Shown here: piece after piece, positions 1 through 64,000 of the stretch
How positions within the stretch are numbered: position 1 is the stretch's first letter
Layout: each line of letters starts with the position of its first letter
Assembly (NCBI RefSeq): GCF_014195655.1
Contig: NZ_JACICD010000001.1
Location: 62,001-126,000 of the forward strand
Origin: Ancylobacter tetraedralis
GTDB taxonomy: Bacteria > Pseudomonadota > Alphaproteobacteria > Rhizobiales > Xanthobacteraceae
Length of the DNA stretch: 64,000 bases
Direction of reading: 5' to 3'
Notes under the pieces: generated by a model
The model's input: only the letters and a program-made list of their open reading frames with translations
The model's database searches: none
Told to the model about the DNA's origin: nothing
Program-made: the position numbers and the translations under genes

Positions 1-757
1 TCAGCGGCAGCCAGCGCTCATAGGCCTCGAGGGCGGCCTCGCGATTGCCGGCAAAATAGGGGTCGATGATCGCGCGGATTCCGTCGGGATAGCCGCCGCC
101 GGTCATGGCGCCGGTGGCCCCGGCGTCGAGATCGGCCATCAGGGTGATGGCTTCCTCGCCGTCCCACGGGCCGATGATGGCATCGCCGCCGGCCTCGATC
201 AGCGCGCGCAGCTTGTTCGCGGCCTGCGGCACCTCGATCTTGAAATAGGCGAGGTTCTCGATCTCGCGCGCCATCCTGGCGAGCAACGGCACGGAGAGCG
301 GCGTGCCGGCGACGGGGGCGTCCTGCACCATGATGGGGATACGAATCGCGTCGGAGACCGCGCGGTAGAAATCGAGGATGGAGGCTTCCGGCACGCGGAA
401 GGTGGCGCCGTGATAGGGCGGCATGACCATGACCATGGCCGCGCCCATGTCCTGCGCGCGCTTCGAACGCTCGGCGCAGATATGCGTGGCGAAATGGGTG
501 GTGGTGACGATGACCGGCACGCGCCCGGCGACATGTTCCAGCACGGTCCGCATGACGAGATCGCGCTCGTCATCGCCGAGCACGAACTGCTCGGAGAAAT
601 TGGCGAGGATGCACAGGCCGTGCGAGCCGGCGTCGATCATGAAGTCGATGGCGCGCGTCTGGCCCTCTAGATCGAGCCGGCCTGTCGCGTCGAACACGGT
701 CGGGGCGACCGGGAAGACCCCCTGGTAGGGACCGGCGGCGGAAGTGGTCGTCATCAT
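1..757 (-). CDS. 2-keto-3-deoxy-L-arabonate dehydratase-like (DHDPS/NAL family), C-terminus cut by window edge
   Basis: This class I aldolase-fold protein probably dehydrates 2-keto-3-deoxy-L-arabonate to 2-oxoglutarate semialdehyde in the non-phosphorylative arabinose route. About 252 residues are visible and the frame is open to base 1, so roughly 50 residues are missing. Visible motifs are ANFSEQ (residues 52-57), a substrate-loop variant QDAPVAG (145-151) and the Schiff-base lysine K173 in YFKIE. The start is the first of two tandem ATGs (757). It is the last visible gene of an operon whose preceding gene is an IlvD/Edd dehydratase making exactly this type of substrate. The family also includes dihydrodipicolinate synthase and other keto-acid lyases. 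The specific substrate is inferred from context and the NFSEQ loop. Confidence 0.8.
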   Translation of the reverse strand, partial: MMTTTSAAGPYQGVFPVAPTVFDATGRLDLEGQTRAIDFMIDAGSHGLCILANFSEQFVLGDDERDLVMRTVLEHVAGRVPVIVTTTHFATHICAERSKRAQDMGAAMVMVMPPYHGATFRVPEASILDFYRAVSDAIRIPIMVQDAPVAGTPLSVPLLARMAREIENLAYFKIEVPQAANKLRALIEAGGDAIIGPWDGEEAITLMADLDAGATGAMTGGGYPDGIRAIIDPYFAGNREAALEAYERWLPL

Positions 758-819
758 GCACCCTTCGTGGAAGTGGGCCGTACGAGCTGGTTCTGAACCA
801 GGGATGGAGACCGCGTGAC

Positions 820-848
820 CCGATCCGATTGCGTGGCAATCCGATCGG
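820..848 (-). other. Intercistronic stem-loop
   Basis: Two 13-base arms (820-832 and 836-848) pair with one mismatch around a three-base loop, between the dehydratase stop (857) and the downstream aldolase start (757). There is no U-tract. It more likely adjusts mRNA stability or partial termination between the two genes than ends the transcript. Confidence 0.5.
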
Positions 849-856
849 CGCGGGCG

Positions 857-2617
857 CTAGTGATTGTCGCGGGGGACCGGCGAGCCGGTGCGCCCCACGA
901 GGAAGTCGAGATCGGCGCCGCGGTCGGCCTGCAGCACGTGGTCGATGTACAGACGCTGGTAGCCGCGCGTCGCGTGCGGGGCGGGCGGCACCCATTGGGC
1001 GCGGCGCTCGGCCAGTTCGTCGTCGCCGACATGCAGGTGGAGCGCGCGGGCGGGCACGTCGAGCGTGATGAGGTCGCCGTTCCGCACCAGCGCGAGGGGC
1101 CCGCCGGCGGTCGCCTCCGGGGCGACATGCAGCACGACCGTGCCATAGGCGGTGCCGGACATGCGCGCATCGGAAATGCGGATCATGTCGCGCACACCCT
1201 CGCGCAGCAGCTTGGCCGGCAGCGGCATGTTGCCGACCTCGGCCATGCCGGGATAGCCCTTCGGCCCGCAATTCTTCAGCACCATGATGCAGGAGGCGTC
1301 GATGTCGAGCGCCTCGTCATTCACCGCGTGGTGCATCTCCTCGACGCTTTCGAACACCACGGCGCGGCCGGTATGCTGCATCAGGTGCGGTGAGGCGGCG
1401 GAGGGCTTGATCACCGCGCCGTCGGGGGCGAGGTTGCCCTTGAGGATGGCGATGCCGGCATCCGGCTTGAACGGCGCCTCGAACGAGGTGATGACCTCGC
1501 TATTCCAGTTCGGCGCCTTCTCGACATTCTCCCACATTGTGCGGCCATTGACGGTGAGCGCCTCCTTGTGGAGCAGGCCGCGCTCGCCCAGCGCCCGCAG
1601 CACGGCGGGCAGGCCGCCGGCATAGTAGAAATCCTCCATGAGGAAGCGGCCGGACGGCATCAGGTCGACCAGGCAGTGGATGTCGCGGCCCAGCCGGTCG
1701 AAATCGTCGAGCGTGAGATCGACGCCCACCCGCCCGGCAATGGCCAGAAGGTGCACCACCGCATTGGTCGAGCCGCCGATCGCCGCCAGCGTGCGGATGG
1801 CGTTCTCGAACGCGGCGCGGGTGAGGATGTCGGAGGGCTTCACGTCCTCCTTCACCAGATCGACGATGCGCCGCCCCGCCATGCGGGCCAGCAGGTTGCG
1901 CCGCGCGTCCACCGCCGGAATCGCGGCGTTTTCCGGCAGGCCGATGCCGAGCGCTTCCACCATCGAGGCCATGCTGGAGGCGGTGCCCATGGTCATGCAG
2001 CTGCCCGAGGAGCGGTTCATGCCGGCTTCCGCCTCATGGAACTCTTCCAGCGTCACCTCGCCGGCGCGCAATTGCTCGCTCATCGAGATGATGTTGGTGC
2101 CCGAGCCGATGATCTGCCCGCGATAGACGCCGCGCAGCTGCGGCCCGCCGGAGACGCCGATCGTCGGCAGGTCGGCGGAGGCCGCGCCCATCAGCAGCGC
2201 GGGCGTGGTCTTGTCGCAGCCCATGAGCAGCACCACGCCATCGAGCGGATGGGCGCGGATCGCCTCCTCCACATCCATCGAGGCGAGGTTGCGGAACAGC
2301 ATGGCGGTGGGGCGCATCGTCACCTCGCCGAGCGAGGAGACGGGGAATTCCAGGGGATAGCCGCCCGCATCCAGCACGCCGCGCCGCACATGCTCGGCGA
2401 GGTCGCGGAAATGGATGTTGCAGGGCGTCAGCTCGGACCAGGTGTTGCAGATGCCGATCACCGGCCGACCGTCGAAACGGTCCTGCGGCTGGCCGCTGTT
2501 CTTGAGGAACGAGCGGTAATAGAAGCCCATCTTGTCCTGGCGGCCGAACCAGGCCTGGCTGCGCAGCTTCTTCGTGTCGTCGTGGCTCGAACCGTCGTCG
2601 TTCATCGGGGCACCCAT
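857..2617 (-). CDS. IlvD/Edd-family sugar-acid dehydratase, L-arabonate dehydratase type
   Basis: This [2Fe-2S] dehydratase of 586 residues removes water from an aldonic acid, most likely L-arabonate, to give the 2-keto-3-deoxy acid. The cluster cysteines appear as C66, C134 (in MGCDKT) and C207 (in GSCMTMG). Their spacing of 68 and 73 residues matches that recalled for structurally characterised L-arabinonate dehydratase. The serine of RMSGTAYG is the expected catalytic base. The C-terminal ending resembles sugar-acid dehydratases rather than dihydroxy-acid dehydratase (IlvD). The ATG at 2617 directly abuts the stop of the upstream regulator; a second ATG four codons in (2605) is possible. 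Alternatives are xylonate or galactonate/fuconate specificity. Confidence 0.88.
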   Translation of the reverse strand: MGAPMNDDGSSHDDTKKLRSQAWFGRQDKMGFYYRSFLKNSGQPQDRFDGRPVIGICNTWSELTPCNIHFRDLAEHVRRGVLDAGGYPLEFPVSSLGEVTMRPTAMLFRNLASMDVEEAIRAHPLDGVVLLMGCDKTTPALLMGAASADLPTIGVSGGPQLRGVYRGQIIGSGTNIISMSEQLRAGEVTLEEFHEAEAGMNRSSGSCMTMGTASSMASMVEALGIGLPENAAIPAVDARRNLLARMAGRRIVDLVKEDVKPSDILTRAAFENAIRTLAAIGGSTNAVVHLLAIAGRVGVDLTLDDFDRLGRDIHCLVDLMPSGRFLMEDFYYAGGLPAVLRALGERGLLHKEALTVNGRTMWENVEKAPNWNSEVITSFEAPFKPDAGIAILKGNLAPDGAVIKPSAASPHLMQHTGRAVVFESVEEMHHAVNDEALDIDASCIMVLKNCGPKGYPGMAEVGNMPLPAKLLREGVRDMIRISDARMSGTAYGTVVLHVAPEATAGGPLALVRNGDLITLDVPARALHLHVGDDELAERRAQWVPPAPHATRGYQRLYIDHVLQADRGADLDFLVGRTGSPVPRDNH

Positions 2618-3340
2618 TCAGCCTGCTGCGCCGTGGCGGCGCAGGCCGTTGAAGATCACATTGGTCATGGCGGCGGCGGCGGCTTCCGCGTCCGCGTCGG
2701 CGATGGCCTCGACGATGCGCTCATGCGCGGCCACCGCGATCTCGTGCTCGCGCGCATCGCCCGGCGCGGAAAGCAGGAAGGACGAGCGCAGCGCCGCTTC
2801 GATCACCGCGCCGATGGAACGCATGAACGGATTGCCCGAGGCGGTGGCAATGGCGACATGCAGCGCCAGGTCGGCCTCGGCGAAGCCGTCGGAGGCGCCC
2901 GGCTCCTGCCGCATGCGCGCGACCGCCTGGCGCATCAGCGCGAGGTCTTCCCCGGAGCGTCGCTCGGCGGCGAGCGCGGCCGCGCGCGGTTCCACCGCGA
3001 GGCGGATTTCCGAGAGATCGCGCAGGAAGCGCTTGTCGATGCCGGCGTCGAGGTGCCAGGCGAGCACGTCGGGGTCGAACATGTTCCACGCCGCGCGCTC
3101 GCGCACCACCGTGCCGACCCGCGCCTTGGTGGAGAGCAGGCCCTTGGCCACCAGGGTCTTCACGCTCTCGCGCAATACCGGGCGGGAAACCCCGAACAGC
3201 AGGATGAGCTCGGCATCGCCCGGCAGCTTGGCGCCCTCGCCATAGCGCCCGGCAATGATGTCGATGCCGATGCTGCGGGCGATTTCCGCATGGTTGGAAT
3301 GGGCGCGGCGGGCGGGAATGACGATGATCTGCGACGTCAC
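2618..3340 (-). CDS. GntR-family (FCD subfamily) transcriptional regulator
   Basis: This 240-residue regulator has an N-terminal winged helix-turn-helix (about residues 15-75, with LPGDAELI and VSRPVLRESV) and a C-terminal all-helical FCD ligand domain rich in R/E/H. Family members are usually repressors released by sugar acids. The start is a GTG at 3340 whose last two bases lie in the stop of the upstream permease (GTGA overlap), so the gene is translationally coupled. It sits inside the transporter/dehydratase operon and probably controls it through the inverted repeat at 8312-8328. The ligand (arabonate or its keto-deoxy product) is inference. Confidence 0.88.
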   Translation of the reverse strand: MTSQIIVIPARRAHSNHAEIARSIGIDIIAGRYGEGAKLPGDAELILLFGVSRPVLRESVKTLVAKGLLSTKARVGTVVRERAAWNMFDPDVLAWHLDAGIDKRFLRDLSEIRLAVEPRAAALAAERRSGEDLALMRQAVARMRQEPGASDGFAEADLALHVAIATASGNPFMRSIGAVIEAALRSSFLLSAPGDAREHEIAVAAHERIVEAIADADAEAAAAAMTNVIFNGLRRHGAAG

Positions 3341-4368
3341 GGCCGGGCGACTCCCTGAGCGATGGCCGCCGGAGGCGGCGGAGACGGCCGCCCGGAGCGG
3401 CGCGCCGGACGACGGGCGAGGTGGAGCGTGATCTGCTGGAAGGCGATGAAGGCGAACAGCAGCAGGCCGGTGGCGATCTTCGCCCACCAGCTCGACAGCG
3501 AGCCGTCGAAGCTGATGTAGGTCTGGATCAGACCCTGGATCAGCACGCCGACAAAGGAGCCGAACACGAAGCCATAGCCACCCGAGAGCAGGGTGCCCCC
3601 GATCACCACCGCGGCGATGGCGTCAAGCTCCACCCCTACCGCCGACAGCGAATAGCCCGAGGAGGTGTAGAGCGAGAACACGATGCCGGAAAGCCCGGCC
3701 AGCACGCTGGAGAGCGTGTAGATGAGCACCGTGGTGCGCGGCACGTTGATGCCCATCAGCGCCGTCGCCGCGCGCGAGCCGCCCAGCGCATAGACATTGG
3801 CGCCGAAACGCGTGAGGTGCAGCAGCACCATGCCGCCGATCACCACCGCCAGCATGATCATCGCCGGAACGGTGAGCCGGGCCCCGGTGCCGAAGCGGAT
3901 CGCGTGGTCGGACAGGTGGGCATAGAGATCGGCGTTGATCGGAATCGATTCGGTGGAGAGGAGGAAGCTCACGCCCCGCGCCAGGAACATGCCCGCCAGT
4001 GTGACGATGAAGGCCGGCAGCTCGAAATACTGGATCACCGCGCCCATACAGGCGCCGAACGCGGCGCAGATGATCAGGATCAGCGCGAAGGCCATGAGCG
4101 GGGGCACGCCCCAGCGCTCGATGGCCAGCGCCAGGAACACCGTGGTGAAGCCGATCACCGAGCCGACCGAGAGATCGATGCCGCCGGAAATGATAACGAA
4201 CGTCATGCCCACCGCGACGATGCCGAGAAAGGCATTGTCGGTCATGAGGTTCATCACCACCCGCATCGAGGCGAAGTTCGGATAGACCAGCGAGCATAGC
4301 AGGAAGCCGGCGAGGAACACCGCCGTGGTGGCGAGAACCGGCATCAGGCGGGCGAGCGAGCGGATCAT
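3337..4368 (-). CDS. yjfF: Sugar ABC transporter permease, YjfF-like
   Basis: This inner-membrane permease of 343 residues belongs to the RbsC/AraH (CUT2) class. It has many hydrophobic segments and the family signatures GIDLSVGSVIG near residue 65 and AVVIGGTLLSGGYG near 255. It is the second of two permeases and pairs with the YtfT-like protein to form a heterodimeric channel. The order binding protein, ATPase, YtfT, YjfF equals that of the Escherichia coli galactofuranose importer. ATG 4368 follows an AGGAGG by five bases; an in-frame TTG one codon earlier is less well spaced. The C-terminal tail is unusually rich in Arg and Pro. Confidence 0.88.
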   Translation of the reverse strand: MIRSLARLMPVLATTAVFLAGFLLCSLVYPNFASMRVVMNLMTDNAFLGIVAVGMTFVIISGGIDLSVGSVIGFTTVFLALAIERWGVPPLMAFALILIICAAFGACMGAVIQYFELPAFIVTLAGMFLARGVSFLLSTESIPINADLYAHLSDHAIRFGTGARLTVPAMIMLAVVIGGMVLLHLTRFGANVYALGGSRAATALMGINVPRTTVLIYTLSSVLAGLSGIVFSLYTSSGYSLSAVGVELDAIAAVVIGGTLLSGGYGFVFGSFVGVLIQGLIQTYISFDGSLSSWWAKIATGLLLFAFIAFQQITLHLARRPARRSGRPSPPPPAAIAQGVARP

Positions 4369-4378
4369 CAAAGCCTCC

Positions 4379-5374
4379 TCACGCTTTCCGGGGGCCGAAC
4401 AGCACGCGCAGGCCCGCCAGATGGGCGCCGAGCCGCGGCGACTGGGCGAGCAGCACGGCCAGCACCACCACCGCCTTCACCACGAGATTGGTCTCGGGCG
4501 GCAGGCCGGACAGGAGGATGCCGGTATTCATCGCCTGTATGATCAGCGCGCCGACCACCGCGAGGATGATGGAGAAGCGCCCGCCGAACAGCGAGGTGCC
4601 GCCGATCACCACCGCGAGGATGGCGTCCAGCTCCAGCCACAGCCCGGCATTGTTGGCGTCCGCGCCGAGAATGTCGGCCGCCGCGACGATGCCGGCCAGC
4701 GCGGCGCACAGCCCGCTCCATACATAGACCGCCAGCGTGATCAGCCTTGTGCCGATGCCGGCCAGCGCGCTGGCGCGCGGGTTGCCGCCGCTCGCCTCGA
4801 TCATCAGGCCGAGCGCCGTGCCGCGCACCACGGCCAGCGTCAGCGCCAGCATGGCGAGGGCGAGCACGATCGGGGTCGGCACGCCCAGCACCGAGCCGCC
4901 ACCGAGAAAGGCGAGATCGGGCGAGGTGAAGGTGACGATGCGCCCCTCGGTGATGAGCTGCGCGATGCCGCGCCCCGCCACCATGAGGATCAGCGTGGCG
5001 ACGATGGGCTGGATGCCCAGCACCGCGACCAGGAAGCCGTTCCACAGCCCGCACAGCAGCCCCGCGCCCAGCGCGGCGGCCAGAACCACCGGCAGCGAAT
5101 GGCTGTCGGCAAGGCTGGCGGCGATGGCACCTGAGATCGCCATGACCGCGCCGACCGAGAGGTCGATGCCGCGCATGGCGATGACCAGCACCATGCCGAG
5201 CGAGAGCAGCGCCACCGGCGCGCCGCGGTTCAGCACGTCGATCAGACTGCCGAACAGCCGCCCGTCCTGCAGGCGGATGTCGAAGAATTGCGGCGACACC
5301 ACCCAGTTGGCGGCGAGGATCAGCGCCAGCGCGCCGATCTGCGCGGTGCCGACACGCGGCAGGCGAAGCGCCAT
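4379..5374 (-). CDS. ytfT: Sugar ABC transporter permease, YtfT-like
   Basis: This CUT2-class inner-membrane permease has 331 residues and carries GIDLSVGAVMAISGA around residue 70 and LAVVIGGTSLFGGR in the C-terminal half. ATG 5374 is chosen because the hydrophobic, conserved part starts immediately after it, 11 bases downstream of the ATPase stop. It forms the channel with the YjfF-like permease and is energised by the YtfR-like ATPase. Its family imports furanose sugars or aldopentoses; the substrate here is inferred from the downstream arabonate enzymes. Confidence 0.88.
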   Translation of the reverse strand: MALRLPRVGTAQIGALALILAANWVVSPQFFDIRLQDGRLFGSLIDVLNRGAPVALLSLGMVLVIAMRGIDLSVGAVMAISGAIAASLADSHSLPVVLAAALGAGLLCGLWNGFLVAVLGIQPIVATLILMVAGRGIAQLITEGRIVTFTSPDLAFLGGGSVLGVPTPIVLALAMLALTLAVVRGTALGLMIEASGGNPRASALAGIGTRLITLAVYVWSGLCAALAGIVAAADILGADANNAGLWLELDAILAVVIGGTSLFGGRFSIILAVVGALIIQAMNTGILLSGLPPETNLVVKAVVVLAVLLAQSPRLGAHLAGLRVLFGPRKA

Positions 5375-5385
5375 GGTCCCCTCCC

Positions 5386-6921
<1,536 letters not shown>

Positions 6922-7067
6922 GGCGGTCTCGGCGGAACAGTTCTGTGCGAGGCTTGCCGGCAGGACAGCGGCGCCGGCGGGTGCAGGAGCGTCTGTCTCT
7001 GCCGCTGTGGACAGGCCGGTGGATAACCAATGGCGATCCACAGGGAGGAGGACCCATCCCCCGATGT

Positions 7068-7158
7068 CGTTATCCCGGTCCGCGCGACACGCGGGCCGAT
7101 CCGGGATCGCTCACCCTGTCCCGCGATCCCGGATCGGCCGCGGCCGTCCGGGATGACG
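7068..7158. repeat. Composite palindrome in the ytfQ-ytfR spacer (REP-like, mRNA stem-loop)
   Basis: A perfect 17-bp stem (7094-7110 with 7123-7139, 12-base loop) is nested inside outer arms at 7068-7078 and 7148-7158 that pair with one G-T mismatch. It lies in the spacer between the binding-protein stop (7259) and the ATPase start (6921). Stable stem-loops at this place commonly protect the abundant binding-protein message and attenuate the rest of the operon. The outer sequence (TATCCCGG ... CCGGGATGAC) looks like a dispersed alphaproteobacterial intergenic palindrome. The rest of the spacer shows no gene. Confidence 0.75.
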
Positions 7159-7258
7159 TGGGTTGGTGGACGCCGGAGTCTGGGGCCGTCGCATGCGACG
7201 GCGTCCCCCATGCCGCCGCCCGGGCTCGGCTCACGGGCTTCGGCTCACGGGTCTCGGC

Positions 7259-8224
7259 TCAGTAGCCAAGATCCTTCTTGGCGTCGTAGATCGCCTTCGG
7301 ATTGTCGGCCTGGGTGTAGAGCTTGGATTCGGTCTGGATCCACTTCGGCGGCACCGTGCCCTTGTCCTTGTAGGCGATGACCGCATCGAAGGCGGGCCCG
7401 GCCATGTTGGGGGTCAGCTCGACCGTGGCATTGGCCTCGCCGGCCGCCATCGCCTTGAAGATGTCCGGCACGGCGTCGATCGAGACGGTGAGCACGTCGG
7501 TGCCCGGCTTCAGCCCGGCTTCCTTCATCGCCTGGATGGCGCCGACCATCATGTCGTCATTATGGGCATAGACCGCGCAGATGTTCTTGCCGCCGCCTTC
7601 GGCCTTGATGAAGCTTTCCATCACTTCCTTGCCCTTGGCACGGGTGAAGTCGCCGGTCTGGCTGCGCACGATCTTGACGTTCGAGGCGCCGGCGATGCCG
7701 TCCTCGAAGCCCTTCTTGCGGTTGGTAGCGACCGAGGCGCCAACCGTGCCCTGAAGCTCCACCACGTTGCACGGCTTGGTGCCGACGGTCTTCACCAGCC
7801 ATTCGCCGGCGACCTTGCCTTCATGCACCGAATCCGAGGTGACGGCGGTGAGGTAGAGTTCCTTGCCGGCGGGGTCGATGTCGCGGTCGAGCAGCACGAC
7901 CGGGATCTTGGCTTCCTTCGCTTCCTTCAGCACCGCATCCCAGCCGGTGGAGACGACGGGCGCGAGGAAGATGGCGTCCACGCCCTGCGCGATGAAGGAG
8001 CGGATCGCCTTGATCTGGTTCTCCTGCTTCTGCTGGGCGTCGGCGATCTTGAAATTGATGTTCCGCTTCTTGGCCTCGGCCTTGGAAACGGTGGTCTCGG
8101 CCGCACGCCAGCCCGATTCCGAGCCGATCTGCGAAAAGCCGACCGTAAGCTCGGCAGCCTGGGCATGGGCGGCGAAGAGCGTGCCGGAGACGGCGGTCGC
8201 GAGCAGTAAAGCCTTGAAATTCAT
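7259..8224 (-). CDS. ytfQ: Sugar ABC transporter periplasmic binding protein, YtfQ-like
   Basis: This 321-residue periplasmic binding protein has a Sec signal peptide (about 1-22, cleaved near AHAQA|AE). The mature start, TVGFSQIGSESGWRAAET, and later blocks such as QQKQENQIKA, VVELQGTVGASVA, SQTGDFTRAKGKEVM and VELTPNMAGPAFDA are nearly those of E. coli YtfQ. YtfQ binds galactofuranose with preference for the furanose form. As first gene of the operon it defines what is imported. Because the downstream enzymes degrade arabonate, L-arabinofuranose or a related furanose is as plausible as galactofuranose. Confidence 0.92.
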   Translation of the reverse strand: MNFKALLLATAVSGTLFAAHAQAAELTVGFSQIGSESGWRAAETTVSKAEAKKRNINFKIADAQQKQENQIKAIRSFIAQGVDAIFLAPVVSTGWDAVLKEAKEAKIPVVLLDRDIDPAGKELYLTAVTSDSVHEGKVAGEWLVKTVGTKPCNVVELQGTVGASVATNRKKGFEDGIAGASNVKIVRSQTGDFTRAKGKEVMESFIKAEGGGKNICAVYAHNDDMMVGAIQAMKEAGLKPGTDVLTVSIDAVPDIFKAMAAGEANATVELTPNMAGPAFDAVIAYKDKGTVPPKWIQTESKLYTQADNPKAIYDAKKDLGY

Positions 8225-8311
8225 TGGCGTTTCTCCCGTTGGTGTCGCCGTCACGCCTCTGCGGAGCGCTTGTCGGCCGGAAATCTATGCCACAGGAGTC
8301 GATAGCTGAAT

Positions 8312-8328
8312 AGTCATACTGTTTGACT
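8312..8328. promoter_or_regulatory. Candidate operator upstream of ytfQ
   Basis: The inverted repeat AGTCA-N7-TGACT lies 88 bases upstream of the ytfQ start in the only AT-richer stretch before the operon. Its size suits a dimeric GntR/FCD repressor such as the one encoded at 2618-3340. No convincing -35/-10 pair could be fixed by eye. Confidence 0.4.
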
Positions 8329-9424
8329 TTTTTCGCCGCCCGTCGATCCGCACTTCTATCTGGACAGCAACAAGGATCTGCCGCCGGGAACGGACCCCGT
8401 TCTGCACTACCTGCAATATGGCTCGCGCGAGCGGCGCAATCCCAGCCGCCCTGGCCGGTGCGTGCCGGCAATGAATACGGCACCCAGCGCATGATGGCGT
8501 GGCTGGAGCGGCGCGGCTTCGATGTCGTGCTGGTCTATTGCCCGCTGCCGGGCGAGGGGCCGGACGAGGCGCGGCTGCGCGAACTGATGGACTACTGCCT
8601 CGCTCTGGCGCAGCTGGACGGCGTGCCCGGGCGGGTGGACGGCGCGATCGAGCCCACCGGCCGCTGGGCGGAGACACTGCGCACCTTCTGCCCGGATGCG
8701 CTGGTGAAGGTGGCGCAGGCGCTCGACCGCGCGGTCGAGCCGGCCATGGTGATCGCCAACTATATCTGGACCAGCCGCAGCCTGCGCCATCTGCGCCCCG
8801 GCGTGCTGAAGGCGATCCAGACGCATGACGTCTTCTCCTCGCTCGGCGGCAAGGTGATCGAATTCGGCATCTCGCACGGCCTCGCCATGGCGCCGCAGGA
8901 AGAGGCCTTGATGCTGGAGCCGGCGGATCTCGTGCTCGCGGTGCAGCCCGAGGAGGCCGCGGAGCTGCGCCGCATTGTCAGCGGCCCCACGGTCCTGCAT
9001 GTCGGCATCGACATGAATGTGGTGAGCGAGGCCCGCACGCCGGAGCGCCCGACGGTGCTGCTCATCGGCTCGGGCAACGCGATGAACGTGAAGGGCCTGC
9101 GCGATTTCCTGCGCTTTTCCTGGCCGCGCATCCGCGACGCGATTCCGGAGGCGGAGCTGCAGGTCGCCGGTTCGCTGGGCCGCGCCGTGCCGTTCGGCAC
9201 GGAAGGAGTGCGGGCGCTGGGCTTCATCGACGACCTGACGCCGGTCTATGCGGGCGCACGCCTCGTCATCAACCCGGCGGTGGCGGGCACGGGCATCAAG
9301 ATCAAGACGCTGGAGGCGATGGCCCATCTGCGCCCGCTCGTCACCTGGCCCTCGGGTGTCGATGGTGTGGCGCCAGAGCTGCGCGCTGTGCGATGTCGTC
9401 ACCGACTGGCACGTCTTCACCGCG
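8327..9424 (+). pseudogene. Decayed glycosyltransferase gene, first part (remnant)
   Basis: Three frames carry one broken protein. Bases 8327-8445 encode a block of the type DPHFYLDSNKDL...HYLQYGSRERRNPS, a motif commonly found ahead of bacterial polysaccharide glycosyltransferases, directly behind an in-frame TGA. The frame then changes near 8450 to a GT4-like domain (RAGNEYGTQRMMAWLE ... VFSSLGGK ... LVINPAVAGTGIKIKTLEA). It changes again near 9387 to CDVVTDWHVFT. The start is missing and at least two frameshifts or deletions interrupt the gene. A 440-codon continuous frame exists here, but its ends are out-of-frame nonsense. The original product was probably a large multidomain glycosyltransferase. 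Confidence 0.75.
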
Positions 9425-10013
9425 GCAGGCGGCGACGCTGCTGGAGTTGCACCGCCGCGCGGTATTCACCGCCGTCACCATGCTCGACACCATGGCCTGG
9501 GACATCCTCGCCCCCCGCACCGGACAGCTCGACGCCGTGTGGCACGCGCTGCCCCGGATGGTGGACGGGCTGGCGTTCAACTCGAATTACTCGCGCGAGC
9601 GCTTCGCCGCGCGCTTCGGGCTGCTGGGAACCGCGCACGCTGTGACGCTGCATAGCCTCGATCCGGTGGAGACGGCGCCGCCCAGCGATTCCGTCCCCGG
9701 CACGGACGAGCCCTATATCCTCGTCTTCGGCAATAGCTACGACCACAAGCTGGTGGACCCGACGCTGGCCACTTTGTCGGACGCCTTCCCCTATGCCAAC
9801 ATCGTCGCGCTCGGCGGCTCGGTCGCGCCGACCCCGCGGGTGCGGCTGATGAAGAGCGGCGCGATCCCGCCCGGCGCCGCCGCCCCGCGCTGGCGCGACT
9901 GCGCGCATCGGCTGGTCGATCTCATCCACGACATGGCCGCCGGCAGTGACGGCCAGGGATGGGTCCGTCGCGAGGCGGTGATCGAGGTCTGCGGCGGGTC
10001 GCGCGCATCATGA
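9423..10013 (+). pseudogene. Decayed glycosyltransferase gene, second part (remnant)
   Basis: After a second frame change near 9420 a further glycosyltransferase domain continues, with an acceptor-side block (MLDTMAWDILAPRTGQ, FNSNYSRERFAARFG) and a donor-side block (EPYILVFGNSYDHKLVDPTL). The usual C-terminal sugar-nucleotide region then appears deleted, jumping from VRLMKSGAIPP to a terminal helix WRDCAHRLVDLIHDM. The frame ends in TGA at 10013, overlapping the ATG of the next gene (ATGA). A short product from an internal start is conceivable, but lacking both ends of the fold it is unlikely to be active. Confidence 0.65.
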
Positions 10014-10885
10014 GCCTTCGCATCGCCGTCCTCATGGCCCGCCATGGCGCGGTCGACCATGCCAATGCGCTGGACGATCTGAACCAGTACTACGCTACGC
10101 AGATGCCCGGCGTCGAAAAGCGGCTGGTGGTGTGCGACAACACGCTGCCGCCCGGCCATGTCACTGAGCTGGCCCCCGACACCGTGCTGATCGGCGCGGC
10201 CGACACGGCGCGGGAATTCTCCTCGCTGGACGCCGGCATCGCTTTCCTCGGCGCGGGGCTGATGAACTACGACTATGTTCATCTCACCACCTCCGCCTTC
10301 CGCGAGCTCTACACCGCCTATATCGAGCGCATGTCAGCGGCGGTGCTGCACGCCGTGCGCGGCCGGGGCGTCGCCATCGGCCATATCGACCGCTATAACG
10401 AGCCGACCCGCCTGTTCGGCCGCAGCACGCAGAGCTGGCTGCGCTCGTCCTTCGTCTTCCTGCCGCCGACCGAGCTGCGCCTGCTGGGATCGCTGGTCTC
10501 GGTGACGCGGGCCTCGGACCTCTTCTCCGGCGACCCCGCCGCCCCGTTCCGCGCGGATGCGCCGCTGGACGCGAACCTGCGCGCCAACATCATCGGCTGG
10601 CTGACCGGGGCGGGAACCGGGCAGGGCGTGGAGTGGCACAGCCGCTTCGCGCTGACGCCGCAGACTCTGCCGACCTTCGAGGCGAAGACGCTGGCGATCC
10701 TCAACGAATTGTCGTTCAGCATCCGGCTGCGCGAGCAGGGGTGCCTGCCGGTGGACGCCACCTGGCTGGCCGGCGCCTTGTCGGGCGCGAGTCTGGGCGA
10801 CGTGTTCGCCGGTGTCTTCCCGCCCTGGCAGGTGCAGCTGGCCGAGCGGCCGGTGGACGCGGTGCCGCTCGATCCGGGCTGGTAG
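10010..10885 (+). CDS. Conserved protein of glycan-biosynthesis loci, function unknown
   Basis: This is an intact 291-residue frame starting at ATG 10010, with a 4-base ATGA overlap to the decayed glycosyltransferase. The protein has no signal peptide or membrane segment. Recognisable blocks are YDYVHLTTSAFRELY, GHIDRYNEPTRLFGRS, FFLPP-like FVFLPPTELRLLG, SGDPAAPFRADAPL and GQGVEWHSRFALT. I recall similar proteins beside multidomain glycosyltransferases, so a role in surface-polysaccharide assembly is inferred. No catalytic motif can be assigned. Since its upstream partner is broken, it may be on the way to loss. Confidence 0.65.
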   Translation: MSLRIAVLMARHGAVDHANALDDLNQYYATQMPGVEKRLVVCDNTLPPGHVTELAPDTVLIGAADTAREFSSLDAGIAFLGAGLMNYDYVHLTTSAFRELYTAYIERMSAAVLHAVRGRGVAIGHIDRYNEPTRLFGRSTQSWLRSSFVFLPPTELRLLGSLVSVTRASDLFSGDPAAPFRADAPLDANLRANIIGWLTGAGTGQGVEWHSRFALTPQTLPTFEAKTLAILNELSFSIRLREQGCLPVDATWLAGALSGASLGDVFAGVFPPWQVQLAERPVDAVPLDPGW

Positions 10886-11013
10886 CGTGCGGGGCGGCGC
10901 CCCCGGAGGCCGCACCCATCGATTCTGCCAATCCCCTCATGACGTCTTTTGATGAGCGCGGCCGGCGGGATGGGCTATGTTCCGCTCTTTCCCGCGCCAT
11001 CGAAGGGCCGTCC

Positions 11014-12222
11014 ATGTCCGCCTCCGCCGATCCGCTGTTTTCCGCTCCCTCGCTGCTCGATCACATCCGCCCGCAGGCGCTCGCGCTGCCGGAGAGCGGC
11101 ATCGTCGAGGTGATGAATTACGGCCGGAAGAGCGAGGGGATCATCCCGCTCTGGGCGGGGGAGGGCGACCTGCCCACGCCCTCCTTCATCAGCGAGGCGG
11201 CCACCCGCTCGCTGGCGGCGGGCGAGACCTTCTACACCTGGCAGCGCGGCATCCCCGAACTGCGCGCCGCCATCGCCCGCTACATGACGCGTCTCCACGG
11301 CGTGCCGGAAGATCCCGAGCGCTATTACGTGACCGGCTCGGGCATGCAGGCGATCCAGATCGCGCTGGCGCTGACCCTGTCGGCCGGTGACGAGATTCTC
11401 ATTCCCTCGCCGGTCTGGCCGAATGCGGCCGCCGCCGCCGAGGTCATCGGCGCCCGCCCGGTCTTCGTGCCGCTCTCCTTCGACGAGGCGCGCGGCTTCT
11501 GGCTCGACCTCGACCGGCTGGAGAGCGCGGTGACGCCGCGCAGCCGGGTGATCTTCATCAATTCGCCGGCGAACCCCACCGGCTTCGTCGCCTCGCGCGA
11601 GGCGCTGGCCGGCGTGCTCGACATCGCCCGCCGGCACGGGCTGTGGATCGTCGCCGACGAGATCTACGGGCGCTTCTTCTATGAGGCCGGCGAGGGCGGG
11701 CTGGCGCCGTCCTTCCATGATGTGATGGAGCCGGAGGACCGCATCCTGTTCGTGCAGACCTTCTCCAAGAACTGGGCGATGACCGGCTGGCGGCTTGGCT
11801 GGATCGAGGCGCATCCCTCGCTCGGGCCGGTGCTGGAAAACCTGATCCAGTATTCGACCTCGGGTGTCGCCGCCTTCATGCAGCGGGCCGGCGTCGCCGC
11901 GCTGGAGCGCGGGGAGAGCTTCGTCGCCCACCAGATCGAGCGGGCACGGCGCGGGCGCGACATCGTCGCCCGGGGCCTTGCCTCGTCCAACCGCGTGCGC
12001 TTCGCCACGCCGCCCGGCGCCTTCTACATGTTCTTCGGCGTGGAGGGGGAAACCGACATGCGCGCGCTCGCGCTCAAGCTGGTGGACGAGGCCAATATCG
12101 GGCTCGCCCCCGGAACCGCCTTCGGACCGGGCGGGGAGCGCTACATCCGCCTGTGCTTCGCGCGCGGCGAGGCGCAGATGCTGGAGGCGACCGACCGGCT
12201 CGTGCGCTGGTTGCAGAAATAG
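11014..12222 (+). CDS. Pyridoxal-phosphate aminotransferase, class I/II (aspartate aminotransferase-like)
   Basis: This 402-residue fold-type I aminotransferase swaps amino groups between an amino acid and a 2-oxo acid in the cytoplasm. Visible landmarks are the Y-T-W-Q-R-G-I-P-E-L substrate loop near residue 74, SPANPTGF (about 188), VADEIYGRF and the PLP lysine in TFSKNWAMTGWRLGW. An Arg near the C-terminus (IRLCFAR) fits carboxylate binding. ATG 11014 is preferred; an in-frame ATG at 10938 would add 25 unconserved residues. It stands alone between the glycan remnant and fixL, and the substrate cannot be read from context. Confidence 0.85.
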   Translation: MSASADPLFSAPSLLDHIRPQALALPESGIVEVMNYGRKSEGIIPLWAGEGDLPTPSFISEAATRSLAAGETFYTWQRGIPELRAAIARYMTRLHGVPEDPERYYVTGSGMQAIQIALALTLSAGDEILIPSPVWPNAAAAAEVIGARPVFVPLSFDEARGFWLDLDRLESAVTPRSRVIFINSPANPTGFVASREALAGVLDIARRHGLWIVADEIYGRFFYEAGEGGLAPSFHDVMEPEDRILFVQTFSKNWAMTGWRLGWIEAHPSLGPVLENLIQYSTSGVAAFMQRAGVAALERGESFVAHQIERARRGRDIVARGLASSNRVRFATPPGAFYMFFGVEGETDMRALALKLVDEANIGLAPGTAFGPGGERYIRLCFARGEAQMLEATDRLVRWLQK

Positions 12223-12289
12223 TCGCCTGCATCGTAATTGTCCGTATGGACAGCTTGCGGCACGAGGGCTGGCGGAGCACACTGAAATC

Positions 12290-13447
12290 ATGCGTGATTT
12301 CAGTTCATCGCCAGACCTGCAGGAGCCTCCGACCGTATCCGAGGCGCAGCTCCTATCGGTGCTGGATACCGCCGCCGACGGTATCATCGTCATTGACGAA
12401 CGTGCGCGCATCCTGATCTTCAACAAGGCCTGCGAGCAGATGTTCGGCATTGCCTCGGTCGAGGCGGTGGGCCAGAACGTCAAGATCGTGATGCCGGTCG
12501 AATATGCGCATGATCACGACAAGTATGTCGGCAGCTATATCCGCACCGGCGTCAAGAAGATCATCGGCATCGGCCGCGAGGTGCGTGGCCTCCACGCCGA
12601 CGGCACGGTGTTTCCGCTGGAACTCTCGGTCGGCGAAGCCGCGACGCCGGACGGCCGCCAGTTCATCGGCATCCTGCGCGACCTGCGTCCTCGCAAGGAG
12701 AGCGAGCAGCGCCTCGCCGACCTGCAGAGCGAACTCGTGCATCTGGCGCGCGTGTCGGCGATCGACGAAATGGGCGCGGCCATCGCCCATGAGCTGAACC
12801 AGCCACTCACCGCCCTCATGCTCTATCTGCAGGCCATCCGGCGCGCCCATTCCCGGGGCATGGACATCAATGCCATGGTCGGCGACATCCTGGACAAGGC
12901 GGCGGCCGAGGCGGAGCGGGCCGGCCACATCATCCAGCGCATGCGCCAGTTCGTGGAGAAGCGCGAGCCGGTGCGCTCGGTGCGCGACATCGACCCGATG
13001 GTGGACGAGGCGATCGAATTGACCCTGCTCGGCCAGCGCCACCGCATCCGTGTCGAGCGGGAGTTTGCCGGCGACCTGCCGCCCGTCGCCGTCGATCCCG
13101 TGCAGATCCAGCAGATCGTGGTCAATCTGGTGCGCAACGCGATCGAGGCTGCGGCGCCCACCGGCGACCCGGCGATCCGCGTGCGCACGCGCCTGCGGGA
13201 CGGCAATGTGGTGATCGAGGTCCACGATAACGGGCCGGGCATCGCCGCGCCGGCGCTGCCGAAGCTGTTCGAGGCCTTCGCGAGTTCAAAACGTCGCGGC
13301 ATGGGCCTCGGGCTTGCGATTTCGCGGACGATCGCCCAGAACCACGGCGGCGATCTTCTGGTCGATCCGGGCGGTAACGGAAAGGGTGCGTGCTTCTCGC
13401 TCGTTCTGCCCGTTGCGCCGCCGCCGGTGCCGTCCGAGGTCGGGTGA
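12290..13447 (+). CDS. fixL: FixL-type oxygen-sensing PAS histidine kinase
   Basis: This soluble 385-residue kinase has no membrane segments. The PAS domain (about 20-135) keeps the FixL haem pocket: candidate haem ligand H76 in DHDKY and, 20 residues later, R96 in IIGIGR, the spacing of H200/R220 in Bradyrhizobium FixL. The kinase core has H-box H167 in IAHELNQPL, N-box NLVRNAIEA, DNGPGI and GMGLGLAIS. Deoxygenation would switch on phosphotransfer to FixJ. fixJ starts 11 bases downstream. It lacks the second PAS and transmembrane parts of some FixL proteins. Assignment as an oxygen sensor follows from the conserved pocket. Confidence 0.92.
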   Translation: MRDFSSSPDLQEPPTVSEAQLLSVLDTAADGIIVIDERARILIFNKACEQMFGIASVEAVGQNVKIVMPVEYAHDHDKYVGSYIRTGVKKIIGIGREVRGLHADGTVFPLELSVGEAATPDGRQFIGILRDLRPRKESEQRLADLQSELVHLARVSAIDEMGAAIAHELNQPLTALMLYLQAIRRAHSRGMDINAMVGDILDKAAAEAERAGHIIQRMRQFVEKREPVRSVRDIDPMVDEAIELTLLGQRHRIRVEREFAGDLPPVAVDPVQIQQIVVNLVRNAIEAAAPTGDPAIRVRTRLRDGNVVIEVHDNGPGIAAPALPKLFEAFASSKRRGMGLGLAISRTIAQNHGGDLLVDPGGNGKGACFSLVLPVAPPPVPSEVG

Positions 13448-13458
13448 GGGGGAGCCGC

Positions 13459-14076
13459 ATGGCGCAGTTGGATGAAGTCTTCATCGTCGACGACGATGCC
13501 GCGGTCCGCGATGCGCTGTCGCTGGTGCTGAGCCTTGAGGGCTACCATGTCCGCGGCTTTTCCGACGGCGCGGCCTTCCTGGCGGTGGCGCGCCATCATG
13601 TGCCGGCCTGCATCGTGCTCGACGTGCACATGCCCGGCCGCTCCGGCCTCGACATCCTGAAGGAACTGGAGGCGGATCGTTATCCCGCGCCGATCTTCAT
13701 CATTTCCGGCCAGGGCGACATCCCCATGGCGGTGGACGCCATCCGCCACGGCGCGCTCGATTTCATCGAAAAGCCGTTCAACGCCGAGACGGTGGTGGAG
13801 CGCGTGCGCGACGCGATTGCCGCGCACCAGCGGCGCTCCAGCGCCGAGCCCGGCGACCTCCTGACCGCGCATTTCCCCGGTCATGACCTGCTGACCCCGC
13901 GCGAGCGCGAGGTGCTGGTGCAGATCGCCTCCGGCGCCTCCAACAAGGAGGCCGGGCGCCTGCTCGGCATTTCGCCGCGCACCATCGAGGTGCACCGCGC
14001 CCGCATCATGGAAAAGCTGGGCGCCAAGAATGCCGCCGACCTCGTGCGAATCGTGCTCAAGGACATGCGCGCCTGA
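13459..14076 (+). CDS. fixJ: FixJ-type response regulator
   Basis: This 205-residue protein has a receiver domain (acidic cluster VDDD at 10-13, phosphoacceptor D55 in VLDVHMPG, K in EKPF) joined to a LuxR-type DNA-binding domain (LTPREREVLVQIASGASNKEAGRLLGISPRTIEVHRARI). It is the partner of FixL and, when phosphorylated under low oxygen, activates fixK-type promoters. ATG 13459 follows GGGGGAGCC. CCCTACGAATTG and CCCTTACGCAG stretches at about 14110 and 14650, before the receiver gene and before fixK, are possible FixJ sites, but I cannot confirm them by eye. Confidence 0.92.
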   Translation: MAQLDEVFIVDDDAAVRDALSLVLSLEGYHVRGFSDGAAFLAVARHHVPACIVLDVHMPGRSGLDILKELEADRYPAPIFIISGQGDIPMAVDAIRHGALDFIEKPFNAETVVERVRDAIAAHQRRSSAEPGDLLTAHFPGHDLLTPREREVLVQIASGASNKEAGRLLGISPRTIEVHRARIMEKLGAKNAADLVRIVLKDMRA

Positions 14077-14174
14077 CCGGCGGCAAACGGCAACCCCTTC
14101 TGGCTACGCATCCCTACGAATTGCTCACCGTGCCTCGCTTGACCAGTTTCGACTGAACAAGCGGGAGAACGCCG

Positions 14175-14522
14175 GTGCGGGTTCATGTGGTTGAGGATGA
14201 TGCGGGGGTGAGCGATTCGCTCAGCCTCATCCTTGCAAATCTCGGTCACGACGTGATTTCCTATCCCGACGCGGAAAGCCTGTTCCGCTCCCCCCCGCCC
14301 GATGGCTCGGACACGGTGATTGTCGACCTCACCCTGCCGGGCATTCCCGGCGCGCAGGTGGTGCGCTGGCTGCTGAAGATGGCCGCCGTGCCGCGTGTCG
14401 TGGTCATCACCGGCCAGTCGCAGAGCGCCATCGATCACCAGCTGCGCGGGCTGACGCCCGCCGGCGTGGTGCGCAAACCGCTCACCGTCGAGGCGCTGGC
14501 GCGCGCTCTTCCCGCGAGCTGA
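14175..14522 (+). CDS. Receiver-only response regulator in the fix cluster
   Basis: This 115-residue single-domain receiver has no output domain. Acid pocket EDD (7-9), phosphoacceptor D51 in IVDLTLPG, T in VVVITGQ and K in VRKPL are all present, so it can probably be phosphorylated. The start is GTG 14175 after GGGAGAAC. It lies between fixJ and fixK; a similar single-domain gene next to fixK2 is known in Bradyrhizobium. It could compete with FixJ for FixL phosphate or act as a phosphate sink, which is inference. Confidence 0.82.
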   Translation: MRVHVVEDDAGVSDSLSLILANLGHDVISYPDAESLFRSPPPDGSDTVIVDLTLPGIPGAQVVRWLLKMAAVPRVVVITGQSQSAIDHQLRGLTPAGVVRKPLTVEALARALPAS

Positions 14523-14702
14523 CCGCCGCGCATTTCCTTGCTGTCCGCATGGCGAAACGGGCGATCACCCGCCCCTTCGCGGAGCGTTTTCGGCCGGTCG
14601 ATCCATGATCCGAGGCCTGTGCGGCGGCCATTGCAGCCGTGCCTTCCGGAAAGTCCCTTACGCAGCCCACCGAACTGTAGGGGCCCCCGTTGCTCTCTAA
14701 GC

Positions 14703-14716
14703 TTGAGCTACATCAA
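14703..14716. promoter_or_regulatory. FixK/FNR box TTGAGCTACATCAA in front of fixK
   Basis: This is a perfect TTGA-N6-TCAA palindrome, the binding motif of FixK/FNR proteins. Its end is 15 bases before the fixK ATG (14732), with the GGAGG ribosome site in between. So close to the start codon it is more compatible with repression (negative autoregulation) than with activation of the same gene. An alternative TTG start at 14690 would bury the box in coding sequence and is rejected. Confidence 0.75.
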
Positions 14717-14731
14717 ATCGCGGAGGGCGAG

Positions 14732-15373
14732 ATGCGCCAGATGATCGAAGAACGCACGGGCAGCCATTCGCGCCATCCGACCCTGTGCGAGCCGCATATC
14801 GCTCACATGCGCTTCACCGCCCATGCCACCGTGCTGCACGAGGGCGATCCTGCCCGGCGCATCATGGAAGTGGTCGAGGGCGCCGTAATGCTCACCAAGC
14901 TGCTGCCCGACGGCCGCCGGCAGGTGGTGGAACTGCTCGGGCCCGGCGACGTGTTCGGCCTTGCCGCCTGCGACGTCTATGCCTGCTCGGCCGAGACCCT
15001 GACGGCCGCCATCATCACCACCCACGAGCGCGGCGCGTTGGACCGCGACCCGACGCTCGCCGCCCGCCTGCTGCGTCGCTTCGAGGCGCAGCTCTGCGCC
15101 ATGCATTCCCATGCGCTGGTGCTGGGCCGCATGTCGGCGCTGGAACGCGTCGCCTTCTTCCTGCTGCGCCTGACGCCGGAGAGCGTGGTCGGCAGCACGC
15201 TGCATCTGTCGATGACCCGGCAGGAGATCGCCGATTTCCTTGGCCTGACGCTGGAAACCGTGAGCCGCGCCTTCTCCGAGCTCAAGCGTCGCGGCCTGGT
15301 CGCGCTGCTGCGGGCGGACGAGGTGAAGATCCACGATCACGGCGGCATGCGCCGCCTGGCCGGTGCCGCCTGA
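14732..15373 (+). CDS. fixK: Crp/Fnr-family regulator, FixK type
   Basis: This 213-residue regulator has a cyclic-nucleotide-fold N-terminal domain and a helix-turn-helix with MTRQEIADFLGLTLETVSRAFSELKRRGL. The E-x-x-S-R recognition signature reads TTGA-N6-TCAA sites. The N-terminal cysteine cluster of Fnr is absent, so it does not sense oxygen through an iron-sulfur cluster; oxygen information would arrive through FixLJ. ATG 14732 is 8 bases after GGAGGG. Likely targets include hemN and its divergent neighbour through the box at 16846-16859, and itself. Confidence 0.88.
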   Translation: MRQMIEERTGSHSRHPTLCEPHIAHMRFTAHATVLHEGDPARRIMEVVEGAVMLTKLLPDGRRQVVELLGPGDVFGLAACDVYACSAETLTAAIITTHERGALDRDPTLAARLLRRFEAQLCAMHSHALVLGRMSALERVAFFLLRLTPESVVGSTLHLSMTRQEIADFLGLTLETVSRAFSELKRRGLVALLRADEVKIHDHGGMRRLAGAA

Positions 15374-15491
15374 CGCGCACCGCGCCCGGCACATCACGGA
15401 CGTCCCTTCGCAGGCCTCCGGCGCTCCGACCTCTCGGCCGGACGCTTCTCCGTGCGGCGCTCTGGGCCGGGCGCTGCCGGCTCGGTCCGTC

Positions 15492-16811
15492 CTACACCGC
15501 CACCGAATGGCGCATCGTCCCGGCCTGCAGCCGGGCGTCCAGCGCGGCGGCGGCGAGGCGCACGAAGGGGCGGCCTTCCGGCGTCATGGTCACATGCCGG
15601 CCCTCGATGGCGATCAGCCCGTCCGCCACCAGCGTGGCGAGGCGGGGCGCCGCCTCGGCCAGGGTGGCGAGATCGAGATCGACGGCGAGGTCGCACATCA
15701 GCCGCTCGATCAGCGCGCCGCGCTGCACATCCTCGCTGGTGAAGGCGACGCCGCGCACGGTGGCGAAGCGTCCGGCATCGATCGCCCGGATATAGGACGC
15801 CGAATCCGGCGCGTTCTGCGTGAAGCCCTGCGGGAAGCGGCTGATGGCGGAGGCGCCGAGGCCGATGAGCGCATCGGCCTGGTCGACCGTGTAGCCCTGG
15901 AAATTGCGGCGCAGCCGGCCGGCGGCGGCGGCCTGCGCCATCGGGTCCTCGGGCCGGGCGAAATGGTCGAGGCCGATCGCCACATAGCCGCTGGCCAGCA
16001 GCGTGGCGCGCGCGGCTTCCGACTGGTCGAGCCGCTCGGCCGCGCCGGGCAGCGCGCTCTGGTCGATCAGCCGCTGGTTGCCCCGCACCCACGGCACATG
16101 CGCATAGCCGAACAGCGCGAGCCGCTCCGGCTTCAGCAGCGTCGCCATCTGCGCGGTGCGCCGCACGTCGCGTTCGCTCTGGTGCGGCAGGCCGTACATG
16201 AGGTCGAGATTGACGGCCGCGACACCGGCCTCGCGCACCAGTCGCACCGCGCGCTCCACCGTGCCGAAGGGCTGCACCCGGCCGATCGCGCTCTGCACAT
16301 GCGCGCTGAAATCCTGCACGCCGAAGCTCACCCGGTCGACGCCGATCACCGCGAGCGCGTCGGCGATGCCCTCGTCGGTCTCGCGCGGGTCGAGTTCGAT
16401 GGCGTGTTCGGCGAGGGCGGAGAGATCGAAGCTGCCGGCCATCCGTTCATACAGGCGCTTGAGCGCCTCCGGGCCGATCAGGCTGGGCGTGCCCCCGCCC
16501 CAGGCGATGTGGGTGACGGGACGCCGGCCGGCGCGCGCGGCGACCATGTCGATCTCGCGCTCCAGCCGCGCGACATAGGCGGCGACCGGCGCGGGCCGTC
16601 GCGTCGCCTTGGTGGTGCAGCCGCAATAGAAGCACAGCGACGGGCAGAACGGGACGTGGAGATAGAGCGACAGCGTCGCCCGCTCGTCCAGCGCGTTGAG
16701 CCAGGCGCCATGTCGTTCGACGCCGACCTCCGGCGTGAAATGCGGCGCGGTGGGGTAGGATGTGTAGCGCGGAACGGCGCGTTCCGCATGAAAAAGCGCT
16801 GAGCTGAGCAT
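15492..16811 (-). CDS. hemN: Oxygen-independent coproporphyrinogen III oxidase (radical SAM)
   Basis: This 439-residue radical-SAM enzyme decarboxylates coproporphyrinogen III to protoporphyrinogen IX without oxygen. The cluster motif is C56-x3-C60-x2-C63-x-C65 (PFCPSLCFYCGC), preceded by the HemN-type entry YTSYPTAPHF near residue 16, which distinguishes true HemN from HemW. GGGTPS (SAM-binding) and the C-terminal YTVDQADALIGLGASAIS block are present. It converges with fixK and starts at ATG 16811. The FixK-type site 35 bases upstream fits microaerobic induction, giving haem under low oxygen. Confidence 0.93.
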   Translation of the reverse strand: MLSSALFHAERAVPRYTSYPTAPHFTPEVGVERHGAWLNALDERATLSLYLHVPFCPSLCFYCGCTTKATRRPAPVAAYVARLEREIDMVAARAGRRPVTHIAWGGGTPSLIGPEALKRLYERMAGSFDLSALAEHAIELDPRETDEGIADALAVIGVDRVSFGVQDFSAHVQSAIGRVQPFGTVERAVRLVREAGVAAVNLDLMYGLPHQSERDVRRTAQMATLLKPERLALFGYAHVPWVRGNQRLIDQSALPGAAERLDQSEAARATLLASGYVAIGLDHFARPEDPMAQAAAAGRLRRNFQGYTVDQADALIGLGASAISRFPQGFTQNAPDSASYIRAIDAGRFATVRGVAFTSEDVQRGALIERLMCDLAVDLDLATLAEAAPRLATLVADGLIAIEGRHVTMTPEGRPFVRLAAAALDARLQAGTMRHSVAV

Positions 16812-16845
16812 GCGGATAGTTTGACGCGGGGCGGCAATCGTCGCA

Positions 16846-16859
16846 TTGATCCGCCGCAA
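16846..16859. promoter_or_regulatory. FixK-type box between hemN and the AbrB-family gene
   Basis: Read on the minus strand this is TTGCGGCGGATCAA, matching the relaxed FixK2 consensus TTG(A/C)-N6-(T/G)CAA. It lies in the 106-base divergent region, 35 bases before hemN and 58 before the AbrB-type gene. If activation needs a centre near -41.5, the hemN transcript would start almost at its ATG, so the box could equally serve the divergent gene. Confidence 0.5.
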
Positions 16860-16917
16860 ATATACGTGTTGCACCGCATTCCGTGTGGCTCCCCTTTCGC
16901 CGGCCGCGTCCCGCCTC

Positions 16918-18039
16918 ATGTTGCCTCTCTCGTCCCTCCCGCGTCGCCTGCCGCCCGTCCGGAGCCTCGGCTGGTGGCTCGCCTCGCTGGTACTGGCCTT
17001 TGCCGGCGGCGCGGCCTTCGCGTGGGCGGGCATGCCGGCGGGCTGGCTGTCGGGTGCGCTGGTGGTGACGGCGGTGGCCGCGCTCTGCGGCATGCCGGTG
17101 GGGGTCGAGAGCCATGTGCGCACCGCGACCTATGTCGTGCTCGGCACCTCGATGGGTTCGGCCATCACTCCGGAAACGCTGAACGGCATCACCAGCTGGC
17201 CCGGCACCATGGCGGTGCTGGCGGCATCGATCCCCGTCATGATGGGGGTGGTGATGCTCTACCTCGTCGGCGTCGCCGGCTGGGACCGGCGGAGCGCCTT
17301 CTTCGGCGCGGCGCCCGGCGCTCTGTCGACCATCCTCATCATGGCGGAAGGCTCGGGCGCGGATCTGCGCCGCGTCGTTTTCAGCCAGTCGCTGCGGCTG
17401 TTCGTTCTCGTCGCCCTGCTGCCGCTGGCGCTGGGCGGGCTCGGTCATCAGCCGGCGGGCACCCTGCCGGTCAATCCGGTCGTGCCGGATGTGGCGAGCT
17501 TCCTCATCTCGCTCGGGGTCGGCATTCTCGGCGCCTTCCTGGCCGAGCGCCTGCGCCTGCCGGGCGGCACCATGGTCGGCGCCATGCTGGCCAGCGGCGT
17601 CGTGCACGGCACCGGCCTGATCGAGGGCCGGCTGCCCGATGCCCTGCTGATTGCCGGCTTCGTCATTCTCGGCGCCAATACCGGCAGCCGGTTCGCCGGC
17701 ACGCGGCTGGAGACGCTCAGGCGCTTCCTCGTCGATTCGCTGGTCGGCCTGTCGCTGGCGACGGCGGTGACGGTGGTGTTCGCCTCGATCGCCTGCTGGC
17801 TGTCGGGCGAGCCGCTGGCGAAGCTGCTCGTCGCCTATTCGCCGGGCGCGCTGGAGGCCATGATCATCATGGCCTTCGTGCTCGGCATCGATCCGGCCTT
17901 CGTCGCCGCGCACCATCTGGCGCGGTTTCTCCTGCTGTCGCTGCTCATCCCGGTCATCGCGCGCCTCATCTTCGGCTCCGTCGCCACGCCCTTGCAGGCG
18001 CAGGAGAAGGACAATGACACGAGCGAGAGGAAGGACTGA
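16918..18039 (+). CDS. AbrB-family membrane protein (duplicated AbrB transporter domain)
   Basis: This polytopic membrane protein of 373 residues has two homologous halves, each with a glycine-rich re-entrant block: WAGMPAGWLSGALVV at about 37-51 and LRLPGGTMVGAMLASG near 215. The halves end in similar FGAAPGALST- and YSPGALEAM-type sequences. This is the family once mislabelled ammonia monooxygenase and now regarded as putative transporter AbrB. ATG 16918 is chosen over an earlier in-frame ATG at 16846 that would cover the FixK-type box. The substrate is unknown. Its divergent position next to hemN raises the possibility of oxygen-linked expression. Confidence 0.8.
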   Translation: MLPLSSLPRRLPPVRSLGWWLASLVLAFAGGAAFAWAGMPAGWLSGALVVTAVAALCGMPVGVESHVRTATYVVLGTSMGSAITPETLNGITSWPGTMAVLAASIPVMMGVVMLYLVGVAGWDRRSAFFGAAPGALSTILIMAEGSGADLRRVVFSQSLRLFVLVALLPLALGGLGHQPAGTLPVNPVVPDVASFLISLGVGILGAFLAERLRLPGGTMVGAMLASGVVHGTGLIEGRLPDALLIAGFVILGANTGSRFAGTRLETLRRFLVDSLVGLSLATAVTVVFASIACWLSGEPLAKLLVAYSPGALEAMIIMAFVLGIDPAFVAAHHLARFLLLSLLIPVIARLIFGSVATPLQAQEKDNDTSERKD

Positions 18040-18064
18040 GCCAGATGGGGAGGGAAAGAGCGGA

Positions 18065-18085
18065 GGGGGCGGCGCGGCGGCCCCC
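18065..18085. terminator. Possible bidirectional stem-loop between convergent genes
   Basis: GGGGGC (18065-18070) can pair with GCCCCC (18080-18085) around a nine-base loop in the 51-base gap between the AbrB-type gene and hemA, which converge. There is no T-run, so a role in termination rests mainly on position. Confidence 0.3.
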
Positions 18086-18090
18086 GCCGG

Positions 18091-19317
18091 CTATTCCGCC
18101 GCTTCCGCCTGGGCCACGAAGGGCAGGCCGAGCCGGGTCCACACATCGGTGAGCGCGTCGGCGAGCCGGGCGATCAGCGCGTCGTCGTGGAACGGGCCGG
18201 GGGTGATGCGCAGCCGCTCCGTGCCGCGTGGCACGGTGGGGTAGTTGATCGGCTGGATATAGATGCCGTGATCGGCCAGCAGCATGTCGCTCGCCGCCTT
18301 GCAGGCTTCGGCATCGCCCACCATGATCGGCACGATATGCGTCTGCGTCACGATCTGCGGCAGGCCGGCGAGATCCAGCGCGCGCTTGACCTTGGCGACC
18401 TGCGCCTGCTGGCGGGCGCGCTCCAGCCCCGACTCCTTGAGGTGGCGCACCGAGGTCGCGGCGGCGGCGGCCACGGCCGGCGGCAGCGCGGTGGTGAAGA
18501 TGAAGCCGGGCGCATAGGAGCGGACGGCATCGATGACCGCGCGCTTGGCGGCGATATAGCCGCCGACCACGCCGAACGCCTTGCCGAGCGTGCCCTCGAT
18601 CACATCGATCCGGTGCATGACGCCGTCGCGCTCGGCGACGCCGCCGCCGCGCGGGCCATACATGCCGACCGCGTGGACCTCGTCCAGATAGGTCATGGCG
18701 CCGTATTTCCGGGCCAGATCGCAGATCGCACCGATCGGCGCGACGTCGCCATCCATCGAATAGACGCTCTCGAACACGATCAGCTTGGGCCGTGCCCCGG
18801 CCGCCTGCAGCAGTTCTTCCAGATGGGCGAGGTCGTTGTGGCGGAACACCTGCTTGTCGCGTCCCGCCTGACGCACGCCCTCGATCATCGAATTGTGGTT
18901 GAGCGCGTCCGACAGGATCAGGCACTCGGGGATCAGCTTGGCCAGCGTGGCGATGCCGGTCTGGTTCGACACATAGCCTGACGTGAAGACCAGCGCCGCG
19001 TCCTTGCCGTGCAGGTCGGCCAGTTCGGCTTCCAGCTCGACGATGGCGTGGCTGTTGCCGGAAATGTTGCGCGTGCCGCCCGCGCCGGCACCGGCCTCGC
19101 GCGCGGTGGCACACATGGCTTCCACCACGCTCTCATGGCAGCCCATGCCGAGATAGTCGTTGGAGCACCAGATGACGATGTCGCGCTCGCCCTGCGGCGA
19201 GTGCCAGACCGCGTGCGGGAAACGGCGGGTGTCCCGCTCGATTTCGGCAAAGGTCCGGTAGCGCTGCTCGTGCTTCAGCGCATCGACGGCCTGCTGGAAG
19301 AAGCTCACATAATCCAT
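18091..19317 (-). CDS. hemA: 5-aminolevulinate synthase
   Basis: This 408-residue PLP enzyme condenses glycine with succinyl-CoA to 5-aminolevulinate, the first step of the alphaproteobacterial (C4) tetrapyrrole route. Key blocks are [35 protein letters not shown] and the PLP lysine K246 in [17 protein letters not shown] 19317 gives the family-typical start MDYVSFF; another ATG two codons upstream is possible. With hemN 2.5 kb away and the Fix cascade next to it, the region forms a haem supply block. No full FixK box is visible before hemA, only a TTGAT half-site near 19390. Confidence 0.95.
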
Positions 19318-19448
19318 CGGCATCCACTCCGGCCCGCAGGAGGGGGAGCGGGCTCGTTGTCGGGCACCATGAACTTTGGAGGGGTTCCGATCAACCCGCG
19401 AAAGCACGGACGCGGCGATCGGGCGCGCCTATCGGAAAAGCCGCCCGC

Positions 19449-19958
19449 TCACGTCTCCGCGAGGGCGCGCACCTGCGCCAGCGTCATCAGCACGGCGGCG
19501 CGGCCATCGAAATAGACGAAGCGCAGCTGCCGCCGGCGCGAGGCCATGGCGCCCGGCAGCGGATCGTAGCGGAAGCTGCCGCCGCCAAGATGGGGCATGA
19601 CCGAGCCGACATCGGTCGCCTCGCTTGTCTCCACCCGCAGGAGGCTGACGCGCACGCCCTCCGTCGTCACGGCATCGAACGGCACGCGGGCGAGGCGCAG
19701 GAAGCTGGTCGGATCGCTGGCGGTATGGAAGCTCTCGACAAAGGCGGCCTCGACCAGGTCGAGATCGGGCTCGCCCACGGGATGCTCGTGCGCCTCGGCC
19801 GGCTCGGGCCGATGCGGGGTCTGCCACTGCGCGCTCTTGCGCGGGCCATGGCCGTGATTGTGGCCCGGATGATCGTGCGCGTGGTCATGGTGATGATGGC
19901 CATGCGCATGGGAATGGCCGCCCGACCCATGGTCGTGGTGGTCGTGGTCGCGGTGCAT
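19449..19958 (-). CDS. Histidine-rich protein, candidate metal (nickel) handling protein
   Basis: This 169-residue protein has about 20 histidines among its first 38 residues, in HD/HG/HHHHD runs, followed by Pro-rich linker and a C-terminal half of about 110 residues. That half is predicted alpha/beta (ESFHTASDPTSFLRLA, LRFVYFDGRAAVLMTL) and I do not recognise it. There is no signal peptide, so it is cytoplasmic. Such His tracts bind nickel, cobalt or zinc, as in HypB, SlyD and UreE. It follows, on the same strand, the putative nickel-dependent guanidine hydrolase, with 203 bases including a hairpin repeat between. A metallochaperone or store for that enzyme is an attractive inference, not shown. 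Confidence 0.75.
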   Translation of the reverse strand: MHRDHDHHDHGSGGHSHAHGHHHHDHAHDHPGHNHGHGPRKSAQWQTPHRPEPAEAHEHPVGEPDLDLVEAAFVESFHTASDPTSFLRLARVPFDAVTTEGVRVSLLRVETSEATDVGSVMPHLGGGSFRYDPLPGAMASRRRQLRFVYFDGRAAVLMTLAQVRALAET

Positions 19959-19976
19959 CGATAACTCCCTGTCTTT

Positions 19977-20150
19977 TCCTCTCCCCACTGGGGAGAGGTG
20001 GCCCGCGAAGCGGGTCGGTGAGGGGCCCTGCGATTGCGGAGCGTTGAAGGCCTCACCCGGACCCTCTCCGTCCAAGTCGGATGTTTCCGACGTTGACCAC
20101 GCCCGGGGGCCGAACGCGGCAACAGCCGGGTTCGGCGGGGAGAGGGGGCT
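19977..20150. repeat. Intergenic hairpin repeat, copy 1
   Basis: This is a mosaic of short palindromes. It comprises CTCTCCCC-ACT-GGGGAGAG at about 19979; the shared core GCCCGCGAAGCGGGTCGGTGAGGG; a TCGGA-TGTT-TCCGA hairpin near 20075; and an 11-bp hairpin 20110-20120/20125-20135 (one mismatch) that recurs at 29379-29404. It lies between the His-rich gene and the ureohydrolase. It belongs to a dispersed family with copies at 23.9, 25.4 and 29.4 kb. Confidence 0.7.
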
Positions 20151-20161
20151 TCGTCGTGCCT

Positions 20162-21367
20162 TCAGAAACTCACCGGCTTGTCGATCATGTGCTTGTGGCT
20201 GCCCAGCTTGCCATGCGCCACCATGGAGCCAAGCGCCTCCACCACCACGCGGGTGCCGAACAGGGCGGTGATGTCGGACGTGTCATAGGGCGGGGACACT
20301 TCCACCACTTCCAGGCCGCACAGCCCTTCGGCGGCGACGAGACCGAGGATCTTGAGCGCCTCGCGCGGCAGGAAGCCGCCCGGCTCGGGCCAGCCGGTAC
20401 CCGGCACGAAGCCGCAGTCGATCGAATCGACGTCGAACGAGATATAGACCGCGTCGGCATCCTTCCACGCCAGTTCCAGCGCGATCTCGGCGGTCTTCTC
20501 CAGCCCGATCTTCTCGATATCGTCGATGGTCAGCACATTGGTGCCGCGCTTGCGCGCTTCCTGCACGCCATAGCGCGGAACCTGCCAGCCGCCGATGCCG
20601 AGCTGCACGAGGTTCTTCGGCGAGACATTCGGCAGGTTGGTCGCCCAGTACCAGGGCGTGGTGTGCATGCGCTCGTCGAGATCCTTTTCCTGGATGTCGA
20701 TATGGCGGTCGAAATGAATGATGCCGATGCGCTTGGAGGTGCATTCGGCGATGCCGCGCACGCAGGGAAAGCCGATCGAATGATCGCCGCCCAGCATCAC
20801 GGGGAGCGCGCCGGAGGAGAAGACGTGGCTGACGCCCTTGGAGATCTGGTCGAAGCTCTTCTCGAGGTTTGCGGGAATGGTGAACACGTCGCCGGCGTCG
20901 CACAGCGTCATCTGCTCGCGCAGGTCGATGCCAAGCTCGTAATTATAGGGCGTGTAGAGCGCGGAGATGCGCCGGATGCCCTGCGGCCCGAAGCGGGTGC
21001 CGGGGCGATAGGTGGTGCCGCTGTCGAACGGGATGCCCATGACGGCGGCGTCATATTTGCCGACATCGCGCACGTTCTCGACATAGGGCGCCTTGAGGAA
21101 GGTGTTGATGCCGGCGAAATGCGGCAGCTCGCCGCGCGCGAAGGTGGGGATCGACTTGTCGTTGATCGAATCGGCGCCGGGCAGGCCCATGTCGAGCGCC
21201 CATTGCTGCTCCTTGCGCCAGCCGTGTTCGGAAAGGCCTTCCTCGGCTTCCAGGGCTTTCCAGCCCTGCATGTCCTTGACGTTGAAATTCGGGTGGTGGC
21301 GGCGCCGGCGCTGGCGATCCGGCGCGGGGCCGGCGACACGGGTGGAGCGGATCGGGGTCGGACGCAT
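20162..21367 (-). CDS. Ureohydrolase with guanidine-hydrolase hallmarks (GdmH-like, agmatinase superfamily)
   Basis: This 401-residue enzyme of the arginase/agmatinase fold is about 80 residues longer than agmatinase, mainly at the N-terminus, as in cyanobacterial guanidine hydrolase. The binuclear metal ligands are visible as H196 (GGDH), D220, H222, D224 and D312/D314 (SFDVDSID). HFDRHIDIQ replaces the agmatinase HFDAHTD pattern and is followed by DLDERMHTTPW, a block I associate with nickel-dependent guanidine hydrolases. The reaction would be guanidine plus water to urea and ammonia. A guanidine-I riboswitch in its leader makes guanidine by far the best substrate guess over agmatine or guanidinobutyrate. 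A His-rich protein follows. Confidence 0.85.
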   Translation of the reverse strand: MRPTPIRSTRVAGPAPDRQRRRRHHPNFNVKDMQGWKALEAEEGLSEHGWRKEQQWALDMGLPGADSINDKSIPTFARGELPHFAGINTFLKAPYVENVRDVGKYDAAVMGIPFDSGTTYRPGTRFGPQGIRRISALYTPYNYELGIDLREQMTLCDAGDVFTIPANLEKSFDQISKGVSHVFSSGALPVMLGGDHSIGFPCVRGIAECTSKRIGIIHFDRHIDIQEKDLDERMHTTPWYWATNLPNVSPKNLVQLGIGGWQVPRYGVQEARKRGTNVLTIDDIEKIGLEKTAEIALELAWKDADAVYISFDVDSIDCGFVPGTGWPEPGGFLPREALKILGLVAAEGLCGLEVVEVSPPYDTSDITALFGTRVVVEALGSMVAHGKLGSHKHMIDKPVSF

Positions 21368-21459
21368 CAGGTCACTCTCCTCGCTGGTCACAATCTGCGA
21401 CGGACGTTCGGGGGAGGACCCTGCGCGACAAAACGGGGCCTCTTCCGCGAACGCGTCGC

Positions 21460-21575
21460 GCCAGCCTCCCGGGCTTTTATCCCGCCGTGCACCCGGCGAA
21501 TGTCTCGCCACCGGGCTGTCCCTCTCGGTCCAGGCACGCCGAACACGGCGTCGGAACCCTAGGGACAGCGGCAGG
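21460..21575 (-). ncRNA. Guanidine-I (ykkC) riboswitch
   Basis: On the minus strand the leader contains, in order, the class hallmarks CUAGGGUUCCG (21562-21552), a short hairpin, CUGGACCGAGAGGGAC, a variable stem, ACGGCGGGAUAAAAGCCCGGGAGG (two overlapping conserved parts ending near 21464). These match the guanidine-I aptamer consensus block for block. CUGUCCC at its 5' side can pair with the later GGGACAG. It lies 95 bases before the ureohydrolase ATG. A downstream GCGCGAC/GTCGCGC pairing could form the expression platform, but the switching mechanism is not clear by eye. Confidence 0.93.
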
Positions 21576-21590
21576 ATAGACGCCGCCCGG

Positions 21591-21649
21591 TCCGGGCGGA
21601 AGCCCGGATTCGCGGCAGATCGGCACCCGTGCGCCGAAAGTTTCGGCGC
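21591..21649 (-). terminator. Tandem hairpins after upp, before the riboswitch
   Basis: Two strong stems lie between the upp stop and the riboswitch: GCGCCGAAA/TTTCGGCGC (21631-21649) and TCCGGGC-TTCC-GCCCGGA on the minus strand (21591-21608, tetraloop). They have no long U-tract. They probably separate the upp transcript from the guanidine-controlled unit. A promoter for the riboswitch transcript must then lie in or just after them. Confidence 0.5.
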
Positions 21650-21660
21650 CGCCGGCGCTC

Positions 21661-22326
21661 TTACTTGGTGCCGAAGATGCGGTCGCCGGCATCGCCGATG
21701 CCGGGAACGATATAGCCATGGTCGTTGAGATGGCTGTCCACGGCCGCCGTGTAGACGGTGACGTCGGGATGGGCATCATGCAGCGTCTTGAGGCCCTCCG
21801 GCGCGGCGATCAGGCAGACGAACTTGATCGACTGGCAGCCCGCCGCCTTCACTTCCGACACCGCGGCGGCCGCCGAATTGCCGGTCGCCAGCATCGGGTC
21901 GAGCACGATGGCGGTGCGCTCGGAAATGTCGCGCGGCAGCTTGAGATAATATTCCACCGCCTGCAGCGAGACCGGATCGCGATACAGCCCGACATGGCCG
22001 ACGCGCGCCGCCGGCAGGATCTCCAGCATGCCCTCCAGAATGCCGCCGCCCGCCCGCAGCACGGAAACCAGGCACAGCTTCTTGCCCGCCAGCACCGGTG
22101 CCTGCATCGTCGTGAGCGGGGTTTCGATTTCGATCAGCTCGGTCGGCATGTCGCGCGTCACCTCATAGGCGAGCAGCATGCTGATCTCCCGCAGCAGCAG
22201 CCGGAACTCGTTGGCGGGCGTGCGCGAGCGGCGCATCAGCGTGAGCTTGTGCTGGATCAGCGGGTGCCCCACCACGACGGTGGTGGGTGGCAGCTCGGCG
22301 GGCGTATCGGTGAGGGGCGCGTTCAT
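21661..22326 (-). CDS. upp: Uracil phosphoribosyltransferase
   Basis: This 221-residue enzyme converts uracil and PRPP to UMP. The PRPP loop appears as [15 protein letters not shown] and the uracil-binding end as [21 protein letters not shown] 22326 is chosen for homology of the start region ([16 protein letters not shown]). It is divergent from a URC1-like gene. In the yeast URC pathway a uracil phosphoribosyltransferase (Urc6) is one of the uracil-catabolic genes, so here upp may serve degradation as well as salvage. Confidence 0.93.
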
Positions 22327-22593
22327 GAGGGGCGAACTCTGTTGACCGTGGGGCTCGGAAGACGGCGCGCGGCGCGGGAAGAGGCGGGCGTCGCGGCCGG
22401 GCGTGCCGGTGCTCGTGTGCCGCCAGCTTCCCACAACCGCGCGGAAGGCGGGAGGGGCAATACAAGAATCGGACCGTTCCGTCCGAATTTTCGCGGCCCC
22501 TGCGCGATCCCTCTTGCGGATCATGCAAAATGGCGTTCACATTGCGTGCTTCCGATGAACCGGCCCGCCGGCCGGACGAGAAGCGAGCCAGTC

Positions 22594-23862
22594 ATGTCCG
22601 TCAATGCCAGTGCAGGCGGTCGTTCCCGCAATCACATCGTGCTCACCTCCCACGGCGCGCCGACCGGCGTCGCCGCCGATGGCCCCACGCTGAACTGGGG
22701 CGCGCCCAGCGCCGCCGCGCGCGGACCGGTCGTTGCCACGCTCACCGACCCCAAGCGCCGCAACGCCATCGGTTCCCATGCCGGCAGCTATGCGATCTAT
22801 CGCGCGCTCGCCATCGCCGCCGGCGCCCTGCCGGCCGATTTCAAGGCCGACCTCACCAATACCGCCCCGTCCGACACGATCGGCCCGCATCCGCAATGGG
22901 GCGACGCGGGCAAGATCGTCTCGCTCGACCCTTACGGCCACATGATCGGCGAAGCCTTCCCCGAGGCCATCGCCGGCGGTCTCGACGTGCGGCCCTCCAT
23001 CGCCATTACCCGCGCGCGCATCGACATGCCGGAGATCCGCGATGCGCTGAGGGCCGGGCGGCTTTCCGTCGACGGCGACATCATCGGGCCGAAGGGCGAT
23101 GTGCGCGTCACCAAGGCGGCGATCGAGCCGGTCTGGTACCTGCCCGGCATCGCCGAGCGCTTCGGCGTCACCGAGGGCGCGCTGCGCCGCGCGCTGTTCG
23201 AGCATACGGGGGGTATGTTCCCCGAACTGGTGACGCGCGGCGACCTCAAGGTGTTCCTGCCCCCGATCGGCGGCATGACGCTCTACATGTTCGGCGAGCC
23301 CTCGCGGATCGGCGACGGTGTCACTCCGCTTGCCTGCCGCGTGCATGACGAGTGTAACGGCTCGGACGTGTTCTCCTCCGATATCTGCACCTGCCGGCCC
23401 TATCTCGCCCATGGCATCGAGCTGTGCGTGGAGATGGCGCAGAAGGGCGGCGTCGGCCTCGTGGTCTATAACCGCAAGGAAGGCCGGGCGCTGGGCGAGG
23501 TGACCAAGTTCCTCGTCTATAACGCCCGCAAGCGGCAGGAGGGCGGCGACCTGCCGGAAACCTATTTCAAGCGCACCGAATGCGTGGCCGGGGTGCAGGA
23601 CATGCGCTTCCAGGAACTGATGCCTGACGTGTTCCACTGGCTGGGCATCCGCCAGATCGACCGCTTCGCCTCGATGAGCGACATGAAGTTCAACGCGCTC
23701 GACCGGGCGGGGATACGGATCATCGAGCGGGTGCCGATTCCCGAGGATCTCATCCCGCAGGATGCCCGTGTCGAGATGGAGGCGAAGGTCTCGGCCGGCT
23801 ATTACAATGTCGGGTTCCAGAGCCAGTATGACGTCACGCAGGGGCGCGGGCTGGAGGAATAG
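22594..23862 (+). CDS. GTP cyclohydrolase II-like protein, URC1 type (uracil catabolism)
   Basis: This 422-residue protein has an N-terminal half of about 210 residues not found in RibA and a C-terminal GTP cyclohydrolase II-like domain. Zinc ligands C254, C265 and C267 follow the RibA spacing (CNGSDVFSSDICTC). KEGRALGE replaces the RibA QEGRGIGL block, so substrate handling differs. Such long forms correspond to Urc1 of the yeast uracil-degradation pathway, proposed to act on a uridine nucleotide. The divergent upp and the following URC4-like gene support that over riboflavin synthesis. ATG 22594 has a moderate ribosome site (AGCGAGCC). Confidence 0.85.
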   Translation: MSVNASAGGRSRNHIVLTSHGAPTGVAADGPTLNWGAPSAAARGPVVATLTDPKRRNAIGSHAGSYAIYRALAIAAGALPADFKADLTNTAPSDTIGPHPQWGDAGKIVSLDPYGHMIGEAFPEAIAGGLDVRPSIAITRARIDMPEIRDALRAGRLSVDGDIIGPKGDVRVTKAAIEPVWYLPGIAERFGVTEGALRRALFEHTGGMFPELVTRGDLKVFLPPIGGMTLYMFGEPSRIGDGVTPLACRVHDECNGSDVFSSDICTCRPYLAHGIELCVEMAQKGGVGLVVYNRKEGRALGEVTKFLVYNARKRQEGGDLPETYFKRTECVAGVQDMRFQELMPDVFHWLGIRQIDRFASMSDMKFNALDRAGIRIIERVPIPEDLIPQDARVEMEAKVSAGYYNVGFQSQYDVTQGRGLEE

Positions 23863-23877
23863 GCGACGCGCCCGTCT

Positions 23878-23985
23878 TTCCTCCTCCCGTCGAGGAGAGG
23901 AAGCCCGCGCAGCGGGTCGGTGAGGGACGGGCGATGAAACGCCCGTTCGCCCCTCACCCCACCGCTCTCCCGCCGGGAGAGGGAG
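23878..23985. repeat. Intergenic hairpin repeat, copy 2
   Basis: CTCCTCCCGTCGAGGAGAG, the core GCCCGCGCAGCGGGTCGGTGAGGG and a second CTCTCCCGCCGGGAGAG palindrome lie between the URC1-like and URC4-like genes. The core differs from copy 1 by one base in its loop. The element separates two genes that should be co-expressed and may act as an mRNA structure. Confidence 0.7.
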
Positions 23986-24059
23986 CCTGTGGCTCTCCGG
24001 TCCTTCCGGCGCGGACGATCCGATCCGCACGACGACATCTGAACGACGAAAGCCGATGC

Positions 24060-25319
24060 ATGACCTCGCCCGACATGACCTCGCCCCACCTTGTCCCGCC
24101 TGAACTTGCCGCGCTGCGCTCGCCGGCCGCCGTCCGTGCCCGTTGCCACCTCGTGCTCGATCATGTGCTGGCCGGCCGCTCACCGCACTTCACCGTCGAG
24201 GAGGCGGCGCTCGGTACCGTGGCGGACTATGTCGCCGCGGTGACGCGGCAGGATTATCCCACGCTGGACATTCCCTATCACAGCCGCTGGCGGCATTTCG
24301 ATGCCGGCGGGCTGGACCGCTGGGGCGCTCTGGCTGCGGGGCTGGCGAGCACCGACCCAACGGAGCGCGCCCGCATCAGGATCGACCTCGCGGTGGTGAG
24401 CGTGCTGCTGGACGCCGGGGCGGGCGATGCCTGGCGCTATCACGAGGAGGCGAGCGGGCTCACCATCGGCCGCTCGGAAGGGCTGGCGGTGGCGAGCTTC
24501 AACATGTTCGCGGCCGGTGCCTTCTCCTCCGACCCGACCAATCCGTTGCGGGCCGACGCCGGCGCGTTGATCCGGCTGGATGCGGCCACGCTCGCCGATC
24601 ATTTCCAGGTGAGCGAGGCCAACCCGCTGGTCGGGCTGGAGGGCCGCGTGTTGCTGCTCAACCGGCTCGGCGCGGCGCTGGCGGCGCGAGCGGACCTGTT
24701 CGGCGACGGCGTGTTCCGCCCGGGTCATCTCTATGACGCGCTGGCGCCACAGGCGCGGCTCGGCCGGCTGCCGGCGGCGCGTATCCTTGAGGCGCTGCTG
24801 GACGGGCTGTCGGTGATCTGGCCGTCCGGGGTGAGCGTCGAGGGCGTGGCGCTGGGCGATGTCGGCCGTCACCCGGCGGTGGCGGTGCCGGACCGCTCGA
24901 ACGGCATCGTGCCGTTTCACAAGCTCTCGCAGTGGCTGACCTATTCGCTTCTGGAGCCGTTCGAGACAGCCGGCCTCGCCATCACCGATCTCGATGCGCT
25001 GACCGCGCTGCCGGAATACCGCAATGGCGGGCTGCTGGTGGATCTCGGCCTGATCGTGCCGCGCGCGCCGATCGATCCGGCGCAGAAGCACGACGTCTCG
25101 TCGGAACTGGTGGTGGAGTGGCGGGCGCTGACCGTGGCGCTGATGGACCGGCTGGCCGACGAGGTGCGCGCGCGGCTGGGGCTCGACGCCTCGCTATTTC
25201 CCCTCGCCAAGCTGCTGCAGGGCGGCACCTGGACGGCCGGCCGGCGCATCGCCGCCGAACGTCGCCCGCCCGCCGGTCCGCCGCCCATCGCCATCGACGC
25301 GGACGGCACGGTGTTCTGA
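24060..25319 (+). CDS. URC4/Urg3-family protein (DUF1688), uracil catabolism
   Basis: This 419-residue protein belongs to the DUF1688/URC4 family, shown genetically in yeast to be needed for growth on uracil as nitrogen source; its chemistry is unsettled. Recognisable blocks are HSRWRHFDAGG (about 74), EGLAVASFNMF, VPFHKLSQWLTYSLLEP (about 281) and KLLQGGTWTAGRR near the end. ATG 24060 is chosen because MTSPDM precedes the conserved start. It follows the URC1-like gene on the same strand after a hairpin repeat. With upp this gives three URC components; others (a URC3/URC5-type hydrolase or regulator) are not visible. Confidence 0.85.
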   Translation: MTSPDMTSPHLVPPELAALRSPAAVRARCHLVLDHVLAGRSPHFTVEEAALGTVADYVAAVTRQDYPTLDIPYHSRWRHFDAGGLDRWGALAAGLASTDPTERARIRIDLAVVSVLLDAGAGDAWRYHEEASGLTIGRSEGLAVASFNMFAAGAFSSDPTNPLRADAGALIRLDAATLADHFQVSEANPLVGLEGRVLLLNRLGAALAARADLFGDGVFRPGHLYDALAPQARLGRLPAARILEALLDGLSVIWPSGVSVEGVALGDVGRHPAVAVPDRSNGIVPFHKLSQWLTYSLLEPFETAGLAITDLDALTALPEYRNGGLLVDLGLIVPRAPIDPAQKHDVSSELVVEWRALTVALMDRLADEVRARLGLDASLFPLAKLLQGGTWTAGRRIAAERRPPAGPPPIAIDADGTVF

Positions 25320-25359
25320 GGGCGCCCTGGCGCGGCCAGGCGTGCAGAACCGGCCGATC

Positions 25360-25462
25360 TCCCTCTCCCCGACGGGGAGAGGGTTGGGGTGAGGGGGCCG
25401 GGCTGTGGCAACTCCTCACCGACCCGCTTCGCGGGCCACCTCTCCCGACGGGGTGAGGGAGG
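25360..25462. repeat. Intergenic hairpin repeat, copy 3
   Basis: CTCCCTCTCCCCGACGGGGAGAGGG is followed by CTCACCGACCCGCTTCGCGGGCCACCTCTCCCGACGGGGTGAGGG, the inverted form of the core seen in copies 1 and 2. It lies between the converging URC4-like and binding-protein genes, where it can form a strong bidirectional stem and probably works as a terminator. Confidence 0.7.
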
Positions 25463-25485
25463 TCAACGAATTTGCGGCGCCTTCG

Positions 25486-26448
25486 TCAGTCCAGCTGCGC
25501 GCCGGAGGCCTTTACGATCGGAGCCCATTTGGCGAGTTCCTTCTTCACGTGCTCGCCGAGTTCCTCGGGCGTCGAGCCGACCGGCGTGGCGCTGAAATCG
25601 GCGAGGCGGGCCTGCACCTTGGGGTCGGTGAGCGCCTTGTTGGCCGCCGCGTTGAGCTTGGCGACCACTTCCGGCGGCGTGCCGGCCGGGGCGAACAGCG
25701 CGTTCCACGTATAGGTCTCGTAGCCCGGCAGTACCTCCGCGATGGCCGGCACGTCCGGGAAGGACGGGGCGCGCTTGGCCGTGGTCACGCCGAGAGCCCG
25801 CAGCTTGCCGGACTTGATGTGGCCGGAGGAGGAGGGGAGGTTGTCGAACATGATCGGCACCTGGCCCGATATCACGTCGATAAGCGCCGGCCCGGCGCCC
25901 TGATAGGGAATGTGCTGCATGTCGACGCCGGCCATGCTCTTGAACACCTCGCCGGACAGATGCAGCGGCGTGCCGTTGCCCGAGGAGGCATAGCTGTACT
26001 TGCCGGGGTTGGCCTTGAGCAGGGCGATTAGCTCCTCCGTGGTCTTGGCCGGGAATTCCGGGTTCACCACCAGCACATTGGGCACGATGACCAGCAGCGA
26101 GACGGGCGCGAAGCTGGTCACCGGGTCATAGGGCATCTTCTTGTAGAGCGCGGGGTTGAGCGCGTGGGTCGCCACCGTGCCCATGAGGATGGTGTAGCCG
26201 TCCGGATTGGCCTTGGCGACCTGCGCGGCACCGAGATTGCCGCCCGCACCGCCCTTGTTCTCCACCACCACGGTCTGGCCGAGTTCGGCCGTCATGCGCT
26301 CGGCGATGAGCCGGCCCACGAGATCGGTGGAGCCGCCGGCGGCGAAGGGGATGACCAGCGTGATCGGCCGGGTGGGAAAATCCTGCGCGAGCGCCGGCGA
26401 CAGCGTCAGCAGCGCGGCCGCCGCGGCGGCGAGCATCGTACGTAACAT
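25486..26448 (-). CDS. Bug-family (TctC-type) periplasmic binding protein
   Basis: This 320-residue protein has a Sec signal peptide (MLRTMLAAAAAALLTLSPALAQ) and the tripartite-tricarboxylate receptor fold, with FPTRPITLVIPFAAGGSTD and VENKGGAGGNLGAAQVAKA in the ligand-binding loops. Such proteins bind small carboxylates or related acids in the periplasm. No TctA/TctB membrane genes are adjacent, which is common for the expanded orphan Bug set. ATG 26448 opens the signal peptide. The ligand is unknown. It is divergent from a polyamine-type ABC operon, sharing a 419-base upstream region. Confidence 0.88.
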   Translation of the reverse strand: MLRTMLAAAAAALLTLSPALAQDFPTRPITLVIPFAAGGSTDLVGRLIAERMTAELGQTVVVENKGGAGGNLGAAQVAKANPDGYTILMGTVATHALNPALYKKMPYDPVTSFAPVSLLVIVPNVLVVNPEFPAKTTEELIALLKANPGKYSYASSGNGTPLHLSGEVFKSMAGVDMQHIPYQGAGPALIDVISGQVPIMFDNLPSSSGHIKSGKLRALGVTTAKRAPSFPDVPAIAEVLPGYETYTWNALFAPAGTPPEVVAKLNAAANKALTDPKVQARLADFSATPVGSTPEELGEHVKKELAKWAPIVKASGAQLD

Positions 26449-26651
26449 GAAGGCGTTCTCCCGATTGTGATCCATTGGCGCGAGCCGCCGCCCTTGGGGG
26501 GCAGGCCGTCGCGCGTGATGTCCTAACGTGAGCGATTTGCCGCCATCGCTCAATGTCCCCGGCATAGGACAATGGGCCAAGGGGCGGCCGAGGGGCGATT
26601 TCGAGCGATTTTCTGGCGCGATCGGCCGTCATCACCGCGCGGCACGAAAGC

Positions 26652-26686
26652 ATTGGATACCGAAACGATCTATGATTGTATCCAAT
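26652..26686. promoter_or_regulatory. Inverted repeat ATTGGATAC-N17-GTATCCAAT, candidate operator
   Basis: Perfect 9-base arms are set 26 bases apart, centre to centre, in the divergent region. The right arm also forms ATTG-N4-CAAT with flanking bases, a pattern typical of GntR/FCD repressor operators. It is 182 bases before the ABC ATPase start and 204 bases before the Bug gene. The rest of 26449-26867 shows no gene and no other clear signal. Confidence 0.5.
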
Positions 26687-26867
26687 ATGAGCAGTCGGTG
26701 CATGCCATGCCCAATTGCTGTGCGTTGTCCCTGCATCTACGGCGCGCAGTCACCCGCCGCCCGCCCGCACTCTTGCCGGCCCGAGCGGTTTCCCTGTGCG
26801 CGGCGCGGTTGGCATAGCGCTTGCGAGGGCCATGGAGGTCGGACATGCGGGGAGTTGCGGCGGCAAG

Positions 26868-27962
26868 ATGAGCAAGGGCGCCGACATTGAGCTGATCCAC
26901 GTCACGAAACGCTATGGCGCGGCACTCGCCGTGGATGCGGTTTCGCTGAAGATTCCGGCCGGCACCTATTGCTGCCTGCTGGGCCCCTCCGGCTGCGGCA
27001 AGACCACCACGCTGCGCATGATCGCCGGCCATGAGAGCATCAGCGAGGGCGATGTCCGTCTCGGGCCCACCGTGGTGACGGACCTGCCGCCCGCCAAGCG
27101 CGGCACGGCGATGATGTTCCAGAGCTACGCGCTGTTTCCCCATCTCGACAGCGTCGACAATGTCGCCTTCTCGCTGAAGATGAAGGGTGTCGACAAGCTC
27201 ACCCGCCGCGCCAAGGCGATGGAGATGCTGAAGCTGGTGCAGCTTGACCATCTCGCCGAGCGCCGCCCGGCGCAGCTCTCCGGCGGCCAGCAGCAGCGCG
27301 TGGCGCTGGCCAGAGCGCTGATCACCGATCCGCAGGCGCTCCTCCTCGACGAGCCGCTCTCCGCGCTCGATCCGTTCCTCAAGATCAAGGTGCGGCAGGA
27401 ACTGAAGAAGCTGCAATTGCAGCTCGGCATTTCCTTCATCCACGTCACCCACAGCCAGGAGGAGGCGATGGCGCTCTCCGACCTCGTGGTGGTGATGAAT
27501 GGCGGGCGCATCGAGCAGGCGGCGACGCCGCGCGAGGTGTTCAATCGCCCCGCCACCGCCTTCGTCGCCCGTTTCATGGGCGATCACAACGTCATTGCCG
27601 GCCGGGTATCCCAGGTGGCGGGCGACACCGCGATGTTCGAGGTGCCGGGCGGGGCCTCCTTCCACGCGCCCGGCGCGGCCGGGCTGGAGCCGGGCGCGCC
27701 GGTGGAAATCGCGGTGCGCACCGATCGCGTGCGGCTGGCCGACAGCGTCGTTCCCGGTTGCGGGCTCACCGGGCTGGTGCAGAATATCGAGTACCATGGC
27801 CAGAAGGTGCAGATCGCCCTCGCGGCCCCGGGGGTCGACGAGTTCTCCGTGCAGGTGCCGGAGACCGCCTTTTTCGAGGCGCCGCTCAGCGTCGGCGATG
27901 CCGTGCCGCTCGCCTGGACCTCGCAGGATGTCCACATCCTGCAGCCTTCGCCTTCCGCCTGA
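26868..27962 (+). CDS. ABC transporter ATP-binding protein, polyamine type (PotA-like)
   Basis: This 364-residue importer ATPase has Walker A GPSGCGKTT near 38, signature LSGGQQQRVALARAL, Walker B LLLDEPLSALD and switch HVTHSQEEAM, followed by an OB-fold (TOBE) regulatory domain from about 280. ATG 26868 begins MSKGAD; an upstream frame to 26715 is not conserved. The four genes ATPase, binding protein, permease, permease form a complete spermidine/putrescine-class system. The TOBE domain and the permease type fit, but other cationic or small organic substrates are possible. Confidence 0.9.
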   Translation: MSKGADIELIHVTKRYGAALAVDAVSLKIPAGTYCCLLGPSGCGKTTTLRMIAGHESISEGDVRLGPTVVTDLPPAKRGTAMMFQSYALFPHLDSVDNVAFSLKMKGVDKLTRRAKAMEMLKLVQLDHLAERRPAQLSGGQQQRVALARALITDPQALLLDEPLSALDPFLKIKVRQELKKLQLQLGISFIHVTHSQEEAMALSDLVVVMNGGRIEQAATPREVFNRPATAFVARFMGDHNVIAGRVSQVAGDTAMFEVPGGASFHAPGAAGLEPGAPVEIAVRTDRVRLADSVVPGCGLTGLVQNIEYHGQKVQIALAAPGVDEFSVQVPETAFFEAPLSVGDAVPLAWTSQDVHILQPSPSA

Positions 27963-28016
27963 CATCCGCGACATGCAACGCCGGCTGATAGACCGGCCAA
28001 CGCTCGGGAGACTTCG

Positions 28017-29333
28017 ATGAACAAGAAGACCACGGATACGAGCGCCGCGGGCGCCGCCACGGACGCGAAGTCCGGCCTGTCGCGCCGCCATGTGCTCAAG
28101 GGCGCGGCCGCGCTCGGCGGCCTCGCCGGCTCGGGCGCGGTAACGGGCTTCCCCACCATCTGGGCGCAGAACCCGATCACGCTGCGCCAGTTCGGCACCG
28201 GCGTTTCGAACCTCAACGCCATCGCCGAGAAGTGCAAGGCGGATCTGGGCATCACGCTGCAGATGACCGCGCTGGATTCGGACGCCGTCTCCCAGCGCGT
28301 GGTGACGCAGGCCAACTCCTTCGATATCGCCGACATCGAGTACTGGATCTGCAAGAAGGTGTTCGCCGCCGGCACGCTGCAGCCGATGGATGTGAAGAAG
28401 ATCAAGTATTACGACGATATCGTCCCGATCTTTACCACCGGCAAGCTCACCCCTGAATCGAAGATCGCGCAGGGCACCGCGCCCTCGACCGTCGGCTTCG
28501 TCGAGGGCCCGGAATCCAAGACCTTCGCCAAGGCGCCCACCCAGTGGATGACGCTGATCCCCACCATCTACAATGCCGACACGCTCGGCATCCGCCCCGA
28601 CCTGGTGGGCCGGCCGATCAAGAACTGGAAGGACATTCTCGACCCCGCCTTCAAGGGCAAGACCTCGATCCTGAACATCCCGTCCATCGGCATCATGGAC
28701 GCGGCGATGATCTGCGAGAGCGCAGGCGTCATCAAGTATGGCGACAAGGGCAACATGACCAAGGCGGAGATCGACACCACGATCGATTTCCTCATCAAGA
28801 CCAAGAAGGCCGGCCAGTTCCGCGCCTTCTGGAAGACCTTCGACGAGAGCGTGAACCTGATGGCCTCGGGCGAGGTGGTCATCCAGTCCATGTGGTCGCC
28901 GGCGGTGGCGGCGGTGCGCTCCAAGGGCATTCCCTGCGTCTACCAGCCCTTGGAAGAAGGCTATCGCGCCTGGGGTGGCGGCCTCGGCATCGCCAAGCAC
29001 CTCAAGGGCGCGCAGCTGGACGCGGCCTATGAGTATATCAACTGGTACCTGTCCGGCTGGGTCGGCGCCTATCTCAACCGGCAGGGCTATTACTCGGCCG
29101 TGCTCTCCACGGCCGAGAAGAACATGACCCCGGAAGAGTGGGGCTTCTGGATGCTCGGCCAGCCGGCCAAGACCGACATTCTCTCGCCCGAGGGCAAGGT
29201 GATGTACACGGCCGGCGCGGTGCGCGACGGCGGCTCCTTCAAGGAGCGCATGGGCGCGGTCGCCTGCTGGAACTCGGTGATGGACGAGGACCGCTACATG
29301 GTGCGCCGCTGGAACGAGTTCATCGCGGCGTGA
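28017..29333 (+). CDS. ABC transporter periplasmic binding protein, PotD/PotF class
   Basis: This 438-residue protein has a twin-arginine signal (SRRHVLKGAAALGG, residues 22-35), so it is exported folded. The mature part has the extracellular solute-binding family 1/8 look of spermidine/putrescine-binding proteins (TLQPMDVKKIKYYDDIVP, GEVVIQSMWSPAV, DAAYEYINWYLSGW). It is 54 bases after the ATPase gene. The residues that contact polyamines in PotD cannot be aligned by eye, so the substrate is left open. Confidence 0.88.
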   Translation: MNKKTTDTSAAGAATDAKSGLSRRHVLKGAAALGGLAGSGAVTGFPTIWAQNPITLRQFGTGVSNLNAIAEKCKADLGITLQMTALDSDAVSQRVVTQANSFDIADIEYWICKKVFAAGTLQPMDVKKIKYYDDIVPIFTTGKLTPESKIAQGTAPSTVGFVEGPESKTFAKAPTQWMTLIPTIYNADTLGIRPDLVGRPIKNWKDILDPAFKGKTSILNIPSIGIMDAAMICESAGVIKYGDKGNMTKAEIDTTIDFLIKTKKAGQFRAFWKTFDESVNLMASGEVVIQSMWSPAVAAVRSKGIPCVYQPLEEGYRAWGGGLGIAKHLKGAQLDAAYEYINWYLSGWVGAYLNRQGYYSAVLSTAEKNMTPEEWGFWMLGQPAKTDILSPEGKVMYTAGAVRDGGSFKERMGAVACWNSVMDEDRYMVRRWNEFIAA

Positions 29334-29363
29334 GGTGAGACGATGGGGAGCGAGCGACGTCTG

Positions 29364-29528
29364 ATCCCTCTCCCCGCACCGAACCCGGCGGTTGCCGGGT
29401 TCGGTCCTCGGCAAAATCAGCATCGGATCTATCCGAAGTTGATGGCGAGGGATGAGATGAGGGGCTTTCCTTCACGCCCGGCCGCTCGCTACCTCACCCA
29501 ACCCTCTCCCCCGCGGGGAGAGGGCGTC
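29364..29528. repeat. Intergenic hairpin repeat, copy 4, inside the ABC operon
   Basis: This holds a perfect 11-bp stem with GGTT loop (29379-29389/29394-29404), a TCGGAT-C-TATCCGA-type hairpin near 29427, and the CTCACC-CAACCCTCTCCCCCGCGGGGAGAGGG end. The first stem recurs in copy 1, with the hairpins in the opposite order. It occupies the 227 bases between binding-protein and permease genes and probably sets relative expression, as stem-loops after binding-protein genes often do. Confidence 0.7.
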
Positions 29529-29560
29529 CGTCCCGGCCGCTCGTTCACCGGAAGCTGCGC

Positions 29561-30412
29561 ATGACGCTCACCCGATTGGCTCCCTACCTTCAGGCGACGC
29601 CGCTGACGCTGATCCTCGCGGCGTTCCTGGTGCTGCCCATCGCCACCATCACCATGGTGAGCTTCTGGGACTATGATTCCATCCAGATCTTCCCGGCCTT
29701 CGTCTTCACCAATTACGAGGAGACGATCACCTCGCCGGTGACGTGGAACACCTATATCAACACGCTGAAATTCACCGTCATCGTCTGGGCGGTGACGCTG
29801 CTGGTAGGCTTCTGGGTGGCCTATTACCTTGCCTTCCACATCCGCTCGGCGACGACGCAGATGGTGCTGTTCCTCGTCTGCACCATCCCGTTCCTCACCT
29901 CGAACATCATCCGCATGATCTCGTGGATCCCGTTCCTCGGGCGCAACGGGCTGCTGAACCAGACGCTGATGCAGCTCGGCATCATCAACCAGCCGCTGGA
30001 ATTCCTGCTGTTCTCGGACTTCGCGGTGGTGCTCGCCATGGTGCACCTCTACACGCTGTTCATGGTGACGCCGATCTTCAACACCCTGATGCGCATCGAC
30101 CGCGCGCTGATCGAGGCGGCGCGCGACGCCGGGGCGAGCGGCTGGCAGATCCTCACCAATGTCATCATCCCGCTGGCCAAGCCCGGCATCGCCATTGGCT
30201 CGATCTTCGTCGTCACGCTGGTGATGGGCGATTTCATCACCGTGCGCTTCATGTCGGGCGGGCAATCGGCTTCGGTGGGCCTGATGATGGCGAACCAGAT
30301 CGCGCTGCTGCAATACCCGGCGGCGGCGGCGAACGCGGTGATCCTCCTGATCCTCGTACTGCTGCTGGTGGGCGGCATCCTGCGCATCGTCAATATCCGC
30401 AAGGAACTGTGA
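29561..30412 (+). CDS. ABC transporter permease, PotB-like
   Basis: This 283-residue inner-membrane permease has about six transmembrane segments and the cytoplasmic EAA loop EAARDAGASGWQILTNVIIPLAKPGI, which contacts the ATPase. NGLLNQTLMQLGI and PLEFLLFSDFAVVLAMVHLY are typical of the PotB/PotH class. ATG 29561. It pairs with the next permease, 10 bases downstream. Confidence 0.9.
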   Translation: MTLTRLAPYLQATPLTLILAAFLVLPIATITMVSFWDYDSIQIFPAFVFTNYEETITSPVTWNTYINTLKFTVIVWAVTLLVGFWVAYYLAFHIRSATTQMVLFLVCTIPFLTSNIIRMISWIPFLGRNGLLNQTLMQLGIINQPLEFLLFSDFAVVLAMVHLYTLFMVTPIFNTLMRIDRALIEAARDAGASGWQILTNVIIPLAKPGIAIGSIFVVTLVMGDFITVRFMSGGQSASVGLMMANQIALLQYPAAAANAVILLILVLLLVGGILRIVNIRKEL

Positions 30413-30422
30413 GGAGCCGGCG

Positions 30423-31253
30423 ATGAACTCGGAACGACGCGGCCCCGGCTTCTACGTGCTCACCGCCTTCTTCGCGCTGTTCGTGCTGTTCCTGTACGGG
30501 CCGCTGACGACGATCTTCATCCTGTCCTTCCAGGGGCCCAATGGCGGCCTCACCTTCCCGATGAACGGCACCTCGCTGCGCTGGTTCCGCAACCTCTTGT
30601 TCGAGCAGCAGGCGGTGGGTGATTTCGGCGGCGCCTTCACGCGCTCGCTGCTGCTGGGCATCATGACCATGCTGACCACGGTGGTGGTGTCGCTGCTGGC
30701 CGGGCTCGCCTTCCGCCGCCGCTTCCTGGGCGCGGGTCCGCTGTTCTATCTCACCATTGCCAGCCTGATCGTGCCCTCGATCCTGATCTCGCTGGGCATC
30801 GGCCTCGCCTTCCAGGTCTTCGGGCTGGAGCCGGCCTGGTATTCCTCGGCCTTCGGCGCGCATCTCACCTGGACGCTGCCCTTTGGCCTCCTGATCATGT
30901 TCGCGGTCTTCAACCGCTTCAACCCGGCCTATGAGGAAGCGGCGCGCGATCTCGGCGCCACACCGTGGCAGACCTTCGCCCATGTGGTGCTGCCCATCAT
31001 CCTGCCGAGCCTGGTCGGCGTCGGCCTGTTCGGCTTCACTCTCTCCTATGACGAGTTCGCCCGTACGCTAATGACGTCCGGCACCTTCAACACGCTGCCG
31101 CTGGAAATCTACGGCATGACCACCAACGTCACCACGCCGGTTCTCTATGCGCTCGGCACCGTGACGACCCTGTTCTCGATGGGCATCATCCTCCTCGCGC
31201 TCGGCACGATCGCCGTGCTGCGCAAGCGGCGCGCCCGCCGCATCGCTGGCTGA
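30423..31253 (+). CDS. ABC transporter permease, PotC-like
   Basis: This 276-residue permease carries the EAA loop EEAARDLGATPWQTFAHVVLPIILPSL and the PotC/PotI-type stretch LSYDEFARTLMTSG. It is the last gene of the four-gene importer; a GAGGAG precedes ATG 30423. A small perfect hairpin TTCCGT-T-ACGGAA follows the stop at 31259-31271 and may mark the transcript end. Confidence 0.9.
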   Translation: MNSERRGPGFYVLTAFFALFVLFLYGPLTTIFILSFQGPNGGLTFPMNGTSLRWFRNLLFEQQAVGDFGGAFTRSLLLGIMTMLTTVVVSLLAGLAFRRRFLGAGPLFYLTIASLIVPSILISLGIGLAFQVFGLEPAWYSSAFGAHLTWTLPFGLLIMFAVFNRFNPAYEEAARDLGATPWQTFAHVVLPIILPSLVGVGLFGFTLSYDEFARTLMTSGTFNTLPLEIYGMTTNVTTPVLYALGTVTTLFSMGIILLALGTIAVLRKRRARRIAG

Positions 31254-31454
31254 CGACATTCCGTTACGGAAATCATCTGGCGGGTTAACGACTTGGCCCG
31301 GATGGAGCGCGCTCGCATGGCGCACGCCTCCGTAGGGAACCGGATGGATCGTGGCGTGTTGACGTTCAAAATGCGTCCATCGGTCGACCGGGTTCGCAAC
31401 CGTCTGCGCCCCGCGCCGCACCCGACGGAGCGCGACAGCACGGGAGCGAGCGCC

Positions 31455-31676
31455 ATGAACATCTGCACCACCGACCGGACCATCTGCGACCTTCTCCAGG
31501 AGGTCGCGAAGGACGATCGAAAGCACGCGCTGACCATCAAGCTGCGCAGCGGCGACCTGATCACCGCCTATGGTCCGATCGAGGTGGCGGACCGTTTCAT
31601 GCTGTGCCGGCTGCACGACACCAATTATCAGGGCAGCCAGCTGATCGCGCTCGATACGATCGAGTTCATCCGCTGA
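31455..31676 (+). CDS. Small protein of unknown function (73 residues)
   Basis: Starting at ATG 31455 behind GGGAGCG, this encodes MNICTTDRTICDLLQEVAKD and then a beta-rich stretch (ALTIKLRSGDLITAYGPIEVADRFMLCRLHD) ending IALDTIEFIR. The short strand pattern recalls Sm-like or small barrel proteins, but I cannot assign a family. It stands alone between the ABC operon and the ABC-F gene. Codon use looks like that of its neighbours, supporting a real gene. In-frame starts as early as 31293 are less likely. Confidence 0.6.
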   Translation: MNICTTDRTICDLLQEVAKDDRKHALTIKLRSGDLITAYGPIEVADRFMLCRLHDTNYQGSQLIALDTIEFIR

Positions 31677-31780
31677 GGCCTTTGGCGGCTGCGCCGGCCA
31701 TTTTCTTGGCCGTGAGGTGTTCCACCTGACGGCAAAAGGCTCTAGTTGCGCTGCAACACCATTGCAGGGCTCCCGCGCGC

Positions 31781-33403
31781 ATGATCCGGCTCGATTCCAT
31801 CGGCAAACAGAACGGCAAGCAGATCGTCTTCATCGAGGCCTCGGCCACGCTTCTCAAGGGCGAGAAGGTCGGGCTGGTGGGGCCGAACGGGGCGGGCAAG
31901 ACGACGCTGTTCCGCCTGATCACGGGTGAGGAAGCGCCGGACGAGGGACAGGTCTCGGTCGATCGCGGCATCAGCATCGGCTATTTCAGCCAGGATGTGG
32001 GCGAGATGGCGGGCCAGTCCGTGCTGGCCGCGGTCATGGACGGCGCCGGCCCGGTCAGCACGATTGCCGCCGAGCTGCGCGCGCTGGAGGGCGCCATGGT
32101 CGACCCCGACCGGGCCGACGAGATGGACGCCATCATCGAGCGCTATGGCGAGGTGCAGGCCCGCTTCGAGGAACTGGACGGCTATTCGCTGGAGGGGCGG
32201 GCGGCCGAGGTGGTGGCGGGCCTCGGCTTCAGCCAGGAAATGATCGACGGCGATGTCGGCAAGCTCTCCGGCGGTTGGAAGATGCGCGTCGCGCTCGCCC
32301 GCATCCTGCTCATGCGCCCGGACGTGATGCTGCTCGACGAGCCCTCGAACCATCTCGATATCGAGAGCCTGATCTGGCTGGAGGCGTTCCTGAAGAATTT
32401 CGACGGCGCGCTGATGATGACCTCGCATGATCGCGCCTTCATGAACCGCATCGTCAACAAGGTGGTGGAGATCGACGCCGGCACGCTCACCTCCTATTCC
32501 GGCGATTACGAGTTCTATGCCCAGCAGCGCGCGCTGGCCGACAAGCAGCAGCAGGCGCAGTTCGAGCGCCAGCAGGCCATGCTGGCCAAGGAGATCGCCT
32601 TCATCGAGCGCTTCAAGGCCCGCGCCTCCCATGCCGCGCAGGTGCAGAGCCGGGTGAAGAAGCTCGACAAGATCGAGCGCGTCGAGCCGCCGCGCCGCCG
32701 CCAGACCGTGGCCTTCGAGTTCCAGCCCGCCCCGCGCTCGGGCGAGGACGTTGTGGCGCTGAAGAACGTGTCCAAGGCCTATGGCGCGCGGCGTATCTAT
32801 GATGGCCTGGATTTCCATGTCCGCCGGCGCGAGCGCTGGGCGGTGATGGGCGTCAACGGCGCCGGCAAGTCCACGCTGCTCAAGCTCGTCACCGGCTCCA
32901 CCGACCCGGATGCCGGCACGGTCGCGCTCGGCGGCAGCGTCAAGATGGCCTATTTCGCCCAACACGCGATGGAGGTGCTGGAAGGCGATCGCACCGTGTT
33001 CCAGACGCTGGAAGACGCTTTTCCACAGGCGGCGCAGGGCTCCCTGCGCTCGCTCGCCGGCTGCTTCGGCTTCACCGGCGACGACGTGGAAAAGCGCTGC
33101 CGCGTGCTCTCCGGCGGCGAGAAGGCGCGGCTCGTCATGGCGAAGATGCTGTACGATCCGCCGAATTTCCTCGTGCTCGACGAGCCGACCAACCATCTCG
33201 ACATCGCCACCAAGGAGATGCTGATCGCCGCGCTGGCGAGCTATGAGGGGACCATGCTGTTCGTCAGCCACGACCGGCATTTCCTCGCCGCGCTGTCGAA
33301 CCGGGTGCTGGAGCTGACGCCCGAGGGCATCCACCAATATGGTGGCGGCTATGTCGAATATGTTGCCCGCACCGGCCAGGAAGCGCCCGGCCTGCGGCAT
33401 TAG
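31781..33403 (+). CDS. ABC-F family ATPase (ribosome-associated, EttA/YbiT/Uup group)
   Basis: This 540-residue protein has two tandem ABC domains and no membrane part. The domains are Walker A GPNGAGKTT and GVNGAGKST; signatures LSGGWKMRVALA and LSGGEKARLVMA; Walker B/E motifs LLDEPSNHLD and LDEPTNHLD. A charged linker of about 80 residues (QQRALADKQQQAQFERQQ...) joins them and is the part that reaches into the ribosomal E site in this family. The role would be translation-factor-like relief of stalled or initiating ribosomes. No C-terminal coiled-coil DNA-binding domain of Uup type is present, so YbiT-like is the closer guess. Confidence 0.9.
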   Translation: MIRLDSIGKQNGKQIVFIEASATLLKGEKVGLVGPNGAGKTTLFRLITGEEAPDEGQVSVDRGISIGYFSQDVGEMAGQSVLAAVMDGAGPVSTIAAELRALEGAMVDPDRADEMDAIIERYGEVQARFEELDGYSLEGRAAEVVAGLGFSQEMIDGDVGKLSGGWKMRVALARILLMRPDVMLLDEPSNHLDIESLIWLEAFLKNFDGALMMTSHDRAFMNRIVNKVVEIDAGTLTSYSGDYEFYAQQRALADKQQQAQFERQQAMLAKEIAFIERFKARASHAAQVQSRVKKLDKIERVEPPRRRQTVAFEFQPAPRSGEDVVALKNVSKAYGARRIYDGLDFHVRRRERWAVMGVNGAGKSTLLKLVTGSTDPDAGTVALGGSVKMAYFAQHAMEVLEGDRTVFQTLEDAFPQAAQGSLRSLAGCFGFTGDDVEKRCRVLSGGEKARLVMAKMLYDPPNFLVLDEPTNHLDIATKEMLIAALASYEGTMLFVSHDRHFLAALSNRVLELTPEGIHQYGGGYVEYVARTGQEAPGLRH

Positions 33404-33537
33404 CGCGTTCGCGCGCGGCGATGCCTCGTTGGCGTGCCGCCGCCGCGTTCCGGCACGCGATGGGGTGAGCCTCCGCCCGGTTCGTCCGCCTGGTTCCGCT
33501 GCCCGGTCGCGCGGCTATCGCGAGGAACACGACGAAA

Positions 33538-33576
33538 AGCGGCCGGGAAGGGGCGCCGTGCCCTTTCCCGGCCGCT
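33538..33576. terminator. Bidirectional terminator hairpin between ABC-F gene and minE
   Basis: AGCGGCCGGGAAGGGGC (33538-33554) pairs with GCCCTTTCCCGGCCGCT (33560-33576), 17 bp with a single G-T pair and a five-base loop. It sits between two convergent genes. A weak GTGTCTTCGTCT tail follows on the plus strand and TTTTCGTCGTGTT on the minus strand. Confidence 0.8.
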
Positions 33577-33617
33577 GGTGTCTTCGTCTGGCGCCACATG
33601 GCGCCGGCATGCGCGCG

Positions 33618-33893
33618 TCAGGCCGCCTGGTTCAGCACCAGCTCGACATTGCCGCGGATCTCGACCTCGATCTCGAGGATCGACAGCGGCGCGCCGCGCT
33701 CGAGCCGTACCTTCACCGCGTCGCGCTCGCACGGCACGCGCTTGGCGACCGCGGCGAGAATATCCTCCCGCAGGCTGGCGAGAAGATCGTCGCCGCCCAG
33801 AACCTGCCGCTCATGCGAGAGCAGGATCTGCAGGCGCTCGCGCGCCTGCGGTGCGCTGCTGGCGCTGGAGAACAGTTTCTTCCACAGGGTCAT
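33618..33893 (-). CDS. minE: Cell division topological specificity factor MinE
   Basis: This 91-residue protein has an N-terminal amphipathic membrane-targeting helix (TLWKKLFS), the MinD-contact helix (QARERLQILLSHER, about 17-30) and a C-terminal dimerisation part (VEIRGNVELVLNQAA). MinE stimulates MinD ATPase and drives pole-to-pole oscillation. Its ATG overlaps the minD stop by four bases, so it is translationally coupled. Confidence 0.95.
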   Translation of the reverse strand: MTLWKKLFSSASSAPQARERLQILLSHERQVLGGDDLLASLREDILAAVAKRVPCERDAVKVRLERGAPLSILEIEVEIRGNVELVLNQAA

Positions 33894-34705
33894 GCTGCCC
33901 TCCTGAGGAACTTGCCGAAGAAACCGAGACGCGGCTTGCCGGGAATTTCCATCGCCACGGTCTCGCCCTTGAGCCGGCGGGCGGCGTCGACATAGGCCCG
34001 CGCCGGCGCGCTCTCGGGATCGTGGATGGAGACCGGCACGCCGAAATTCGAGGCCCGCAGCACGTCGTTGCTCTCGGGCACGATGCCCAGCAGGGGCAGC
34101 GAGAGGATTTCCAGCACGTCCTCGGTCTTCAGCATGTCGCCGCGCGCGGCGCGGATCGGGTCATAGCGGGTGAGCAGCAGGCGCTTGTCCACCGTCTCGC
34201 CGCGCTCGGCCTTCAGCGTCTTGGCATCGAGAATGCCGACGATGCGGTCGCTGTCGCGCACCGAGGAGACTTCCGGATTGGTGACGACGATGGCGATGTC
34301 GGCATGGCGCATGGCGAGCGTGGCGCCGCGCTCGATGCCGGCCGGGCTGTCGCAGATCACCCAGTCGAAATGGCGCGAGAGGTCGCCGATGACCTTATCG
34401 ACGCCTTCCTCGGTGAGCGCATCCTTGTCGCGGGTCTGCGAGGCCGGCAGCAGGAACAGCGTTTCCACCCGCTTGTCGCGGATCAGCGCCTGCGGCAGCC
34501 GGGCATCGCCCTGGATGACGTTCACGAAATCATAAACGACGCGCCGCTCGGCTCCCATGATGAGGTCGAGATTGCGCAGGCCGACGTCGAAGTCGACCAC
34601 GACCACGCTGTCGCCCGTCCGAGCGAGCGCGGCGCCGATCGCGGCGGTCGTCGTGGTCTTGCCGACGCCGCCCTTGCCCGATGTGACTGTGATGATCTTC
34701 GCCAT
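33890..34705 (-). CDS. minD: Septum-site determining ATPase MinD
   Basis: This 271-residue deviant-Walker ATPase has GKGGVGKTT (residues 10-18), DFDVGLRNLDLIMG, and CDSPAGIERG, followed by the C-terminal amphipathic helix (FFGKFLRRAA) that binds the membrane. It recruits MinC to the membrane and is cycled by MinE. It lies between minC (9 bases) and minE (overlap). Confidence 0.96.
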   Translation of the reverse strand: MAKIITVTSGKGGVGKTTTTAAIGAALARTGDSVVVVDFDVGLRNLDLIMGAERRVVYDFVNVIQGDARLPQALIRDKRVETLFLLPASQTRDKDALTEEGVDKVIGDLSRHFDWVICDSPAGIERGATLAMRHADIAIVVTNPEVSSVRDSDRIVGILDAKTLKAERGETVDKRLLLTRYDPIRAARGDMLKTEDVLEILSLPLLGIVPESNDVLRASNFGVPVSIHDPESAPARAYVDAARRLKGETVAMEIPGKPRLGFFGKFLRRAA

Positions 34706-34714
34706 GCCTCGCTC

Positions 34715-35425
34715 CTAAAGTGCGGCAAGCCGCAATGCGTCGTTTTCGATCCAGACCTGGACGGACTGGCGCCGGAAGGCGTCGTCGATGTTCTCGGCCG
34801 TGCGGTACACGCCGTCGATGGCGAGCAGTTCCGCTTCCAGCTTTCGGCAGAAGATGCGCGACTTGGCGCCGAAGGTGGCCCCGGCAATGGCCCGGCCGGC
34901 CAGCGTGCCATAGACATGGATGGATCCGCCGGCGATGATTTCGGCGCCCGCGCCGACCGAGCCGACAATGGTCACGTCGCCTTCCAGGCACACGATGGAC
35001 TGGCCGGAGCGCACGCGCTGCTCGACCAGAAGGTTGACCGGCTCGACCGGGGCGGCCGGCTTGGCCGGCTCCGCGACAGGCGCGGAAATCTCGTCGGGGA
35101 TGGCCAGCGTGGCGTCCCGGCCCCCGCGCAGCACCGGTGGCATGGCGGCATCGACCATGCTGGGCTTGACGCCCTCGAGCCCGATGAGGCGCACGCCGCG
35201 GCTGGCCAGCTCGCGGATCCAGCGCTCCACTTCGGCCTTGTTCGCGGCGGTGCCCGAGAGGTCCAGCACCACGGTGCGACCGGTGAAGAAGCCGGGGGAG
35301 CGCTGCAGCCAGATGTCGAAATCGGCGAACCACGGCTCCATCGGCACGTCGGCGACCAGCGTCATCGCGAGGAAGGAACGCCCGCGGAAGCGGATGGATG
35401 GCCCCGATTTGCCGATTACGCTCAC
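34715..35425 (-). CDS. minC: Septum-site determining inhibitor MinC
   Basis: This 236-residue FtsZ-assembly inhibitor has an N-terminal domain (SIRFRGRSFLAMTLVADVP) and a C-terminal beta-helix with GDVTIVGSVGAGAEIIAGGSIHVYG and GRAIAGA, which binds MinD. An Ala/Pro linker of about 20 residues joins them. GTG 35425 is preferred because GGGAG lies 10 bases before it and the conserved domain starts directly after; no ATG fits. It is the first gene of minCDE, with CtrA-type sites 35-60 bases upstream. Confidence 0.93.
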   Translation of the reverse strand: MSVIGKSGPSIRFRGRSFLAMTLVADVPMEPWFADFDIWLQRSPGFFTGRTVVLDLSGTAANKAEVERWIRELASRGVRLIGLEGVKPSMVDAAMPPVLRGGRDATLAIPDEISAPVAEPAKPAAPVEPVNLLVEQRVRSGQSIVCLEGDVTIVGSVGAGAEIIAGGSIHVYGTLAGRAIAGATFGAKSRIFCRKLEAELLAIDGVYRTAENIDDAFRRQSVQVWIENDALRLAAL

Positions 35426-35459
35426 CGCACGAATCTCCCTCTGATCGTTAGGAGTTTGT

Positions 35460-35484
35460 TTAATCCTGGTTAACGACTGGTTAA
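35460..35484. promoter_or_regulatory. CtrA-type sites upstream of minCDE
   Basis: Three TTAA blocks are arrayed at 35460-35463, 35470-35473 and 35481-35484. The latter two are spaced by seven bases, giving TTAA-N7-TTAA, the full CtrA consensus; on the minus strand this reads TTAACCAGTCGTTAACC. The first pair has a six-base gap. They lie 35-60 bases before the minC GTG, a place to repress or activate minCDE, and also upstream of the divergent GGDEF gene. Confidence 0.65.
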
Positions 35485-35642
35485 GAAGGCCGGAGCGGCC
35501 GCAGACGCAGCGGTTCCCGGTGGGCGCCGCTTGCCGCCACCAGAAGGTCATTCTATGCCTGCATTCGGGCGCGCCGTGCTGCACCGCCGCGGGGCGCAAG
35601 GAAATGGCTGCGGGCCCGAAGGGCCGGAAGAAAGATTGGTCG

Positions 35643-37028
35643 ATGTGTCTTGCCGCGGAAGGCGAACCGGGCTCGCCTACGCCGCTCATCGTGTCGCCGG
35701 CCGGGGAGTGTCCCGCCGGCCTGCCCTTCGACGGGCTCTGTCGGCTCGCCCGCTCGCTCCTGCAGGTGCCGGCGGCATCGCTGTGTCTCACCGGTGATCG
35801 CGGCCACTGGCTCGATGTCGCCGAGGGCCTCGATGCCGGGGCCTGGCACTTCGCCACCTCGTTGAACGGCCGTCCCGATAGCGGGGCCGGGGTGATGGTG
35901 GTCGAGGACGTCGCCGCGAACCCGGTCTTCGCACCGTGGGCCCACGGCCTTCCGGGCGTGACGCTGCGCTTCATCGCCAGCCTGCCGCTGCCGGGCGGAG
36001 CGGGGCGGCTTGCCGTGTTCGACGTTCGCCCGCGGGGCCTGGATGCCGTGGAGCGCGGGCGCCTGGCCGATCTTGTCGAATTGGCGAGCGCCGGCCTGCG
36101 CCTGATCGACCAGGCCGAACAGGCGGCGATGCGCGAGAATCATTTCCGGCTGCTCGCCGAAACCTCGACCGACACCATCGTGCGCGGCAACCTCGACGGC
36201 GTCCGGCTCTACGTGTCCCCCTCGGTGCGGACGCTCATCGGCTACGAGCCCGAGGAACTTGTCGGCCGCCGGGCGATGGAGATCGTTCACCCGGACGACC
36301 TGACCACCTTCGCGGCGCTGATGGGACAGATCCGTTCCGGCCAGCTGTCGATCGGGGTGGTGGAAGTCCGCCAGCGCCACAAGGACGGCTCCTGGGTGTG
36401 GATGGAAGCCTCGGTCAGGCTCACCTACGACCCGTTGACCCGCGAACCCGACGGCTATGTGTCATCGGTGCGCGATATCGGCCGGCGCAAGCTGGCCGAG
36501 CAGCGCCTCGAACATCTCGCTTCGCATGACGCGCTCACCGAACTGCCCAACCGCACCCTGTTCAATGCCCGGCTCGACGCGTTGTGCGCGTCCAAAGGCG
36601 ACGCGCCGTCCCAATTCGCGGTATTCTGCATCGACATCGACCATTTCAAGCAGGTCAACGACACGCTGGGCCATCAGGCCGGCGATTCGGTGCTGCGCGA
36701 GGCCGCTCGCCGCTTCCGCAGCGTCGCCGAGGCGGGAGACCTCGTCGCCCGCACCGGGGGTGACGAATTCGCGCTGATCATGCCGGTGGCCGGCGATATC
36801 GCGGCGGTGGCGGCAAGGGCCGGACGGATCCTCACCGCGATGCAGCCGCCCTTCGTGTTCGGTGAATCCACGCTCTCGATCGGTGTCAGCATCGGCATCG
36901 CGCTGGCCCCGCATGATGGCGCCGATCCGGACCGCCTCGCTTCCGCGGCCGACCGCGCCCTTTACGAAGCCAAATCCGCCGGCCGCAACGGCTACCGCCT
37001 TTCCACGCCGTCACCATTGCGCGGCTGA
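35643..37028 (+). CDS. GAF-PAS-GGDEF protein, predicted diguanylate cyclase
   Basis: This protein of about 461 residues has an N-terminal GAF-like sensor (LPFDGLCRLARSLLQVPAASLCL), a PAS/PAC domain (ENHFRLLAETSTDTIVRGNLDG to VSSVRDIGRRKLAEQ) and a C-terminal GGDEF domain. The active site ARTGGDEFAL is intact, so cyclic-di-GMP synthesis from two GTP is expected. The allosteric RxxD site five residues before GGDEF reads EAGD, so product inhibition is probably lost. No EAL domain is present. The start is uncertain: ATG 35643 is chosen, with ATG 35604 or GTG 35520 as in-frame alternatives. It is divergent from minCDE. Confidence 0.87.
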   Translation: MCLAAEGEPGSPTPLIVSPAGECPAGLPFDGLCRLARSLLQVPAASLCLTGDRGHWLDVAEGLDAGAWHFATSLNGRPDSGAGVMVVEDVAANPVFAPWAHGLPGVTLRFIASLPLPGGAGRLAVFDVRPRGLDAVERGRLADLVELASAGLRLIDQAEQAAMRENHFRLLAETSTDTIVRGNLDGVRLYVSPSVRTLIGYEPEELVGRRAMEIVHPDDLTTFAALMGQIRSGQLSIGVVEVRQRHKDGSWVWMEASVRLTYDPLTREPDGYVSSVRDIGRRKLAEQRLEHLASHDALTELPNRTLFNARLDALCASKGDAPSQFAVFCIDIDHFKQVNDTLGHQAGDSVLREAARRFRSVAEAGDLVARTGGDEFALIMPVAGDIAAVAARAGRILTAMQPPFVFGESTLSIGVSIGIALAPHDGADPDRLASAADRALYEAKSAGRNGYRLSTPSPLRG

Positions 37029-37117
37029 GCGCCCACCGCGCATCGACGCACGCGCCATCCACGCCCCGCCCCACCGGCGCGGCCCTGCTCGTCAGGATCG
37101 GTTCTGTTCAGGGAAAA

Positions 37118-37192
<75 letters not shown>

Positions 37193-37606
37193 GCGCTGCC
37201 GGGGCGGACGGAGCCGCCGAAGCGGGGCGACGTTTGCCACAGCGCGCGGGCTGGTGCAAGCGTCGGGCGCGGAATTCGCACCAGGCCTGTGCATGCCGCC
37301 TCTGCCGGAGCGCTCGAGGGCCGCCAGATCGGGGCGGCGGGGGGCACGCGGAGGCGGCGTCGAGCCCCCGGCGCGGGGAGTGCCGGCCCCGGCATGTCGT
37401 CGCGGTCGGCGGGAGGCTCGGCGAACCCCATGGGAGCGCGGGGCGGCGGCTCGCGCATCGGCGGCGTCTGGCCTCTTTCGTTCCGCGCCGGCGGGCCTTA
37501 TGGCAGGCCGGTGCAGGCGGGCGCGGCCGTTTCGCGACGGCGGCGGCACCCTGCCCGGCGGGGAGCGGCACTATGAAAGGGACGACGTCATGAAAGGCAG
37601 AACGCG
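37193..37606. other. Gene-free GC-rich spacer after tRNA-Thr
   Basis: This is 414 bases between the 5' end of tRNA-Thr and the small gene before murA. It is extremely GC-rich and open in several frames, but none shows a recognisable protein start or ribosome site. It should contain the tRNA promoter (minus strand) and a promoter for the murA unit; no -35/-10 pair stands out. Confidence 0.5.
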
Positions 37607-37786
37607 ATGAGCGGCCCGGATGATGCGGCGCGCGCCGAGCGCCTGGCGGCGGCGTTGCGCGCCAATCTCAAGCGGCGCAAGCAGCAGGCGCGCGGGCGGC
37701 AGGCCGATGCCCCGGCCGATCCGCCGGCGGGGGAGGGCGCGCCGATCGCCCGCCCGGCGCCGCCCGGGCCGGACGAGGCGTCCTGA
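37607..37786 (+). CDS. Small conserved basic protein upstream of murA (59 residues)
   Basis: ATG 37607 opens 59 codons. The product has an N-terminal helix rich in Ala/Arg (DDAARAERLAAALRANLKRRK) and a Pro/Ala-rich tail. Short proteins of this pattern are commonly found just before murA in related alphaproteobacteria, as I recall. The function is unknown; the basic helix suggests nucleic-acid or membrane contact. The weak upstream site (GAACGC) lowers certainty. Confidence 0.6.
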   Translation: MSGPDDAARAERLAAALRANLKRRKQQARGRQADAPADPPAGEGAPIARPAPPGPDEAS

Positions 37787-37985
37787 CCTACTGGGCGTTG
37801 TCTCCCCTCGCGACACGCGCTAGACGTCATGGGAACAGGGATGGACCTCGCCACGAATCGGCCCCATCGCGCCCTCATTCCCTGACGGTACAGGTGCCGC
37901 GTGCCCGTCCCGGCGTTTTCCCTGCCGGTCGTGCTGCGTGGCCCGTGCGTCTCGTCGGCTTTCGAGTTAAGGAGAGCAGAACCTC

Positions 37986-39275
37986 ATGGACCGTATCCGC
38001 GTCATCGGCGGCAATCCGCTCAACGGGACGATCCCGATCTCCGGCGCCAAGAACGCCGCCTTGCCACTGATGATCGCGGGCCTGCTCACCGACGAGAAGC
38101 TGGTGCTGGAAAACGTGCCGCGCCTCGCCGACGTGGCGCTGTTGCAGCGGATCCTGGGCAATCACGGCATCGATATCACCGTCAACGGCAAGCGGCGGGG
38201 CGATGGCGCTTATGCCGGGCAGACGCTGGAAATCGACGCGCGGCTGATCGTCGACACCACGGCGCCCTATGAGCTCGTCTCCAAGATGCGGGCGAGCTTC
38301 TGGGTCATCGGGCCGCTGCTGGCGCGCATGGGCGAGGCCAAGGTCTCGCTACCCGGCGGCTGCGCCATCGGTACGCGCCCGGTCGACTTCCATCTCGACG
38401 CGCTGCGCGCGCTGGGCGCCGAGCTCGAGATCGACGGCGGCTATGTGCTGGCGCGCGCGCCCAAGGGGCTGAAGGGCGCACATATCGTGTTCCCCAAGGT
38501 CTCGGTCGGCGCCACCCACACCGCCCTGATGGCGGCGAGCCTGGCCGATGGCGAGACGATCCTCGAGAACGCGGCCTGCGAGCCGGAGATCGTCGACGTC
38601 GCCGATTGCATCAACGCCATGGGCGGGCGCATCGAGGGGCAGGGCACTCCCACCATCCGCATTCGTGGCGTGCCGCGCCTCAATGGCGCCCGCCACGCGG
38701 TGCTGCCCGACCGCATCGAGACCGGCACCTATGCCATGGCGGTGGCCATGACCGGCGGCGACGTGATGCTGGCCGGTGCGCGGGCCGACCTGCTGGATTC
38801 CGCGCTGGACACGCTGCGCGAGGCCGGCGCCGAGGTCACGGTCTCGAACGAGGGGCTGCGGGTGAAGCGCAACGGCGCCGGCATTTCCCCGGTCGAGGTG
38901 TCGACCGCCCCGTTCCCCGGCTTCCCGACCGACCTGCAGGCCCAGCTGATGGCGCTGATGACGCGCGCGCGCGGCACCTCGACGATCACCGAGACCATTT
39001 TCGAGAACCGCTTCATGCATGTGCAGGAACTCGTCCGGCTCGGCGCGCGCATCCATCTCGATGGCGAGACCGCGACCATCGAGGGCGTGGAGAAGCTCAC
39101 CGGCGCGCCGGTCATGGCGACGGATCTGCGAGCCTCGGTGTCGCTGGTCATCGGTGCGCTGGCCGCCGAGGGCGAGAGCATGATCCACCGCGTCTATCAT
39201 CTCGATCGCGGCTTCGAGCGGCTGGAGGAGAAGCTCTCCGCCTGCGGTGCGCAGATCGAGCGCATCGCCGGCTGA
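37986..39275 (+). CDS. murA: UDP-N-acetylglucosamine 1-carboxyvinyltransferase
   Basis: This 429-residue enzyme transfers enolpyruvate to UDP-GlcNAc, the first committed step of peptidoglycan synthesis. Landmarks are SGAKNAALP near residue 20 (K22/N23), the catalytic and fosfomycin-binding cysteine C126 in [12 protein letters not shown], and AAFPGFPTD-like [22 protein letters not shown] lies 7 bases before ATG 37986. The Cys is retained, so intrinsic fosfomycin resistance by Asp substitution is not predicted. Confidence 0.96.
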
Positions 39276-39318
39276 GCGAGGGGCGAGGGTAGCGGAGGAG
39301 ACGATCCTGCCGCATGAG

Positions 39319-39735
39319 GTGATTCTGGCGCCGGTGCCGCTGGTCCATCTGGAATCGGCGCAGGCGATTGGTCACGGGAGCCATGTGGCGTTCAGCACCA
39401 GCCAGACGTCCTTTCCCCCTGAGTGGTTGGGGCGCCACATTTATTTCTACGCCTCCGCCGCCGGTTATGCTGGCTCGTCGGCGGACATACGCAAGGTGCC
39501 GTTCCGTGGTGTGCTGGTGCGGCATTTGCTGTCCTCCTCGGGCTTCTATGATGGCGATGCCATTCGGCCGGCATCCACCGCGACGGATAGCGCCAGCCTC
39601 GCCTTTTTCGAGGTTGCCGATTTCGAGAAGCTGGCCAAGCCGCTGCTGATCGGCCAGTTCGCCAAGGCTGACGGCGGCAGATATGCCGCGGCATACACGC
39701 CCCGCCGCCCGATCGCCTCCCGTCTGTCCGAGTAG
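39319..39735 (+). CDS. Hypothetical protein, family not recognised
   Basis: This is an open frame of 138 codons from GTG 39319, or 162 codons from GTG 39247 inside the end of murA; no ATG fits and the start is uncertain. The product is soluble with mixed composition (HGSHVAFSTSQTSFPPEWLG, YFYASAAGYAGSSADIRKVPF, GFYDGDAIRPASTATDS, FFEVADFEKLAKPLLI). It has fewer Arg/Ala than out-of-frame noise in this genome, supporting a real protein. I cannot assign it. It sits between murA and the DUF2948-hisD operon and could be a recent insertion. Confidence 0.55.
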   Translation: MILAPVPLVHLESAQAIGHGSHVAFSTSQTSFPPEWLGRHIYFYASAAGYAGSSADIRKVPFRGVLVRHLLSSSGFYDGDAIRPASTATDSASLAFFEVADFEKLAKPLLIGQFAKADGGRYAAAYTPRRPIASRLSE

Positions 39736-39899
39736 GTCACGCAAGACTCCGCAGACGCGCGTACGCCGGCAGGTGTCTCCCCCTTGCGGCGCGTGCGATG
39801 GCGCGCCATCTGCCGGACAGACGGTCAGCTCCCGGTGGCGAGAGGGCGACACGGGATGGGGCTGGCCCGCACGGGAGCCGCTCAACGGAGTGAAGTGAC

Positions 39900-40385
39900 A
39901 TGGGCAAGGGCCTCAAGCTGATCGCGCTCGACGCGGAAGATCTGGCGGTACTGTCGATGCATCTGCAGGACGCGGTGCTGGCGGTGGGCGACATGACCTT
40001 CGTGCCGAAGGAGCGACGCTTCGTCCTGCTGGCCAGCCGGTTCGATTGGGAAAAGGCGATCCAGGCCGAGGCGATGGCGGAGGTCGGCACGCCGGCCGGC
40101 GCCGCGGCCGCCGCCGCGGGTCCCTGCGTGCGCCGGCATTCCGGGTTGCGCTTCGAGCGCGTGCTGGCCGCCCGGGTGCGCGGCATCGATCTCAAGAAGA
40201 AGCAGGGCGTGCTCAACCTGCTGGCGATGAAGTTCGAGGCGGGCGAGGCCCCCTCCGGAACGGTGAGCTTTCTGTTCTCGGGCGGGGGCGAGGTGCAGCT
40301 TGACGTCGAATGCCTCGAAGTCGCGCTTGAGGATCTGGGCCCGGCCTGGGACGTCAAGGGTACGCCCTGCCACGACGTGGGGTGA
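39900..40385 (+). CDS. DUF2948 family protein
   Basis: This 161-residue protein is of the alphaproteobacterial DUF2948 family, regularly found directly before hisD. LKLIALDAEDLAVLSMHLQDAVL and the RFVLLASRFDWE block are typical. Its function is unknown. ATG 39900 has a ribosome site GGAGTG nine bases upstream. A run of Gly/Ala (about 62-74) separates its two halves. Confidence 0.85.
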   Translation: MGKGLKLIALDAEDLAVLSMHLQDAVLAVGDMTFVPKERRFVLLASRFDWEKAIQAEAMAEVGTPAGAAAAAAGPCVRRHSGLRFERVLAARVRGIDLKKKQGVLNLLAMKFEAGEAPSGTVSFLFSGGGEVQLDVECLEVALEDLGPAWDVKGTPCHDVG

Positions 40386-40460
40386 GCGCGCGCGGACGGG
40401 CACCGTCCATCGCTGCCGTGCCACGGTCTGCCGGTCGTCTTGCCGCCTGTCGCGTTGCGA

Positions 40461-40490
40461 CCGGTCTTCTTCCCGCCGGTCTTCTTCCCG
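40461..40490 (+). repeat. Two exact 15-base tandem copies before hisD
   Basis: CCGGTCTTCTTCCCG occurs twice in direct succession (40461-40475 and 40476-40490), with a degenerate third unit to about 40505. It is pyrimidine-rich and non-coding, in the gap between the DUF2948 gene and hisD. Probably slippage-generated. Confidence 0.7.
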
Positions 40491-40549
40491 CTTGTCTTCG
40501 GGCGGCGCGGTTGCGATAGGACAGGGGTTACGTGCCCGCAGGATCCGCC

Positions 40550-41842
40550 ATGCCGCTTCGCCTTGATACGTCCTCGCCCGATTTCGCCGCGCGCTTCACG
40601 GCCTTTCTCGGCACCAAGCGCGAGGTGTCGCAGGATGTCGCCGACGCGGTGGCCGGCATCATTGCGGATGTGCGCGCGCGCGGCGACGCGGCGCTGATCG
40701 ACCTCTCCCGGCGCTTCGACCGGGTGGACCTCGGCGCGCTGGGCATCCGGGTTTCGGAAGCGGAGATCGACGCGGCGGTGGCGGCGGCCGATCCGGCCAC
40801 GGTGCAGGCGCTCGCCTTCGCGCATGGCCGCATCCGCGCTCATCACGAGCGCCAGCTGCCGGCGAGCGGGCGCTATGTCGACGCCGCCGGCGTCGAGCTC
40901 GGCCATCGCTGGACCCCGGTCGATGCGGTTGGCCTGTATGTGCCGGGCGGTACCGCGGCTTATCCCTCTTCCGTGCTGATGAACGCGGTGCCGGCCAAGG
41001 TCGCGGGCGTCGGCCGGCTCGCCATGGTGGTGCCCGCGCCCGATGGCGTGCTCAACCCCTTGGTGCTGGCGGCGGCGCGCCTTGCCGGCGTCGATGAGGT
41101 GTATCGCGTGGGCGGGGCGCAGGCGGTGGCGGCGCTCGCCTATGGGACGCAGACCATCGCCCCGGTGGCCAAGATCGTCGGCCCCGGCAATGCCTATGTC
41201 GCCGCCGCCAAGCGCCATGTGTTCGGCACGGTCGGCATCGACATGGTGGCCGGCCCCTCCGAGGTGCTGGTGATCGCCGATGGCGCGCAGAACCCGGACT
41301 GGATCGCCGCCGACCTGCTGGCGCAGGCCGAGCACGACACCGCCGCGCAGTCGATCCTGATGACCGACGACGCGGCGCTGGCCGATGCGGTCGCCGAGGC
41401 GGTGGAGCGCCAGCTGGCGCTCCTGCCGCGCCGCGACATTGCCGGCGCCAGCTGGGCGGAGTTCGGCGCGATCATCACGCTCGCCAGTCTCGAGGAGGCG
41501 CCCGCGCTGTCCGACCGCATCGCACCCGAGCATCTGGAAATCATGACGGCGGATGCCGAGGCGCTGGTCGCGCGCATCCGCCATGCCGGGGCGATCTTTA
41601 TCGGCGCCCACACGCCGGAGGCGATCGGCGACTATGTCGGCGGCTCCAACCACGTTCTGCCGACCGCGCGCTCGGCGCGCTTTTCGTCCGGCCTCAACGT
41701 GCTCGATTTCATGAAGCGCACCACCCTCCTCAAATGCGGGCCCGAGCAGCTACGCGCGCTCGGCCCGGCGGCGATCGCACTCGGCGAGGCGGAAGGGCTC
41801 GGCGCCCATGCCCGGTCGGTGGCGATCCGCCTGAACCTGTAG
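40550..41842 (+). CDS. hisD: Histidinol dehydrogenase
   Basis: This 430-residue zinc enzyme performs the last two oxidations of histidine synthesis (L-histidinol to L-histidine, two NAD+). Family blocks are [19 protein letters not shown], the NAD-site [27 protein letters not shown], and metal/substrate-site residues in [10 protein letters not shown] and [12 protein letters not shown] 40550 follows AGGA by seven bases; GTG 40532 is an alternative. It heads the run UPF0262, phosphatase, maf, yacG. Confidence 0.95.
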
Positions 41843-41852
41843 CGGCGGCGCG

Positions 41853-42350
41853 ATGGCGGATGGCGAGGACCCCCACGCCGACACGCGCCGCCTCTCGGCG
41901 GTGACGCTCGACGCCCGGTCGATCGGCCGTTCCACCCGCGATGTCGAGCACGAGCGCGCGGTCGCGATCTACGACCTCATCGAGGAGAACAGCTTCACCC
42001 CGATCGGCGACACCGAGCCCGGTCCCTATCGGCTGTCCATCGCGCTGGCCGACGGTCGGCTGCTGCTGGAAATCACCCGCGAGGACGGTGCCCCGGTGGT
42101 GCGGCATCATCTCTCGCTCAGCCCGTTGCGGCGGGTGGTGAAAGATTATTTCATGGTGTGCGAGAGCTATTATTCGGCGATCCGCACCGCGAGCCCCTCG
42201 CAGATCGAGGCCATCGACATGGGCCGGCGTGGCCTGCACAACGAGGGCTCGGAGGTGCTGCGCGCGCGGCTGAAGGACAAGATCTCCCTGGATTTCGGCA
42301 CGGCCCGGCGCCTGTTCACGCTGGTCTGCGCGCTGCACTGGAAAGGCTGA
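41853..42350 (+). CDS. UPF0262 family protein
   Basis: This 165-residue protein has the UPF0262 pattern ([53 protein letters not shown]). The function is unknown. It is always close to hisD in related genomes. It starts at ATG 41853, 10 bases after hisD, and the next gene starts 3 bases after its stop. Confidence 0.88.
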
Positions 42351-42353
42351 AGC

Positions 42354-42842
42354 GTGGACGGGCGGTCCGGCTCCAACGCGCTGTCGCCCGGCTGGGTACC
42401 CGGCAAACGGCGCGAGCGGCCGCAATCGGTGCTGTTCATGTGCGGCCAGAACAGCGTGCGTTCGCCCATGGCGGCGGTGCTCGCCCGCCATCTGTTCGGC
42501 CGCTCGCTCTATGTCGGTTCGGCCGGGGTGATGAAGGGCGAGAGCGACCCTTTCGTCGTCGCCGCCATCGACGAGATCGGCCTCGACCTGCATCGCCACC
42601 GGCCGCAGACTCTGGAGGAGCTGGAGGAGAACGAGGGGCTCGGGTTCGATCTCGTCATCACCCTCTCGCCCGATGCCCATCACCGCGCGCTGGAGCTGAC
42701 CCGCACCAATGCGATCGATGTGGAATACTGGCCGACACCCGACCCCACGCTGGTCAGCGGCAATCGCGAGCAGCGCCTGGATGCCTATCGCGCCGTGCGC
42801 GACGAGCTGGAGACGCGCATCCGCGCCCGCTTCCGGTTTTGA
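42354..42842 (+). CDS. Low-molecular-weight phosphatase family protein (ArsC/LMW-PTP fold)
   Basis: This 162-residue protein has a P-loop C-x5-R (CGQNSVRS, about residues 29-36) after a beta strand SVLFM, with a general-acid region near the C-terminus (EYWPTPDPT). It would hydrolyse phosphotyrosine- or arsenate-type substrates; the family member beside hisD/maf is not characterised. GTG 42354 is the only good start. In many relatives infA lies between this gene and maf; here it is absent. Confidence 0.82.
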   Translation: MDGRSGSNALSPGWVPGKRRERPQSVLFMCGQNSVRSPMAAVLARHLFGRSLYVGSAGVMKGESDPFVVAAIDEIGLDLHRHRPQTLEELEENEGLGFDLVITLSPDAHHRALELTRTNAIDVEYWPTPDPTLVSGNREQRLDAYRAVRDELETRIRARFRF

Positions 42843-42958
42843 TGGCGCGGCCGGGCGGCGTAAAAGCCGTTCAGTTTTTAAGGAAGTTGCACTAGCGTGC
42901 CGCCCCGAATGACCGACGGCCCCGCATGTCCAATGGCCGGCGGAAGAGGAGTATACGA

Positions 42959-43582
42959 GTGAGCGCCCGCCCCCTTCTGGTGCTGGCCTCGGGCTCGCCG
43001 CGCCGACTGGCGCTGCTGGCCCAGGCCGGCATCGAGCCCGACGCCCTGCTGCCCGCCGATATTGACGAGACGCCCGAGCGCGGCGAGCTTCCGCGCCGGC
43101 TCGCCCTGCGCCTCGCCCAGCAGAAGCTGGCCGCCGCGGATGCCCGCCGCACCGCCGACGGCGCGTATGCGGGCGCCTATCTGCTGGCCGCCGACACGGT
43201 GGTGGCGGTCGGCCGCCGCATCCTGCCGAAGCCGGAGATCGGCGAAGAGGCGGCCGATTGCCTGCGCCTGCTCTCGGGCCGCGCCCATCGCGTCTATACC
43301 GGCATCGCCCTGATGACGCCCAAGGGTGGGGTACGCACCCGTCTGGTCGAGACGCGGGTGCGCTTCAAGCGCCTGTCGCGCGAGGAGATGGACGCCTATG
43401 TCGCCGCGCGCGAATGGCAGGGCAAGGCGGGCGGCTACGCCATTCAGGGGCTCGCCGGCACCTTCGTGGTCAAGCTGGTCGGCTCCTATACCAATGTGGT
43501 CGGCCTGCCGCTGGCGGAGACGGTGACGCTGCTGGCGGGCGAGCGTTATCCCGTTCACCAGCGCTGGGGTCATCCGGCGTGA
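42959..43582 (+). CDS. maf: Maf/YhdE-family nucleoside triphosphate pyrophosphatase
   Basis: This 207-residue protein has the Maf start [19 protein letters not shown], the catalytic ADTVV block ([11 protein letters not shown]) and the [19 protein letters not shown] end. It cleaves non-canonical or pyrimidine NTPs to NMP and PPi, and members of the family also affect septation. GTG 42959 is preferred because AGAGGAG is 7-8 bases upstream; ATG 42926 would add 11 basic residues. yacG follows 15 bases later. Confidence 0.88.
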
Positions 43583-43597
43583 GCAGGGGAGCGGCCC

Positions 43598-43834
43598 ATG
43601 GCATCGGGTGAGGACAAGACAGGTGGCGCGGCGCCCCGTAGCTGCCCGATCTGCGACAAGCCGGCGGTGGAAAAATACCGCCCATTCTGCTCCAGCCGCT
43701 GTGCCGACATCGACCTCAACCGCTGGCTGGTCGGCGCCTACGCCATTCCCGTGACCGAGGAAGACGACGAGGACGGCGAAGAGCCCTCGCTTGCCCCCGC
43801 TGCCCCGCCGCCGCCCCCGTCGCGACGGCGCTGA
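43598..43834 (+). CDS. yacG: YacG-type zinc-binding DNA gyrase inhibitor
   Basis: This 78-residue protein has a four-cysteine zinc site, C-x2-C (SCPICDKP) and C-x3-C (FCSSRCADID), then the YacG helix DLNRWLVGAYAIP. The tail is acidic and Pro-rich. YacG binds GyrB and inhibits gyrase. It lies between maf and tRNA-Phe, as is usual in this group. Confidence 0.9.
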   Translation: MASGEDKTGGAAPRSCPICDKPAVEKYRPFCSSRCADIDLNRWLVGAYAIPVTEEDDEDGEEPSLAPAAPPPPPSRRR

Positions 43835-44422
43835 GCCCGCCACGGCCGGGCTGCGGCAGGCGGGATCGTGTGCGGGCCACCGACGCCTGAGGTCCAATCG
43901 CGATGCTCCGCTGGCGAGGCTCTTGCTCGGCCCGCCTGGCGTCATGGGCGTCCCAGATTGCGCGCTCCCGCGCTCGGCTCCTTGCCGGCACTCCGCTTCC
44001 GCGCGCGGCACTCCTGTGCTTCCCGGCGCCCCGATTCGTGCGCGCCGGCATTCGTGCAATCCCCGGCGCTCGCGCCCACCCCCGCGCATTGGTCCGCATC
44101 TCGACAATGGCCCTCCCACGTCCGGAAGCTCGCGGTCTGCGAGGCATTCCAACGGGCGCGCGGGACGTGTGCGCTCCGGTATGCGCGCTCCGGTACGCGC
44201 GCTCGGGCAGTGCCCTCTGGGATGCGTGTTGCCGGACCGGTGCACGCACCACCGGCGCCCCTTCCGGACGCACGCGCGGGATGCCGCGCGACCTCCGCGG
44301 GTGACGCTTCGGTGACGACAGGCTGGGGAAAGGCGGATTTTCCCGTGGCGGGCATATGGACAGGGCGAGCCCGAAACACTATAAACCGCCCGCTCCACAC
44401 GGCTTCAAGCCGTTGTCGGCAT
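43835..44422. other. Gene-free GC-rich spacer with a short tandem repeat
   Basis: This is 588 bases without a recognisable gene between yacG and tRNA-Phe. It contains a 14-base repeat, about two and a half copies of GCGCTCCGGTA(T/C)GC near 44170-44203, and many GCGCGC/GGCGCC stretches. Long frames exist on both strands but show only Arg/Ala/Pro-rich noise. The tRNA-Phe promoter should lie near 44370-44400 (GAAACACTATAAACC looks like a -10 region). Confidence 0.5.
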
Positions 44423-44498
44423 GCCCAGGTAGCTCAGCTGGTAGAGCATGCGACTGAAAATCGCAGTGTCGGCGGTTCGACTCCGTCCCTGGGCACCA
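44423..44498 (+). tRNA. tRNA-Phe (GAA anticodon)
   Basis: A 76-nt cloverleaf is present with encoded CCA: acceptor GCCCAGG/CCTGGGC, D arm GCTCAGCTGGTAGAGC, anticodon stem TGCGA/TCGCA with loop CTGAAAA, T arm GGCGGTTCGACTCCGTC. Its 3' end is a classical integration site, and an integrase remnant lies 157 bases downstream. Confidence 0.96.
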
Positions 44499-44654
44499 TC
44501 ACTCTCCGCCGGGGATAACCGGAAGTGCGCTAAACTACTATAATCAAAGAATTTTCGACGATCGCCGTATTGGCGCGTATCGGCGGGCCGGTTGGCGTTT
44601 TGGAACGTCTGTTGGCATCCTTCGGTACCAAGTCACAGACCGGGTACCAACAGC

Positions 44655-44765
44655 GTTCCCCTGTCAGACGCCGCCGCCCGCAATGCCAAGCCGAGTACGA
44701 AGCCGCGCAAGCTCTCCGATGGGGGAGGCTTGCACCTCCTCGTCACGTCAACCGGCAGTCGCTGA
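44655..44765 (+). pseudogene. Tyrosine-type integrase remnant, N-terminal arm-binding domain only
   Basis: Thirty-six codons read VPLSDAAARNAKPSTKPRKL followed by SDGGGLHLLVTSTGS and end at TGA 44763. This is the start of the DUF4102/P4-type integrase family, which normally has about 400 residues. No catalytic domain follows; the next seven bases lead into a transposase fragment. Its place just after tRNA-Phe marks an old tRNA-targeted island insertion. Confidence 0.75.
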
Positions 44766-44771
44766 CCTGAG

Positions 44772-45200
44772 AGCCCGATTCTCGACGACTTCAGCCGGGA
44801 GTGTCTGGCGCTGGCGGCCGACACCTCGCTCTCGGACCTGCGGGTGACACGCGAGCTCGACGCGCGGCTCGCCATCCGGGGCGGGCCTGCGGCCATCGTT
44901 TCCGACAACGGCACGGAGCGGACCCCGATGGCCGTTCTCAAATGGTCCCGGGAGACCGGCGTCGAATGGCCCTACATCGCTCCCGGCAAGGCGATGCGGA
45001 ACGGGCTCGTTGAGGGCTTCAACGGTCGTTTCCGAGGCGAGTGCATGAACGAGACCCTGTTCTCGAGCCTGGGGCAGGCCCGTGCCGCCATCGCCTCATG
45101 GAAGGAGGACGACAACCTGAACCGCCCTCATTCAGATCTCGGCAATCGATCTCCGGCCGAGTTCGCCGCACCAATCCCACTGGAAAAACAGGCCGCCTGA
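44772..45200 (+). pseudogene. IS3-family transposase remnant (C-terminal part of OrfB)
   Basis: About 142 codons of an IS3-type DDE transposase begin in the middle of the catalytic core. They include [18 protein letters not shown] with the first Asp region, VSDNGTE with the second Asp, and [18 protein letters not shown] with the Glu, ending KQAA at TGA 45198. The N-terminal half and OrfA are missing. A start at ATG 44844 or later would give an inactive fragment. It was joined to the integrase remnant by deletion or insertion. Confidence 0.8.
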
Positions 45201-45254
45201 GGCCGCAAAGCAACCCTCGGACTCTCTCCTGGGCCCGAGGGGAAAAGGGGCTCG

Positions 45255-45560
45255 GGTCATATTCCAGAAGGACGGCGAGGCGTTCGGGGTGGAGAATGCG
45301 CCGCTCGGGATGATCGATGACGGCCCGGCTGAGCCGGTCCATGCAGAGGGCAAGGCCTTGCGCCCCGCCTTGCCCTTGCCCCCCGTCTTGCCCCATGCGC
45401 GCGTTCGTCGAGCCGGCGATACAGGCCGCCGGAGCTGCCCTTGCCGGTGCGCAATGTCATCGCGCCACCGCCGCTGGCGCAGAAGCCGATGCGGGATGGG
45501 AGCGCCGGACCGCTCCCCTCGCGCGGCGGTGTCCACCGCAGGCTTCGCGCCTCGATCACA
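45255..45560 (-). pseudogene. Large serine recombinase remnant, C-terminal zinc-ribbon region, frameshifted
   Basis: On the minus strand three frames hold pieces of one recombinase tail: GGGAMTLRTGKGSSGGLYR (zinc-ribbon type, about 45410-45500), then GKTGGKGKAGRKALP in a second frame, then LSRAVIDHPERRILHPERL in a third (about 45260-45335). Intact relatives carry this order in one frame. The cysteine ribbon is also damaged and the N-terminal catalytic domain is absent. Confidence 0.65.
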
Positions 45561-45576
45561 TGGGTTGTGTCGCACG

Positions 45577-45615
45577 AAAAAAGATAATATATCTATTTGA
45601 TAGAAATTATAGGTT
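45577..45615 (+). promoter_or_regulatory. AT-rich promoter region of the flavoprotein-ABC operon
   Basis: The 39-base tract (AAAAAAGATAATATATCTATTTGATAGAAATTATAG) is by far the most AT-rich stretch in this part of the window and includes the small palindrome CTAT-TTG-ATAG. It lies about 80-115 bases before the GTG of the flavoprotein gene. TATAAT-like hexamers occur, but the exact promoter cannot be fixed by eye. Confidence 0.45.
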
Positions 45616-45693
45616 TCGGCCCTGCTCTCATCGCGCAGGTGCGGAACGTGACGGTGGCGATTTGATCATTGCCCCCGGCATTCGGAGGGTGAT

Positions 45694-47271
45694 GTGGCTG
45701 CTATTATCCAGCTCCAATCGGACGTTCTCGTCATCGGCGGTGGGCCGGCGGCCTGCTGGGCGTCCCTTGCCGCGCGTGAGGCCGGGTGCAGCGTCGTCCT
45801 GGTGGATAAGGGCTATGTGGGAACCAGCGGCGCCACCGCGCCCTCCAACACTGGCACCTGGTTCGCCACCACGCCGGAGCGGCGGGCGCGGCTGATCGCC
45901 GAGCGGGAAAAATCCGCCGAAGGCCTCGCCGATCTGCGGCAGATGGGGCGGGTGATCGACACCGCGACCCAGCATCTTCACGTGCTTGCCGAGCGCGGCT
46001 ATCGCTTTCCGCGCGACGATGACGGCGAGCTCTATATCGCCAATCTGCGGGGCCCGGACTATATGCGCTTCCTGCGCCAACAGCTGGTGCGGGCCGGCGT
46101 GATCGTCCGCGACCACCATCCCGCGCTGGAACTGCTGGTCGCCGGCGAGGTGGTGGCAGGGGCGGCCGGCGTCGCCCGTCAACTCGGCCAGAACTGGCAG
46201 GCGCGGGCGGGGGCGGTGGTGCTGGCCACCGGCGGCTGCGCCTTCGGCTCGCGCATCCTCGGCGCCACGGGGCTCACCGGCGACGGCCAGCTCATGGCCG
46301 CCGAGCTCGGCGCCAGCCTTTCCGGCATGGAGTTCTCCAACCAGTACGGCATCGTCCCGCTGCACTCCTCGGTCAACAAGGGGCTCCCCTATTTCTGGGC
46401 GAGCTTCTACCGGGCGGACGGCTCTGCGATCGACATCCCGCCCGGCCAGCGCTTTCCGGTGCTGGCGCGGGAATCGCTGGAGGGCCCGATCTCGGCCCGG
46501 CTGGACCGGGCGAGCGGCGCGGTGCCGGAGGCGCTGCGCCGGGGACAGCCCAACTGCTTCCTGCCTTTTGAGCGCGCCGGCATCGACCCGTTCGAGGAGC
46601 TGTTCCCAATCGCCCTGCGGTCGGAAGGCACGGTGCGCGGCACCGGTGGCCTGAAGCGCGGCGACGACGACTGCGGCGTCGGGATTCCCGGCCTGTTTGC
46701 GGCCGGCGACACGCTGGAGCGGCAGGACATCGCCGGTGCGGCGACCGGGGGCGGCGGGCCGAATGCCTCCTGGGCCGTCGCCACCGGGGTCTGGTCCGGC
46801 AAGGGCGCCGCCGCTTTCGCCCAGCGTCTGGGGAGCCGGGCAGCGGAGCGATCGGTGCGGCCGGCCGGGCAGGCGGGGCTGCGTCCCGCCGCCTCCTCGC
46901 GCGCCATCGATCCGGCCGAGGCGGTGGCGCTTGTGCGCGAGGAGATGCTGCCGGTCGACCGCCATTTCTTCCGCAGCGCACCCAGGCTCGCCGGCTCGCT
47001 CACACGCCTCGACACGGCGTGGGAGGCGATCCGCGACCACGCCCAAGGCGACGGCGTCGCCGCCCTGCGTCTGCGCGAGGCGGCCGCGCTCCTTGCTTCC
47101 AGCCGCTGGGCCTGCCGCGCCGCGCAGGCGCGCACCGAAACGCGCGGGATGCACCGTCGGCTCGATGCGCCCGAGAGCCAGCCCGCGCAGGCGCGCCGCC
47201 TCACCATCGCCGGCATCGACCAGCCGGTGCTCAGCTTCGATAGCCTGCCGCTGGAGGCGGCCGCATCATGA
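45694..47271 (+). CDS. FAD-binding oxidoreductase of the succinate dehydrogenase/fumarate reductase/AprA flavoprotein family
   Basis: This 525-residue protein has an N-terminal Rossmann motif VLVIGGGPAACWASLAAREAG (dinucleotide site, residues 11-31), the flavin-loop block GYVGTSGATAPSNTG, and the second FAD part GIPGLFAAGDTLERQDIAGA with GGGGPNASWA. The last 130 residues resemble the helical end of AprA-type flavoproteins. It starts at GTG 45694 behind GGAGGG and overlaps the ferredoxin gene by four bases, so the two proteins probably form a complex. Unlike SdhA there is no HPE-type active site that I can identify. The substrate is unknown; the linked importer suggests a sulfur- or nitrogen-containing organic compound. 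Confidence 0.85.
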   Translation: MAAIIQLQSDVLVIGGGPAACWASLAAREAGCSVVLVDKGYVGTSGATAPSNTGTWFATTPERRARLIAEREKSAEGLADLRQMGRVIDTATQHLHVLAERGYRFPRDDDGELYIANLRGPDYMRFLRQQLVRAGVIVRDHHPALELLVAGEVVAGAAGVARQLGQNWQARAGAVVLATGGCAFGSRILGATGLTGDGQLMAAELGASLSGMEFSNQYGIVPLHSSVNKGLPYFWASFYRADGSAIDIPPGQRFPVLARESLEGPISARLDRASGAVPEALRRGQPNCFLPFERAGIDPFEELFPIALRSEGTVRGTGGLKRGDDDCGVGIPGLFAAGDTLERQDIAGAATGGGGPNASWAVATGVWSGKGAAAFAQRLGSRAAERSVRPAGQAGLRPAASSRAIDPAEAVALVREEMLPVDRHFFRSAPRLAGSLTRLDTAWEAIRDHAQGDGVAALRLREAAALLASSRWACRAAQARTETRGMHRRLDAPESQPAQARRLTIAGIDQPVLSFDSLPLEAAAS

Positions 47272-47633
47272 TCGAGCTTCTGTCGGAGACCCGCTGCACC
47301 GCCTGCAATGTCTGCGTGAAGGCCTGCCCGGCCAACGTATTCGAGGCCGTGCCCGGCGGGGTTCCGGTCATCGCGCGGCAGGGCGACTGCCAGACCTGCT
47401 TCCTGTGCGAGATCTATTGCCCGGTCGATGCGCTCTACGTCGCAGTCGACCCCGAGCATGTCACCGGAATCACCGAGAGCGCGGTGGTCGAGGCCGGCCT
47501 GTTCGGCAGCTATGCGCGCGCGCTCGGCTGGAAGAAGGGCCGCGAAGGCGGCGCCGACAGCGACCCCACCCATCGACTTCGCCAGGCCTCGCTGACCGCG
47601 ATGCCGACCGGCCCCCGGAGTACTGCGCCATGA
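47268..47633 (+). CDS. Two-cluster 4Fe-4S ferredoxin subunit
   Basis: This 121-residue protein has two C-x2-C-x2-C-x3-C-P motifs: CTACNVCVKACP (about 10-21) and CQTCFLCEIYCP (about 43-54), binding two [4Fe-4S] clusters as in AprB-like electron-transfer subunits. It has a C-terminal extension of about 60 residues. It overlaps both neighbours by four bases (flavoprotein ATGA, ATPase ATGA), indicating tight coupling. It likely carries electrons to or from the flavoprotein. Confidence 0.88.
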   Translation: MIELLSETRCTACNVCVKACPANVFEAVPGGVPVIARQGDCQTCFLCEIYCPVDALYVAVDPEHVTGITESAVVEAGLFGSYARALGWKKGREGGADSDPTHRLRQASLTAMPTGPRSTAP

Positions 47634-48511
47634 GCCTCGCACCCGTCAGCCCCCTGCCTGTGGGCGCTCCCGACACCAACCGCATCGCGCTGCGCGACGT
47701 ACGCAAGACCTTCCAGCTCAAGCCGGGCCAGAGCGTGACGCTCGATGGCAGGCTGAGCGACCGCATCCCGGTTCTGTCGGGCGTCGATCTCGACATCCGG
47801 CAAGGCGAATTCGTCACCATTGTCGGACCCTCGGGCAGCGGCAAGTCGGTGCTGCTCGACATTATTGCCGGGCTCACCCAGGCGACCAACGGATTTGCCG
47901 CCATCGACGGCCACAAGGTGAGCCGCCCGCACCGGGAAACGGCCTATGTGTTCCAGCAATATGCATTGTTTCCCTGGCGCACGGCGCTGCAGAACATCGA
48001 ATACCCGCTGGAGGTGCGCGGGGTCGGGCGCGCCGCCCGGCGGGAACGGGCGCAGCATTTTCTCAACCTGTTCGGGCTGAAGGGCTTCGAGGACCGCTAC
48101 CCCTCCCAGCTCTCCGGCGGCATGCAGCAGCGCGTGGCGATCGCCCGCGCCCTAGCGACCGATCCGCAGGTATTGCTGATGGACGAACCGTTCGCGGCGC
48201 TCGACGCCCAGACCCGCGACATCCTGCAAAGCGAATTGCTGCGCATCTGGGAGCAGATCCGGACGACGGTGGTGTTCGTCACCCATTCCATCGACGAGGC
48301 CATCTTCCTTGCCGACCGGATCGTCGTGATGACCGCGCGCCCGGCGCAGGTGAAGGAGACCATCGCGGTCGATCTGCCGCGTCCGCGCGACATTGAGATC
48401 CGCAACAGCGCCGCCTTCAACGCCTATCGCGCCCGTGTGTGGGATGCGCTGCGCGAGGAGGTGAGCAAGGCCCAGCGCGATTGGGCTCTCGCCTCCGCCT
48501 ACAACGCCTGA
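47630..48511 (+). CDS. ABC transporter ATP-binding protein, nitrate/sulfonate/taurine type
   Basis: This 293-residue ATPase has Walker A GPSGSGKSV, Q-loop FQQYALFPWRTA, signature LSGGMQQRVAIARAL, Walker B LLMDEPFAALD and switch VTHSIDEAI, as in SsuB/TauB/NrtD. ATG 47630 is inside the ferredoxin stop. An N-terminal extension of about 20 residues precedes the domain, and an inserted stretch (KPGQSVTLDGRLSDRIPV) separates its first two strands, which is unusual for the family. Confidence 0.9.
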   Translation: MSLAPVSPLPVGAPDTNRIALRDVRKTFQLKPGQSVTLDGRLSDRIPVLSGVDLDIRQGEFVTIVGPSGSGKSVLLDIIAGLTQATNGFAAIDGHKVSRPHRETAYVFQQYALFPWRTALQNIEYPLEVRGVGRAARRERAQHFLNLFGLKGFEDRYPSQLSGGMQQRVAIARALATDPQVLLMDEPFAALDAQTRDILQSELLRIWEQIRTTVVFVTHSIDEAIFLADRIVVMTARPAQVKETIAVDLPRPRDIEIRNSAAFNAYRARVWDALREEVSKAQRDWALASAYNA

Positions 48512-48521
48512 GGACCCGACG

Positions 48522-49382
48522 ATGACGCTCGCCACCGACAATTCGACCGATATTCCCCCGCGTGTCTGGTGGAGCCGGCCGGCCTCCCTGCCCGCCCCCT
48601 CCTCGGTCCGCCATGCCATCAGCGCCATCGGGCTCGGCCTGCCGGCCCTGCTGGTGCTGGCGCTGCTGTGGGAGCTGGCGCCGCGCCTGGGCTGGATCAA
48701 CGCGATCTTCTTTCCCCCGCTCAGCCAGGTCTTCTCGGCGCTGGGCGAGATGATCGGCAGCGGCCTGCTGGCCCAGCATATCGGCATCAGCCTGCAGCGT
48801 GCGGCCATCGGCTTCGGGCTGGCGGTGATCGTCGCGATCCCGCTCGGCCTGCTGATGGGGCGCTACACGCTGTTCGAGAAGATCAGCGATTTTCTGGTGC
48901 AGACGCTGCGCAACACCTCGCAATTCGCGCTGCTGCCGGTCTTCATCCTGGTGCTGGGCATCGGCGAGGCCTCGAAAATCGCCATCACCTTCTATGCCGC
49001 CGTGTTCTTCCTGCTGATCAACACCATTGTCGGCGTGAAGTCGGTCGATCCGCTGCACATCAAGGCGGCGCGCTCCATGGGCACCTCGGACTGGGACCTG
49101 TTCGCCAAGGTGATCCTGCCCTCGGCCGTGCCCTCCATCGTCGCGGGGGCGCGGCTCGGGGTGAAGAGTTCGCTGTTCTCGGTGATCGCCGCCGAGATGC
49201 TCGCGGCCCAGTCGGGCATTGGCTACCTCATCCAGAACTCGTCGCTGATGCTGGAAACCGACCGCATGTATGCCGGCATCCTGACGCTCACCTTCATCGG
49301 CTTCCTGCTGAATTACGGCCTCGTGGCCTTCGAGGCCCGGGCGACGCGCTGGCGCGCCAGCGAAGACAAGGGCGCGGTCTGA
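48522..49382 (+). CDS. ABC transporter permease, SsuC/TauC type
   Basis: This 286-residue inner-membrane permease has about six membrane segments and the EAA loop IKAARSMGTSDWDLFAKVILPSAVPSI. VIVAIPLGLLMGRY is typical of the sulfonate/taurine/nitrate permease class. It is 10 bases after the ATPase and would work as a homodimer. Confidence 0.9.
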   Translation: MTLATDNSTDIPPRVWWSRPASLPAPSSVRHAISAIGLGLPALLVLALLWELAPRLGWINAIFFPPLSQVFSALGEMIGSGLLAQHIGISLQRAAIGFGLAVIVAIPLGLLMGRYTLFEKISDFLVQTLRNTSQFALLPVFILVLGIGEASKIAITFYAAVFFLLINTIVGVKSVDPLHIKAARSMGTSDWDLFAKVILPSAVPSIVAGARLGVKSSLFSVIAAEMLAAQSGIGYLIQNSSLMLETDRMYAGILTLTFIGFLLNYGLVAFEARATRWRASEDKGAV

Positions 49383-49428
49383 CGCCCGCCTCTCCCTCTT
49401 TTCATGACATCCCCGAAAGGCACCGACC

Positions 49429-50457
49429 ATGGCCCCTCGTCTCGTTTCTCTCTCGCGCCGCCGCGTTGTCCAGGCACTCGGCTTTGTCGCGCTCGCCCCG
49501 CTTGCCGGCACTCTCCCCGCCCGCGCCGATGACAAGCCGGAGGTGATCCGCATCGGCTCGACCGCGCCGGGACACCTCAAGTTTATCCTCTACCGGAACA
49601 AGAAGCGGCTGGAGCAGGAATTCGCCAAGGACGGCATCCGTGTCGAGCTGGCGACCTTCGACGGCGGCGGCCCGGCCTCGGTCGCGCTCGGCTCCGGCGC
49701 CATCGAGTTTACCTATATCGGCAACAACCCCTCGCTGCGTCTCGGCGCCGCCGGGGCGGATGTGAAGGCGATCGGCCTGTCGAGCTGGGTGCCTTCCAAC
49801 GAGACGCTGGTGGTCGTGCGCCCGGACTCGCCGATCAAAAGCCTCGCCGAGCTGAAGGGAAAGAAGGTCGCTGTGCTCACCGGGACCGTGCGTCATTCGA
49901 CCTTGGCCAAGGCGCTGAAGGAGACGGGCGTCTCGATCAAGGACGTCCAGTTGCTCAATATCGGCATTGAGAGTTCCGGGCCCGCACTCGCCCGGGGCGA
50001 TATCGACGCCATCGCCGAGAGCACCGGGCCGGCCCAGAAGCTGGTGGATCTCGGCGGGGCGCGGGTCCTTTTTGACGCCGGCATCTCCGGCAAGCGGGAA
50101 TGGGCGGTTCCGCACGTCCTCAGCGTGAACGGCACCTTCGCTCGCAAATACCCCGACATCGTCGCGCGGCTGCTCGCCATCGACATCGAGACGGCGCGCT
50201 GGGCCGATGCGCACCCGGAAGAGACCATCGATATCTTCGTCAAGGAGACGGGCAGCAGCGAGAAGGCGGTTCGCGCGACCTATAATGAGGGCAAGTTCTG
50301 GCAGGACCCGGCGATTACCGAAGAGGCGGTTCGGGCGCTCCAGGCCGAGGAAGCCTTCATGGCCGAGTCTGGCCTTTTGAAGGGCAAGGTCGACTACGGC
50401 ACCTGGATCGACCGCTCCTACTACGACGCCGCGCGGAAGAAGCTCGCCAACAACTGA
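49429..50457 (+). CDS. ABC transporter periplasmic binding protein, SsuA/TauA-like
   Basis: This 342-residue protein starts with an Arg-rich signal (SRRRVVQALGFVALAPLAG, possible Tat type) cleaved near ARA|DD. The mature protein has the SsuA/NMT1 fold with LKFILYRNKKRLEQEFAKDGI, STFDGGGP-like ATFDGGGPASVALGSGAIEF and KGKKVAVLTGTVRHSTL. It would capture an alkanesulfonate-, taurine- or nitrate-like anion. It closes a five-gene operon with the flavoprotein and ferredoxin; no SsuD-type monooxygenase is present. Confidence 0.88.
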   Translation: MAPRLVSLSRRRVVQALGFVALAPLAGTLPARADDKPEVIRIGSTAPGHLKFILYRNKKRLEQEFAKDGIRVELATFDGGGPASVALGSGAIEFTYIGNNPSLRLGAAGADVKAIGLSSWVPSNETLVVVRPDSPIKSLAELKGKKVAVLTGTVRHSTLAKALKETGVSIKDVQLLNIGIESSGPALARGDIDAIAESTGPAQKLVDLGGARVLFDAGISGKREWAVPHVLSVNGTFARKYPDIVARLLAIDIETARWADAHPEETIDIFVKETGSSEKAVRATYNEGKFWQDPAITEEAVRALQAEEAFMAESGLLKGKVDYGTWIDRSYYDAARKKLANN

Positions 50458-50462
50458 GCCGC

Positions 50463-50494
50463 TGCCGAGGCCGTCCGTATCGCCGGCCTCGGCA
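50463..50494. terminator. Bidirectional stem-loop between convergent ABC operons
   Basis: TGCCGAGGCC (50463-50472) pairs perfectly with GGCCTCGGCA (50485-50494) around a 12-base loop, between the SsuA-like gene and the convergent peptide-transporter ATPase. No clear T-run follows on either strand. Confidence 0.55.
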
Positions 50495-50539
50495 CCGCAT
50501 CGTGCATCGGCCCGGATGCTTGGCTCTACGAGGCTCGCC

Positions 50540-52264
50540 CTAGTAGATCGGGGGATGGGGGATCGAGGACAGTAGCTCGCGGGTGTACTCGGCCTTGGGC
50601 GCCGCCATCACAGCCGCGGTCTCTCCTTCCTCGACAATGCCTCCCGCGCGCATGACGATCACGCGGTCGCACAGCATGCGCACCACCTCCAGATCGTGGC
50701 TGACGAAGATATAGCTCATGCCGAGCCGCTGCTTGAGGTCGTGCAACAGGTTGAGCACCACCGCCTGAACCGACACGTCGAGCGCGGCGGTCGGCTCGTC
50801 GAGGACCACGAGTTCGGGATCGAGCGCGATGGCGCGGGCGATGCCGACGCGCGCCTTTTGCCCACCCGACAACTGGTGCGGGAACCGGTCGAGAAACGGC
50901 GACGGCAGGCCGACGAGGCGGGCCAGCTCTTCCACCCGCGCCCGCAGGGCAGGGCCGCTCACGTTCTCGCCCATCTGCAGCAGCGGGTCGGCGATCGAGC
51001 GCGCCGCGGTGAAGCGCGGATTGAGGCTGTCGGTCGGATCCTGAAACACCATCTGGATGCGCGAGCGCCAGGGCGAGCGGGCGAAGGTCCTGGCTGGTAT
51101 TTTTGAGAGATCCTCACCCTTGAAGATGATCTGCCCGGAGGTGGGGTCGAGCAGCCGCATCAGCATCATCGATGTCGTGGACTTGCCGCAGCCGGATTCG
51201 CCGACCAGCCCGAGACTCTCGCCCTTCGCCAGCGAGAAGCTGATGCCGTCGACCGCGCGGAACGGCTCGGGTGCCGCGACCTTGGCGCCGAACATTCTTG
51301 CAAGGCTGGAGACGGCCGACTGGCGCGGATATTCCTTGATGAGGTTTTCGACCACCAGCAGCGGCTGGCCGCTTGCCGGCGGTACTTTCACCCCGAGCGG
51401 CGCCATCTCGGTGGCGATCTCCTCGGGGAGCAGGTCGCGCAGCGTGATGCCGCCGCGCGGCGTCGCTCGCATCAGCTTGCGGGTATAGGCGTGCCGGGGG
51501 GCGCGAAAGATCGCCTCGGCGGTGGCGGTCTCCACCACGCGGCCCTTTTCCATCACCATGACCCGATCGCAATAGGCGGCCGCCAGACCGAGATCATGTG
51601 TGATGAGGATGGTCGCCATGTTGCGCTCGCGGGCGAGCTCGACGACCAGATCCATCACCGCCTTCTGGGTGGTGACGTCGAGCCCGGTGGTCGGCTCGTC
51701 GGCGATCAGCAATTGCGGGCGGCAGGCCAGCGCGAGCGCAATGACGATGCGCTGGCACATGCCGCCGGAAAGCTCGAACGGGTACGCGTGGTAGCGCTCC
51801 TCGGGCCGGGCGATGCGCACGGCCTTGAGCACCTCGATGGCTTTCTCCTTAGCGTCGCTCGGCTGCGCCTGGACGTGCTCGATCAGCACATCCTCGATCT
51901 GTTTGCCGACCTTGCGGATCGGGTTCAGCGCTGCGCGCGGGTTCTGGAAGATCATCGACATTTCTCGCCCGCGCAGTGCCCGGACGGTGGATTCCGGCGC
52001 GTTGCCGACATCGACGCCGCCAAAGGTGATGGTGCCCTCGGCGATGCGGCCGGCGCGGTCGAGGATGCGCATCACCGTGTAGGAGGTGACGGACTTGCCC
52101 GAGCCGGACTCGCCGACAATGCCGAGCGTCTCGCCCTTGGCCAGCGTCAGGTTCACCTTCTCCACCGCGCGCACAGCGCCGCGTCGGGTGGCGAATTCGA
52201 CGGTGAGATCCTGGACTTCGAGCAGTGGCGGCTGGATGTGATTGGCGGGCAAGTGGACGTTCAT
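50540..52264 (-). CDS. Peptide-type ABC transporter ATPase, DppD-DppF fusion
   Basis: This 574-residue protein carries two complete oligopeptide-type ABC domains in one chain. The first has Walker A GESGSGKSV, LSGGMCQRIVIALALA and LLIADEPTTGLD. The second has GESGCGKST, LSGGQKARVGIARAIA and VVLDEPTAALD, followed by the short Opp/Dpp C-terminal tail. Normally these are separate DppD and DppF subunits; fused forms (as in GsiA) are known. ATG 52264 starts MNVHLP. It energises the two permeases encoded just upstream. Confidence 0.92.
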   Translation of the reverse strand: MNVHLPANHIQPPLLEVQDLTVEFATRRGAVRAVEKVNLTLAKGETLGIVGESGSGKSVTSYTVMRILDRAGRIAEGTITFGGVDVGNAPESTVRALRGREMSMIFQNPRAALNPIRKVGKQIEDVLIEHVQAQPSDAKEKAIEVLKAVRIARPEERYHAYPFELSGGMCQRIVIALALACRPQLLIADEPTTGLDVTTQKAVMDLVVELARERNMATILITHDLGLAAAYCDRVMVMEKGRVVETATAEAIFRAPRHAYTRKLMRATPRGGITLRDLLPEEIATEMAPLGVKVPPASGQPLLVVENLIKEYPRQSAVSSLARMFGAKVAAPEPFRAVDGISFSLAKGESLGLVGESGCGKSTTSMMLMRLLDPTSGQIIFKGEDLSKIPARTFARSPWRSRIQMVFQDPTDSLNPRFTAARSIADPLLQMGENVSGPALRARVEELARLVGLPSPFLDRFPHQLSGGQKARVGIARAIALDPELVVLDEPTAALDVSVQAVVLNLLHDLKQRLGMSYIFVSHDLEVVRMLCDRVIVMRAGGIVEEGETAAVMAAPKAEYTRELLSSIPHPPIY

Positions 52265-52274
52265 GACGGTCTCC

Positions 52275-53156
52275 TCACGTGCGCCGCTGCGGGTCGACGA
52301 GGTCGCGCAAACCATCGCCGAGCAGGTTGAAGCAGAACACCGCGAGCATCAGCGTCACGCCGGGAAAGAACGCGATCCACCATTCGCCGGAGATGATGAA
52401 GGACGCGCCCTCCGCGACCATGATCCCCCATTCCGGGGTAGGCGGGCGCACGCCGAGGCCGATGAAGGAAAGCCCCGCCGCATTGAGGATGGCGTAGCCC
52501 ATGGTGAGCGACACCTGCACCATCATCAGCGGCAGGATGTTCGGCGCGATATGGCCGAGCAGGATGCGCATCTCGGAATTGCCGGACAGCCGCGCGGCCT
52601 GCACGAACCCGGCCTCGCGGCGCACATTCGCCTCGGCGCGGGCGACGCGGACATAGAGCGGGAAGTTGATGATGGCGGTCGCGATGATGATGTTGGTGAC
52701 GGTGTTGCCGAGCGCCGCCACGATGCCCATCGCCAGCACGAATAGCGGGAACGCCATGATGGTGTCGGACACTCGTCCAACGATGCGGTCGGTCCACCCG
52801 CCGAAATAGCCCGACGCGATGCCGGCAAAGCCCCCGGCCAGGAACACCAGTGCTACCGAGGCGATGGCGATGATCATGTCGAGCCGGGTCGCCACCACGA
52901 CGCGCGAGAAGATGTCACGCCCGAGTTGGTCGGTGCCGAACCAGTGCGCGGCCGATGGGGCCTGCAGGGCCGCCGCCGTATCGCTGGCGAGCGGATCATA
53001 GGGTACGATGAACGGCCCGATGATGGCCGCCAGCAGGAACAGAGCGAACAGGGCGAACGACACCCCGGTGACCGGGTTCTCCGATACGATGTGGCGGGCG
53101 TGGGAGAGGATGCCGTCCTTGGACGGTGCGGCGGCGTCGGCGGTTGCGGTGCTCAT
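52275..53156 (-). CDS. Peptide-type ABC transporter permease, DppC-like
   Basis: This 293-residue inner-membrane permease has the DppC/OppC N-terminal domain (NPVTGVSFALFALFLLAAIIGPFI, YDPLAS, HWFGTDQLGRDIFSRVVVATR) and the EAA-type loop VQAARLSGNSEMRILLGHIAPN. It pairs with the DppB-like protein encoded 10 bases upstream in the transcript. Confidence 0.93.
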   Translation of the reverse strand: MSTATADAAAPSKDGILSHARHIVSENPVTGVSFALFALFLLAAIIGPFIVPYDPLASDTAAALQAPSAAHWFGTDQLGRDIFSRVVVATRLDMIIAIASVALVFLAGGFAGIASGYFGGWTDRIVGRVSDTIMAFPLFVLAMGIVAALGNTVTNIIIATAIINFPLYVRVARAEANVRREAGFVQAARLSGNSEMRILLGHIAPNILPLMMVQVSLTMGYAILNAAGLSFIGLGVRPPTPEWGIMVAEGASFIISGEWWIAFFPGVTLMLAVFCFNLLGDGLRDLVDPQRRT

Positions 53157-53166
53157 GGGTGCCGGC

Positions 53167-54192
53167 TCACGCTTCGATACGGACGCGCGGATCGACCAGC
53201 CCGTACAGGATGTCGATCGCGAGGTTCAGCAGCACGTAGAGAATGGCCATCGCCAGCACGAAGCCCTGCACCGGCGCGTAGTCCGAGGTGATCAGCGCCT
53301 CGATGGCGTAGGAGCCGATGCCGGGCCAGGCGAATACCTTCTCCACCAGCACGTTCGCGCCGAGCAGGAAGGAGAACACCATGCCGAGCGTGGTGATGAT
53401 CGGCAGCAGCGCGTTGCGGAAGGCGTAGCCCATCACGACCTTGGACGGCTTCAATCCGCTGGCGCGCGCGGTGCGCACGAAGTCGGAGGCCAGTACGGCG
53501 AGCATCGAGGCCCGGGTCATGCGGGCGATCGGCGCCAGCGAGAAGATGGCCAGCGTCACCGCCGGCAGCCATATCTGCGACCAGGCGGCGCGGAATACCT
53601 CGATATCACCGGTCAGCAGGCTGTCGATGAGATAGAAGCCGGTGATGGTGGTCGGCGAGGTGTAGAAGAAATCAAGCCGCCCCAGCGGCGCTGGCGCCCA
53701 GCCGAGGATGTAATAGAACACATAGACCAGCAGCAGCCCGGTGAAGAACACCGGCAGCGACACGCCGGCGGTTGCCACGATCCGGCACAGATGGTCGATC
53801 CAAGAGCCCTGCTTCACCGCCGCCAGAATGCCGAGCGGCACGGCGACCAGGATCGAGATCAGCAGGCCGAGCAGCGTGAGTTCGGCCGAGGCCGGAAGCC
53901 GGGCGCGGATATCCTCGATCACCGGCTGGCCGGTGGTCAGCGACGTGCCGAGATTGCCGGTGGCGAGATCCTGGACATAGGCGACGAACTGCACCGGCAA
54001 GGAGCGGTCCAGCCCGAGCTTGGCGCGGATCTCCGAGATCGCCTGTTCGCTGGCCGCCGGCCCGGCGAAATAGGCGGCGGTGTCGCCCGGCAGAACCCGG
54101 GTCAGCAGAAAGGTGACGATGATGACACCGATGATGCTCGGTATCGCCGTCATCAATCGCTTGGCAATCTGACGGAACACATCGGCCTCCAT
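53167..54192 (-). CDS. Peptide-type ABC transporter permease, DppB-like
   Basis: This 341-residue permease has the DppB start (QIAKRLMTAIPSIIGVIIVTFLLTRVLPGD) and the EAA-type loop VRTARASGLKPSKVVMGYAFRNALLPII. It has six or seven membrane segments. It follows the binding-protein gene by about 75 bases. Substrates of the family include peptides, nickel, glutathione, opines and some glycosides. Confidence 0.93.
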   Translation of the reverse strand: MEADVFRQIAKRLMTAIPSIIGVIIVTFLLTRVLPGDTAAYFAGPAASEQAISEIRAKLGLDRSLPVQFVAYVQDLATGNLGTSLTTGQPVIEDIRARLPASAELTLLGLLISILVAVPLGILAAVKQGSWIDHLCRIVATAGVSLPVFFTGLLLVYVFYYILGWAPAPLGRLDFFYTSPTTITGFYLIDSLLTGDIEVFRAAWSQIWLPAVTLAIFSLAPIARMTRASMLAVLASDFVRTARASGLKPSKVVMGYAFRNALLPIITTLGMVFSFLLGANVLVEKVFAWPGIGSYAIEALITSDYAPVQGFVLAMAILYVLLNLAIDILYGLVDPRVRIEA

Positions 54193-54267
54193 CGTTCGTG
54201 GGGTATGCGTTTTGGGGGATCCGCGTCTCCCGGCGCGGCGGGGCCACGCCGGGCTCGTCGCTCGCCG

Positions 54268-55896
54268 TCAGGCTTTCTTGAGCGTGCGGTAGTCCAGCTG
54301 GCGGTGGAACCAGTATTGGTAGCCGGTGATCTGCTTCTGCATCGCGACGCTGAGATAAGGCTGGTACAGCGGCACGCGCGGTACGTCCGTGAAAGCCAGA
54401 TCGACGAACCCGTTGACGTCTTCCTTATAGACCGCCCAATCATTTGTCGCCGCAGCCAAGCGGGCGCCATCGATCAGCTTGTCCATCTCCGGGTTCTTGT
54501 AACCCATGGTGTTGAAGAGCGCGTTCTGGCCGTGATAGCACCAGAAGAAGAAATATTCGGGATAGTCGAGCCAGCCCGAGAAGAAGTTGGAGATCAGCGG
54601 CAGCTCCTTCTTGATCAGCTCGCCGCGCCAGTTCGCTCCCGGAATCTTGTTCAGGCTTGCCTTGATGCCGATCTGCGCCAGGCTTTCCTGCAGCAGCGTG
54701 CAGAGCGGCTCGTTGACGGCGGCCGAGCCGAGATCGAAGGACAGCGTGGTTTCGAAGCCGTCGGGATAGCCGGCCTTGGCCATCAGTTCCCTTGCTTTGG
54801 CGATATCGGAGACGTAGCCATGCGGCTGCGGCCAGACCGGATCGCTCACCTTGTTCGAACCGCCGCCGAACAGCGGCTTGCCGAGTCCGAACATCACCGC
54901 ATCCATGATCTTCTGGTACGGAATGGCGTAGGCGACGGCCTGGCGTACTTCGAGCTTGTTGAACGGCGGCTTGTTGACGTTCATGCCGATGTATTGGATG
55001 CCGTTGCTGATCGGGTTCGATACCACCTTCACCTTGCCGGCCTTGTCGAGTTCGACGAAATCCTTGGCCGGCAAGTCGAACGAGATGTCGGCGTCGCCGC
55101 GCTCGATCAGCGCCCGGCGATTGCCGGCCGACGGCACCATGCGCCAGACCACGCGCTTGAGCGCGGGCATCGGCCCGCAGGTCCACGCATCGTTGCGCTC
55201 GAACACGACTTCAGTGCCGGACTGCCACTTGGTCACCTTGTAGGCGCCGCCGCCGGCGGTGTTCTGCTTGGTATATTCGAGGCCCCACGGATCGGCCTCG
55301 GTGGCCTTGGATTTCACCAGCTTGGAATTGAAGATCGAGGGCACGATCACCGCGAGGTCCGGCATGGTCAGCCGGTCGGGGCGGATAAAGTCGACGCGGA
55401 ACGTGCGGTCGTCGAGGGCGACGAACTGCTCCGGCTTTTCCAGCGAGCCGGCCTTCATCTGGAAGGTCGGGAAGCCGCCGACCGTGACGGCGCGGTCGAA
55501 CGACCATTTGACGTCCTGTGCCGTGACGGCGGTGCCGTCATGGAACTTGGCGTCCTTGCGCAGCTTGAAGGTGACGGAGCCCTCACTGAGGCTCCACTCC
55601 TCGGCCAGTTCCGGCACCAACTTGTCGCGGTCATAGCTGGCCGAGCCGTCGGGCAGCGTCTTGCTGCCATAGCTCATCAGCCGGTCATAGCAGTTCCAGG
55701 CCACCTCATAGCCGGGGCGGTTGGTGCCGACGCCGTGGATATCGAGATTGTTCGGTCCGCTTTCGCTGACCAGGAGCAGGGTTTCCTGCCGCGCCGACTG
55801 GGCGCTGGCCGAGGACCAGACCGCCGGCGCGGCAACCCCGGTGGCGGCGGCCGAAGACAGGACGGTGGCGGATTTCAGAAATTCACGGCGGTTCAT
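54268..55896 (-). CDS. ABC transporter periplasmic binding protein, DppA/OppA family (SBP_bac_5)
   Basis: This 542-residue protein has a twin-arginine type signal (NRREFLKSATVLSSAAATG) and the family-5 solute-binding fold: WNCYDRLMSYG, PELAEEWSLSEGSVTFKLRKDAKFHDGTAVTAQDVKWSFDRA-type block around 95-135, and YIGMNVNKPPFNKLEVRQAVAYAI. It is the first gene of the importer operon. The ligand pocket gives no clear peptide signature, so substrate is open. ATG 55896 begins the signal. Confidence 0.93.
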   Translation of the reverse strand: MNRREFLKSATVLSSAAATGVAAPAVWSSASAQSARQETLLLVSESGPNNLDIHGVGTNRPGYEVAWNCYDRLMSYGSKTLPDGSASYDRDKLVPELAEEWSLSEGSVTFKLRKDAKFHDGTAVTAQDVKWSFDRAVTVGGFPTFQMKAGSLEKPEQFVALDDRTFRVDFIRPDRLTMPDLAVIVPSIFNSKLVKSKATEADPWGLEYTKQNTAGGGAYKVTKWQSGTEVVFERNDAWTCGPMPALKRVVWRMVPSAGNRRALIERGDADISFDLPAKDFVELDKAGKVKVVSNPISNGIQYIGMNVNKPPFNKLEVRQAVAYAIPYQKIMDAVMFGLGKPLFGGGSNKVSDPVWPQPHGYVSDIAKARELMAKAGYPDGFETTLSFDLGSAAVNEPLCTLLQESLAQIGIKASLNKIPGANWRGELIKKELPLISNFFSGWLDYPEYFFFWCYHGQNALFNTMGYKNPEMDKLIDGARLAAATNDWAVYKEDVNGFVDLAFTDVPRVPLYQPYLSVAMQKQITGYQYWFHRQLDYRTLKKA

Positions 55897-55950
55897 TCGG
55901 CCGGCTCCCTCAGAGGGTTTGAGGCATCTCGTGTATTCTCTGGGGAAATC

Positions 55951-55980
55951 TTGCATGCAATTTTAATTAATTGCGTGCTT
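55951..55980. promoter_or_regulatory. Candidate GntR/FCD operators in the divergent AT-rich region
   Basis: The perfect palindrome TTGCATGCAA (55951-55960) is followed after ten bases by an imperfect copy TTGCGTGCTT (55971-55980), with TTAATTAA between them. The region 55940-56030 is conspicuously AT-rich and lies between the binding-protein gene and a divergent GntR/FCD gene, the expected layout for a regulator controlling its neighbour and itself. Confidence 0.55.
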
Positions 55981-56087
55981 AAATTGTTTTCAGCGGTGCG
56001 CAAATTCTAGTCTGTATGCATTTATCGATCCGTGCGAAGGATAGGCAGGATTCGTCCAAGTGAAGCAGCGCCATAGGTAAGGTTGCC

Positions 56088-56741
56088 ATGTCCGACGATG
56101 GGCAAACGCGAGCCGAAAAGCTGGCGAGCGAAATCGCCGACGCCATTCTGGACGGCACATTCGAGCCTGGCAGCCGTCTCGACGAGCACATGCTCGCCGC
56201 GCGCTATGGCACGTCGCGCACGCCCGTGCGCGAAGCCCTCAGGCAATTGGCGGCGACCGGCCTGATCGATCTTCGCCCCCGGCGTGGGGCCATCGTGGCG
56301 CTCGTCACCTCCGACCAGCTCGAGGTCCTTTTCGTCGCCATGGGCGAGCTTGAGGCGACCTGCGCCCGGCTGTCCGCGCTCAGCATGACGCCGATCGAGC
56401 GCCGCCGGCTGGAGGTGCTTCAGGACTCGATGGGCGAGCTGGTCGCGCAAAACGACGTGGCGGCCTATACGGCGGCAAACACCTCCTTCCACACGCTGTT
56501 CTATACCGGCTGCCACAACCCGGTGATTTCCGAGATGGCCATCGGCTTGCGCCGGCGGTTGGCACCCTTCCGTCAGGCCCAGTTCCGGGCGGTGGGGCGG
56601 CTGGCGCGCTCGCATGCCGAGCACGCCGTCGTCGTCGGTGCCGTGCTCGCCGGCAATGCGTCAGCGGCCCACGCGGCCATGCTGCGTCACGTCAGCCTGG
56701 TCGAGGACGCGTTCGAGGAACTTCGGAATGTGCCGGCGTGA
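56088..56741 (+). CDS. GntR-family (FCD subfamily) transcriptional regulator
   Basis: This 217-residue regulator has an N-terminal winged helix (ILDGTFEPGSRLDEHMLAARYGTSRTPVREALRQLAATGLI, about 19-60) and an FCD ligand domain from about 85 with metal/ligand-site candidates in NTSFHTLFYTGCHNP and RSHAEHAVVVGAV. It is divergent from the peptide-type ABC operon and probably represses it through the sites at 55951-55980. ATG 56088 has AGGTAAGG upstream. Confidence 0.9.
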   Translation: MSDDGQTRAEKLASEIADAILDGTFEPGSRLDEHMLAARYGTSRTPVREALRQLAATGLIDLRPRRGAIVALVTSDQLEVLFVAMGELEATCARLSALSMTPIERRRLEVLQDSMGELVAQNDVAAYTAANTSFHTLFYTGCHNPVISEMAIGLRRRLAPFRQAQFRAVGRLARSHAEHAVVVGAVLAGNASAAHAAMLRHVSLVEDAFEELRNVPA

Positions 56742-56996
56742 ATCATGGGGTGTGAAGGCCGGGTCTCGCCGACGGCGCCCATGAAAGCGGACACGGCGAA
56801 TGGCTGCTTCGGGTCCGGTCGCGATTATCGCGAGCGCTCCTGGGTTCGCTCAAGCAGGGTTCGGGCCGAGCCGATCTCGGCCAGCCGGATGGCGCGGCGG
56901 CCCTCTCGCACCACGTCTCTCCACCCGACGTAACCGGTGCGGCATCCGGAAATCCACGCCGCGTCGCCGGACGGGCAGGGGCGGGCGATGGTTCGG

Positions 56997-57347
56997 TCAA
57001 TAGCGGGTGCCGGCGGAACCGGGCGGCTCGCAAATCAGCTGCCAGGCCCGCTTGGCGCATTCGACGATGTGGTCGCAGGAGGATGTTACGGCAGCCTCAT
57101 TCACCCGGGAATGGATGGAATTGCGGCGCACGGCTTCAGCCTGCAACATGATGGCGGTGAGCGCGTCGGCAATCTGGCGATGCAGTTCGATATCGTCCTG
57201 CAGGGGAGGCGCCTGCCCGGCGACAGCCTGCATATCGACAGCCTGCCCGCAGGCGGTCTCCGCGCCGGCCCGCGCGGCTGTCTCGTCCAGGATCGACAGG
57301 CTGGGACGTTCGGACTGGGCCATGAATCGCCACTGAGAAGGGTTCAT
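56997..57347 (-). CDS. Hypothetical protein, 116 residues
   Basis: ATG 57347 follows GAGGAG by nine bases (a GTG seven codons earlier is possible). The protein is helical, with an amphipathic stretch DDIELHRQIADALTAIMLQAEAVRRN (about 56-80) that looks like a dimerisation helix of histidine kinases, but without an ATPase domain. It carries several cysteines (SSCDHIVECAKRAWQLIC). I do not recognise a family. It lies downstream of the large ATPase regulator on the same strand and could be a small partner of it. Confidence 0.6.
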   Translation of the reverse strand: MNPSQWRFMAQSERPSLSILDETAARAGAETACGQAVDMQAVAGQAPPLQDDIELHRQIADALTAIMLQAEAVRRNSIHSRVNEAAVTSSCDHIVECAKRAWQLICEPPGSAGTRY

Positions 57348-57479
57348 GTCAGTGAACTCCTCGTACACTGATCTGACTTAGAGGAATGTAGAGGGACCTG
57401 CCGACGGCGCGTGTAAAAATTTGCAAATTGCCGCTGCGCGCAGATGGAACGCGGTCGCCCTGTACCCGGGCCGCGCTGT

Positions 57480-60362
57480 TCAGGCGAAAAGCCCGCGCGC
57501 CGTTCCGCTCAACAACTCCGTCGCTTCCCTCACCACAGCCTGATCGCCGCCGCTCCCGCAGCGATGGATCAATGGCGAAAGCAGGGCTTCGGCTTCGGCG
57601 GCGCGCCCTTGGGTCTGCCAGAGGCGGGCCAGGCTGATCGCCGCCTTGATTTCCCAGAACAATGCCTGCTGCTCGCGGGCCATCTCCAGAGCCTGCGTCA
57701 CGTGCCGTTCGGCTTCGTCCGCAGCGTCAGGGCCATTTGCGAGGAGGGCGAACTCGCCGGAGAGCCGCCGGAGTTCGGGAACGAACCAGCGTTCCTCGTT
57801 CTCCTCGGAGCGCGTCAGGGCTTCCGCAAGACAGGTATTGGCGCGCTCCAACTCATTCGCCTTCGCGAGCGCCTGGGCATATTCCGCCAGGAAGACGCTG
57901 TAGTAGACACCGTAAGCAATGCTTCGCAGCCGCCCCAGGGCGTCGCCCAGATGCTTGATACCCGAGGGCAGGTTTCCCTCGCGGACGGCCATGACACCCG
58001 CGAAGCACTGCCCCCAGACCTGCCAGAATTCGATGCCATCGCGCGCAGATTCGTCGACCAGCCGCGTGATGAAGCGCCGTGCGCGCGGCATGTCGTCGGC
58101 AAACAGCGCCACCGGGCATGCCGCCTGCACCAAGACCTGGCAGAGCGACAGCCGATCATCGGCCGCCTCCGCCACGGCAACGATGTCGTCGACCTCGGCC
58201 ATGGCCGCGTCAAACGAGCCCTGCAGCCAGAGAATGCGTGCCAGGAAGCAGCGCGCCAGCACCTTCTGCTCGAACACGAAGCGGATGATCTGATCGCCCG
58301 TGACCGGCACGACATATCCGTTGACCATGCGCTCGATGTGCTGGCGTGCCTCCGCTTGTCGGCCGAGCAGATGCAGGATGTAGCCGATCATGCGATGGCC
58401 GATATGGCTGTCGTTCAGGTCGCTGCGCCGCGCCGCGACGTCGGCAAAGTGATGCGCGAGATCGAGCGCCTCGTGGAATTGACTGCGATTGAGCCGATAG
58501 GACCAGAGCCCCCACAGCGCCCGCAACTGATAGTCGGTATCGTCGAGGCTCTCCGCGAGATCGAGCGTGCGCTGCCACGCCACGCGCGTCTCCTCGACCT
58601 GCCCCCGGATCTGCATGAGCGACCAGGCGAGGGCGGCCTGCAGGCGCATCTGGACCCAGTCACAATGTGAACTGTCGATGCGCGCCAGTGCCATCCGCAC
58701 CTGTCCATGGGCCTCGGCGATGAGCTGCAGCTGGAACCAGAGCGGAACGGTGCCCAATGTCAGCGCGACGCCGATCTCGGGATCCCCCCCCGGCGAAAAC
58801 GCCCATTCCAACGCCGCGCGGGCATTGTCGATGAGATGGCGATGGTCGCGCGTCCATTCGGGGGCCGGCTGGACTGCCCATGCCAGAGCTGCCCGATCGA
58901 GCGTATCGCGGAATATCTCGGCATGCCGGCGACGCAGCAGTTCGAGTTTGCCGCTTTCCGCCAGCTTCAGCGCGGCATAGGCGCGGGTCATGTCGAGCAG
59001 CCGATAGCGCGCCTGCGAGCCATGCACGTCGGCCGCGATCAGCGACTTCTCGACCAGGTTGGCGAGGGCATTGACGACTTTTTCGTCGGTCGCCTCGTCA
59101 TCGGCGACGATGGCCATGGCATCGTCCACCGTGAAATTGCCGGCCAGTACGGCCAGTTGCCGCAGCACAAGCTGCTCGAAGGGCGGCAACAGCGTGTAGC
59201 TCCAGTCGAGCAATGTGCTCAGCGTCTGGTGCCGTCGCAGCGCGGTGCGACGGCCCTGCAGCTGAAGGCGGAAGCGGTCATCGAGGCGGCTGGCGAGGCC
59301 CGCGACGCCCAGGCTCTCGACGCGGCCCGCGGCGATTTCGATGGCAAGCGCGATACCGTCCAGCCGGCGGCAGAGATCGGCGACGACCGACGCCTCGGAA
59401 TCGATCAGCCTGAACCCGTTGAGGGTTGCGGCGGCACGCTCCACGAAGAGCTGGACCGCCGGATACTGCAGCGCCTCGGCGCTTGTCAGGTGTTCACTGG
59501 GCGGCGGCGCGTCGAGCGAGGACAGGCGATGGATACGCTCGCCGCGAACGCGCAACGGTTCTCGCGTCGTGGCGAGGATGTGCAGGCCCTCGCCGCCCTT
59601 GGCGAACAATTCCTCGGCGAGGGTCGAGACCGCGTCGATGACGTGCTCGCAGCTGTCCAGCAGCAGCAGGCGCCGCCGCGACCGGGTCGCGGCGATGAGG
59701 CTCTGCATGGGTGCTTCCGTGAGCAGCCCCACGCCCAGCGCGGCGGCGACCGCGGCGGGCACGAGCTGCGGGTCGCTCAAGGCCGACAGATCGACAAAGC
59801 AGATGCCATCGCTGAAGCCGGGCGCGGTCTCATGCGCGACGGCAATCGCCACGGTGGACTTTCCGATGCCGCCCGGACCGACCAGCGAAACGAAACGCTG
59901 TTCCCTGAGCAGCGAGGCGATGTACGGGACGGTGGCGGCACGGCCGACAATGCGGGACAGCGCCGGCGGGAGGTTCGAGGGGACGGGGCTCGGCCCTGGC
60001 GGCGTCTCCCGCGTCGGCGGCGCGTCCTCGCGCTCTACCGGAAAGACAAAGGAATAGCCGCGTCCGGAAATGTTGACGATGTAGCGGCGTCCCTCCTGGC
60101 CATCCCCAAGCGCGCGCCGCAGCGCCGCGATATGAACCCGGAGATTGGCTTCCTCGACGAAGGTCTCCGGCCAGACGCGCTGAATGAGCTGTGCCTTGGT
60201 GACGACCTCGCCGTGATGTTCGAGGAGGACGAACAGGATGGCCCGTGCCCGGCTGCCCAGATTGACGACCGTGCCGTTCTCCGCGAGCAATTGCTGGGCC
60301 GGCAGGTAGGTAAAGGGTCCGAACCGTACCTGCCCGACCGAAGGTGCATCCTGTTCAATCAC
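57480..60362 (-). CDS. Large transcriptional regulator: winged-helix DNA-binding domain, NTPase, TPR-like repeats
   Basis: This protein has 960 residues. Residues about 10-110 form an OmpR/PhoB-type winged helix ([54 protein letters not shown]). A Pro-rich linker leads to an NB-ARC/AAA-like NTPase with Walker [10 protein letters not shown] (about 166), Walker [12 protein letters not shown] and the sensor [12 protein letters not shown]. The last 450 residues are helical, TPR-like repeats that probably sense a ligand or partner. GTG 60362 is the start. It is 95 bases downstream of the sugar-type permease genes on the same strand, so it is probably co-transcribed and may regulate them. Confidence 0.87.
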
Positions 60363-60457
60363 GATGGTCCAATGATGCGGTCAGTTCATTTCCCAAGAAT
60401 GGCGGGACACTATCACCTCAATAGGGCGCGCGCGACATAGTTGGGGTCGACCATGGT

Positions 60458-61249
60458 CTATGTCGATCCCAGACTCAGGCGAAGGCCGCGCAGCATGTAG
60501 CGCTGCAGCCAGACGAATGTGAGCATCACCGGCAGGCTGGCGACCAGCACGGCCGCCATGACGTCCGGCCAGTCCACCGCGTAGCGCCCCGCCGTCAACG
60601 CGTTGACCCGGATGGGCAGTGTGAAGGTGGACGGGCTGCGCAGGATTGTCAGCGCCAGAACGAACTCGTTGAACGCGGTGATGAAGGCGAAGGTCGCCGT
60701 TACCGCGATGGCGGGTAGCGACAGCGGCAGCACGATGAGGCGGAGTATCTGGAGCCGCGAAGCACCGTCGATGCGCGCCGCCTCTTCGAGTTCCACCGGG
60801 ATGGCATCGATATAGCCCCGGAGCATCCAGATCGCGAACGGGATCTGGAACGCCGAATAGAGCCCGATCAGCGCCAGCCTCGTATCCGTCAGACCGGCCC
60901 ATGCGACCATCTGGGAAAGCCCCAGCACGAGCATGATGGGCGCCAGTATCTGCGAGCCGAGAAGGGCTTCCGATGCTGCGCGCCGTCCCCGGAACCGCCA
61001 GCGGGACAGCACATAGGCGGCGGGCAGCGCTATGAGGGTTGATGCGAGGGCCGTCGAGAGGGCGATGACGAGGCTGTTGATGAGCGCCGTGCCGATTTCC
61101 GTCCGGTACCACATGCCGATCCAGAAGGTTCTCACGTCGCCGCCACTTCCACGGCGATGGATCGTGTCGAGCACGACGGCGAAGGGGAACAGGTTGAACG
61201 CGAGCAAGGGAAGAAGGGCGCACCAGCTCAGCAGGCTTCTCTTAACCAT
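60458..61249 (-). CDS. Carbohydrate ABC transporter permease, MalG-like (CUT1)
   Basis: This 263-residue inner-membrane permease has six membrane segments and the EAA loop LEEAARIDGASRLQILRLIVLPLSLPAI; FAFITAFNEFVLALTIL is typical of MalG/UgpE-type proteins. Its start overlaps the end of the upstream permease gene by eight bases. No ATPase gene of the MalK/MsmX type is adjacent. Confidence 0.9.
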   Translation of the reverse strand: MVKRSLLSWCALLPLLAFNLFPFAVVLDTIHRRGSGGDVRTFWIGMWYRTEIGTALINSLVIALSTALASTLIALPAAYVLSRWRFRGRRAASEALLGSQILAPIMLVLGLSQMVAWAGLTDTRLALIGLYSAFQIPFAIWMLRGYIDAIPVELEEAARIDGASRLQILRLIVLPLSLPAIAVTATFAFITAFNEFVLALTILRSPSTFTLPIRVNALTAGRYAVDWPDVMAAVLVASLPVMLTFVWLQRYMLRGLRLSLGST

Positions 61250-62162
61250 GAGCGGGCCGCTCCAGCAGGCGCAGCAGGAGCACCGTCAGTGCCCCCAGCG
61301 CGCCGAGCATGAGGATGGACAGCGCCGCCGCCTCATCCAGCCTGCCGAGTGTGAAGGCCAGCTTGTAGAGATAGGTCACGAGAATGTCGGTACCGTTCGC
61401 CGGCCCCCCCTGGGTGAGGATCCAGATGATCGGGAATGAGTTCATCACATAGGCGATGTTGAAGATCAGCACGACGCAGATGAACGGCCTCAGCAGGGGC
61501 AGGGTGACATGACCCAGCCGCGCGCCGGCATTCGCACCATCGAGGCGGGCCGCGTCGGAGAGGTCCGCCGGGATCGAGGAAAGGCCCGCGAGCAGGATGA
61601 CCGTGCTAAACGGCACGGAGACCAGAATGGCGATCAGGATCTCGAAGCCGAAGCTCGCCGGGATCGAACCGAGCCAGATGACCGGACGCTCGATCAGGCC
61701 GCTCGCCATGGCGAGCCTGTTCAACAGCCCGGCTTCGTCGCTGAGCACCCGTCGCCAGACGACCGCCATCGAGGTGACGGAAATGGCCCATGGCGCCAGC
61801 ACGAGAAACTGCGCGAGACGGCGGCCGAAGAAGCGCCGGTTCAGCACCAGCGCGGTCGGCAGGGCGATGAGGAGGGTGCCGCCCACCACCGAGCCGGTCC
61901 AGATCACGGTCCGCAGGGCGATGTCCGGCAGGAGCGGATCCGCCATCAGGCGCGCGAAATTGCGCAGCCCGACATAATCCCCGATCCGGCCGAAGCGCGA
62001 CACGCTGGAAAGCGACATCCGCACGAGCAGCAGGACAGGCACGAGGGTGATGAAAAAGGCGGCCGCGACACTCGGGGCCATCAGCAGAAAAAGCATCTGG
62101 CGGGTGCGCAGATGCGGCTCGTCAACGGTGGGCAAGGACGTCGTCGATTTGCCGCGCCGCAT
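61242..62162 (-). CDS. Carbohydrate ABC transporter permease, MalF-like (CUT1)
   Basis: This 306-residue permease has the short UgpA/LacF-type format: LMAPSVAAAFFITLVPVLLLVRMS at the first membrane segment, EAA-type loop LSDAARLDGANAGARLGHVTLPLLRPF, and WILTQGGPANGTDILVTYLYKLAF near the end. ATG 62162 overlaps the binding-protein gene by 41 bases; a start at ATG 62099 would remove the overlap but also 21 residues before the first membrane segment. Confidence 0.9.
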   Translation of the reverse strand: MRRGKSTTSLPTVDEPHLRTRQMLFLLMAPSVAAAFFITLVPVLLLVRMSLSSVSRFGRIGDYVGLRNFARLMADPLLPDIALRTVIWTGSVVGGTLLIALPTALVLNRRFFGRRLAQFLVLAPWAISVTSMAVVWRRVLSDEAGLLNRLAMASGLIERPVIWLGSIPASFGFEILIAILVSVPFSTVILLAGLSSIPADLSDAARLDGANAGARLGHVTLPLLRPFICVVLIFNIAYVMNSFPIIWILTQGGPANGTDILVTYLYKLAFTLGRLDEAAALSILMLGALGALTVLLLRLLERPAHG

Positions 62163-63345
62163 CCGTCATCGCCTCCGCAGGTGTCTTCTGGCCGATATAC
62201 ATGGCCTGCAGCGAGCGGAGGGTAATTTCCGACAGTTCCGACCAGCCTTTGATGGTCGGCGCGAAGCGGGCGTAGGCCAGCCCTGCGGCGAAGGCGGCGA
62301 TATCGGGATCGTCCTTGTAATAGCTGTCCGCCGCGCCTTCCACCGTGACGGGGAGAAGTCCTTCCGCGTGGTCGAATTCGGCACGGTACTTGGCGCCGTA
62401 CAGGAACTGCATGAAATCCCAGGCAGCCTTCTGGTTTTTCGACGAACTGGACAGCGTGAGGACGTCGGTCACGCCCAGCGTGACCGGCTGGGTCTGGACC
62501 GGAAACGGCAGGACGGCGTAGCGCAGATCGGGCGCTTCCGCCTTCAACTGCGGGACAAGCATCGGGTAGGCGAAGACGATGCCGATGCGCCCCTCCTTGA
62601 ACAGCTTGAACACATCCTCGCGGCTATGGGCCGTGGGCGAGGGTTCGGTCGCCTTCTCGTTGATCAGCGACATGTAGAAGGTCGCGGCGCGGATGGCTTC
62701 GGGAGATGCGAGACCGCTCTTCCCGTCCTTGAGGATTTCGCCGCCAAAGCCCCACAGCGCGTAATAGAAATAGGTGTCGACCTCGACTTCCTTGCCCGGC
62801 AGCCCGAAGCCATACGTGTCGGGCAGGGCCGAGACGGCCTTCGCCGCGGTGCGGAGGTCGTCCCACGTCTTCGGCGCCTGCACCCCCGCCTTTTGCAGCA
62901 GGTCGGTATTGACCACCATGGCGCGGGCCGAGGCCGCGGCCGGCAGGCCGAGCAACGTTCCGTTCACCCGGGCCGGCACAAGAAAGGCGGGAATGAACTT
63001 CGCCTTGAATTCCGGCGTCACCAGCGGATCGAGCGGTTCGAGCAGACCATCGGCCGCCAGATCCGAGACCCACATGGTGGGGACGATCGCAATATCGGGC
63101 TGGTCCCCGCTACTGATATCGGTCGTCAGCTTCTGCAGATAGCTGTCCCACGGGATGACCTCGATCTGGATATGCGTGTCGGGATGAAGCGCCTCGTAAT
63201 CGCGCGCGACGCGTTCAAGGAAGGGGCGCGTGAACCCCGAATATTCCCCCGCCGTGAACCGCAGGTCGGCGGCCACGGCACCGTACAGCCCGGATGAAAA
63301 GGGCACACACGCCAGAGCGAGCAAGAGAGCAACCAGACGCGCCAT
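62122..63345 (-). CDS. Carbohydrate ABC transporter periplasmic binding protein (family 1)
   Basis: This 407-residue protein has a Sec signal peptide (MARLVALLLALACVPFSSGLYGAVA|AD) and the MalE/UgpB-type solute-binding fold. YEALHPDTHIQIEVIPWDSYLQKLTTDISSGDQPDI-type opening and LGLPAAASARAMVVNTDLL, LPGKEVEVDTYFYYALWGFGGEIL and KNQKAAWDFMQFL blocks are visible. It is the first gene of the sugar importer operon. The ligand cannot be predicted from sequence. Confidence 0.9.
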   Translation of the reverse strand: MARLVALLLALACVPFSSGLYGAVAADLRFTAGEYSGFTRPFLERVARDYEALHPDTHIQIEVIPWDSYLQKLTTDISSGDQPDIAIVPTMWVSDLAADGLLEPLDPLVTPEFKAKFIPAFLVPARVNGTLLGLPAAASARAMVVNTDLLQKAGVQAPKTWDDLRTAAKAVSALPDTYGFGLPGKEVEVDTYFYYALWGFGGEILKDGKSGLASPEAIRAATFYMSLINEKATEPSPTAHSREDVFKLFKEGRIGIVFAYPMLVPQLKAEAPDLRYAVLPFPVQTQPVTLGVTDVLTLSSSSKNQKAAWDFMQFLYGAKYRAEFDHAEGLLPVTVEGAADSYYKDDPDIAAFAAGLAYARFAPTIKGWSELSEITLRSLQAMYIGQKTPAEAMTDAARQIDDVLAHR

Positions 63346-64000
63346 TGTCTTCTCCCCCCCGGGACAGACGAGCCGGAGCGCGAAGTTAGCAATTTGGCCT
63401 CGCGAGGGAAAGATACGGATCACGCATGCCCCCTGCAATGTTGGGGCGAGGATGCCTTCGCGGATCCCGTGTGGTTCCGGTATACCGGCGACGTGCCTGA
63501 GGATCGATGCAGGATGGACAGGCCGGTGATGCTCGATATCCAGTCGCGTCAAGCATCACCCGGGAACTACGCCTTCCGTCAAGATGGCCCGGGCGCCGAT
63601 CCGGGCCATTATAATTGCATGGCCGCCCTCTCACCGCCCGCATCCACTGGAGCAGCCGACGACGGACCTTCGCGCCGCCGGAATTGGGCATGCGGACCGG
63701 GCTGCTGGCCTTGCTTGTGATGTCGCATGGCAGCGCAGCGGTGCCAGCGGCCGGGCGCGGCGCGCTCTCCGTCGCCTTGGACGATATGCGGCGCACATAT
63801 GCGCGCCTGCGGCCTTGGCTCGGATGGTGCGGGTGTCGTAGCCTTCGACGGCGAGCCGGATGCCTCCCTCGCCGAGGCTCGGGTTCGGCCCTCGCGGCCC
63901 CCATCACGCTTGCCACCTGACGGAATCAGAATGCGCTGGAGTCCCTAGTATCGTTCGGGTCGTCATATTGTAGCCGAACCGATGATCATACGCAGAATAT
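63346..64000. other. Right-edge region without a recognisable gene
   Basis: This is 655 bases upstream of the sugar importer operon. Its promoter should lie within the first 150 bases. The remainder is open in several frames on both strands, but all translate into Arg/Pro-rich or mixed sequence with no family signature. GGGACTCCAGCGCATTCTGATTCC on the minus strand near 63924-63947 has the look of an insertion-sequence end, which I could not verify. A gene entering from beyond base 64000 is possible. Confidence 0.4.

Follow-up and report, generated by a model that had tools for sequence, protein, structure and literature searches.

Organization of the locus

The window analysed here is a stretch of 64,000 nucleotides from the genome of Ancylobacter tetraedralis. 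On its minus strand a guanidine-I riboswitch is followed by a gene predicted to encode a guanidine hydrolase of the GdmH type, and then by the gene of a small His-rich protein, which will be called the partner (Table 1). The earlier note on this DNA had recognized a guanidine-I aptamer in the leader and had proposed a search with the covariance model. The Rfam model RF00442 matches the leader over its full length, and the score of 93.8 bits exceeds the gathering score of 63. In a single-sequence fold the structure of the leader is weak (z -1.41). The enzyme is read from the ATG at 21367, and a longer reading frame with an upstream GTG is also listed. The partner frame extends from the ATG at 19958 to the stop codon at 19449-19451 and contains no Cys.

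Table 1. Positions of the features of the gdmH-partner module in the window
Feature	Position	Strand	Evidence or content
Guanidine-I riboswitch aptamer	21464..21573	-	Rfam RF00442, 93.8 bits, E 1.1e-15
Leader, aptamer to gdmH start	21368..21463	-	Purine-rich likely ribosome-binding site GAGGAGAG
Predicted gdmH-type guanidine hydrolase gene	20162..21367	-	401 aa; Pfam and PDB matches, alignment
gdmH stop to partner start, 203-base gap	19959..20161	-	Two copies of CCTCTCCCC-type repeat
GdmH partner gene	19449..19958	-	169 aa; no named family
Partner His-rich N-terminal tail	19779..19958	-	Residues 1-60, 21 His; starts Met-His
Partner conserved folded domain	19452..19769	-	Residues 64-169, mean pLDDT 90.2 (predicted)

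A repeat resembling GGCCACCTCTCCCC is found at positions 19990-20150 and 25386-25447. With up to two mismatches it has six matches in the window, compared with 1.04 expected, and two of them fall within the gap that separates gdmH from the partner gene. The neighbours of the module at 21664-25316 encode uracil phosphoribosyltransferase, a GTP cyclohydrolase II-like protein and a DUF1688 protein, a set which we take to be the URC cluster of uracil breakdown. The URC cluster likewise yields urea.

The GdmH-type enzyme

The enzyme matches the Pfam Arginase family (E 2.5e-76), with the arginase domain beginning at residue 106, and scores under both NCBIfam agmatinase cut-offs (210.8 of 302 bits and 159.5 of 174.3 bits). 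The segments HFDRHIDIQ and DERMHTTPW, which the earlier note had set apart from the agmatinase pattern, are present as quoted and represent the GdmH form, their counterparts in PDB entry 7esr being HFDRHVDTQ and DERMHTCPW. The N-terminal extension noticed at the same time is real as well: residues 37-105, ahead of the arginase domain, align with 7esr. Such an extension is a mark of GdmH. The motifs GGDHS, DRHID and SFDVDSID are presumably the ligand motifs. The best PDB matches are 7esr/7oi1 (E 5.6e-162) and 9fek (E 1.4e-156), described as the Synechocystis guanidine hydrolase and the Nitrospira inopinata guanidinase, respectively (PMC11410670); guanidinobutyrase 3nio is a far weaker match (E 9.8e-51).

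Guanidine specificity has been attributed to Thr97 and Trp305 in the Synechocystis numbering (PMC11410670). The window enzyme carries both residues, as well as His222 and Glu344 of the Nitrospira numbering. With a two-residue offset allowed between the PDB chains and the numbering of the papers, all four residues are found in 46 of 47 aligned GdmH-like rows, two reference proteins included. The sole exception is the protein of genome G140 (L097), which has Ser in place of Trp.

In the phylogenetic tree, the 47 GdmH-like rows, the window enzyme among them, are separated from the five paralogous ureohydrolases of the window genome with a support of 100/100, so that the grouping with GdmH, on which the earlier note had made its assignment depend, is obtained. 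All but one of the 43 alphaproteobacterial rows form a single clade (98/99), outside which lie Synechocystis, Nitrospira, two Rubrobacter proteins and G140. The tree has long branches that leave its deeper order unsure, and its rows include neither an agmatinase of known activity nor G072. The NCBIfam cut-offs, the PDB ranking and the tree together rule out an agmatinase or a guanidinobutyrase, and by these sequence comparisons the window enzyme is a predicted GdmH-type guanidine hydrolase. The window genome has two urease alpha matches, so the route from guanidine through urea to ammonia is complete on paper.

Contig 7 of the same genome contains two arginase-family genes in tandem (L001 506-2415). 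The nearest PDB match of the upstream one is 3-guanidinopropionase (E 3.9e-121), and the tandem is reminiscent of ureohydrolases built from two subunits, metformin hydrolase for example.

The partner protein

The partner consists of a variable His-rich tail and a confidently predicted domain of about 105 residues. The earlier note was right that the first 38 residues are rich in His, but the number is 18 and not about 20; the first 60 residues contain 21. The domain is predicted (pTM 0.77) to comprise two helices, six strands, two of which are long, and a short C-terminal helix. The tail is modelled with low confidence and without secondary structure. The models were computed from 58 and 80 rows, made up of the window protein and its relatives from a motif search, with a distant subclade lying outside them. 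The conserved portion of the protein is the folded C-terminal domain and not the His run: 21 positions of the domain are invariant across the 80 rows, none of the conserved positions in the aligned rows being His. The tail ranges from 27 His in the first 60 residues to almost none. Some distant members have almost no His run, and the tail is short or lost in those of genomes G421, G443 and G620.

The window partner matches no Pfam or NCBIfam family, and 30 members of its family give weak, chance-level matches to these collections at most. A few members match Co/Ni efflux proteins of NCBIfam at E 0.11 to 0.29, probably via the His run. Among PDB sequences nothing better than E 1 was found, and neither the full model nor the trimmed domain has a Foldseek match at E<=0.001 in 350,542 PDB chains. 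The closest named relative, among the matches listed, belongs to Ancylobacter amanitiformis (91%). In an annotated Limimaricola record the product is labelled 'hypothetical protein'. Among the papers listed in literature searches, no title or abstract opening describes the family; the module is of a known kind, and the accessory protein appears to be new.

Several identities were considered and rejected. The partner does not match HypA: none of the 30 members gives a HypA match, and Cys is absent from the window protein and from 27 of the 30. Nor does it match a GTPase of the HypB/UreG kind: no P-loop GTPase family is matched, and the model consists of two helices, six strands and a short helix. 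UreE_N and UreE_C are not matched either, although the true UreE of locus L072 does match them. Finally, the view that the gene goes with its neighbours hemA or upp was rejected, since in many genera it accompanies gdmH.

Association of the partner with gdmH

The occurrence of the two genes was followed in three overlapping draws of genomes. In the draw from the order, with the non-His part of the partner as the query and a GdmH threshold of E<=1e-100, 31 of the 297 genomes give a partner match and 32 have GdmH; all 31 are among the 32, and the partner gene adjoins gdmH in every one of them. In the draw from the class, GdmH is present in 11 of 337 genomes, each time with an adjacent partner, and the partner profile matches 12. 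The twelfth match (G420) is a fragment, and no GdmH lies within the 16 kb of sequence read there. This partner-like fragment, at about 7103-7354 of L217, is perhaps the remnant of a lost module. The draw from the phylum has GdmH (E<=1e-90) in six of 349 genomes, all belonging to the class of the window and all with an adjacent partner. When each genome is counted once, 44 have a GdmH-like enzyme, and in 43 of them the partner lies beside gdmH. The 44th is G140 (L097 8994-10915, reverse-complement orientation), whose enzyme is 57% identical and has no partner. Besides the Ser in place of the specificity Trp, this protein has His-rich stretches of its own, and a HupE gene lies behind it; it is perhaps a self-supplied variant with another substrate.

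A search with a partner motif alone, in genomes that overlap partly with the three draws, gave the same picture: among the best 80 of 136 relatives, gdmH is directly upstream in 79. In the remaining locus, that of Jiella endophytica (L134), gdmH is about 7 kb away on the opposite strand, and this is the sole split pair. On plasmids, all seven records with a partner also have GdmH, and four of 11 GdmH records (Rubrobacter twice, Nonomuraea and Embleya) have no partner match, including with a query from the distant subclade. Named bacteria with the partner include Ancylobacter, Methylopila, Mesorhizobium and Sinorhizobium fredii NGR234. The partnership of the two genes is near certain. Outside the Ancylobacter group the gap between them is at most 15 bases in 52 of 65 measured loci, which suggests that their translation may be coupled.

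In genome G031 (L066/L096), GdmH matches from residue 107 onward, no riboswitch pattern is found upstream and there is no urease match; its gdmH is possibly a shortened or decaying copy.

The operon in relatives of the window

The commonest gene order is riboswitch, ABC substrate-binding protein, permease, ATPase, gdmH and partner, often followed by hupE. All three ABC genes are present in 54 of the 80 motif-search loci. A riboswitch-like pattern lies upstream in 69 of the 80, or in 66 of the 71 for which at least 6.5 kb of sequence is available. The pattern is approximate and matches elsewhere too, and therefore only upstream matches at the expected place were counted; the additional downstream matches in the rechecked loci were not confirmed by Rfam. 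In 16 of 16 loci, chosen among those positive for the pattern, Rfam finds one aptamer at the expected place. With flanks of 1.5 kb the aptamer is seen in one of 29 gdmH loci, and longer flanks place it mostly about 3 kb upstream, before the ABC genes. The window lacks the ABC importer, as do 13 of the 14 Ancylobacter loci of the motif search, and in the window and these same 13 the riboswitch pattern directly precedes gdmH.

In G010 (L074 14145-19499, reverse-complement) the module is followed downstream by another ABC-like importer set and by a pair of neighbouring ureohydrolase genes. These genes possibly serve another guanidino compound.

The Met-His start of the partner

The tail of the window partner begins with Met-His. 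His is the second encoded residue in 84 of 100 distinct tails, compared with 33.5 (sd 4.6) expected from the His content of the tails themselves. The statistic is based on 102 distinct proteins, reduced to 100 by collapsing identical first 25 residues. It includes 30 of the 31 partners of the order draw (all except G067). The starts of these 30 were picked by inspection, with a possible bias towards Met-His. For the remaining proteins the first ATG after gdmH was taken, except that the starts of L107, L120, L142 and L159 were moved to an internal start of the MHRG type. The partners of the class and phylum draws are outside the statistic. The removal of the first Met follows a known rule, and when it is allowed for, His occupies position 2 or 3 of the mature protein in 100 of 102. 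The third residue of the 85 Met-His tails is Arg in 41, Asp in 31 and Glu in two, the nickel motif of HypA being MHE. The nickel site of HypA is reported to require the Met1 amine and His2 (PMC5557546).

The G421 protein, which has lost its His run, still starts Met-Pro-His-Asp, and at neither position 2 nor position 3 does the reading frame of G419 encode His. This frame and the short or lost tails mentioned above show that both the tail and the Met-His start have exceptions. The enrichment is a strong hint of nickel; it falls short of proof, given the kinship among the sequences and the choice of part of the starts by inspection.

Nickel proteins in genomes with the module

Two accessory nickel proteins are reported to load the GdmH of Synechocystis (PMC12186494, PMC11271267), and HypA, HypB and HupE are encoded in the metformin hydrolase operon (PMC11399263). 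Among the 32 GdmH genomes of the order draw, HypA is found in seven and HypB over the cut-off in six, in no case near gdmH. Of the 31 partner genomes tested, 24 contain neither HypA nor a HypB over the cut-off, that of the window among them. A gene for a HupE-type nickel permease, a family assignment confirmed on two examples, lies beside the pair in 36 of 80 loci, in 29 directly downstream and in seven just upstream. HupE matches occur in 24 of the 32 GdmH genomes, in G015, G080 and G115 by weak matches alone. Neither the window genome nor G077, which belongs to the same genus, has a HupE match, so that a different route of nickel entry is presumed for the window genome.

The Nitrospira guanidinase is reported to lack a nickel-loading protein (PMC11410670), and two Rubrobacter gdmH loci, the annotation of which may be incomplete, have neither HypA/HypB nor the partner beside gdmH; the two Rubrobacter plasmids also give no HypA match. 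Because of these cases a loader is perhaps dispensable for some GdmH enzymes. For metformin hydrolase, co-expressed chaperones are reported to have left the activity of cell extracts unraised, and their loss stopped growth (PMC11271267).

Possible functions of the partner

The earlier note had suggested that the His-rich protein might replace the usual nickel loaders, and this is the reading that we favour. Judged from the sequences and their arrangement, the partner is probably a dedicated metallochaperone that gives nickel to the alphaproteobacterial GdmH in a guanidine-induced module, in place of HypA/HypB. As we infer the sequence of events, guanidine would bind the riboswitch and switch on gdmH together with the downstream gene, the two being transcribed as one unit. 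GdmH would hydrolyse guanidine to urea and ammonia, and the urease encoded elsewhere in the genome would complete the breakdown of urea. The Met-His start and the His-rich tail of the partner would collect Ni(II), and its folded domain would dock on GdmH or on a folding intermediate of it, so that nickel and not manganese fills the di-metal site. The partner would thus do the job of GhaA/GhaB of Synechocystis as one protein without a GTPase of its own. The wider proposal is more tentative, with chances that we put slightly short of even: the partner would represent a new family of nickel metallochaperones that act as one protein and independently of a GTPase. Their fold would be one not recognized in the PDB, their His-rich tail would have a Met-His start like that of HypA, and they would be dedicated to loading GdmH across the Alphaproteobacteria, standing in for HypA/HypB. 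Against a metallochaperone speak the predicted fold, which resembles no known protein of this kind, the lack of conserved His in the folded domain and of a universal His tail, the missing HupE match in the window genome and G077, and the Nitrospira guanidinase, which is reported to have no loader (PMC11410670).

A serious rival, albeit a rather unlikely one, sees in the partner a subunit of GdmH with a structural or regulatory role (a stabilizer, an assembly factor or a modulator of activity), the His tail doing nothing but buffering metal. It would explain why the folded domain, with its 21 invariant positions, is the conserved part and the tail is variable, and it has a parallel in metformin hydrolase, reported to be active solely as a complex of two kinds of subunit, one of which holds the di-nickel centre (PMC11399263). 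However, the Met-His start is far above chance and HupE flanks 36 of the 80 loci, and both point to nickel.

It is improbable that UreE and UreG of the urease cluster load GdmH, with the partner serving as an adaptor between them and the enzyme. Of the 32 GdmH genomes, 29 have strong urease alpha matches (E<=1.1e-54); those without are G031, G140 and G214. The genomes without a true HypB, except G140, have matches to the HypB model below the cut-off, likely to be UreG and its relatives, and ureE-ureF-ureG adjoin the module in four of the 32 loci examined. All this agrees with an adaptor, but G031 has the partner and no urease match.

It is very improbable that the partner is an Hpn-like buffer or store, linked to GdmH by nothing more than a common operon and guarding the cell against the nickel imported for the enzyme. 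Such a protein would suit the His-rich composition and the HupE genes near the pair in 36 of 80 loci. However, the folded domain is kept where the His run is nearly gone. Among the 165 urease-positive genomes of a 249-genome draw from the order, moreover, 27 have the partner; the other 138 are free of GdmH and give no partner match, and this speaks against a general store of nickel or a general urease protein.

The family provides a concrete candidate gene for the supply of nickel to guanidine hydrolases in genomes free of HypA/HypB. It also provides a genome marker for probable guanidinases that are now annotated as 'agmatinase family protein', and perhaps a factor to be co-expressed in the production of active GdmH.

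Comparison with known systems

The module resembles the gdmH (Sll1077) operon of Synechocystis PCC 6803 in its guanidine-I riboswitch, in the Thr/Trp pair and in having accessory genes beside the enzyme. In the usual form of the alphaproteobacterial operon it also shares the ABC importer. The accessory proteins GhaA and GhaB of Synechocystis are HypA/HypB-like. The two systems differ in that Synechocystis is described as using these two proteins for nickel loading, whereas the alphaproteobacterial module has a single protein of no named family.

The comammox bacterium Nitrospira inopinata likewise has a guanidine-I riboswitch and a guanidinase with the same specificity residues. Its operon has an APC permease instead of an ABC importer and is reported to have no nickel-loading protein; how nickel is acquired over manganese without HypA/HypB is described there as unclear (PMC11410670). 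The operon for metformin/dimethylguanidine hydrolysis, reported as hypA-hypB-mefH alpha-beta-hupE, is alike in combining a nickel ureohydrolase with HupE and accessory genes. It differs in the two-subunit enzyme, in the substrate and in having HypA/HypB in the place of the partner.

Among nickel proteins, HypA is reported to bind Ni via the Met1 amine and His2, which the Met-His start of the partner resembles, and some UreE and SlyD proteins are described with His-rich tails like that of the partner. The partner is set apart from HypA, UreE and SlyD by its lack of a Pfam or NCBIfam match, of Cys for the zinc site of HypA in the window protein, and of a fold match in the PDB.
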